From Propionibacteriaceae bacterium (GTDB lineage: Bacteria > Actinomycetota > Actinomycetes > Propionibacteriales > Propionibacteriaceae): a stretch of DNA of 38,404 bases. Shown here one piece after another: positions 1 through 38,404 of this stretch; positions within the stretch are counted from its first letter, which is position 1; the number at the start of each line of letters is the position of its first letter. Where the stretch lies: the NCBI GenBank assembly GCA_031271975.1, contig JAISUR010000007.1, positions 1 to 38,404 on the forward strand, written 5' to 3'. The translations under genes were made by a program, and so were the position numbers. Under the pieces are notes generated by a model. The model saw only the letters and a program-made list of their open reading frames with translations. It was not told the origin of the DNA and did no database searches.

Positions 1-659
1 CCGGCGGTGCCGACCTCGTGGTGGGCGCGCTCGACCGTCAGGCCCGCGTTCTCCAGGTTCGTGACCATGACGTCGCGCAGGTCCGCGAAGTGGTCCAGCG
101 GGGGAACCGGGAAGTAGCCACCCTTGTACTTGACCTTGTAGCCGCGGTTGCCGCCCTCTTCTTCACGTCCGGAGTTCCAGGCGCCGGCTTCGGAGTCGAT
201 GTAGTAGAACGACGCGTTCTGCTTGGTCTCGAACCGGGCGGAATCGAAGATGTAGAACTCAGCTTCGGGAGCGAAGAACGCCGTGTCGCCGATACCCGTG
301 CTGGCGAGGTAATTCTCGGCCTTGCGGGCGATATTGCGGGGGTCGCGGCTGTACGGCTCCTTGGTGAGCGGGTCGTGCACGAAGAAGTTCAACGCGAGGG
401 TCTTCTTGGTGCGGAACGGGTCCACGAACGCGGTTGTCGGGTCCGGCAACAGCGCCATGTCGGATTCGTGAATCTTCTGGAAGCCGCGAATGGACGAGCC
501 GTCGAACGCCAGGCCATCCTCGAAGACTTCCGGGCCAAAAGCCTTGGCCGGAACGGCGAAGTGCTGCAGCACACCGGGCAGGTCGCAGAAGCGGATATCA
601 ACGGTCTCGATACCTTCGCTCGCGATGAAGGCCAACAGGTCGTCGGCGCCTTGGAACAT
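1..659 (-). CDS. glnA: Glutamine synthetase type I, N-terminal part (cut by window start)
   Basis: It makes glutamine from glutamate, ammonia and ATP in the cytoplasm and is the main ammonia-assimilating enzyme. The 219 visible codons read from ATG at 659 and match the GS-I beta-grasp domain and the start of the catalytic barrel. Recognisable parts are the FDGSSIRGF segment, the metal-binding PEAEFYIFD strand, and [10 protein letters not shown] at the cut edge. The start is supported by a GGAGG ribosome site four bases upstream. The C-terminal half, including any adenylylation tyrosine, lies outside the window. The gene is transcribed away from the peptide-transport operon, and a GlnR-type box lies 50-87 bases upstream of its start, so nitrogen control is likely. 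The identification is firm; the exact paralogue is taken as the main GlnA because of length pattern and regulation. Confidence 0.96.
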
Positions 660-708
660 ATTTCCTCCACAGGTCAGGATTGAACTGAACTAACGCTAGG
701 CACCAGCC

Positions 709-746
709 GTAACCGAAGGGTTGCGCCGATGTTTCAGGCATGTAAC
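709..746 (-). promoter_or_regulatory. GlnR-type binding box upstream of glnA
   Basis: Read on the minus strand, four pentamers are spaced exactly six bases apart: GTTAC (746-742), GAAAC (735-731), GCAAC (724-720) and GTTAC (713-709). This is the a-b-a-b arrangement of the actinobacterial GlnR consensus (gTnAC, n6, GaAAC, repeated). The first pair fits the consensus perfectly and the second pair loosely. It lies between the glnA start and the divergent transporter gene, much closer to glnA. The pattern is seen directly; GlnR binding is inferred. Confidence 0.75.
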
Positions 747-761
747 ACGGGACGGGTGTGC

Positions 762-799
762 GGCCGGCCAGCGCCTGATATGGGACTTGGCGGCCGGCC
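762..799. repeat. Two GGCCGGCC palindromes 30 bp apart
   Basis: The 8-base palindrome GGCCGGCC occurs at 762-769 and again at 792-799, exactly 30 bases (about three helical turns) apart. Both copies are preceded by GC. They lie between the GlnR box and the start of the peptide-binding lipoprotein gene. A paired operator is possible, but such words are not rare in GC-rich DNA. No function is claimed. Confidence 0.35.
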
Positions 800-896
800 G
801 GGTGAATGACCTCACCGCTGGTCTTGGTCTACTCTTAGTCCTGTCTTTCGCTGGAGTCATCAAGAGGCTCCGCTAACCCAACCTCCAGGAGGAAAT

Positions 897-2720
897 ATGG
901 GCAAGAAGAGGATCATTTCTGTCGTGGCGGCGCTCACTGCCGGCGCACTGGGCATGTCGGCTTGCGCCGCACCCGAAGTGCAGTCGAACCTGAACGAGGA
1001 GACCACGCTCGTGGCCATGTACAACGAGTACATGTACTCGATGAACTCGCTGACCAGCTACGGCAACAACATGACCAACGTCAACTTGGTCTACCTGACC
1101 AGGGATAACTTCGTTTATTACGACGAAGACCTGAACTTGCAGGCGAATCCGAGTTACGGCACATATGAGAAGGTCTCCGACAACCCGCTGAAGGTCAAGC
1201 TGACCTACGCCGACACCGCCAAGTGGTCGGACGGGACTCCCGTCGACGCGGCGGACGCGGTCCTGGCGTGGGGCTCTCAATCGGGCGTGTTCAATAACGT
1301 GCCCTCCGAGCAACTGGCGGACATGTACAACGACGACTACACGATGAAGGAGACCGCCGATGGGCAGGTCTACTTCGACACTCAGATTTACGGTATCGAC
1401 TGGATCACGGAATTCCCGGAGGTCAGTGCTGACCTGAAGTCGGTCACCTTCACTTATTCCAAGCCCTTCGCGGACTGGGAAGCCTACATGCTGTACTTCG
1501 GTATGGGGTTGCCCGCGCACATCGTGGGCAAGCGCGCTCTTGGTGTGGAGGACGCGACGGCAGCTAAGGCAGCTGTGATCGCCGCCTTCCAGAACAAGGA
1601 CAATTCCGCGTTGTCGAAGATCGCCAATTCTTACAACTCCGATTGGAACTTCACATCCACGCCGAGCGATCCCGACCTGCTCGTCGGTTCGGGCGCGTTC
1701 GTGATCACAGAGATCAAGGCGAAGGAGTACGCGACGATGAAGCCGAATGAGAAGTACGAGGGCGACCACAAGGCACCGGTCGACGTGTTCACGCTCCGCT
1801 ACAACGAGGATCCCATGGCGCACGTCCAGGCCCTGGAAAACAAAGAAGTGCAGATTATCTACCCGATGCCGACCGCGGATGTGCTGTCGGCGGTGCAGAA
1901 GCTGAGCGATGTCGAGGTTTTCACTGATCCGGAGGGTACTTTCGAGCATGTCGACCTGACGTTCGACAACGGCGGCCCGTTCGATCCGGCGACGTACGGG
2001 GGCGACGCCGCCAAGGCACTGAAAGTGCGGCAGGCGTTCCTGAAGACGATCCCGCGGCAGACAATCGTCGACTCCATCATCGAGCCGTTGAATCCGGACG
2101 CCACCGTGCGCAACTCCTACAACATTGTCCCTGGTGCTCCGATGTACGACTCCGCGGTCGCCAGCAACGGGATGGCGGAGCAGTACGGCGAAGTCGACAT
2201 CGAGGCCGCGAAGTCGTTGCTGGCCGAGGCCGGTGTGAAGACGGCCACGGTGCGTGTGCTCTACTCGGCGACCAACCCGCGGCGCCAGCAAGAATTCAAG
2301 CTGATCAAGGAATCCGCTGAAAAGGCGGGCTTCGAGATCATCGATGGCGGCGACGAAGGTTGGGGTGGCGCCCTGGGCGGCGGCACCTACGACGCGTCGA
2401 TCTACGGCTGGGCATCCACCACCACCGGCATCACCGAGACGGCTTCGTACTACGTCGAAGGCGGCATGAACAACTACTCCGGGTACAAGAACTCCACGAT
2501 TGAGCAGCTGGAGGATCAGATCGGCACTTCGCTCGATCCCGCCGAGTGGGAGTCGCTGAACAACCAGATCGAGAAGCTGCTGGTGGATGACGCCTATGGG
2601 CTCACCCTCTATCAGTTCCCTGGCCTGACCGCCTATGACACGTCGGCGGTTTCCGGCGTCAATCCGATCGCGTTGTCACCGACGTTCTTGTGGAACTTCT
2701 GGCAATGGGAGATTCTGTAA
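897..2720 (+). CDS. Peptide ABC transporter substrate-binding lipoprotein (family 5)
   Basis: It is an extracytoplasmic solute-binding protein of the DppA/OppA family that would capture di- or oligopeptides for the permeases encoded downstream. The 607-residue product begins with a basic, hydrophobic signal (MGKKRIISVVAALTAG) and a lipobox-like MSAC at residues 20-23, so it should be a lipid-anchored surface protein. The SBP_bac_5 fold follows (for example YADTAKWSDGTPVDAADAV and the C-terminal NNYSGYKN region). AGGAGG lies just ahead of the ATG. A strong terminator-like hairpin separates it from the permease genes, which would let it be made in excess over the membrane parts. The family is certain; the exact peptide substrate is not. 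Confidence 0.92.
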   Translation: MGKKRIISVVAALTAGALGMSACAAPEVQSNLNEETTLVAMYNEYMYSMNSLTSYGNNMTNVNLVYLTRDNFVYYDEDLNLQANPSYGTYEKVSDNPLKVKLTYADTAKWSDGTPVDAADAVLAWGSQSGVFNNVPSEQLADMYNDDYTMKETADGQVYFDTQIYGIDWITEFPEVSADLKSVTFTYSKPFADWEAYMLYFGMGLPAHIVGKRALGVEDATAAKAAVIAAFQNKDNSALSKIANSYNSDWNFTSTPSDPDLLVGSGAFVITEIKAKEYATMKPNEKYEGDHKAPVDVFTLRYNEDPMAHVQALENKEVQIIYPMPTADVLSAVQKLSDVEVFTDPEGTFEHVDLTFDNGGPFDPATYGGDAAKALKVRQAFLKTIPRQTIVDSIIEPLNPDATVRNSYNIVPGAPMYDSAVASNGMAEQYGEVDIEAAKSLLAEAGVKTATVRVLYSATNPRRQQEFKLIKESAEKAGFEIIDGGDEGWGGALGGGTYDASIYGWASTTTGITETASYYVEGGMNNYSGYKNSTIEQLEDQIGTSLDPAEWESLNNQIEKLLVDDAYGLTLYQFPGLTAYDTSAVSGVNPIALSPTFLWNFWQWEIL

Positions 2721-2776
2721 ACAATCATCGGTTGACGGGCTCCATGGCGTAATCTAACGCCAAACGAAGCTCAAGG

Positions 2777-2814
2777 CCGTGGGGGCGTCGGTGAGACGCC
2801 CCCACGGGCGTTTT
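2777..2814 (+). terminator. Strong hairpin between binding protein and permease genes
   Basis: A perfect 13-base stem (2777-2789 with 2795-2807) has a five-base loop GGTGA and is followed by GCG and TTTT. It is a rho-independent terminator or mRNA-stabilising hairpin lying inside an operon. Partial read-through would give more binding protein than permease. Confidence 0.8.
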
Positions 2815-2830
2815 CGCGGAAAGGCGGTAC

Positions 2831-4357
2831 ATGCTACGGTTCCTCGCGCGCCGGTTCGCCCTGGCGCTGGGCACCTTGTTTGTGCTGTCTGTGCTTGTGC
2901 ACCTCATGGTCGACACTGCGTTGGATCCCTTGGAGGACTTGCGGCTTTCGACATCTCCCAACAAAGCCACCCTGATCGCCAACCGGGTCGCGATGCTCAA
3001 GCTCGACCAGCCCTGGATCGTGCGGTACTGGGATTGGTTCACGCAGTTCATCCAGGGCAACCCGGGCATCGCCTGGAAATCGCAGCAGAAGGTCACCGAC
3101 TTGATGTCCGGAGCAATCCAGACATCTGTCTCCCTGATCCTCATGGCGACGGTGATTGCGCTCATTCTGGGCGTTTTGGTGGGCATTGTCAGCGCCCTGC
3201 GGCAGTACACCGCGCTGGACTACTCCATCACCTTCGTCTCGTTCGTGCTCTACTCGCTGCCCATCTTTTGGGTGGCGGTGCTGCTGAAGCAGTTCCTGGC
3301 CATCGGATTGAATGATTATCTGGCTGATCCGGAGGTGAATTGGGTTCTGGTGGGTGTGCTCTCCGCGATTTCCGGCCTGTTCTGGGCCGGGGCCTTGGGC
3401 GGAGACCGCAACCGCAAGCTGCTCATCCTTGGTTTGGCGACGCTGGTCAGCTTCGGCACGCTGGCACTGATTCTCACCAGCGGCTGGCTGGACAAGCCGT
3501 CAATCGGGATCGTCGGGATAATCGTGCTGGGTGCGGCGAGCGCCGTGACGGTGACCCTGGTCTTCGCCGGCCTTGCCAACAAGCGAGCGTTGTATTCGGC
3601 GCTGGCAACCGCCGGGCTGGGTGTGGTTCTCTACTATCCGCTGCTCTACCTTTTCGCCTTCATTCCCATGAACTGGGGCTGGATACTGGGCCTGTTCGTC
3701 GTCGCCATCGGCTGCGGACTGGGCATCGGGTGGCTGTTCGGTGGCTCTGACCGCGGCGTCTCCATGCGCGGTGGTGCCATCGTCGCCATCTTCGTGTCCG
3801 TGTTGATCTTCGTCGACCGGGTGATGCAGGTGTACCCGGCCTATTACAACTCAAACACGATTCACCAACGCCCGATCGCGACCATCGGCGTGGAGACCCC
3901 GAATCTCGGTGGTGACTTCTGGGTACAGCAGTTGGATCGGTTCACCCATGTGCTGCTGCCCACCATCGCGCTGGTGCTCATCTCGTTCGCCTCGTACACC
4001 CGCTACCAGCGCGGCTCAATGCTTGAGGTCTTGTCGCAGGATTACATCCGCACAGCTCGGGCCAAGGGCCTTCCCGAACGGGTGGTCATCGTCAGGCACG
4101 CGTTGCGCAACGCCCTGATGCCGCTCGCTGCGATCATCCCAGTCGACCTGGTGACGTTGATTGGCGGTGCGGTTATCACTGAAACGATCTTCGGCTGGTC
4201 TGGCATGGGCAAACTGTTCATCGATTCACTGAAGAACGCGGAGATTTCGCCGGTTATGGCTTACGTGATGCTGACCGGAACGGTCGCGATGCTCGCCGCC
4301 TTGGCGGCCGATTTCTTGTATGCGTTGCTCGACCCGAGGATCAAGGTGGCAGCATGA
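2831..4357 (+). CDS. Peptide ABC transporter permease, DppB-like with extra membrane insert
   Basis: It is an inner-membrane permease of the DppB/OppB type, partner of the next gene. The N-terminal part (MLRFLARRFALALGTLF, then membrane helices to about residue 155) and the C-terminal part from about residue 370 (HVLLPTIALVL, then the ATPase-contacting loop DYIRTARAKGLPERVV) are typical. The protein has 508 residues, while DppB proteins usually have about 310-340. The extra length lies at about residues 165-335 and reads as six further hydrophobic helices, which is unusual for the family but might be a lineage trait. A start at ATG 2831 is supported by AAAGGCGG upstream. The gene overlaps the next one by ATGA. 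Confidence 0.9.
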   Translation: MLRFLARRFALALGTLFVLSVLVHLMVDTALDPLEDLRLSTSPNKATLIANRVAMLKLDQPWIVRYWDWFTQFIQGNPGIAWKSQQKVTDLMSGAIQTSVSLILMATVIALILGVLVGIVSALRQYTALDYSITFVSFVLYSLPIFWVAVLLKQFLAIGLNDYLADPEVNWVLVGVLSAISGLFWAGALGGDRNRKLLILGLATLVSFGTLALILTSGWLDKPSIGIVGIIVLGAASAVTVTLVFAGLANKRALYSALATAGLGVVLYYPLLYLFAFIPMNWGWILGLFVVAIGCGLGIGWLFGGSDRGVSMRGGAIVAIFVSVLIFVDRVMQVYPAYYNSNTIHQRPIATIGVETPNLGGDFWVQQLDRFTHVLLPTIALVLISFASYTRYQRGSMLEVLSQDYIRTARAKGLPERVVIVRHALRNALMPLAAIIPVDLVTLIGGAVITETIFGWSGMGKLFIDSLKNAEISPVMAYVMLTGTVAMLAALAADFLYALLDPRIKVAA

Positions 4358-5466
4358 CCGCCGCTCAGAATTCTTCCCCGCGGCCGGATGATCTCAGCCG
4401 CGGCGACAACGCAATCGAAGCCAAAGAAGTCGAGGGGCTTTCCCAGGGCCAGATCGTGCTGCGGCGGTTCTTGCGCCACAAGGGGGCAATGTCGGGGTTG
4501 GCCGTGCTTCTGTTCGTAGCTGGTTTTGCGTGCTCGGCGATGGGCATCGGGCCGATCCCAGGCTGGTGGCGATTCCAGGATCCCAATGCGACACATCCCA
4601 TGCAGAACAACGGTCAGCCCACGCTCACTTTGCCGGAATGGTTGGGCGGCCCCGGATTCACCTGGGGTGATCACCCCTTTGGCCAGGACAACATCGGCTG
4701 CGACAACTTCGCCCAAGTCATGGCGGGTGTCAAGACGTCGCTTCTGGTGATGGTGGTGTTGGGATGTACCGCTTTGATCGTCGGAGTTACCATCGGGGCC
4801 TTGGCGGGCTATTTCCGCGGTTGGCTGGATCTGTGCCTGATGCGTGTCACCGACCTGTTCATCGTGCTGCCCGTGATCGTCGTCGGATCCGTGCTTGGGA
4901 AACTGCTGTCGCAGATGGGAACGAAATTCGATTGGCCGCAGGACGTTGTGACCGCGATCAAGTACAACATGCCGCTCATTCTCGGCATCGCTCTCGGCCT
5001 GATCCTTTGGCCGCCGATGGCACGGCTGGTGCGCGGAGAGTTCCTGACGTTGCGGGAGCGTGAATTCGTGGATTCGGCGCGTGTCGCCGGGGCGTCGCAC
5101 TTGCGGATCATCGCCAAGCACATACTGCCCAACGCCGTCGGTGTGATCATCGTCAACATCACGCTGCTGATGTCTGAAGCGGTTGTGTTGGAGACGGCGC
5201 TCAGCTTCCTGGGTTTCGGCATCAGCTATCCCAATGTGTCGCTGGGCAACCTGATCTCGACCAACCAAGGCGCTTTCGCCACCCGGCCGTGGCTGTTCTG
5301 GTGGCCGGGCCTGTTCATCATCTTGATCGCGTTGTGCGTCAACTTCATCGGCGACGGGCTGCGCGACGCGTTTGATCCGCGCACGAAGCGCATCCCGTCC
5401 GTGCGCGAGATGAAGAAGGCCAAGAAGGCCGAGATCGCCGCCATTTCCCAGGGGGAGGTGGCATGA
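4354..5466 (+). CDS. Peptide ABC transporter permease, DppC-like
   Basis: It is the second permease of the peptide importer, of the DppC/OppC type, and would pair with the long DppB-like protein in the cytoplasmic membrane. The 370 residues comprise a cytoplasmic N-terminus with the OppC N-domain (GQIVLRRFLRHKGAMSGL), a first helix, a long external loop rich in Gly, Pro and Trp, then five helices. The EAA loop is seen at REREFVDSARVAGASHLRIIAKHILPN in broken form around residues 230-255. The external loop between helix 1 and the core (about residues 70-120) is long and holds the usual pore-entry FGQDNIGCDNF motif. It starts by ATGA overlap with the upstream gene and ends by ATGA overlap with the ATPase gene, so translation is coupled. 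Confidence 0.92.
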   Translation: MTAAQNSSPRPDDLSRGDNAIEAKEVEGLSQGQIVLRRFLRHKGAMSGLAVLLFVAGFACSAMGIGPIPGWWRFQDPNATHPMQNNGQPTLTLPEWLGGPGFTWGDHPFGQDNIGCDNFAQVMAGVKTSLLVMVVLGCTALIVGVTIGALAGYFRGWLDLCLMRVTDLFIVLPVIVVGSVLGKLLSQMGTKFDWPQDVVTAIKYNMPLILGIALGLILWPPMARLVRGEFLTLREREFVDSARVAGASHLRIIAKHILPNAVGVIIVNITLLMSEAVVLETALSFLGFGISYPNVSLGNLISTNQGAFATRPWLFWWPGLFIILIALCVNFIGDGLRDAFDPRTKRIPSVREMKKAKKAEIAAISQGEVA

Positions 5467-7277
5467 GCGAAGCAGTGGAGGCCGCTGGGCAGGTCGATTC
5501 CGTCCGCGAGACGCTGCAGGACGCCGTGCGCCTGTCCAAACGCATCGGCGACGAGGATGTGGCCAAGGGCGACGTCATCCTCGAAGTGCGCGACCTTGAA
5601 GTGAATTTCTGGGTGAACGGCGAATGGTTCACCGCCGCCGAACACATCGACTACGACCTGCGCGCCGGCGAAGTGCTCGCCATCGTGGGCGAGTCGGGTT
5701 CCGGCAAGACACAGTCGTCGATGAGCCTGATCGGGCTGTTGCCGCCCAACGGCCGCGCGACTGGCTCCGCGAAGCTGAAGGGCATCGAGCTGATCGGGCT
5801 GTCGGGGCGCGAACTGCGCGAAATCCGCGGCAACGAGATCGCCGTCATCTTCCAAGAGCCGATGACGGCGCTCAACCCGGTGTACACGGTCGGTTTCCAG
5901 ATCGCCGAGACGCTGCGCACCCACTACGTGATGGCCCCCGCGGACGCCAAACGCCGCGCGTTGCAACTCATGGACCTGGTCGAAATCCCAGATCCGGCCG
6001 ATTCCTACGACAAGTTCCCACACCAGCTTTCCGGCGGCCAACGCCAGCGCATCATGATCGCCCAGTCGCTGGCGTGCGACCCGAAGATGCTGATCGCCGA
6101 CGAGCCGACCACGGCCCTCGACGTCACGGTCCAGGCCGAAATCCTGAAGTTGATGCGCGAGTTGCGTGAACGCGTGGACGCCGCGATCATCCTGATCACG
6201 CACGACATGGGTGTGGTGGCCGACATGGCTGACCGCATCATCGTCATGAAAGACGGCCAGGTGGTCGAGCATGGCAGCGCGGAAGAGATCTTCCACAACC
6301 CACAACACCCCTATACGCAGGCGCTGCTGGCCGCCGTGCCACACCTGGGGACGGCCTTGAGCGACGACAATCCAGCGCTGAAAGTGTCGCTGGTGGCGCG
6401 CGACGAAGAACCGGTGCCGCTGGCGCCGGGCGATCCGGGTGCCACGCCGGCCTTGCTCATGGAGGACGTCGCCATCGACTACCCGGGCCAGGGACGCCGC
6501 AAGCCGTTCCGCGCCGCGCACCACATCAACCTGCGCGTCGACCCGGGCCGCGTCATGGGATTGGTGGGGGAGTCGGGCTCCGGCAAGACCACTATCGGGC
6601 GGGCCGCCGTAGCCCTGCTGCCCGTGGCGGCCGGCAAGATCTCCGTGGCCGGTCGCGACATCACCCACGCCAAACACGAAGACCTGTTGCCGTTCCGCCG
6701 CGACGTGGGCATCGTCTTCCAAGACCCAGGGTCGTCCCTCAACCCGCGCCTGCCCGTGGGCGAGTCGATCGGCGAACCGCTGTTCCTGCACGAGAAGCTG
6801 CGCGGCAAAGAGCTTTCCAACCGCGTCGAAGACCTGCTGGATTCCGTCGAATTGCCGCGTTCCATGCGCAACCGCTATCCGCACGAGCTTTCCGGCGGCC
6901 AGCGGCAACGCATTGGCATCGCCCGCGCCTTGGCCCTGGAACCGAAGCTGCTCATCGCGGACGAACCCACCTCGGCCCTGGACGTGTCGGTGCAAGCCCG
7001 CGTGCTGCAGCTCTTCTACGACCTGCAGGAACGCTACGGCTTCGCCTGCCTGTTCATCTCCCATGACCTGGCCGTCGTCGAGATGCTGAGTTCGCAGATC
7101 GCCGTCATGAAGGACGGCCGCCTGGTCGAGGTCGGCCCCACGCCCGAGATCATCAACAACCCGCGCCACCCTTACACGCAGCGGCTGCTAGCGGCCGTGC
7201 CCGTGCCCGACCCGGGGAAACAGCGCAAACGCCGCGAACTCCGCGACGCGATCATCGCGCAGCAAGGGATCAGTTGA
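5463..7277 (+). CDS. Fused peptide ABC transporter ATPase (DppD-DppF type)
   Basis: It is a single 604-residue chain with two ABC ATPase domains that would power the peptide permeases. Domain 1 has Walker A GESGSGKTQ, signature LSGGQRQRI and Walker B LIADEPTTALDV. Domain 2, from about residue 335, has GESGSGKTT, LSGGQRQRIGIARALAL and [13 protein letters not shown]. Each is followed by the Opp/Dpp tail (NPQHPYTQALLAAVP and NPRHPYTQRLLAAVP). The linker lacks the cysteine-rich motif that the second system's ATPase (23247-25145) carries, so the two importers are not recent duplicates of each other. It is translationally coupled to the upstream permease by ATGA and is followed by a bidirectional terminator at 7296-7315. 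Confidence 0.94.
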   Translation: MSEAVEAAGQVDSVRETLQDAVRLSKRIGDEDVAKGDVILEVRDLEVNFWVNGEWFTAAEHIDYDLRAGEVLAIVGESGSGKTQSSMSLIGLLPPNGRATGSAKLKGIELIGLSGRELREIRGNEIAVIFQEPMTALNPVYTVGFQIAETLRTHYVMAPADAKRRALQLMDLVEIPDPADSYDKFPHQLSGGQRQRIMIAQSLACDPKMLIADEPTTALDVTVQAEILKLMRELRERVDAAIILITHDMGVVADMADRIIVMKDGQVVEHGSAEEIFHNPQHPYTQALLAAVPHLGTALSDDNPALKVSLVARDEEPVPLAPGDPGATPALLMEDVAIDYPGQGRRKPFRAAHHINLRVDPGRVMGLVGESGSGKTTIGRAAVALLPVAAGKISVAGRDITHAKHEDLLPFRRDVGIVFQDPGSSLNPRLPVGESIGEPLFLHEKLRGKELSNRVEDLLDSVELPRSMRNRYPHELSGGQRQRIGIARALALEPKLLIADEPTSALDVSVQARVLQLFYDLQERYGFACLFISHDLAVVEMLSSQIAVMKDGRLVEVGPTPEIINNPRHPYTQRLLAAVPVPDPGKQRKRRELRDAIIAQQGIS

Positions 7278-7295
7278 GAATTGGCGAAACTGGGC

Positions 7296-7315
7296 AGGCG
7301 CTGTGAAACGCGCCT
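7296..7315. terminator. Bidirectional terminator between peptide operon and tRNA operon
   Basis: The arms AGGCGC (7296-7301) and GCGCCT (7310-7315) enclose an eight-base loop. The hairpin lies 19 bases after the ATPase stop codon and 6 bases beyond the 3' end of tRNA-Glu. It could end transcripts from both sides, although the T-tracts are poor. Confidence 0.5.
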
Positions 7316-7320
7316 CTTAG

Positions 7321-7393
7321 CATCCCCAAGCGGATTCGAACCGCCGTTGCAGCCTTGAAAGGGCTGAGTCCTAGGCCTCTGGACGATGGGGAC
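7321..7393 (-). tRNA. tRNA-Glu (TTC)
   Basis: The reverse strand folds as a 73-base cloverleaf. The acceptor stem is GTCCCCA with TGGGGAT, the anticodon stem CAGCC/GGCTG carries loop CTTTCAA, so the anticodon is TTC, and the T arm contains TTCGAAT. CCA is not encoded. It is the last of three tRNA genes read in the same direction, six bases from tRNA-Phe. Confidence 0.96.
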
Positions 7394-7399
7394 CCGTCG

Positions 7400-7473
7400 T
7401 GGCCAGGACCGGGATCGAACCGGTGACCTCATCCTTTTCAGGGATGCGCTACTACCATCTGAGCTACCTGGCC
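7400..7473 (-). tRNA. tRNA-Phe (GAA)
   Basis: The acceptor stem GGCCAGG pairs with CCTGGCC. The anticodon stem CATCC/GGATG carries loop CTGAAAA, giving anticodon GAA, and the T loop is TTCGATC. The D stem is slightly weak, with three good pairs (GCT with AGC). It is the middle gene of the three-tRNA operon and does not encode CCA. Confidence 0.96.
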
Positions 7474-7480
7474 GCTGGAG

Positions 7481-7554
7481 CGACCCCGACGGGACTTGAA
7501 CCCGCGACCTTCGGCGTGACAGGCCGACGCGCTAACCAACTGCGCTACGGGGCC
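7481..7554 (-). tRNA. tRNA-Asp (GTC)
   Basis: The acceptor stem GGCCCCG pairs with CGGGGTC, with discriminator G as usual for Asp. The anticodon stem TCGGC/GCCGA carries loop CTGTCAC, giving anticodon GTC. It is the first gene of the operon and lies seven bases from tRNA-Phe. Confidence 0.96.
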
Positions 7555-7566
7555 TTTACAGACCTT

Positions 7567-7584
7567 GCTGGCCCGTGGGCCAGC
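7567..7584. repeat. Perfect palindrome in the tRNA operon leader
   Basis: The arms GCTGGCCC (7567-7574) and GGGCCAGC (7577-7584) are separated by only GT. It lies between the likely promoter and the 5' end of tRNA-Asp (7554). It could be an operator, or a hairpin that helps processing of the tRNA precursor. Confidence 0.5.
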
Positions 7585-7590
7585 CGTAAA

Positions 7591-7620
7591 ACTATAGCCT
7601 ACAGGCTTGCCTGGTGCGAA
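7591..7620 (-). promoter_or_regulatory. Likely promoter of the tRNA operon
   Basis: On the minus strand there is a -35-like TTCGCA (7620-7615), an 18-base gap and a -10-like TATAGT (7596-7591). It sits 37 bases before tRNA-Asp. The -10 element is good and the -35 element is weak. Confidence 0.5.
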
Positions 7621-7631
7621 ATCCGAAATAT

Positions 7632-7776
7632 GTCATCCCGGACTCGTTCCGGTGCATGGGACTTTGTCCCAAGATCCCGGAACAGGTCCGGGATGACGGG
7701 CGGGTTTCTTCCGAAGTGTCCTCGCTTCGCTGCGGTACTTTGCGGGGTGGGGTCCGGGATCTCGGACGTAGTCCGT
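7632..7776. repeat. Modular intergenic palindromic repeat, copy 1
   Basis: The head GTCATCCCGGACTCGTTCC at 7632 and its near reverse complement at 7677-7697 form long arms. They enclose an inner hairpin TGGGAC-TTT-GTCCCA. A degenerate piece of the 44-bp unit (ACTTTGCGGGGTGG, about 7737-7750) and the block GATCTCGGACGTAGTCCG (about 7758-7775) follow. The same blocks recur in other orders near 29.0-29.3 kb and 34.9-35.0 kb. There is no coding content; the nearest gene starts at 7811. Confidence 0.8.
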
Positions 7777-7810
7777 ACGATGCCGAACCCTTGGGGGCCA
7801 TACTGGAGGC

Positions 7811-8440
7811 ATGCAATGGTGGGGCGTTTGGGCGCTGCTCATAGTGGGGGTCACGATCGTGGCCTACGGCTGGCTGTCCGACCGGGTGCGGGCCAAGCGG
7901 GAAGCCGCCGCGATTCCCGACGGCGGGCCGCAGCCCGCGTATATCACCGAAGTCACGCCCGCCGAAGCTGACCTTGATCCGAAGCGCCGCGCCGAAATCG
8001 AAGGGCTGTTGGCCGACGCGCCGCAGATCGACGCTTGCCTGCCCGATCCGTCCTTTGTCACCGACAGGCCCAACGCCTGGGCGGTGCTCGACCGGCCGGT
8101 GGTCTTGGCCTGTTCGGGACGCATCGAGCTGATCCGCGACCTGCTGCCCGTGGTGTCCAAGGCCAACGCTGCCCAGCGGCCGCTGGTCGTCCTCGCGGCC
8201 GGATTCAGCACGGAGGTGCTGCGCGACCTGGCCGCCAACGCCGCGACGGGTACGCTGCGCAACTTGCCGCTGACTGTGTCCGAGGCGGAGTTGGCCAAGG
8301 CGGCCGAACTGACCGGTTCCCAAGTCGTCCCCATCGCCGACCTGCATGCCGGATACTTGCCCGACGACACCCTGGGCACGGCCACCCTTTGGGTTTCCGA
8401 TGCGGCCACTTCCTGGGTGGTCGCCGGAGAGCAGGGCTGA
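7811..8440 (+). CDS. Membrane-anchored protein with a stand-alone GroEL apical-like domain
   Basis: The 209-residue protein starts with one hydrophobic helix (about residues 5-20) followed by RVRAKR, which by the positive-inside rule places the rest in the cytoplasm. Residues about 79-206 align by eye along the whole GroEL apical (peptide-binding) domain. DPSFVTDRP matches the GroEL SPYF region, AVLDRPVVLA matches the strand ending in FILLAD, and IELIRDLLPV matches the helix ISNIREMLPV. RPLVVLAAG matches KPLLIIAED, VLRDLAANAATGTLR matches ALATLVVN plus the following RGxxK, and LAKAAELTGSQVV matches MLQDIATLTGGTVI. The equatorial ATPase and intermediate domains are absent. A role as an ATP-free holdase or client adaptor at the membrane is inference. 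GGAGG at 7805-7809 lies only one base before this ATG, so the start is a little uncertain. Confidence 0.72.
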   Translation: MQWWGVWALLIVGVTIVAYGWLSDRVRAKREAAAIPDGGPQPAYITEVTPAEADLDPKRRAEIEGLLADAPQIDACLPDPSFVTDRPNAWAVLDRPVVLACSGRIELIRDLLPVVSKANAAQRPLVVLAAGFSTEVLRDLAANAATGTLRNLPLTVSEAELAKAAELTGSQVVPIADLHAGYLPDDTLGTATLWVSDAATSWVVAGEQG

Positions 8441-8766
8441 GTGCCTGGCGCAAAGTCTCAACCAAGCGCGCCCGAGTCTCAACTGCGGGTCAAGGTGAAT
8501 CCGCGGGCCCATTTCACGCTGAAAACCGGGGAATTTCCGCCGGACGGCGGCCAAACCCAAAATCCAAAGTCTCAACCTCGCTTCCAGCGGCATTTCGCCG
8601 CCGGATAGTTTCCGGAGTCGAGGCGGCTGGCGAGTGGGACGCACACCACAGCTCACCACGGCCTACCACAACACGTGGTGGTTTGCGGTGATCGTCCCGG
8701 GGAAGACTCGCCATCCACCTCATACCGGGGGATCTTCCCCTTCCCGGATTTGAGGAGGCGAAAGCC
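8441..8766. other. Non-coding gap of 326 bases with short repeats and a nested hairpin
   Basis: No convincing gene is seen. AGTCTCAAC occurs three times (8454-8462, 8475-8483, 8568-8576). A nested hairpin is present, with outer arms TCACC (8653-8657) and GGTGA (8687-8691) and inner arms ACCAC (8665-8669) and GTGGT (8675-8679). GAGGAGG near 8752-8758 is the ribosome site of the next gene. A c-di-AMP riboswitch, which often precedes wall enzymes in this phylum, was sought and not found. Confidence 0.4.
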
Positions 8767-10149
8767 ATGTTGGTTTCGAAGTTGGCACGGATGACAGTGT
8801 CGTGGTTGGCCGTGACGGCCATGACTGCGGCCACCGCGGGGCTGGTATTGAGTTCGGAGGCGCGAGCCGCCACCACCCCATACCAGACGACTGGACGGCT
8901 GAACGTGCGCACCGGGCCATCCACATCCCAGACCATTCTCACCACACTTGACAAGGGCGCCGTCGTGCTCGCCACCGGGAGCGTGTCCAAAGACTGGCTG
9001 CCGATCAGCTTCAGCGGTACCACGGCCTACGTCTTCGCCGACTATGTGAAGAAGACGACATCGACTACGCCGGCCACAGTCGGTTTGGCGGGCAAGAAGA
9101 CCACGACCGCAAACGTCAATGAACGCACCGCGGCTGCGCTGACTTCGACTGTCGTCAAAGTGATCAAGAAGGGCACGACCGTGTCGGTCACTGGGCGCGT
9201 CTCGGGCGATTTCACCGAGATCAAAGACGGCAGCGCCATCCGCTGGCTGTACACGCAGTACGTGAGCCAGGACGTGGACCCGACCCCGGACCCGTCGCCC
9301 GCCCCGCCTTCCGACGACGACCCGGTGACTTCTGACGACACCGGCGTGGCCACGGCAACCACGACGACGTTGCTCACCCTGCGCGAGTCGGCGCTGAGCA
9401 CCTCCACGTCGCTGGGAAACGTGCCGCAGGGCGCCACGGTCACCTTGACCGGTAAGCACACCGGCACGTATTCGCAAGTGGTCTACAACAAGGTGACCGG
9501 CTGGATACTGACCGGCTACTTCAAAGTGAAGGCCGATTCCACATCCGGGATTGTCTCCACGACGATTCCGGTGGCCACCGGGAAGGTGTGGGTCAACGCC
9601 ACCGGCGTCAACATGCGCACGGACTCGAATGTCGAGTCGGCCAAGGTGACCGTGCTCAGCTACGCCACCGAGCTGTCCACCACCGGCGTCACGAAGAACA
9701 AGTACACGACCGTGATCTATGACGGCACCATCCGCTGGGTCTATGACCAATACCTGTCGCGCACCGCGATCGATCCCACCAAGGATCTGGGGTCGACGAG
9801 CTTGAACAAGCTGGAGAAGTACGGCAAAGCGGCTGTCGTCGAAGTGCGGGAGAACTTCCCGCAGATCGTGACCATTGGCGGCTGGCGGTCTGGCAGCAAG
9901 TACTCGTCCGACCACCCCAACGGCCGCGCGATCGACATCATGATCCCCAACTACAAGTCCAACAAGGCGCTCGGCGACAAGATCGCCGACTGGGTGATCA
10001 AGAACGGCAACCGGCTGCACGTCACCTATCTGATCTGGTACCAGCGCAACTACCGTCTGTCCCGAGGCTCTTGGGTGAAGATGGCCAACCGCGGCTCCGA
10101 CAACCAGAACCACAAGAACCACGTCCACGTGAGCTTCTACGCCAGCTGA
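8767..10149 (+). CDS. Secreted protein with four SH3b repeats and a C-terminal M15-like domain
   Basis: It is likely an exported cell-wall-binding protein, perhaps a peptidoglycan peptidase. The 460 residues have a signal peptide ending near AxA at residues 32-34 (SSEARA then ATT). Four bacterial SH3 modules follow, at about 38-96, 103-163, 195-255 and 270-340; three of them have the LNVRTGP/VNMRTD type start. A Pro/Asp-rich linker lies near 165-185. The C-terminal 115 residues contain GGWRSGSKYSSDHPNGRAIDI and NHKNHVHVSF in broken form; the SxHxxGxAxD and HVH elements are the zinc-site pattern of M15/DD-peptidase-like folds. GAGGAGG precedes the ATG. Peptidase activity is inferred from the motif only. 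Confidence 0.85.
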   Translation: MLVSKLARMTVSWLAVTAMTAATAGLVLSSEARAATTPYQTTGRLNVRTGPSTSQTILTTLDKGAVVLATGSVSKDWLPISFSGTTAYVFADYVKKTTSTTPATVGLAGKKTTTANVNERTAAALTSTVVKVIKKGTTVSVTGRVSGDFTEIKDGSAIRWLYTQYVSQDVDPTPDPSPAPPSDDDPVTSDDTGVATATTTTLLTLRESALSTSTSLGNVPQGATVTLTGKHTGTYSQVVYNKVTGWILTGYFKVKADSTSGIVSTTIPVATGKVWVNATGVNMRTDSNVESAKVTVLSYATELSTTGVTKNKYTTVIYDGTIRWVYDQYLSRTAIDPTKDLGSTSLNKLEKYGKAAVVEVRENFPQIVTIGGWRSGSKYSSDHPNGRAIDIMIPNYKSNKALGDKIADWVIKNGNRLHVTYLIWYQRNYRLSRGSWVKMANRGSDNQNHKNHVHVSFYAS

Positions 10150-10153
10150 GCCA

Positions 10154-11239
10154 ATGCACTTGTCACGGCGTGTCCCGGTCGGCTCGGCCAACGAGTTGGC
10201 CCGGTTGCGCGCCAAGCTGCTCACTGACGGTGTGGCGGTTGCCGAGCTGACGGACACCAACCCCACTAACTATGGGTTGGCGGACGAACGTATATCGGAC
10301 ATACTCGCCCGGGCAACGACTACGTGTTATGAGCCGGACCCGCGCGGTTTGCTGTCTGCCCGCGAAGCTCTCGCGGCGCGTTTCGGCGGCGAGCCGGGCC
10401 ACTACTGGCTGACGGCGTCCACGTCCGAGGCGTATTCGTGGTTGTTCGCGCTGCTCGGCGATCCGGGTGACCAGGTGGCTATTCCCGCTCCGGGATATCC
10501 GCTCATCGAGCCGCTGGCCAGGCTGTCCGGGCTGGAAGTGGGCGAATACCGCACCTTCTATGTCGCCCGCGGTTGGGAATATGACTTGGACTCGGTGGCC
10601 GCCAAAGCCGCCGGGCCTGGCATGCGGGCGCTGGTGGTGGTGAATCCGAACAACCCAACCGGGGCGTTGACTGATTCGGACGCGGCTGCCCAGCTTGCCG
10701 CGATTTGCGCGGAGCACGGCTTGGCGCTGATCGCCGACGAGGTCTTCTTGCCGTTCTCCGACGGCGGGGTCCCGGTCCCGGCCGACTTCACCCTCGACGG
10801 GCTCTCCAAACTGCTCGCCGCTCCGGGTTTGAAACTGGGCTGGATCAAGGCGCCCTCGCTGAGCCGGGAAGCTGCCGCCGCATTGGACGTGGTCGCCGAC
10901 ACGTACTTGTCGGCCAACTCCGCCGTGCAGCGCGCCCTGCCCGAGTTGCTGGCGTTGGCCGACGACACGGTCGCGAGGGTGAACGCCCGCCTGCGAGCCA
11001 ACTTGGACGCGTTGCGCGCCGCTTTCGGGCCGCGGGTGCGGCCAGTCCAGGGCGGCTGGGTCGCGCTGGTCGACATGGGCGAGGACGTATCCCAACGCCT
11101 GCTGCTGGAAGAACACGTTTACGCGCATCCGGGATGGTTCTACGGGCTGGACGCGCGGACCCTCGTGGTGTCGTTGCTGCCCTCGCCGCCGAGCGCGCCC
11201 TACGACGCGCTTCGCCGAGTGGCGAGACCAGACAGCTAG
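10154..11239 (+). CDS. Class I/II PLP-dependent aminotransferase
   Basis: It is a fold-type I aminotransferase, 361 residues, probably cytoplasmic, acting on an amino acid and an oxo acid that cannot be named here. Visible features are the N-terminal gate segment TDTNPTNYGL, substrate/PLP residues in VVNPNNPTG (Asn167), the phosphate-pyridine Asp195 in LIADEVF, the Schiff-base Lys219 in LDGLSKLLAAPGLKLGW and a C-terminal Arg-containing end. It begins four bases after the stop of the SH3b gene and has no clear ribosome site, so it may depend on the upstream gene. Its stop codon and that of the opposite PfkB gene lie in the same CTAG. Confidence 0.88.
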   Translation: MHLSRRVPVGSANELARLRAKLLTDGVAVAELTDTNPTNYGLADERISDILARATTTCYEPDPRGLLSAREALAARFGGEPGHYWLTASTSEAYSWLFALLGDPGDQVAIPAPGYPLIEPLARLSGLEVGEYRTFYVARGWEYDLDSVAAKAAGPGMRALVVVNPNNPTGALTDSDAAAQLAAICAEHGLALIADEVFLPFSDGGVPVPADFTLDGLSKLLAAPGLKLGWIKAPSLSREAAAALDVVADTYLSANSAVQRALPELLALADDTVARVNARLRANLDALRAAFGPRVRPVQGGWVALVDMGEDVSQRLLLEEHVYAHPGWFYGLDARTLVVSLLPSPPSAPYDALRRVARPDS

Positions 11240-12144
11240 GACGCTTCGTTGTCCGCTGCGAAGCTCGCGACTTCCGCCACCGTGGCCACGCCGCCTGCCG
11301 GACCGAGGTGGGTGACGGCCCGGGCTGCGGCCGCCGTGGCAAACCGCAGGCGGCGCTGGGCCGGCCAGCTTTGGGTCAGCGCATATGTGTAGGCGCCTCC
11401 GAACGTGTCTCCCGCCCCGGTGACGTCAACCACGTCCACGGACAGTCCCGGCGCTTCGATCGTCGTTTCGCGCGTATATAACCGCGCGCCTTGAGCCCCC
11501 AGCGTCACGATCAGTTCGGCGAAGCCGTGGGCATCCAGCCAATCAGGGACGTCGCCTATCTCACTGCGGTCAAATCCATGCTCGTTGACCAACAAGGTGT
11601 GCGCTCCGGCCACCTGTTGGGCGGCCCGCTCATCGATGCCGTCCACGTCCAAGTCGATCACCAGAGCGCGTCCGGCGGCCCGCAAGGCTGGCAGGACCGG
11701 CTCGCCGGCCGGGCCGCGCAGGCGTGCCAGGCGTGACAACGTCGAATACAGGAATCCTCGGCTGGCCAGGGATTCCAGTCCGGCGGCGCTCAGCGGGATG
11801 GGAAGCTGCGAGGCTTCGGACCACAAGATCACGTCGTCGCCTTCCACCAGGAAGACGAGGGTTTGGGGGTCGGGCTCCGCGTCGTCGAAGGCGATGAACC
11901 GGGTGCCCAACCCGGCGGCTTCCAGCGCTGAAACCAGCCCGGCGCAAAGCTCGCCCCGGTTGAGGATCGTCACGAACTCGGCAGGCGCTCCGAAGCCCGC
12001 GAAGACCCGCGCTGCGTTGGCCACCATGCCGCCCACATGGGCTGGCAACGGCCGCATCGCGGCTCGGTCGGCGAGGCCCGGCCAGCGTTCGGCCTCGAAA
12101 TAGCGGTCCAGGGAAACGTCGCCCAAGAAGAAGGTCGGTGTCAC
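11236..12144 (-). CDS. PfkB-family carbohydrate kinase
   Basis: It is a 302-residue sugar or nucleoside kinase of the ribokinase superfamily. The N-terminal part has the FFLGDVSLDRYF strand and the glycine pair in HVGGMVANAARV. The C-terminal signature DVVDVTGAGDTFGG contains the catalytic Asp of GAGD and the anion hole. The substrate cannot be told. The start is taken as GTG 12144, with GGAGG seven bases before it; GTGA overlaps the stop of the ureidoglycolate-lyase-like gene, so the pair is translationally coupled. An open frame continues upstream, but it runs through the neighbouring gene in another frame and is not real. Confidence 0.86.
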   Translation of the reverse strand: MTPTFFLGDVSLDRYFEAERWPGLADRAAMRPLPAHVGGMVANAARVFAGFGAPAEFVTILNRGELCAGLVSALEAAGLGTRFIAFDDAEPDPQTLVFLVEGDDVILWSEASQLPIPLSAAGLESLASRGFLYSTLSRLARLRGPAGEPVLPALRAAGRALVIDLDVDGIDERAAQQVAGAHTLLVNEHGFDRSEIGDVPDWLDAHGFAELIVTLGAQGARLYTRETTIEAPGLSVDVVDVTGAGDTFGGAYTYALTQSWPAQRRLRFATAAAARAVTHLGPAGGVATVAEVASFAADNEAS

Positions 12145-12623
12145 GCCCGTACCTCCACCGGCTCGGCCAGCGGCTCCCATTCGCTCACGCCGCTGTTGGC
12201 GCAGTAGGCGAACCAGTAGTAGGGCGTGGGCCCGTCGACGCCCAGGCAGGCGGCGTGCCACACACCGCGTTCCAACACCACGGCCCAACCCACCGGCACC
12301 GTGAACGCCGCCACATCCGCGGGCGCAGGCGGCTGCGCGCTCGGGGCCGCGACAGCCAACACGAACGGCTTGCCCGCCCCGAATGCGCCCTCTTGGGTGT
12401 CGAAGTGGCGTTCCATCTGGGTGATCTGGGCTGGCAGCACCGGCCCGGTCGTGTATCCCAGCGATCCCGGCGAATCGATCAGCGGCGCCAGCGTCCTGGC
12501 GTCCAGATACCCGTCGCCTTGGGATACGGCCACTGCCGCGTCGTTCCTCCCGTCGAGGGGAAACACCGTGCCAAACGGGGCAAACGCGTCGGATGTCAAA
12601 GGCACAGGCCGGATTACTCGCAT
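12141..12623 (-). CDS. Ureidoglycolate lyase (AllA)-like cupin protein
   Basis: The 160-residue product resembles AllA, the cupin enzyme that splits ureidoglycolate to glyoxylate and urea. Seen features are MRVIRPVPLTSDAFAPFGTV at the start, the QMERHFDTQEGAF core that carries the HxxxQE-like metal/substrate residues, PVGWAVVLERGVWHAAC and a C-terminal beta segment. The ATG at 12623 fits the family start; a GTG six codons upstream is possible. It is the first gene of a two-gene unit with the PfkB kinase and lies 40 bases from a divergent glucosidase gene. No other allantoin genes are visible, so its substrate may be a sugar-acid derivative. Family is fairly sure, function is not. Confidence 0.72.
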   Translation of the reverse strand: MRVIRPVPLTSDAFAPFGTVFPLDGRNDAAVAVSQGDGYLDARTLAPLIDSPGSLGYTTGPVLPAQITQMERHFDTQEGAFGAGKPFVLAVAAPSAQPPAPADVAAFTVPVGWAVVLERGVWHAACLGVDGPTPYYWFAYCANSGVSEWEPLAEPVEVRA

Positions 12624-12663
12624 GCGCCAATTACACCCCACAAAACCGGGTTAAGGTGGCCGC

Positions 12664-14190
12664 ATGGCTTTCTGGTGGTACGGCGCGGTCCTCTATCACG
12701 TGTATCTGCGTTCGTTTCGGGATTCCAATGGCGACGGGTACGGAGATCTGGGCGGCTTGCTGGCCGGGCTCGACCACATTGCCGCGCTGGGGGCGGACGC
12801 GATCTGGCTTTCACCGGTGAACCCGTCACCAGATACCGACTGGGGCTACGACGTGAGCGACTACTGCGCCGTTCACCCAGAATTGGGCACACTCGCCCAA
12901 CTCGACGAGGTGATCGCCGAGGCTGCGGCGCGCGGCATGCGCGTGCTGCTCGACCTGGTCCCCAACCACACTTCCGATCAGCACGCCTGGTTCTTGGACG
13001 CGCGGACCGCCCGCGACGCCGTCCACCGCGACTACTACGTGTGGGCGGATCCGAAAAACGGCGGACCGCCCAACAACTGGCTTGACGATACCGGCGAGCC
13101 CGCCTGGGATTGGGACGGAGCCACCGGCCAGTACTACTTGCACAACTTCCTGCCCACCCAGCCCGACCTGAATTGGCGCAACCCGCAGGTGGGCCGCGAG
13201 TTCGACGCGATCATGGACTTCTGGTGCGACCGCGGCGTCGCGGGTTTCCGAATCGACGTGGCTAACGGCCTGTTCAAAGACGCAGCTCTGCGCGACAATC
13301 CGTCTAATGCTGAACTGCTTCCCGGACACCTGCCCGTCCCGGGATCTCACGGCCAGCAGCACATTTACAACTACAACCAGCCTGAGGTCCACGGCGTGTA
13401 CCGGCATTGGCGGGCCCGCGCGGCAGAAAGAACTCCCCAGACGCTGCTGCTCGGCGAGACGTGGGTGTTGCATCCGTCTCAGTTGGCCGAATACTACGGC
13501 GACGGCGACGAACTGCAACTGGCCTTCAACTTTCCGCTCATCTTCGCCTGCTTTTCCGCACGCGAGTTCGCCCGGGTGATAGCCGAGACGTTCGCCGCGC
13601 TGCCGCCCGGCGCCTGCCCGATTTGGGCGGGCTCCAATCACGACTTGCCCAGGCTCGGCACGCGCTGGGCCGGCGGCGACCAGGCCAAGATGCGCCTGGC
13701 CCACACCGTGCTGGCGCTGCTCCCCGGCGTCTATGGCCTCTACTACGGGGACGAACTGGGTATGGCCGATTCCGACATCCCCGCCGAGTTGCAGCGCGAC
13801 CCGCTGACGCTGGGTGGCAAGAACGGCCAATGGCCGCGCGACAACGCCCGTTCGCCGATGCGGTGGACGCCCGATGGCGGCTTCACGACGGGGGAGCCCT
13901 GGTTGCCGCTGGGCCCTGACCCCTCGCTCAACGTGGCGAGCCAGGATGCGGACCCAGATTCGATGCTGTCTTTTACGCGGGACTTGCTCGCGCTGCGCCG
14001 GGCCATCCACGGCGGTCAGTTGAACGGCTATGAACAGTTGCATGTGGACGACGCCGTGTTCGCGTTTGCGACAGGTCCGGCGGTGGTGGTGGCGAATTTC
14101 TCGGGGGAGGAAGTGTCTTGGGCTGGCGTTGGAGAGACCGGCACGAAGCCGGTGGCGCCCTGGTCGGCGCTGGTCTACTTGGTTGATTGA
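12664..14190 (+). CDS. GH13 alpha-glucosidase (oligo-1,6-glucosidase type)
   Basis: It is a retaining alpha-glycosidase of family GH13, 508 residues, without a signal peptide, so it acts in the cytoplasm on short alpha-glucosides. Conserved regions are visible in order: DLVPNHTSD (region I, about 97-104), GFRIDVANG with nucleophile Asp198 (region II), LLGETW with acid/base Glu265 (region III) and GSNHD with His326-Asp327 (region IV). The SPVNPSPDTDWGYDVSDY segment resembles exo-acting alpha-glucosidases. AAGGTGG lies before the ATG. It is divergent from the AllA-like/PfkB pair and runs 16 bases into the tail of the convergent BtpA-family gene. The exact linkage specificity is not determined. 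Confidence 0.92.
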   Translation: MAFWWYGAVLYHVYLRSFRDSNGDGYGDLGGLLAGLDHIAALGADAIWLSPVNPSPDTDWGYDVSDYCAVHPELGTLAQLDEVIAEAAARGMRVLLDLVPNHTSDQHAWFLDARTARDAVHRDYYVWADPKNGGPPNNWLDDTGEPAWDWDGATGQYYLHNFLPTQPDLNWRNPQVGREFDAIMDFWCDRGVAGFRIDVANGLFKDAALRDNPSNAELLPGHLPVPGSHGQQHIYNYNQPEVHGVYRHWRARAAERTPQTLLLGETWVLHPSQLAEYYGDGDELQLAFNFPLIFACFSAREFARVIAETFAALPPGACPIWAGSNHDLPRLGTRWAGGDQAKMRLAHTVLALLPGVYGLYYGDELGMADSDIPAELQRDPLTLGGKNGQWPRDNARSPMRWTPDGGFTTGEPWLPLGPDPSLNVASQDADPDSMLSFTRDLLALRRAIHGGQLNGYEQLHVDDAVFAFATGPAVVVANFSGEEVSWAGVGETGTKPVAPWSALVYLVD

Positions 14191-14879
14191 GCGGCGCGCA
14201 CCAGCTCGCGGACGTGGTCGGCGCTGACTTCGCCCTTGGCCTCGTAGGTGTCCTTCAGGTAGCTGCCCACGATGGCGCCGTCGGCGACCGCGAGCTGTTC
14301 GGCGGCGTTGGCGGCGGTGAGTCCGGCCCCGATCAGCAGCGGATAGCCTGCGCCCACGACGGCTCGGAATCGGGCCACCTTGGCCAGGTCCGTCTCGGCT
14401 CCGGTGGCGTCGCCGGTGACCACCAATCCATCGCAGCGCGCCGCGCCGATCCGGATGTCTTCCGCTTCGGGACGTCCGGACAGGATTGGCTGATACTTGA
14501 AGCGGACACCGCCCAGGACGCGTGCCGAAACTCCGGAGCGCCACTGGGCCAACTGAGCCGCGAACGCCCCGTCTCGCTCTGGGGGCAGATGCCCGGCCAC
14601 GCCATCGAGTTGCACGAAATCGACCGGATAGGCGCTGGCCAACTCGAACGCCCGGGCGTCGTCGTCGAGCACGTTCAGGCCGATCTGCACGCCGAGCCCG
14701 GCCTGGCACACCCAGTCCAGGGAGGCCAGGATGTCGTCGATGTCGCCGAAGTAGTTTTCGACGATCACGCCGTCCAAGCCCCCGGCGGCCATGACCCGGG
14801 CCTCGCGTTGGGCCCGGGCCAGGCGCTCCGCCCGGGTGTCGCCACCCAGGTGGAGCATGCCGAAAATGGGTTTGGTCAT
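14175..14879 (-). CDS. BtpA/SgcQ-family TIM-barrel protein
   Basis: The 234-residue product matches the BtpA/SgcQ family: FGMLHLGG at the start, AAGGLDGVIVENYFGD, GLNVLDDDARAFELA, GLVVTGDATG, and the closing LLIGAGLTAANAAEQLAVADG plus IVGSYLKD. In cyanobacteria BtpA affects photosystem I stability, and in enterobacteria SgcQ sits in a sugar-use cluster; no clear reaction is known. It is a little shorter than E. coli SgcQ (about 268 residues). It is the last gene of the amino-acid ABC operon, its ATG overlapping the binding-protein stop as ATGA, so a role in using the imported compound is likely. The phosphate-binding-like end (GAGLTAANA, GSYLK) suggests a phosphorylated substrate, which is inference. 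Confidence 0.82.
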   Translation of the reverse strand: MTKPIFGMLHLGGDTRAERLARAQREARVMAAGGLDGVIVENYFGDIDDILASLDWVCQAGLGVQIGLNVLDDDARAFELASAYPVDFVQLDGVAGHLPPERDGAFAAQLAQWRSGVSARVLGGVRFKYQPILSGRPEAEDIRIGAARCDGLVVTGDATGAETDLAKVARFRAVVGAGYPLLIGAGLTAANAAEQLAVADGAIVGSYLKDTYEAKGEVSADHVRELVRAAQSTK

Positions 14880-15793
14880 TCGCCCGAAATGCCGTCGTTG
14901 ATGGTGAAGTCGGCGATCGCGGCGTCCGCGCAGCCGTACTTGGTCAAGATGGCCAGATACGTGCCGTCGGCGCCCATCGCCTTCAACGCGGCCTGGACGG
15001 CGTCGCGCAGGCCGGTGTTCTCTTTGGCCACTCCCACGCCGTAGTTGTTGGGCTTCAGCACCTCGCCGAAGTGGTAGTACTCGCCGGCCTCCAGGTCGGC
15101 GCCCGCGCCGCCTTCGAGACCCATCAGGATGGCCTGCGCCCGGTCCGTCTTCATCTGCACTTTCTGCTCGGCCAGCGTCTCGATCTCAAGGATGCCGATT
15201 TCCTTGCCGTCGGTGCAGACCTCATCGGAAACCTGCTTGACCGTCTGGCCCCAGTTGGTGCCGGAGGCGACCGTCACCGTCAGCCCGCAGAGGTCTTTGG
15301 TGTCCTTGATGGTGTCCTTGGCGGCCGCCGGCGCGAAGAAAGCGTCGCCGGTGCGGAAGTAGTCGACGAAGTCGACCTTGGTCTGGCGCTCGGTGTAATC
15401 GGACATGGCCGTCCAGATCAGGTCGTCACGGCCTGTGGTGACGCCCGTGATGAGCTGCTCGAAGTCGACGTTGTCGAACTCCACTGTCAGCCCGAGGCGC
15501 TTGCCCACTTCCTGGGCCAGCTCGATGTCGATGCCCTTGAGTTCTTCGGACCCGGGATCTGAGAATTCCATCGGCTCATAGGCCAGCGACACGGCGACTT
15601 TCAGCACGCCGGAGTCGCGCAACGCCTGCGGCACCATGGCATACAGGGTCGGATCTGCGCCGTCTGGGATGGCTGGCGCGGCGGTGGTCGCTTCCGGCGC
15701 CGTGGTGGCGGCAGGCGTGGTTTGCGGCGCACAGCCGGCGAAAAGCAGCGACAGCGCCGCTGCTGCCAAAGCTGCAATCTTCAACTTCTTCAT
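14876..15793 (-). CDS. Polar amino-acid ABC transporter substrate-binding lipoprotein (family 3)
   Basis: It binds an amino acid or similar small polar solute outside the cell. The 305-residue protein has a signal peptide and the lipobox LFAGC (Cys at residue 21), an Ala/Thr/Pro-rich tether to about residue 45, and a family 3 bilobal domain. Typical pieces are LKVAVSLAYEPMEF, GIDIELAQEVGKRLGL, VDFEQLITGV, and DLCGLTVTVASGT. AAGGAAAC precedes the ATG. It follows the permease and ATPase genes in the order permease, ATPase, binding protein, BtpA. Its substrate is not determined; the Thr/Ala-rich linker is common in actinobacterial lipoproteins. Confidence 0.92.
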   Translation of the reverse strand: MKKLKIAALAAAALSLLFAGCAPQTTPAATTAPEATTAAPAIPDGADPTLYAMVPQALRDSGVLKVAVSLAYEPMEFSDPGSEELKGIDIELAQEVGKRLGLTVEFDNVDFEQLITGVTTGRDDLIWTAMSDYTERQTKVDFVDYFRTGDAFFAPAAAKDTIKDTKDLCGLTVTVASGTNWGQTVKQVSDEVCTDGKEIGILEIETLAEQKVQMKTDRAQAILMGLEGGAGADLEAGEYYHFGEVLKPNNYGVGVAKENTGLRDAVQAALKAMGADGTYLAILTKYGCADAAIADFTINDGISGE

Positions 15794-15815
15794 GGTGTTT
15801 CCTTTCTGGTGTTCA

Positions 15816-16607
15816 CTAGAAGTCTTGTTCGATCACGGCGGCCAGGAACGCCTGGACGCGCGGATCGGACGGGTTGGAGAAGACCGTTTCCGGGTCTCCG
15901 AACTCGCGCATGGTCCCTTCGACCATGATCCCCACACAGTCGGCGACGGCGCGCGCGAAACCCACCTCGTGGGTGACCACGATCATCGTCGTCCCGCTGG
16001 CGGCGAGGTCTTTCATGACGGACAGCACTTCGCCGACCAGCTCCGGGTCGAGCGCGGACGTGGGCTCGTCGAACAGCATCAACTCCGGTTCCATGGCCAA
16101 TGCGCGGGCGATGGCCACCCGCTGCTTCTGGCCGCCGGAAAGCTGGCTGGGATAGTGGTGCGCCTGCTCGGCCAGGCCGACCTGCTCCAAGCGCGCGAGC
16201 GCCTTGGTTTGGGCCTCGTCCTTGCCCTGTTTCAGGACGACAAGCGGGCCTTCCATCACGTTTTCCAGGGCCGTCTTGTGCGGGAACAGGTTGAAATGCT
16301 GGAAGACCATGCCGATCTTGCGCTGTTGGGCGCGGGCGACCCTGGGTGGCAGCTCGTGCAGCACGCCACCACGCAACTCGTAGCCGACGATGGCGCCGTC
16401 CACCCAGATCACGCCGTCGTCCGGGGTTTCCAGGTGGTTGATGCAGCGCAGCAGGGTGGACTTGCCGCCGCCAGAAGGCCCGAGCAGACAGAACACTTCG
16501 CCCTTGCGGACTTCCAAGTCGACACCGCGCAACACTTGCGTCTGCCCGAAGCTCTTGGTGACGTTGACCGCCTTGACGGCGATGCTGGCGTTGGGGATCT
16601 GGTTCAT
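15816..16607 (-). CDS. Amino-acid ABC transporter ATPase (GlnQ/HisP type)
   Basis: It is a 263-residue cytoplasmic ATPase driving polar amino-acid uptake. Walker A is GPSGGGKST, the Q-loop is [12 protein letters not shown], the signature is [17 protein letters not shown], Walker B is [14 protein letters not shown] and the switch His lies in [12 protein letters not shown]. All are intact, and the FQHFNLF-type Q-loop is characteristic of the GlnQ/HisP group. The ATG overlaps the permease stop as ATGA, so the two are translationally coupled. Twenty-two bases separate it from the binding-protein gene. Confidence 0.95.
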
Positions 16608-17503
16608 TTGCCCTCCGCCTCCAGCGGCTCAACTTTGCGGGCGGCCTGCTGCCCGTCGAAGCCGCGGCCGAAATGCCGCTCGATGAAGTACTGGATGACT
16701 GACAGCACAGTCGTGGCCGCGAGATACCAAATGCCCGCCACCATGAGCAGCTCGATGACCTGGCCGTTCACGAAATAGATCTGCTGTGTGGCGTTCAGCA
16801 GCTCGCGCGCGGAGATGGCCGTGGCCAGCGACGAAGTCTTCAGCATGCCGATGGCCGAGTTGCCGATGGGCGGGATGATGACGCGCAGCGTTTGCGGGAG
16901 CACGATGCGCCGGAACGTTTGCGCCGGGGACATGCCGAGCGTGGCCGCCGCTTCGGATTGGCCCTTGTCGACGGAAAGCAGCCCCGCGCGGACCACTTCG
17001 GTCATGTAAGCGCCCTCGTTGATACCGAGCGCCAGGACCGCTGCCACGAACGGGGTCACCACGTCGATTGTCCGCCAACTCAGCACGCCCGGGATGCCTA
17101 TGGTGGGGAAGACCAGCGCGATATTGAACCAGATCAGCAGTTGCAACATGACCGGCGTGCCGCGGAAAACCCAGATGTAGCCTTCGGCGACGGCTTTGTT
17201 GACCGGATTGGGCGACTGTTTCATCATGGCGAACACCACGCCGAGCACCAGCCCCAGGATCATGGACAGTGCCGAGATCAACAGCGTGTTGACGATGCCT
17301 TTCATGATCGTCGCGGTCGTCAGGAACTCGGCGACGACAGGCCAGTCGATCTGCCCTTGGGCGAACGCGGCCACCAGCAGGATCACCAAGATGGCGACGA
17401 TGATCCCCGCCGCCCAGCGCCCGGGATGGGACAGCTTGCGCACCTGATACGTCCGGTTGGTGAGTTGCGCCAATTCGACCCGCAGGTCAGCGTGAGGCGA
17501 CAT
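16604..17503 (-). CDS. Amino-acid ABC transporter permease (HisMQ type)
   Basis: It is an inner-membrane permease of 299 residues, first gene of the four-gene importer operon. A cytoplasmic N-terminus of about 30 residues is followed by a first helix (AAGIIVAILVILLVAAFA) and four to five more. The EAA loop is seen as SEAAATLGMSPAQTFRRIVL, and the C-terminal tail is basic ([13 protein letters not shown]). Only one permease gene is present, so it likely works as a homodimer. The start at ATG 17503 is preceded by GGGGGATG. Two inverted repeats at 17522-17563 lie just upstream and are candidate operators. Confidence 0.92.
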   Translation of the reverse strand: MSPHADLRVELAQLTNRTYQVRKLSHPGRWAAGIIVAILVILLVAAFAQGQIDWPVVAEFLTTATIMKGIVNTLLISALSMILGLVLGVVFAMMKQSPNPVNKAVAEGYIWVFRGTPVMLQLLIWFNIALVFPTIGIPGVLSWRTIDVVTPFVAAVLALGINEGAYMTEVVRAGLLSVDKGQSEAAATLGMSPAQTFRRIVLPQTLRVIIPPIGNSAIGMLKTSSLATAISARELLNATQQIYFVNGQVIELLMVAGIWYLAATTVLSVIQYFIERHFGRGFDGQQAARKVEPLEAEGK

Positions 17504-17521
17504 TGTTCATCCCCCGTTGAT

Positions 17522-17563
17522 ATGAACCGTTAGAGGGGGTTCATGTTACCCAAGCCAGGTAAC
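17522..17563. promoter_or_regulatory. Two adjacent inverted repeats in front of the amino-acid ABC operon
   Basis: ATGAACC (17522-17528) and GGTTCAT (17538-17544) are perfect arms nine bases apart. Directly beside them are GTTACC (17545-17550) and GGTAAC (17558-17563), also perfect, seven bases apart. The first repeat lies 19 bases before the permease start codon. Repressor or activator binding is inferred; the regulator is unknown. Confidence 0.55.
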
Positions 17564-17592
17564 GACTAGGTATCGGCCGAAGGCAATCGTGC

Positions 17593-17871
17593 GTGGGCAA
17601 GCGCGGAGCACGCGCCATGGGCGCGGAAATCGCCCCGGAAACCCGGATCGGCGCAGGCGGCCATGGTGAAGAGGCTTCGGGGCAGAGCGCCGGCCGGGAT
17701 CTCCAACAACTCGTCGCCAGAGGGTTCTTGATCCCCAACGGGGAGAAGCGCGGCCGCTTCTATACGGCAGCCGAGCCCGTGTCATCCATATGGAGGCAGA
17801 TCCGCGCCGGCAGGCCCGCCAGAGACGATTCCGATCCTTTTGGTTCGGCTGAAACGAGAGCCGTTAGCTGA
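17593..17871 (+). pseudogene. Remnant of a Fic-family gene (C-terminal end)
   Basis: A 92-codon frame encodes a stretch that matches only the C-terminal winged-helix tail of Fic (AMP-transferase) proteins: GRDLQQLVARGFLIPNGEKRGRF, given here in part, then SIWRQIRAG and DPFG. The catalytic HPFxxGNGR motif and the whole Fic core are missing, and an in-frame stop (17560-17562) lies a few codons upstream. The region is therefore a decayed remnant left between the amino-acid ABC operon and purU, and its last bases overlap the 3' end of purU. Expression as a small protein is possible but not supported by a ribosome site. Confidence 0.6.
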
Positions 17872-18715
17872 AGACGATCGTTCGCGGGCCGTCTATCAGG
17901 ACGCGGTGTTCGGCGAAGAGGCGGACAGCTTCGGTTAAGGTGCGGGTTTCTTGCTCTTGGCCCATGGCTATCAGTTGCGGGACTTCCATGGTGTGGTCGA
18001 CGCGGCGGACGTTTTGCTCGATGATGGGGCCTTCGTCGAGGTCGGCGGTGACGAAGTGGGCCGTCGCTCCGATGAGTTTCACGCCACGGGCGTGGGCTTG
18101 GCGGTACGGGTCGGCGCCCTTGAAGCCGGGCAGGAACGAGTGGTGGATGTTGATCGCGCGGCCTTCCAAGGCTTGGCACAGCTCGGGGGAGAGGATCTGC
18201 ATGTACCGGGCCAGGACGACTAGTTCGATGTCGTGCTCGGCGACGGCGTTGCGGATCCGGCGTTCCACGTCGGCTTTGGTTTCCGGTGTCACCACATGGT
18301 GTTCGAACGGGATCGAATAGAAGCTGGCCAGCTCGGCCAAGTCGGGGTGGTTGGAAATGATCAGTGGGATTTGGATGGGCAGGTATCCGGCGCGTTGCCG
18401 GAACAGCAGGTCGTTGAGGCAGTGGCCCATCTTCGAGGCGAGCACCAGCGTGCGGCGTTTGCGGCCCACATAATCGAGGGTCCACTCGGCGTCCAACTCT
18501 GCCGCTATTGGCGCGACCGCCTCCTCGAAAACGGAACGGTCGAAGCCGGATTGCACCTGCACGCGCATGTAGAAGCGGCCCGACTCCAAGGAGGAGAATT
18601 GCTGAAGCTCCGTGATGTTGCCCAGGGCCTGGACGATCGCCCCGGTGACCTGATGCACGATGCCAGGACGGTCAGGGCAGGACAGTGTGAGCAGCCAATG
18701 CGTCGAATCGATCAC
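17864..18715 (-). CDS. purU: Formyltetrahydrofolate deformylase
   Basis: It hydrolyses 10-formyltetrahydrofolate to formate and tetrahydrofolate, balancing one-carbon pools and supplying formate. The N-terminal ACT domain ([20 protein letters not shown], about residues 6-80) is followed by a formyltransferase-like domain. Its catalytic block reads [17 protein letters not shown] and then [18 protein letters not shown], with the Asn, His and Asp of the family. About 283 residues fit the usual length. The start was set at GTG 18715, which leaves six residues before the ACT core; TTG at 18724 is the alternative. Neither has a good ribosome site, so a leaderless mRNA is possible. It is divergent from icd. 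Confidence 0.92.
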
Positions 18716-18810
18716 AACGCACAAGGTTAGCCGTCCGGGCGAAATCCTTCACGCCGGCCCGCCACGCGGTATGTTGTCACCACCAGTTTGGGTCGGCGAG
18801 GGGAGCGCGA

Positions 18811-20034
18811 ATGTCCAAGATCAAGGTTGCCGGAAAGGTTGTCGAACTCGACGGCGACGAGATGACCCGCATCATCTGGCAGTTCATCAAGGACCGCCTC
18901 ATCCACCCGTATCTCGACATCGACTTGGACTACTACGACCTGTCCATCCAGAACCGCGACGCCACCGCGGACCAGGTGACGGTCGACGCCGCCAACGCCA
19001 TCAAACGCGAGGGTGTGGGTGTCAAGTGCGCGACGATCACGCCGGACGAGGCCCGCGTCAAAGAGTTTGGGTTGCGGCAGATGTGGCTGTCGCCGAACGG
19101 CACTATCCGCAACATCCTGGGCGGCGTCATTTTCCGCGAGCCAATCGTCATCTCCAACATTCCGCGCCTGGTGCCGGGCTGGACGAAACCGATCGTGATC
19201 GGCCGCCACGCCCATGCGGACCAATACAAGGCGGCCAATTTCAAAGTGCCCGGCCCCGGCCAGCTCACGTTGACGTTCACCCCCGCCGACGGGTCGGAGC
19301 CGATTGAGCAGGTGGTCGCCAACTATCCGGCCGACGGCGGCGTGGCGATGGGCATGTACAACTTCACCGATTCCATCCGCGACTTCGCCCGCGCCTGTTT
19401 CGCCTACGGGCTGATGCGCGGCTATCCGGTGTACCTGTCCACGAAGAACACCATCTTGAAGGCTTACGACGGCGCGTTCAAGGACATTTTCGCGGAGGTC
19501 TTCGAAGCCGAATACAAGACCCAGTTCGACGCGGCGGGGCTCAGCTACGAGCACCGCCTCATCGACGACATGGTGGCCTCCGCGCTGAAATGGCCCGGCG
19601 GCTACCTGTGGGCGTGCAAGAACTACGACGGCGACGTGCAGTCGGACACGGTCGCGCAGGGCTTTGGCTCGCTCGGCCTGATGACCAGCGTTTTGATGAC
19701 CCCGGACGGCAAGACAGTTGAGGCGGAGGCGGCGCACGGCACGGTTACCAGGCACTACCGCCAGCATCAACAGGGCCTGCCCACCTCCACGAACCCGATC
19801 GCTTCGATCTTCGCCTGGACGGGTGGCCTCAAGCACCGCGGCAAACTGGACGGCACTCCCGAGGTGACCGGCTTCGCCGAGACGTTGGAGAAGGTGTGCG
19901 TGGCCAGCGTCGAATCCGGCAAGATGACCAAAGACCTCGCCGGGTTGATCGGCCCAGACCAGCCATACCTGGCCACCGAGGAATTCCTGGCCGCCCTGGA
20001 CGACAATCTGCAACAGGCACACCGGTCATCCTGA
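18811..20034 (+). CDS. icd: NADP-dependent isocitrate dehydrogenase, dimeric eukaryote-like type
   Basis: It oxidatively decarboxylates isocitrate to 2-oxoglutarate with NADP, feeding the glutamine synthetase/glutamate pathway. The 407-residue chain has the type II pattern: [58 protein letters not shown] with the key Arg, and [13 protein letters not shown] followed by NYDGDVQSD. The NADP-binding segment [17 protein letters not shown] is intact. Streptomyces and Corynebacterium use the unrelated monomeric enzyme, so this dimeric form narrows the lineage. GAGGGGAG precedes the ATG. Repeat-like sequence follows its stop codon. Confidence 0.96.
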
Positions 20035-20043
20035 AAACCGCTC

Positions 20044-20109
20044 CGTCATGCCGGGCTTGTTCTGGCGTCTATCTTTACCCGTCATGCCGGGCGGGGTGTG
20101 CGGAATGAC
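20044..20109. repeat. Short members of the intergenic palindromic repeat family
   Basis: Two copies of a head sequence, CGTCATGCCGGGC, start at 20044 and 20080, the second ending in GGAATGAC. They resemble the GTCATCCCGGAC head of the repeats near 7.6, 29.0 and 34.9 kb. They fill the gap between the convergent icd and glycosyltransferase genes and might act as a terminator. Confidence 0.55.
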
Positions 20110-20142
20110 AGGTGGGGTGGTTCAGCGTGACGGTTGTGAGGG

Positions 20143-21159
20143 TCAGGATGACCCGGCGACGCGCGAGCGGTCCTTCGTAGACTCGGCGCCAAAACACCAG
20201 CCGCGGATGAAACCCGCCCCCCAGGACAGGTGGACGCAGGCCAGCACCGCCACGTTGAGCGCCCAATCCAGTGGGTTCGACGGCTTCATCTGCAGGCCGA
20301 CTGCGCCAATGCCGGCCGCATATGCCAGCGGCAGCGCCAGCCCCTTCTTGCTGCGCAGTAGCAGAAGCAGCAGTGAGTTTCCCAGGCCGAGCACCAAGAC
20401 CGGCGGAGCCCAGTGCTTCAAGGTGGCCCCGCCGCGGCGTGCCAGGTGACCGCGCCACACGCCGGTGGCGTACATCTGGCGGCGCAGCTTGTCGAGGGTG
20501 CCGCGCGGCCAGTAGTCCACGGCGACTTCGGGCGTGAACCAAATGAGATATCCGGCTTGTCGGATGCGCAGGTTGAACTCCCAATCTTGGGCGCGGCGCA
20601 GCGACTCGTCGAAGGGGCCGACGATGTCGAAAATCTCGCGGCGGAACACCCCCAGGTAGGCCGAATCGGACGGCCCTTCGGCCGTGCCGGAGTGGTAGCT
20701 GGCCCCGCCCATGCCGAAGGGCGAGTTGTAGGCCCGCGCGATGGCCGCCTGCAACGGCGTCTCACCGCGGGCGCGCATCACGCCGCCCACATTGGCCGCC
20801 CCCGTTTCGGACAGCTTCGCGACCATCTTTTCGGCGTAGTCAGGGGGCAGTTCCGAGTGGGCGTCCACCCGGATGACGACCGGGTGCCGAGTCGCCGCGA
20901 TGGCCAGATTCAACCCGATGGGCACGTCATTGGCCGGATTGTCGACCCAGCGCACGCGCGGGTCTGCGGCGGCCAACTCAGCCACGATCTCGTTGGTGGC
21001 GTCGGTGGACGCCCCCAGTGCCAGCACGATTTCTTGCTCGCCGGCGTAGCGTTGGCCCAGGATGCCGTTCACCGCGTTGGTGACGTGTTCAGCTTCGTTG
21101 AGCACCGGCATGATGTAGGAGACGCCCGGAGTGCCCTGCAAAGGCGGGAAGAGATTCAC
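20143..21159 (-). CDS. Family 2 glycosyltransferase, ExoA-like, membrane-anchored
   Basis: The 338-residue enzyme would add a sugar to a lipid-linked or surface polysaccharide at the inner face of the membrane. Residues 1 to about 225 form the GT2 domain: VSYIMPVLNEAEHV, ALGASTDATNEIV, the nucleotide/metal site VIRVDAHSELP, the acceptor-side FGMGGASYH and RRAQDWEFNLRIRQAG. This series is close to ExoA of succinoglycan synthesis. About three hydrophobic helices follow (near 235-255, 260-285 and 290-315). It begins with GTG at 21159 with only a weak ribosome site. No other polysaccharide genes are near, so its product cannot be named. Confidence 0.87.
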   Translation of the reverse strand: MNLFPPLQGTPGVSYIMPVLNEAEHVTNAVNGILGQRYAGEQEIVLALGASTDATNEIVAELAAADPRVRWVDNPANDVPIGLNLAIAATRHPVVIRVDAHSELPPDYAEKMVAKLSETGAANVGGVMRARGETPLQAAIARAYNSPFGMGGASYHSGTAEGPSDSAYLGVFRREIFDIVGPFDESLRRAQDWEFNLRIRQAGYLIWFTPEVAVDYWPRGTLDKLRRQMYATGVWRGHLARRGGATLKHWAPPVLVLGLGNSLLLLLLRSKKGLALPLAYAAGIGAVGLQMKPSNPLDWALNVAVLACVHLSWGAGFIRGWCFGAESTKDRSRVAGSS

Positions 21160-21395
21160 GCGGCCATCCTACTTGGGTCGGTGCGACCGCACTGCGTGCG
21201 CGATGCTCATCCGAAGGCCCGTCCCTCCCGCCATGCCGGCTTGATCCTGCATATTGGGACGCATCCTGGCTCTTGGGGAGCGAGTTGGGACGGCTGGAAG
21301 GTCTCAATCCGATTTCGATCCTGGAATCGTGTGTGCGTTCACAGCGGGAGACGGTACCCTCACCTTGTCCCATTGAGTTCCAGGGAAGGGAACCT

Positions 21396-23159
21396 GTGAA
21401 AACACGCCTAATCCCCGCCGCATTCTTGGCGGCGGCTCTGTCCATGTCGTTGGCCGCGTGTGGCCAGCCGACACAATCATCACCCAACAATTTTGCGGAG
21501 AGCGGCGGCGCCGGCAACTCCGACAATGTGCTGCGGATCGTCGGCACCGAAGACCATTCGCAGATCGACCCGGTCTCGTACGCCCTGGTCGCCACCGACT
21601 CGATCGGCCGGGCGATCTCCCGGCAGTTGATCAGCTACGAGGCCTCCAACGACCCGGCGGTCAACGTGGTGCCGCAGCCCGACTTGGCCGAGGCGCTGCC
21701 GACCATCAGCGAAGATGGTCTGACGTACACCTTCAAGATCCGCGCCAACGCGATGTGGGATTCGGCCACGCCGCGCGCGATCACGTCGAAGGACATCGCC
21801 AACGGCCTCAAGAAGATCTGCAACCCGATTCAGCCGGCGTTCTCGCGAGACTACTTCTACTCGATCAAGGGTTTCCAAGACTTCTGCAAGGGCTATGACA
21901 CTGAGAATGCCAGTGTCGCGGACATCAAGAAGCACATCTTGGAAGACTCCGTCGCCGGCATTGAGACGCCGGACGACTCCACGCTGATCATCACGCTGAC
22001 TGAGCCCACGGCCGACTTCATTTACGTGTTGTCGCTGCCGAATGCGGCCCCGGTTGCCGAAGAAGCGCTGGACTACGAGCCCAACAGCCCGGACTACGTG
22101 GCCAACTACATCTCGTCCGGCCCGTACACGGTCGAAGAGCACGCCGTTGACCAGCATTTGTATCTCAAGCGCAGCGCCGGCTGGGTCGCCGAGTCGGATC
22201 CGATCCGCAAGGCGAACGTCGACCGCATCGAGTTGACCTACGGCGCGACGTCTGAAGCGGCCATGCAGCAGGTGCAGTCTGGCGACGCAGACATGCTCTA
22301 CGGCATGAACGTGCCCCCGGCCACCTACACGCAACTGGCCGCGGCCGGCGATGAGGGCCTCGTTGCCTGGTCCGGCAGCAACACCTACTTCCTGTGGATT
22401 AACACGCTGACCGACAACAACAACGGCGTGCTGAAGCAGAAGGAAGTGCGGCAGGCGTTGCAGTACGCGCTGAACAAGGCGTCGTACGTGCAGCAGTTGG
22501 GCGGCCCCGACGTCGCCGAGCCGGCCATCGGCATTTTCGGCTCCGGCGTGGTGGGATACTCCCCGCTGGATCAGTATCCGACCGACGGTAACAAGGGTGA
22601 TCCGGAGAAGACCAAGTCGCTGCTGGAAGCGGCCGGCGTCACCGGGCTGAAGCTGAAACTGGCCTATCGTTCCGACAACACCTCTGAGTCCGCCATCGCG
22701 CAGATCATCCAGCAGGACTTCCAGGCCGCCGGCGTGGAGATCGAGTTGGTGCCGAAGCCCGGTTCGGACTTCTACGGAAACTTCATGATGGTGCCCGAGA
22801 ACGCCACGGGCGGCGAATGGGATCTGGCCTACTGCGGGTGGAGCCCCGACTGGGCCGGCGGCGCGGCGCGCTCCGTGTACCAGCCGCAGTTCACCTACAC
22901 CGGCGAGCATCAGGGCTACAACTACACGGATTACCAGTCCGAGAAGGCGTACGACTTGATGAAGCAGGCGCAGGCCACGACCGATGTCGCCGAGTCCACC
23001 AAGCTCTGGCAGCAGGTCAACGACGCGGTCATGGAGGATCCGCCCGTGATCCCGATGCTCTCGCGCAAGATCACCACCTATCACTCGGCACGCGTGGGCA
23101 ACTTCTTGATGTATGCCCTCGGCGAGCAGGGTGACTGGACGAACGTGACCGTCTCCTAG
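21396..23159 (+). CDS. Second peptide ABC transporter substrate-binding lipoprotein (family 5)
   Basis: It is the solute-binding lipoprotein of the second peptide importer. The 587-residue protein has the signal MKTRLIPAAFLAAALSMSL and lipobox SLAAC, then the family 5 fold (YALVATDSIGRAISRQLI, GLTYTFKIRANAMWDS, ALQYALNKASYVQQL). It is most similar to the OppA branch by eye. The start is GTG 21396, preceded by GGAAGGG; an in-frame ATG much further upstream would precede the signal peptide by 41 residues and is rejected. A stable hairpin follows the stop codon, then the ATPase gene. It differs clearly in sequence from the lipoprotein at 897-2720. Confidence 0.93.
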   Translation: MKTRLIPAAFLAAALSMSLAACGQPTQSSPNNFAESGGAGNSDNVLRIVGTEDHSQIDPVSYALVATDSIGRAISRQLISYEASNDPAVNVVPQPDLAEALPTISEDGLTYTFKIRANAMWDSATPRAITSKDIANGLKKICNPIQPAFSRDYFYSIKGFQDFCKGYDTENASVADIKKHILEDSVAGIETPDDSTLIITLTEPTADFIYVLSLPNAAPVAEEALDYEPNSPDYVANYISSGPYTVEEHAVDQHLYLKRSAGWVAESDPIRKANVDRIELTYGATSEAAMQQVQSGDADMLYGMNVPPATYTQLAAAGDEGLVAWSGSNTYFLWINTLTDNNNGVLKQKEVRQALQYALNKASYVQQLGGPDVAEPAIGIFGSGVVGYSPLDQYPTDGNKGDPEKTKSLLEAAGVTGLKLKLAYRSDNTSESAIAQIIQQDFQAAGVEIELVPKPGSDFYGNFMMVPENATGGEWDLAYCGWSPDWAGGAARSVYQPQFTYTGEHQGYNYTDYQSEKAYDLMKQAQATTDVAESTKLWQQVNDAVMEDPPVIPMLSRKITTYHSARVGNFLMYALGEQGDWTNVTVS

Positions 23160-23180
23160 TTAGGCGGCGTCCGTTTCTTG

Positions 23181-23208
23181 GGGGGTGTCCGGGCGACCGG
23201 GCACCCCC
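23181..23208 (+). terminator. Stable hairpin after the second peptide-binding protein gene
   Basis: A 12-pair stem (23181-23192 with 23197-23208, one G-T pair) is capped by the GNRA-type loop GCGA. No T-tract follows, so it may stabilise the upstream mRNA or attenuate read-through rather than fully terminate. The same position in the first peptide operon also has a hairpin. Confidence 0.65.
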
Positions 23209-23246
23209 TCGTACACTTAGGCACAATTCCGCGCGAAGGAGCTCGC

Positions 23247-25141
<1,895 letters not shown>

Positions 25142-25145
<4 letters not shown>

Positions 25146-26131
25146 GCGAGGCGGCACCAACGGTAGCCGAGGCGATCCAGGCGCCTGCCCAAGTCGTACA
25201 GCGCAGCTCGTGGCAACACCTGTGGTACCGCCTGCGGCGCGACAAAGCTTCGCTGACGGCGCTGGTTTTCATCGCGCTGGTAATCGCCTTCGCGGTGTGC
25301 GCGCCGCTCCTGGAAACCGTCACCGGGCATCTGTACGACGCGCAGTTCCGCGACACCGGGCTGACTCCGCAGGGTCTCCCCGTCGGACCGAACAGCGAAT
25401 TCCTGCTCGGCGCGGACTATCTGGGGCGCGACATGCTGGTCCGGCTCGCTTACGGGGCGCAGGTCTCGCTGCTGGTGGGAGTGCTCGCTGCCCTGATCGC
25501 GGCCTGTATCGGTGTGACCGTCGGCCTGCTGGCGGGGTATTTCGGCGGCTGGGTGGACGCGGTGCTGAGCCGCTTCACCGACTTCGTCATGGCGATCCCG
25601 TTCCTGCTGTTCGCGCTGGCTCTGGTCTCCGTTTACGGGGCGTCATTCCAAATGTGCCTGTTCATGGTGGTGTTCTTCTCGTGGGCGGTACTCGGCAGGG
25701 TGATCCGGGCGCAGGTGCGGGCACTGAAGGAACGCGAGTTCGTGGAGGCGTCCCGCTCCCTGGGCGCGTCGACGCCGTCCATCGTCGTCAAGGACGTGCT
25801 GCCCAACCTGACCGAGCCGATCATCGTCTACACCACCCAGCTCATCCCCTCGGCGATCGTCTTCGAGGCGTCGCTGTCGTTCCTGGGCCTGGGTATCGTG
25901 CCGCCGATGCCGAGCTGGGGGCAGATGCTCTCGGACGCCTCGCAGAACTCGATGTATATGGTGGCCCCGTGGATGCTGGTCTCAACCGGCCTGATGCTGC
26001 TGTTGACCACGCTGGCTTTCAACATCCTCGGCGACGGTGTGCGCGACGCGCTGGATCCGAAGGCCGGCCGCCGGCTCCTGGCGGGCTTGCGGCGAAAGCA
26101 AAAGCCAGGCAAGGAGGCCGCCCATGGCTAA
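25142..26131 (+). CDS. Peptide ABC transporter permease, DppC/OppC-like
   Basis: It is a 329-residue inner-membrane permease of the second peptide importer. It has the OppC N-domain (WQHLWYRLRRDKASLTAL), a first helix, the periplasmic FLLGADYLGRDMLVRLAYG motif, five further helices and the ATPase-contact loop KEREFVEASRSLGASTPSI. Gene order here is ATPase, C-type permease, B-type permease, which is reversed from the usual B then C. The start overlaps the ATPase stop as ATGA, and the end overlaps the next gene by eight bases, so translation is coupled throughout. Confidence 0.93.
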
Positions 26132-27083
26132 GGTGCTCCTGCAGCGGCTCGGCTACGCCGTCCTCATCCTGTTCTTGCTGTCGCTGTTCATTTTCCTGCT
26201 GTTCTACGTCGCGCCCGGCAACCCGGCCCGGCTAATCGCCGGTGAGAAAGCCTCGGCCGAAGTGCTCGCCCAAGTGACGCACAACCTCGGCTTGGACCGG
26301 CCGATCTACGAGCAGTATTGGCGTTTCATCACGAACGCCTTCCAGGGCGATTTCGGCTATTCGTATCGGTCCAAGGTGGCGGTGTGGGCGCTGATCGCCG
26401 GACGCATCCCGGCCACCGTCTCAATAGTCTTCGGCGCGATGTTCATCTGGCTCGGCATCGGCATCCCGCTCGGCATCCTCTCCGCGCGGCATCCCGGCAC
26501 CTGGCGCGACCGGGTCGCCCAGATCATCGCCCTGATCGGCATCAGCTTCCCGACGTTCGTGCTCGGCATGACGCTGCTCTACACGCTGTATTTCATGCCG
26601 AAACAAGCTGGTTTCACGCTCTTTCCCGCGGGCGGCTACAAAGAGTTCGGCGCCGGGCTTTGGGAATGGGGTTCCCACCTGATCTTGCCTTGGTTCACAT
26701 TGGCGCTGGTCACGGCGGCTATCTACCAGCGTCTCACCCGCGCCCAACTGTTGGACGTGTTGGGCGAGGACTACATCCGCACCGCCCGGGCCAAAGGCCT
26801 CAAAGAATGGAAAGTGGTGTACAAGCACGGCATGCGGGCCACCCTGACGGTGCTCACCACCCAGCTCGGCGCCGACATCGGCTACCTGCTCGGCGGCACG
26901 ATCATTATGGAGAACGTCTTCGGCATCCAAGGCGTCGGATCGCTGGCCATCAACGCCGTCAAGCAGCAGGACCGGCCGGTCATCATCGGCGTGGTGCTGC
27001 TGGGCGGCTTCTTCATCGTCACCATGAACTTGATCGTTGACTTGGTGCATGTGGGCTTGGAGCCCCGGCTGCGCGCAAAATAG
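26124..27083 (+). CDS. Peptide ABC transporter permease, DppB/OppB-like
   Basis: A 319-residue permease of ordinary length forms the second membrane subunit. It reads MAKVLLQRLGYAVLILFLL, FYVAPGNPARLIAG (the conserved first periplasmic segment), several helices, and the EAA loop DYIRTARAKGLKEWKVVYKH in part. It lacks the long insert of the DppB-like protein at 2831-4357. The ATG at 26124 has AAGGAGG upstream; earlier in-frame codons read the end of the C-type gene. The proline-iminopeptidase-like gene follows nine bases later. Confidence 0.94.
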   Translation: MAKVLLQRLGYAVLILFLLSLFIFLLFYVAPGNPARLIAGEKASAEVLAQVTHNLGLDRPIYEQYWRFITNAFQGDFGYSYRSKVAVWALIAGRIPATVSIVFGAMFIWLGIGIPLGILSARHPGTWRDRVAQIIALIGISFPTFVLGMTLLYTLYFMPKQAGFTLFPAGGYKEFGAGLWEWGSHLILPWFTLALVTAAIYQRLTRAQLLDVLGEDYIRTARAKGLKEWKVVYKHGMRATLTVLTTQLGADIGYLLGGTIIMENVFGIQGVGSLAINAVKQQDRPVIIGVVLLGGFFIVTMNLIVDLVHVGLEPRLRAK

Positions 27084-27091
27084 GAGGCGAA

Positions 27092-28342
27092 ATGGGCGGC
27101 TATTACGTCCCTGGCTACTATGTCGAAGACCATTCGGCCGCGGTGCCCCTGGATTGGGACGCCCCCGGCGAGACCATCGAGGTGTTTTGGCGGGAAGTTT
27201 GCGACCCCGCCAAACGCGGCGAGGACTTGCCGCTGCTGGTCTTCTTCCAAGGCGGGCCGGGCGGGAAGTCGCCCAGGCCCATGCCCGGCAGCGGCTGGCT
27301 CCCGGAAGCCATCAAGCACTACCGCGTGATCCTGCCCGACCAGCGCGGCACCGGCCGGTCCACCCCCGTCACGGGCGGGCCAGTCAGCGCCGACTACCTC
27401 TCGCATCTGCTGGCCGATTCCATCGTGCGCGATTTCGAACACATCAGGACGACCGCCTATGGCGGCAAGCCGTGGACGTCGTTCGGGCAAAGCTATGGCG
27501 GATTCCTGACGTTGGCATACCTGTCGGCTTTCCCGGGTGCGCTCAAAGCTTGCATCGTGGCCGGCGGGATTCCCGGGGTGCCGCCGGTGGCCGCCGACGT
27601 CTACCGGCACACCTATCCGCGCGCGAAGCAGAAGACGCGGCGTTTCTACGCCCGCTACCCGCAGGACGAGGCGCAGGCCGCGGCCGTCGCCGACGTGTTG
27701 GCCGCGGGCGGGGTGCGGCTGCCCAGCGGCGACGAACTCAGCGTGCGGCGTTTCCAGTCGGTCGGCATCGACCTGGGCATGAAACCCGGTGCCGAGCGGC
27801 TGCACTGGCTGCTGGACGAAGCGTTTGCGCGTCCCGGGGTGCTTTCACCCGCATTCCTCGAAGAGGTCTACACGCGCACCTCGTCGTTGGACAACCAGCT
27901 CTTCTGGACGCTGCAAGAGTTCATCTACGGCAACGAATCCAACGGGCCGATAGGCTGGGCGGCCGAGACGGAGTTGGCCAACCACCCCGAGTTCGGCCCC
28001 GACCAGCGCCCGCTGTTGTTCACCGGCGAGATGACCTACCGGTGGATGTTCGACGAGGTGGCCGCCTTGCGGCCCTATCGGGAAGCCGTGCACGAACTGA
28101 TGGCCAGGCTTGAGTGGCCCAAGGTGTACGACCTGGAGCGTTTGGCGGCCAACGCGGCGCCCGTCCAGTCGGTGATGTACTACGACGATCTCTACGTCGA
28201 CGTCGACATCCAGCAGGCGACGCTCGCCAAGGTGGGCAACGCCGAATACTGGGTCACCAATGAGTACGAACACGACGGCATCCAGAATCCGGAGGTCTTC
28301 GCCCGCCTTTACCGCCTGTTGGCCGAGCGCGGCGGCGCATAG
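27092..28342 (+). CDS. Alpha/beta hydrolase, proline iminopeptidase-like (peptidase S33)
   Basis: It is a 416-residue alpha/beta hydrolase of the S33 prolyl aminopeptidase group, which releases N-terminal proline from peptides. Visible features are VFFQGGPGGKSPRP (oxyanion HGGPG-type motif), LPDQRGTGRSTP, the nucleophile elbow GQSYGG and, near the C-terminus, EYEHDGIQNP with the likely catalytic His. The N-terminal 45 residues and the lack of a signal suggest a cytoplasmic enzyme. AGGAGG precedes the ATG. It lies nine bases after the permease gene, so it belongs to the peptide import operon and would degrade imported peptides. The strict substrate is inferred from the family. Confidence 0.88.
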   Translation: MGGYYVPGYYVEDHSAAVPLDWDAPGETIEVFWREVCDPAKRGEDLPLLVFFQGGPGGKSPRPMPGSGWLPEAIKHYRVILPDQRGTGRSTPVTGGPVSADYLSHLLADSIVRDFEHIRTTAYGGKPWTSFGQSYGGFLTLAYLSAFPGALKACIVAGGIPGVPPVAADVYRHTYPRAKQKTRRFYARYPQDEAQAAAVADVLAAGGVRLPSGDELSVRRFQSVGIDLGMKPGAERLHWLLDEAFARPGVLSPAFLEEVYTRTSSLDNQLFWTLQEFIYGNESNGPIGWAAETELANHPEFGPDQRPLLFTGEMTYRWMFDEVAALRPYREAVHELMARLEWPKVYDLERLAANAAPVQSVMYYDDLYVDVDIQQATLAKVGNAEYWVTNEYEHDGIQNPEVFARLYRLLAERGGA

Positions 28343-28464
28343 TCCACGACGAGAACCAACTTCCGATTCAGAAGCCATAACCGCTTGCGGGGCGCTATGC
28401 TCTTTTCATTGGATGGCGCTCAGTGGTGCACCCACTGCCCATGGTGTTGACAGAGAGGAACATT

Positions 28465-28947
28465 GTGACTCAACCCGAGAATCCGCAGCAGCCTTACGGC
28501 GGTTATCAGCCCCCGGCCGGTGACTGGCAGAACCAAGGCGGCTATCAGCAGCAGCCGGTTGGTGGTTTTCAACAGCCCGCCGGTGGCTATCAGCAGCAGC
28601 CCGGATATCCCCCGGCTGGCCCCCCGAACGAGTATGCCCAGGCCCTCAAGGTCGATCCGGGCTTCATGAAGACGCTCTTCAGCCCGAATTTCTCGTACTT
28701 CGTGACCCCCAAGATCGTGTCCGCACTCTATGTGGTGCTGATGGTCGTCTTGGGCCTGTCGTGGCTGATCATGGTGATCGCGTCCTTCATCAACAACGCC
28801 GCGGTGGGCTTCGGGGCCCTGATCCTCGGCGCGGTATACGTCTTCTTGATGCTGATCTTGGTCCGCATCTCCCTGGAGTTCTACGTGGCCGCGATCCGCA
28901 CGGCGGAGAACACCACCAAACTGGTCGAGAAGGCCGAAGGCAACTGA
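28465..28947 (+). CDS. DUF4282 membrane protein with Gln/Gly/Pro-rich N-terminus
   Basis: The 160-residue product has an N-terminal disordered segment with repeats of the GGYQQQP/GGFQQP kind (about residues 1-55). A DUF4282 region follows: LFSPNFSYFVTPKIVSALYV, two hydrophobic helices (about 78-100 and 105-128), then RISLEFYVAAIRTAENT. Its function is unknown. The start is set at GTG 28465 with AGAGAGGAA upstream; an in-frame frame extends 14 codons earlier but does not carry conserved residues. A strong terminator follows, so it is likely a one-gene unit. Confidence 0.83.
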   Translation: MTQPENPQQPYGGYQPPAGDWQNQGGYQQQPVGGFQQPAGGYQQQPGYPPAGPPNEYAQALKVDPGFMKTLFSPNFSYFVTPKIVSALYVVLMVVLGLSWLIMVIASFINNAAVGFGALILGAVYVFLMLILVRISLEFYVAAIRTAENTTKLVEKAEGN

Positions 28948-28960
28948 TTTTCCACACAGT

Positions 28961-28996
28961 GCGCCGACCGCCCAGCGCGGTCGGCGCATTTGTTTT
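28961..28996 (+). terminator. Rho-independent terminator of the DUF4282 gene
   Basis: The arms GCGCCGACCG (28961-28970) and CGGTCGGCGC (28978-28987) are perfect and are followed by ATTTGTTTT. It lies 13 bases after the stop codon. Confidence 0.9.
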
Positions 28997-29030
28997 CGGC
29001 CACTGGGGCTGACGTCGCCCAACCTCCCAA

Positions 29031-29270
29031 CCGTCATCCCGGACTTGTTCCGGGGTCCCCGCAAAGTATCGAAGAACTTTGTGGGGTGGTGTTCCGGGGT
29101 CCCCGCAAAGTATCGAAGAACTTTGTGGGGTGGTGTTCCGGGATCTCGGACGTAGTCCGTGTGGCCCGTCAGGGGGCACCCTTTCAGGGTGCATGGGACT
29201 GTGTCCCAGGATGCCGGAACAAGCCCGGCATGACGGGAAGGGGTTGCCGGAACAAGTCCGGCATGACGGG
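29031..29270. repeat. Modular intergenic palindromic repeat, copy 2 (longest)
   Basis: This fills the gap of 339 bases between the DUF4282 gene and the next ATPase gene. The order is head (GTCATCCCGGACTTGTTCC), two 44-bp units, block GATCTCGGACGTAGTCCG, hairpin GCACCCT-TTC-AGGGTGC, hairpin TGGGAC-TGT-GTCCCA, and two copies of the reversed head (CCGGAACAAG then CCGGCATGAC). The whole could fold as a long, branched hairpin. No gene is visible in it. Confidence 0.85.
29047..29134. repeat. Tandem 44-bp units, locus 29 kb
   Basis: Two identical 44-base units (29047-29090 and 29091-29134) each contain CAAAGT and ACTTTG, eight bases apart. CCCCG on one side and TGGGG on the other extend the stem to 11 pairs with one G-T. 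The same unit with GAG in place of CCG occurs twice at 34912-34999. Confidence 0.9.
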
Positions 29271-29286
29271 GCCGTGGTCGGCTGAG

Positions 29287-29847
29287 TCAGCCCAAGCGCA
29301 GCCGGGTGCCGTGGAAGAAGGCCAGGTCGTCGTCGTTGTGGGTCACCAGCGCCATGTCGCGCGCGCCGAGGCGGTCGCGCACATAGGTTCGCACGGCTGA
29401 CAGCGACTCGGCGTCTATTCCGGTGAACGGCTCGTCGAGGCACACCAGCTCGCTGTTGGGCAGCAGCGCCCGCACCAGGCACACGCGGCGGCGTTGGCCG
29501 CCGGAAAGCTCGCGCACTGGGCGCCGCCAAGCTTCCTCGGCCAAGCCCACGGCCTCGAACTCGGCCGCGATCGGCCCGTTGGCCACCTTGCCCGGGTACG
29601 CGATGCGCACATTTCCGAACGCTGTCAGGTGTTGGATGAGGCGGTCGTCTTGGAATACCGCCGACTTGCGCGCCGGGGCCGAGACTGTGCCGCCGGAGGG
29701 CTCCAGCAGGCCCAAGATCAGTTTCAGCAGTGTCGTCTTGCCGGAGCCGTTCGGGCCGGTGATCGTCAGCACGGACGCCTGCGCTGCCACGTCACGCAGC
29801 ACTGGGGCGTCCCCATAGCCAAAGCTGACCTCCGACAGTGCGATCAT
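29287..29847 (-). CDS. Compact ABC transporter ATPase (NitT/TauT-type)
   Basis: It is a 186-residue ATPase, last gene of a three-gene importer. It is short for the group (usually about 240-260) but has all needed parts: Walker A GPNGSGKTT, Q-loop SAVFQDDRLI, signature LSGGQRRRVCLVRALL, Walker B LVCLDEPFTG and switch His in LVTHNDDDL. Only the usual C-terminal tail and some loops are missing. The start is ATG 29847, overlapping the permease stop as ATGA. An open frame continues upstream in the permease region but is antisense to sense and not used. The stop is directly after the repeat array. Confidence 0.88.
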   Translation of the reverse strand: MIALSEVSFGYGDAPVLRDVAAQASVLTITGPNGSGKTTLLKLILGLLEPSGGTVSAPARKSAVFQDDRLIQHLTAFGNVRIAYPGKVANGPIAAEFEAVGLAEEAWRRPVRELSGGQRRRVCLVRALLPNSELVCLDEPFTGIDAESLSAVRTYVRDRLGARDMALVTHNDDDLAFFHGTRLRLG

Positions 29848-30620
29848 TTGGCATACCCCCTTGTCAAGGAGGACTCGAAGGCGGACAGGGCGCCGAGGGC
29901 CAGCTTCTCGAACGCAAATGAGCAGGCCACGATCACGGCAGTCCAGCAGAACAGGTCGCCGGTGGCCAAGTAGAGCTTCGCCTGGTAGAGCCGCTCGCCG
30001 ATGGAGCCGTCCGGCAAGCCGATCACCTCGGCGGAGACACCCGCCTTCCAAGCCAGGCCCAATCCAACGCGGCAGGCGGCGGTGAAATAGGGGAGCACGC
30101 CCGGCAACGTGATGCCCCACCAACGCCGGGAGCGGGAGAAGCCGAAGACTTGCGCCAACTCCGCCAGGGCTGCGTCGCGCCGCCCGATGCCCTCCTCCAC
30201 GTTTGCGAAGATGATCGGCAACACCATCAGCGCGGAGATCGTCACCGAAAGCCAACTCGAATCCGCCCAAATCAACACCAAGATGATGAACGACACCACT
30301 GGCACGGAGCGGATAGCCCGGATCGGCGGCGACAACAGGGCCTGCGCCCAGCGGTTCAGCGAAGCCGCCCAAGCCAGGACCGTGCCCAAGCAGGCAGCGA
30401 TCAGGAAACCGGACGCGATACGGGCCACCGAGTAGCCGACACTCGCCCAGAAGCCCCACGTCGGCGCCAAAGCGGCAAACGCCGCGACCACGTCCACCGG
30501 CGAGGCCAGCAACACCGTGTTGCCGAGCAGCAGCGCGGCGACTTGCCACACGGCGAGCCAGAAGGCAGCGGCGACCAGGCCCCGCACCCAGGGCTTGTCA
30601 AGCGCCGTAGTAGAAGTCAT
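29844..30620 (-). CDS. NitT/TauT-type ABC transporter permease
   Basis: It is an inner-membrane permease of about 258 residues and six helices of the SsuC/TauC type. Seen features are WLAVWQVAALLLG near the N-terminus, RAIRSVPVVSFIILVLIWAD, and the EAA loop ELAQVFGFSRSRRWWGITLPG. Substrates of this group include nitrate, sulfonates, thiamine precursors and others, so the solute is open. ATG 30620 is chosen; a GTG one codon earlier is possible. It overlaps the end of the binding-protein gene by 23 bases and the ATPase start by ATGA. Confidence 0.88.
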   Translation of the reverse strand: MTSTTALDKPWVRGLVAAAFWLAVWQVAALLLGNTVLLASPVDVVAAFAALAPTWGFWASVGYSVARIASGFLIAACLGTVLAWAASLNRWAQALLSPPIRAIRSVPVVSFIILVLIWADSSWLSVTISALMVLPIIFANVEEGIGRRDAALAELAQVFGFSRSRRWWGITLPGVLPYFTAACRVGLGLAWKAGVSAEVIGLPDGSIGERLYQAKLYLATGDLFCWTAVIVACSFAFEKLALGALSAFESSLTRGYAK

Positions 30621-31536
30621 CACCTGGCAGACTACCGCCCACCGACTCCGGATTCGCCTCGTGCAGCACTTTCAAATAGGCGCTGACCGCCGCCTTCGCG
30701 TCTTTGCCTGCCAGGAATGACAAATGGCAACGTGGAATGGCGGCCTCAGCCACCTCGACGCTGGGCACGATCTCCAGCCCGGATATGATCGGCGCCACGT
30801 CGGCCGGATTGGCGTTCGTATATTCGATGGAAGTCTGGTAGTCCTTCAAGAAAGCGTCCAAGACCACCGAATCCAAGTCATCGGCGGCCACCAACACCCC
30901 GGTGACAAGGGCATCTTCGGAAATCTTGCCCCATTCCAGCGTCAGATCAAGCGCGACGGAAACGTCCTTGTCCTTGGCCAGCAGCGTCGTCACATACGGT
31001 TCCGGCAGCACGGCGACAGCCGACTTTTCCGCCGCCACGCGCGCGGCCACCTCGGAGGCTTCGGAAAGATACTCCACCTTCACTTTGCCCTTAAGGCCGT
31101 TCTTGGCCAGCAGATGTTCGACGACGTATTGCGGTGTGGTGCCTTTGCCCGTGGAGTAGACCGTCTTGCCCTCCAACGCGGCCAGCGAATCCACAAACTC
31201 GCCCTTGGCCACGACGTAAAGCACGCCCAAGGTGTTCACCGCCGCCACTTTGATCTTGGCGCCTTTGGCGTGCAGCACAGCGGCGAGGTTCGCCGGGATT
31301 GCCGCCAACTTCACCTCGCCTTTGACGATGCCGGGGGTGATCTCGTCCGCGGCCCCGTGCAGCGACAAACTGTAGCTGTCGTCCTGCGAGATCATCCACG
31401 CCAAGCCCATCGTCGTAGGGCCTTTCAACGCGGCGACTTGTAGTGGCGCGGCAGTCCGCGTCGGCGTCGGCGCGGGCGCAGCCGCACATCCGGCCAACAG
31501 CAACGCCGCGAACACGGCGAGCACTCTGGTTTTCAT
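30598..31536 (-). CDS. NitT/TauT-type ABC transporter substrate-binding lipoprotein (NMT1-like)
   Basis: It is a lipid-anchored solute-binding protein, 312 residues, with signal MKTRVLAVFAALLLAGC (lipobox Cys 17) and an NMT1/SsuA-like domain. Segments such as GPTTMGLAWMI, GAADEITPGIVKGEVKLAAIP and YSTGKGTTPQYVVEHLL fit this family. AGAGGGGA precedes the ATG. It is 70 bases downstream of the hydrogenase gene on the same strand, so all four genes may be one transcription unit. The solute is unknown, and a link to hydrogenase function is only suggested by position. Confidence 0.88.
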   Translation of the reverse strand: MKTRVLAVFAALLLAGCAAAPAPTPTRTAAPLQVAALKGPTTMGLAWMISQDDSYSLSLHGAADEITPGIVKGEVKLAAIPANLAAVLHAKGAKIKVAAVNTLGVLYVVAKGEFVDSLAALEGKTVYSTGKGTTPQYVVEHLLAKNGLKGKVKVEYLSEASEVAARVAAEKSAVAVLPEPYVTTLLAKDKDVSVALDLTLEWGKISEDALVTGVLVAADDLDSVVLDAFLKDYQTSIEYTNANPADVAPIISGLEIVPSVEVAEAAIPRCHLSFLAGKDAKAAVSAYLKVLHEANPESVGGSLPGDDFYYGA

Positions 31537-31605
31537 CGTTCCCCTCTGTTCTCCCAGACGCGATCCGGGATATCCCACGTAGCGGCGCCGCCGGGCGCCC
31601 ATCCA

Positions 31606-34600
31606 TCACACTCCCGCGCGGCTCCGATAGGGAGCGTAGTGGGTGTGCAGCAGCGTGTGTGCCAAACCCGAACCAGGTTCCCCGTAGAAATCGTCGTAGA
31701 GGCGCAAAATGTCCGGGTTGTCCTGCGACTTGCGGTAAGTCGAAGTCTTGTCGATGCTGACCAGCACCTTCTGCCGGTCGGGCAGTTCGCCCATCGACTT
31801 GGGCGCCGGATTGCCCGCTCCCGAGATGCAGCCGCCGGGACAGGCCATGATCTCGACCAGGTCGTAGCCGATGTCTTCGCCGGCCACCACGCGCTCCACG
31901 AACGGCACGGCGTTGGACAGGCCCGATATGACAGCCACGCGCACCGTCTTGCCGCCGGCAGTCACCTCAGCGTGCTTGAAGCCCTGGAAGCCGCGCACCT
32001 CGGTGAACTCCAAGTGGTCCACGAGCGGCGTGCCGGTCAACTTCTCCACGGCCATGCGCAGCGCCGCCTCGGCCACGCCGCCGGACGCCCCGAACAGCAC
32101 GCCCGCGCCGGTGACCCGCGAATACGGCTCGTCGAAGGTGGAATGCTGGACCTTCGCCGGGTCGATGCGCACCATGTCGACCATCTCCACGAATTCGCTC
32201 GTGGTCAGCACGGCGTCGACGTCGCGCAACCCATTGGGCGCGAACTCGGGCCGCGCCGCCTCATACTTCTTCGCCAGGCAGGGCACGATCGAGACGACGT
32301 ACAAGTCGTCCAGCGAAACCCCATACTTCTCCGCGAAGTGCGTCTTCACCGTCGCGCCCATCATCTGCTGCGGCGACTTGCAGCTCGACAGATGCGGGAT
32401 CAGGTCCGGGAACCGCTTCTCCAGCATGTTGATCCAGCCCGGGCAGCAAGAGGTGAACTGCGGCATCACGCCGCCGCGCTGGACGCGGTGCAGGAACTCA
32501 GTCGTCTCCTCCATGATCGTCAGATCAGCCGCGAAGGAGAAGTCGAACACCCGGTCGAAGCCGACCGCCCGCATCAGCCCGGCGATGAAGCCCGACGCCT
32601 CGGAGAACGGCACCTCGTACTTGGCCGACAAGACGCTGCGGGGGCTGGGCGCGATAAAGCCGACGACCAGCTTCGACGGGTCGTTGATCGCGTCAAAAAC
32701 GGTTGGGCGCTCCCGCACGTAGTCCAGCGCGCCGCACGGGCAAGCCGTCACGCACTGCCCGCAAGACACGCAGTCGGTGTCGATCAGCGGGCGCCCGTCC
32801 GAAGTGCCCACCGACAGCTGGCCGTTGTGGAACTGGAACGCCAGCACGCCCGGGCCTTCGATCTCGGCGCACGCCGCGATGCAGCGCCCACACGAAATGC
32901 ACTTGTTGTGGTCGCGCACGATGAACGGGTGGTCCCGCACTATCGGCGTGTACGGGCGCACGTGGATGGGCTCGGAATACTCGATGTGCTGGTCGGTGGC
33001 CTCTTGGCGCAGATTGCACACGAAACGCGCCTTGCAGCCGCACTTGAGGCAGCGGTTGGCTTCGGCGCGGGCCGCTTTGGCTTTGTAGGTGAAGTCCACC
33101 TCGTCGAAACTCTTGATCCGCTTGGCCACCTTCGCTTCCGGCAACGGGTGACGGGCGGCTTTGGGGATGGACGCGTACTCCTGGCGGGGCTGTTCTTCGA
33201 GCGAGCCGCGCGAGCAGTTGTACGCCTCCGGTGCGGGCCGCACGTATCCCTTGGAAACGAACTGGTGGATCGCGGCCGCCGCGGCGCGTCCGGCCGCCAC
33301 CGCCTCGATCACCGTCGCCGGCCCGGTGACGCAGTCGCCGCCGGCGAAGATCTTGGCCTCGGAAGTCTCCAACGTGCCGCCCGTCACATCGATGTTGCCG
33401 TACGCGTCGAGGCGCACCGGCAGGTCGTTGTACAGGAATTGGGTGTTCGTCGATTGGCCGATCGCCCCGATGACAGCGGTGGCGTCAATGGTGAAATCAC
33501 TGTCCGGTATCGGCACTGGACGGCGGCGTCCGGAGCGGTCCGGCTCGCCCAGTTCCATCTTGATGCAATGCACCTTGAGGCCGTTGTCGGTTTGCTCGAT
33601 GGAACTGGGAGCCGTCAGGAAGACCATTTCCACGCCTTCGTCGATAGCGTCGGATACTTCCTTCGGCTCGGCAGGCATTTCGTCGCGCGTGCGCCGGTAC
33701 AGCAGGCTCACCTTTGCGCCCTTGCGGATCGCCGTGCGCGCGCAGTCGATGGCGGTGTTGCCGCCGCCGACCACCAACACCCGGTCGCCGATGGAGGAAT
33801 CGTCGCCCTTCGCAACGCGCTCCAAGTAGTTGATGCCCAGCCAAACGCCGCGGATATTCTCGCCCTCGACCTGCATCGGCGTGGCCCGCCACGACCCGAT
33901 GGCCAGATACACGGCGTCAAAGTCGCGCTGCAGGTCTTCCAGGCGCAAGTGCGTGCCCAGCGTCATCCCGCACTGGATCTTGACGCCCATCTTCCGGATC
34001 GTGTCGATCTCCGCGTCCAGCGTCTTCTTGGGCAGCCGGTATTCCGGGATGCCGTAGCGCATCATGCCGCCGGGCTGGGGCTGGCGTTCGAAGACGGTGA
34101 CCGAATGCCCGTCCCGCGCCGCGTAGTAGGCCGCGGACAAGCCCGAGGGCCCTGCCCCGACGATGGCGATCTGTTTCCCGGTCGGTTTGGCCAGCTCCGG
34201 GGTCCACGGATGCTCCGAGAACAAATCCGCGTCGGCCGCGAAGCGTTTTACGTTGTTGATGGCGACGGCTTCGTCGACGAGGTTGCGCCGGCAGGCCGCC
34301 TCGCAGGTGTGCGGGCACACGCGGCCGCACACGCTCGGGAACGGGTTGCGGTCTTTGATGACCTGGACAGCCGCAGAGATGTTGCCGTCTGCGACCAACG
34401 CCAGGTAGCGCTGGATGTCGATCTTCGCCGGGCAGGTCTGCTGGCACGGCGGCAAGCAGTCGGCGTTGTGGTCCGTGAGCAGCTGTTCCAGGCGCACCTT
34501 GCGGAATGCGTCGATGGTGGGGGAGTGGGTGGCGATGACCATGCCCTCTGTCACCGGCGTGATGCAGGACTTGACTTCGCGGCGTTCCTCGCCGACTTGC

Positions 34601-34764
34601 ACCATGCACAGGCCGCAGTTGCCGTTGGAACGCTCCAGCCGCACGTCATTGCACAGCGAAGGAATGTGTATCCCTTCCTGCAGCAGCGCTTGCAGAATCG
34701 TCAGCCCCGCATTGACTTCGATGGCATGCCCATCCACGGTCACGCTCACTCGCGTATCGCCCAC
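31606..34764 (-). CDS. hydA: [FeFe]-hydrogenase fused to NuoG-like and GltD-like domains
   Basis: It is one 1052-residue chain that would couple H2 production or oxidation to NAD(P)H. The domains in order are: 2Fe-2S ferredoxin (Cys 38, 50, 53, 67); GltD-type cysteine region (103, 107, 111 and 146, 150, 154, 158); FAD site [13 protein letters not shown] near 201; nucleotide site [15 protein letters not shown] near 331 with [10 protein letters not shown], which suggests NADPH; a cysteine group RCLKCGC (572-583); two 4Fe-4S motifs (622-632, 665-675); and the H domain. The H-cluster motifs are complete: TSCCPGW (771-777), VPCLAKKYE (827-835; usual Met is Val) and MACPGGC (973-979). This fits the glutamate-synthase-linked subgroup (A2). 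Maturation genes are not in the window. GTG 34764 has GAGGGAG upstream. Confidence 0.93.
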
Positions 34765-34792
34765 TGTTCACTCCCTCAGACGACGTTGTCTA

Positions 34793-34806
34793 TATGTTAG
34801 GACATA
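34793..34806. promoter_or_regulatory. Candidate operator upstream of the hydrogenase gene
   Basis: TATGT (34793-34797) and ACATA (34802-34806) are perfect arms four bases apart, about 29 bases before the hydrogenase start. The 5-4-5 geometry resembles sites of CRP/FNR-type regulators, but the sequence is not an FNR or Rex consensus. The regulator is unknown. Confidence 0.4.
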
Positions 34807-34897
34807 CTCTAGCCCAATCGCGCTATATCGTCACCCGGAATCCGCCGTTTGGCTACCCGTGTCTCATATATTGTGCGCGCCACCCGAAATCCGCCTG

Positions 34898-35030
34898 GTC
34901 ATCCCGGACTCGTTCCGGGGTCCGAGCAAAGTATCGAAGAACTTTGTGGGGTGGTGTTCCGGGGTCCGAGCAAAGTATCGAAGAACTTTGTGGGGTGGTG
35001 TTCCGGGATCTCGGACGCAGTCCGTGTGCC
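34898..35030. repeat. Modular intergenic palindromic repeat, copy 3
   Basis: It lies in the 415-base gap between the divergent hydrogenase and rpsL genes. The order is head (GTCATCCCGGACTCGTTCC), two 44-bp units, and block GATCTCGGACGCAGTCCG. The reversed head of copies 1 and 2 is absent. Besides this element the gap holds a candidate operator (34793-34806) and a candidate rpsL promoter (35060-35088). Confidence 0.85.
34912..34999. repeat. Tandem 44-bp units, locus 35 kb
   Basis: Two identical 44-base units (34912-34955 and 34956-34999) match the 29-kb units except for GAG instead of CCG before CAAAGT. The change breaks part of the outer stem, leaving the CAAAGT/ACTTTG core. Both copies here share the change. 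Confidence 0.9.
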
Positions 35031-35059
35031 CGCAAGGGCACGCCTGCGGCGCGCCCGTT

Positions 35060-35088
35060 TTGCCGCTCGCGCCTCAAGCGAGTACTCT
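35060..35088 (+). promoter_or_regulatory. Candidate str-operon promoter
   Basis: TTGCCG (35060-35065), a 17-base gap and TACTCT (35083-35088) form a plausible sigma-70-type promoter, 92 bases before the rpsL start codon. The -35 element is good, the -10 element fair. Confidence 0.45.
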
Positions 35089-35179
35089 TGTTTGTCGGTC
35101 TGTTTTCCACGGGCCTAACAAGCAACCGCGCTCCATGAGCGCACCTGACACTAATAGCCACGAAAGGGATAGTTCGCCG

Positions 35180-35551
35180 GTGCCCACTATTCAGCAGTTG
35201 GTCCGCAAGGGCCGCACTGACAAGGTCAGCAAGTCCAAGACGCCCGCGCTCAAGGGTTCTCCGCAGCGCCGCGGCGTTTGCACCCGCGTCTACACGACGA
35301 CGCCGAAGAAGCCGAACTCGGCGCTGCGGAAGGTGGCCCGTGTCCGCCTGTCCTCGCAGGTCGAGGTCACGGCGTACATCCCCGGTGTGGGCCACAACCT
35401 GCAGGAGCACTCGATGGTGCTGGTGCGCGGCGGCCGTGTCAAGGATCTGCCGGGCGTGCGCTACAAGATCATCCGCGGTTCGCTCGACACCCAAGGTGTG
35501 AAGAACCGCAAGCAGGCGCGCAGCCGCTACGGTGCGAAGAAGGAGAAGTAA
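35180..35551 (+). CDS. rpsL: 30S ribosomal protein S12
   Basis: It is a small-subunit protein of the decoding centre, 123 residues. [15 protein letters not shown] begins it at GTG 35180, and the [18 protein letters not shown] segment holds the two lysines at the streptomycin-sensitive wild-type positions. [14 protein letters not shown] carries the Asp that is often methylthiolated. GAAAGGGAT lies upstream. The stop overlaps the rpsG start by one base (TAATG). It is the first gene of the str operon. Confidence 0.98.
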
Positions 35552-36021
35552 TGCCGCGCAAGGGTCCTGCTCCGAAGCGTCCAGTCGTCGTCGATCCGGT
35601 ATACGGGTCGCCGCTGGTTTCCCAATTGGTTTCCAAGATCCTGCTCGATGGTAAGAAGACCATCGCGCAGTCCATCGTCTACGGCGCCCTTGAGGGCACC
35701 CGGACGAAGACGGGGGTCGATCCCATCCAGACCCTGAAGAAGGCTCTGGACAACGTCCGTCCCGCGGTCGAGGTCAAGTCCCGCCGCGTGGGTGGCGCCA
35801 CCTACCAGGTTCCGGTTGACGTGAAGCCCGCGCGGGCGAACACGCTGGCCATGCGTTGGTTGGTTATGTTTTCTAGGCAGCGTCGCGAGAAGACCATGAC
35901 CGAAAGGTTGATGAACGAGCTGTTGGACGCCTCGAATGGCCTGGGTGCTTCCGTCAAGCGACGTGAAGACACCCACAAGATGGCCGAGGCGAACCGCGCA
36001 TTCGCTCACTACAGATGGTGA
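35551..36021 (+). CDS. rpsG: 30S ribosomal protein S7
   Basis: It is a 156-residue primary 16S rRNA-binding protein of the 30S head. [51 protein letters not shown] and [11 protein letters not shown] are typical and the length is standard. Its ATG overlaps the rpsL stop by one base, so translation is coupled, and fusA follows seven bases after its stop. Confidence 0.98.
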
Positions 36022-36028
36022 GGTGCCT

Positions 36029-38140
<2,112 letters not shown>

Positions 38141-38152
38141 TCACGCCGAGAC

Positions 38153-38168
38153 AACACTCCGGGGTGTT
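38153..38168 (+). terminator. Small hairpin after fusA
   Basis: AACACT (38153-38158) pairs with GGTGTT (38163-38168) around CCGG. It is followed by a poor T-run, so it is at most a weak terminator. Confidence 0.35.
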
Positions 38169-38172
38169 CAGT

Positions 38173-38201
38173 TTGGACACCGCGCCGTGATTCGGTAGGC
38201 T
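38173..38201 (+). promoter_or_regulatory. Likely tuf promoter
   Basis: TTGGAC (38173-38178), a 17-base gap and TAGGCT (38196-38201) make a good sigma-70-type promoter 95 bases before the tuf start. A separate promoter for tuf inside the str operon is usual in this phylum. Confidence 0.7.
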
Positions 38202-38296
38202 TGGCTGGTCTGTGCAAGGCGCAGATCGACCATGCAGTCAACAAAACAAAACAACGCCTCGCAACCAGCGTGGCGGCAATCCGAAAAGGAGCCCAA

Positions 38297-38404
38297 GTGG
38301 CAAAGGCCAAGTTCGAGCGGACCAAGCCGCACTGTAATATCGGCACCATCGGGCATATCGACCACGGCAAGACCACTCTCACCGCGGCGATCACCAAGGT
38401 GCTT
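38297..38404 (+). CDS. tuf: Elongation factor Tu, N-terminal 36 residues (cut by window end)
   Basis: It is the GTPase that brings aminoacyl-tRNA to the ribosome. The visible part reads [19 protein letters not shown] and then [17 protein letters not shown], with the G1 loop GHIDHGKT intact. The residue before NIGTIG is Cys, where most EF-Tu proteins have Val. The start is GTG 38297 with AAAAGGAG upstream. It is the fourth gene of the str operon. Confidence 0.97.

Follow-up and report, generated by a model that had tools for sequence, protein, structure and literature searches.

The open reading frame on the forward strand at 7811..8440 of the window (the whole stretch of 38,404 nucleotides analysed here) encodes a 209-residue protein which, on the evidence of sequence comparison and a structure model, belongs to a family of small bacterial proteins made up of a GroEL apical domain with a membrane anchor, a natural "minichaperone" type. 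The frame comprises an N-terminal helix, a linker and a GroEL apical part and nothing else; the ATP-binding equatorial domain, in which the contacts of the chaperonin ring sit, and the intermediate domain are both absent. The unusual lone apical-domain gene picked out by the first-pass annotation is real, and its description as a stand-alone, membrane-tethered GroEL apical domain is borne out by sequence, model, fold search and family-wide layout, with the membrane position being a prediction from hydropathy and charge.

The profile matched GroEL chains in the PDB at 3.1e-22, many of them as far as residue 332-333, and residues 69-207 of the model superposed on GroEL 191-336, placing the protein in the GroEL apical superfamily. 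Profile and structure searches thus returned the GroEL apical fold, as had been anticipated, and not an unrelated one, but the anticipated Pfam Cpn60_TCP1 match was not obtained for the 209-residue protein. Identity to E. coli GroEL fragments was 24-27% in two alignments. By profile, fold search and alignment the apical domain spans residues 69-209 (8015..8437, forward strand), equivalent to about 191-337 of E. coli GroEL, limits which are close to those of the minichaperone GroEL 191-345. Compared with the GroEL apical domain (Cpn60, 191-376), the family lacks the equatorial and intermediate domains and the segment 338-376, has lost Tyr203 and Val263, and has its own membrane helix and a distinct stretch at 306-331. 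The 140 loci matched gave 101 distinct proteins, the start codon taken in each case being the one closest to where the profile begins; 99 of these proteins, including the window copy, were aligned, L137 and L142 falling outside 190-260 residues.

The best 19-residue transmembrane stretch is residues 5-23 (7823..7879, forward strand; hydropathy and model), and in the model the helix runs unbroken from residue 3 to 33. It is followed by a basic stretch and linker, residues 24-67 (7880..8011, forward strand; model and alignment), which ends as helix 57-67 and has conserved Asp24, Pro36, Pro42 and Tyr44 (Pro42 in 91/93 and Tyr44 in 94/99 aligned sequences). The window copy has no K/R before the helix, and four K/R and three D/E within 15 residues after it. 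Across the 99 family sequences the mean K/R count was 0.09 before the helix vs 4.6 in the 15 residues after it, and every one of them had more K/R after than before. Under the positive-inside rule, a cytoplasmic location is predicted for the apical domain (N-out/C-in, a reverse signal anchor), hydropathy and charge being the whole basis of this topology. A cleaved signal peptide, with the apical domain acting outside the membrane, would likewise show a hydrophobic N-terminal helix, and surface or secreted GroELs are known; it is nevertheless considered very improbable, since the charge distribution is the reverse of the signal-peptide pattern and the modelled helix has no break.

The protein was found in at least 114 of 149 genomes (completeness of at least 90%) and at least 19 of 27 genera of family f1, which we take to be GTDB Propionibacteriaceae. 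Among the matches listed, none came from genera g27, g22, g12 and g26, and one of nine genomes of genus g13 had the protein. Outside this family the same layout was present in 0/31 (E up to 10), 0/69, 0/71 and 0/8 genomes, in overlapping samples, with about 41 first-look candidates per genome scored in the samples of 69 and 71; two further profile searches outside it gave no such layout among the matches listed. The anatomy is firm, and the distribution is narrower than supposed: instead of a spread across Actinomycetota, the protein is confined to one GTDB family in the samples examined. A search with the window protein alone as query returned no related locus. The family-level query recovered three Micropruina loci (L091-L093) and L094, labelled "Propionibacteriaceae bacterium"; Micropruina is filed under Nocardioidaceae by NCBI. 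Several candidate remote copies were rejected: in G716:C2 a groEL is broken up among several reading frames, G325:C52 and G339:C158 are groEL genes cut by contig ends, and the remaining short matches outside f1, judged from coordinates, either sit at contig starts or match parts of the profile weakly. Within the family, genome G129 carries two different copies of the apical gene (C93 and C71), and the 5.2-kb C93 contig could be foreign.

In the tree, the window copy and 28 random family members were split from 29 GroEL apical domains by a single branch with support of 100/100 and a length of 1.86 changes per column (family sample of 29). Because of the excessive length of this branch, and of several rows flagged as long, the tree gives no answer as to origin from GroEL1 or GroEL2. 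These full-length proteins of the window's genome share ancestry with the family protein in their apical part, but are 551- and 552-residue frames matching all of Cpn60_TCP1. That genome carries, outside the window, two complete groEL genes and a single groES, so that the full groEL which had been looked for is present twice. All 13 pairs of family genes (non-overlapping, taken from 24 pairs at 70-97% identity) gave dN/dS of 0.067-0.366. Taken together, the sequences indicate that this is an old, selected gene. That it is a decaying, functionless remnant of a groEL copy, the objection raised by the first-pass annotation itself, has in its favour the missing domains and nothing more; the separate 100/100 group in the sample of 29, dN/dS below 0.37 in 13/13 pairs, the two complete groEL genes, the conserved upstream motif and genomic place, and occurrence in at least 114 of 149 genomes reduce its probability to almost nothing.

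Upstream of the start codon lies CATACT (7799..7804, forward strand), a -10-like hexamer with its final T at -7 relative to the start. Among the upstream regions of the 101 distinct family members, T was found at -7 in 74 and A at -11 in 63, and 78/101 carry a TGG-CANNCT-like motif that closes 7-8 bases ahead of the start codon (searched in family upstream regions only), which suggests leaderless transcription from an extended -10 promoter. No conserved -35 was seen upstream of the 101 starts, and our own patterns for HAIR- and CIRCE-like repeats found none in up to 120 bases before them. Genes for tRNA-Glu, tRNA-Phe and tRNA-Asp lie upstream at 7320..7554 (reverse strand); tRNA-Lys(UUU) is nearby instead in 18/29 other loci. 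Downstream at 8767..10149 (forward strand), locus comparison showed a neighbour that by eye contains four SH3_3 stretches and begins like a signal peptide, and such an SH3-repeat protein was found downstream on the same strand in 19/21 loci (the window and 20 others picked because their contigs are long). In 14/21 loci the opposite strand encodes, between the apical and SH3 genes, a Zincin_1 metallopeptidase (assigned to PF06262 from one tested copy), 0.7-0.95 kb from the apical gene start in nine of the loci L095-L114 and up to 5.4 kb away; it is absent from this place in the window. Neither the SH3 protein nor the zincin has an obvious link to folding.

Other features of the window were also observed. 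At each of two places, 29046-29133 and 34912-34999, apparently in intergenic DNA, two exact copies of a 44-base unit stand in tandem, the unit being nearly the same at both; a related stem-loop, GTCATCCCGGAC...GTCCGGGATGAC, is found a short way before the apical-domain gene (7632-7697) and also at about 29031-29269. A 647-residue open frame at 5226-7169 (reverse strand), antisense to an ABC-transporter ATPase gene at 5463-7277, probably arises from codon use at high G+C. By eye, a 1052-residue open reading frame at 31606-34764 (reverse strand) resembles NADPH-glutamate synthase in one part and [FeFe]-hydrogenase in its C-terminal half, and has ferredoxin motifs.

For GroEL, Tyr199, Tyr203, Phe204, Leu234, Leu237, Leu259, Val263 and Val264 are named for GroES and substrate binding, and clients are described as binding in a mobile-loop-like form (available portion of PMC9720267). 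The GroES loop touches L234, L237 and V264, and N265A stops GroES binding and spares substrate binding (excerpts of PMC3514286); contacts of non-native Rubisco include 267, 268 and 270, also N265 and V264 (excerpt of PMC10723157). In the window protein, the helix H equivalent is residues 108-120 (8132..8170, forward strand), with Arg109, Leu112 and Val115 at GroEL 231, 234 and 237, and the helix I equivalent is residues 134-146 (8210..8248, forward strand), with Leu137, Ala141, Ala142 and Asn143 at GroEL 259, 263, 264 and 265. The window copy also has Leu77, Ser81 and Phe82, and Asp139 stands where most relatives carry the Thr261 equivalent. Large hydrophobic residues occupied, in GroEL numbering, position 204 in 100% of the 99 sequences, 234 in 95%, 237 in 94%, 259 in 90% and 199 in 70%, and were scarce at 203 (4%) and 263 (11%); position 264 was Ala or Val in 93/99, about half being Ala. 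The equivalent of Asn265 (Asn143; codon at 8237..8239, forward strand) was Asn in 99/99 aligned sequences, the sole column without any change among 137 apical columns.

When columns were ranked by conservation, the GroES-contact set had a mean rank of 24.2 of 137, a rank matched or undercut by 0.97% of random sets, and the other contacts (199, 203, 204, 259, 263, 267, 268, 270) a mean rank of 78.4 (76% as low), a comparison that is a lead and not proof because the sets were picked with knowledge of both the papers and the columns and because buried columns are included in the 137. The variable positions 267, 268 and 270 alone had a mean rank of 103 (93% as low), and the eight residues first named above (the Fenton set) were not unusually conserved (51.8; 10.7% as low). 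The split between GroES and client contacts is not clean, since all eight are listed for both functions in the available portion of PMC9720267; Phe204 and Leu259, which are kept, belong to the other-contacts set. The better conservation of the GroES-loop contacts leans towards a specific peptide ligand.

Our tentative preference, held with less confidence than doubt, is a natural membrane-anchored minichaperone type with a groove for a GroES-loop-like peptide ligand, most likely GroES itself or else some loop-bearing partner or client. While the homology, predicted fold, domain limits, family, selection and selective groove conservation were observed, topology (from the charges), ligand, avidity and role are inferred, as follows. 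One helix and a linker of about 45-60 residues would tether the apical domain at the cytoplasmic face, where it could only bind and release its ligand; having no ATPase, hinge or ring, it could not perform a folding cycle. The H/I groove would take an extended hydrophobic peptide as GroEL takes the GroES mobile loop, with GroES or a partner or client carrying a loop-like motif as the likeliest ligands. A lone apical domain is expected to bind GroES weakly, and affinity for a GroES-like ligand may be low since position 264 is Ala in half of the sequences and Val263 and Tyr203 are lost; heptameric GroES, presumably present in the cell alongside the protein and having seven loops, could engage several tethered domains together. 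The outcome would be that GroES/GroEL work, or a loop-motif partner, is brought to the membrane. That the protein is a membrane GroES receptor, an array of cytoplasm-facing apical domains capturing GroES or GroES-capped GroEL via mobile loops and so placing or regulating chaperonin activity at the membrane in this family, is regarded as improbable.

The same groove data bear on the role proposed by the first-pass annotation, a general membrane holdase or client-recruiting adaptor, which would hold unfolded or nascent proteins at the inner membrane face without ATP and pass them to GroEL, Hsp70, Sec/YidC or proteases. Positions 204, 234, 237 and 259 are hydrophobic in 90-100% of sequences, crowding within the membrane plane could stand in for ring avidity, and isolated apical fragments act without ATP (excerpt of PMC9138447). 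This role is nonetheless rated as rather unlikely: large hydrophobic residues are lost at 203 and 263, positions 267, 268 and 270 are variable, and Asn265 is invariant although GroEL can reportedly bind clients without it (excerpts of PMC3514286). A holdase or adaptor accounts less well than a GroES-loop-like groove for the absence of Tyr203 and Val263, and the sequence data suggest that the functional proposal should be shifted from a general holdase to a specific GroES-loop-like peptide ligand.

A further apical domain bears on the adaptor role. A weak profile match (G683:C153:3473-3733), considered as a groEL piece and rejected as such, led to a 280-residue protein at 3227-4069 (reverse strand; locus L182) in which an N-terminal J-like domain (Pfam DnaJ, 7.5e-7) is fused to a GroEL apical domain (GroEL 216-346; NCBIfam, 3e-19). 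Like the family protein, it has the GroEL apical part alone and, by eye, keeps the N265 and T261 equivalents; unlike it, a DnaJ-like domain replaces the membrane helix, the surroundings are Hsp70, J and FtsK-like genes, and the genome belongs to another GTDB family. Its neighbours in the cluster (1286-10967) are genes for Hsp70 (9.6e-129), for a pair of J-like proteins that also match TPR, and for an FtsK/SpoIIIE-type ATPase; the last matched mad8, HerA models and NCBIfam T7SS EccC, all far below cut-offs where given, and PADLOC had no match for the fusion or the adjoining Hsp70. The owner of the fusion gene is uncertain because the assembly has 8% contamination and 520 contigs, and no second copy was found among the matches listed for 296 genomes of the class, with up to eight candidates per genome scored. 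This protein shows that an apical domain can be excised from GroEL and reused in another chaperone setting, and suggests that apical domains were cut out and reused more than once. Its client-handling setting beside Hsp70 and J-TPR genes slightly favours an adaptor role, and suggests, against our preferred GroES-loop-like reading, that excised apical domains can serve client handling.

The GroES-loop-like reading must also be weighed against the family-specific stretch at residues 177-202 (8339..8416, forward strand; alignment), with the approximate consensus DLQAGYLP...LG.C..WVS....SW, in which most of the conserved letters differ from GroEL. In GroEL numbering, Gly310 was found in 94/99 sequences, Trp323 in 89, Asp306 in 88, Leu307 in 87, Pro313 in 84 and Trp331 in 75, and of these only Leu307 is common to both GroELs of the window's genome. 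Gly310, Trp323 and Asp306 are among the best conserved columns, lie outside the groove and point to another interface. The domain may have been taken over, with face 306-331 and the linker now engaging a partner of their own, perhaps for a cell-envelope task, and the groove serving mainly for folding of the domain; the high conservation of columns mostly unlike the genome's own GroELs, the linker residues Pro42 and Tyr44 and the downstream SH3-repeat protein agree with this. It is judged possible but unlikely: the tryptophans may merely cover the surface bared by loss of 338-376, and the invariant Asn265, whose loss is reportedly tolerated for fold and client binding in GroEL, is left unexplained.

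Engineered minichaperones are among the closest known systems: GroEL 191-345, which needs no ATP to help refolding, and its relative T. thermophilus GrAD 190-333 have nearly the limits of the family domain, both being engineered tools of one domain without ATPase (excerpt of PMC9138447), whereas the family protein is natural, membrane-anchored and widespread within one family. Searches of the non-subscription literature listed no paper on a bacterial apical domain that occurs naturally by itself or bound to a membrane. Such proteins may, we presume, already be labelled "GroEL apical domain-like" by superfamily annotation, without study. PIKfyve/Fab1 and BBS6/10/12 are non-chaperonins with chaperonin-type domains, and thus also carry a chaperonin-derived domain outside the usual folding ring; in contrast to the family protein they are of group II type, eukaryotic and larger.

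The usefulness of a lone GroEL apical domain in cells has been debated since the minichaperones of the 1990s. Here, evolution made a lone apical domain, predicted to be anchored in the membrane, and preserved it alongside complete GroEL across most genomes of the family. The invariant Asn265 together with the loss of some client contacts constitutes a natural experiment, which may separate co-chaperonin recognition from client recognition.
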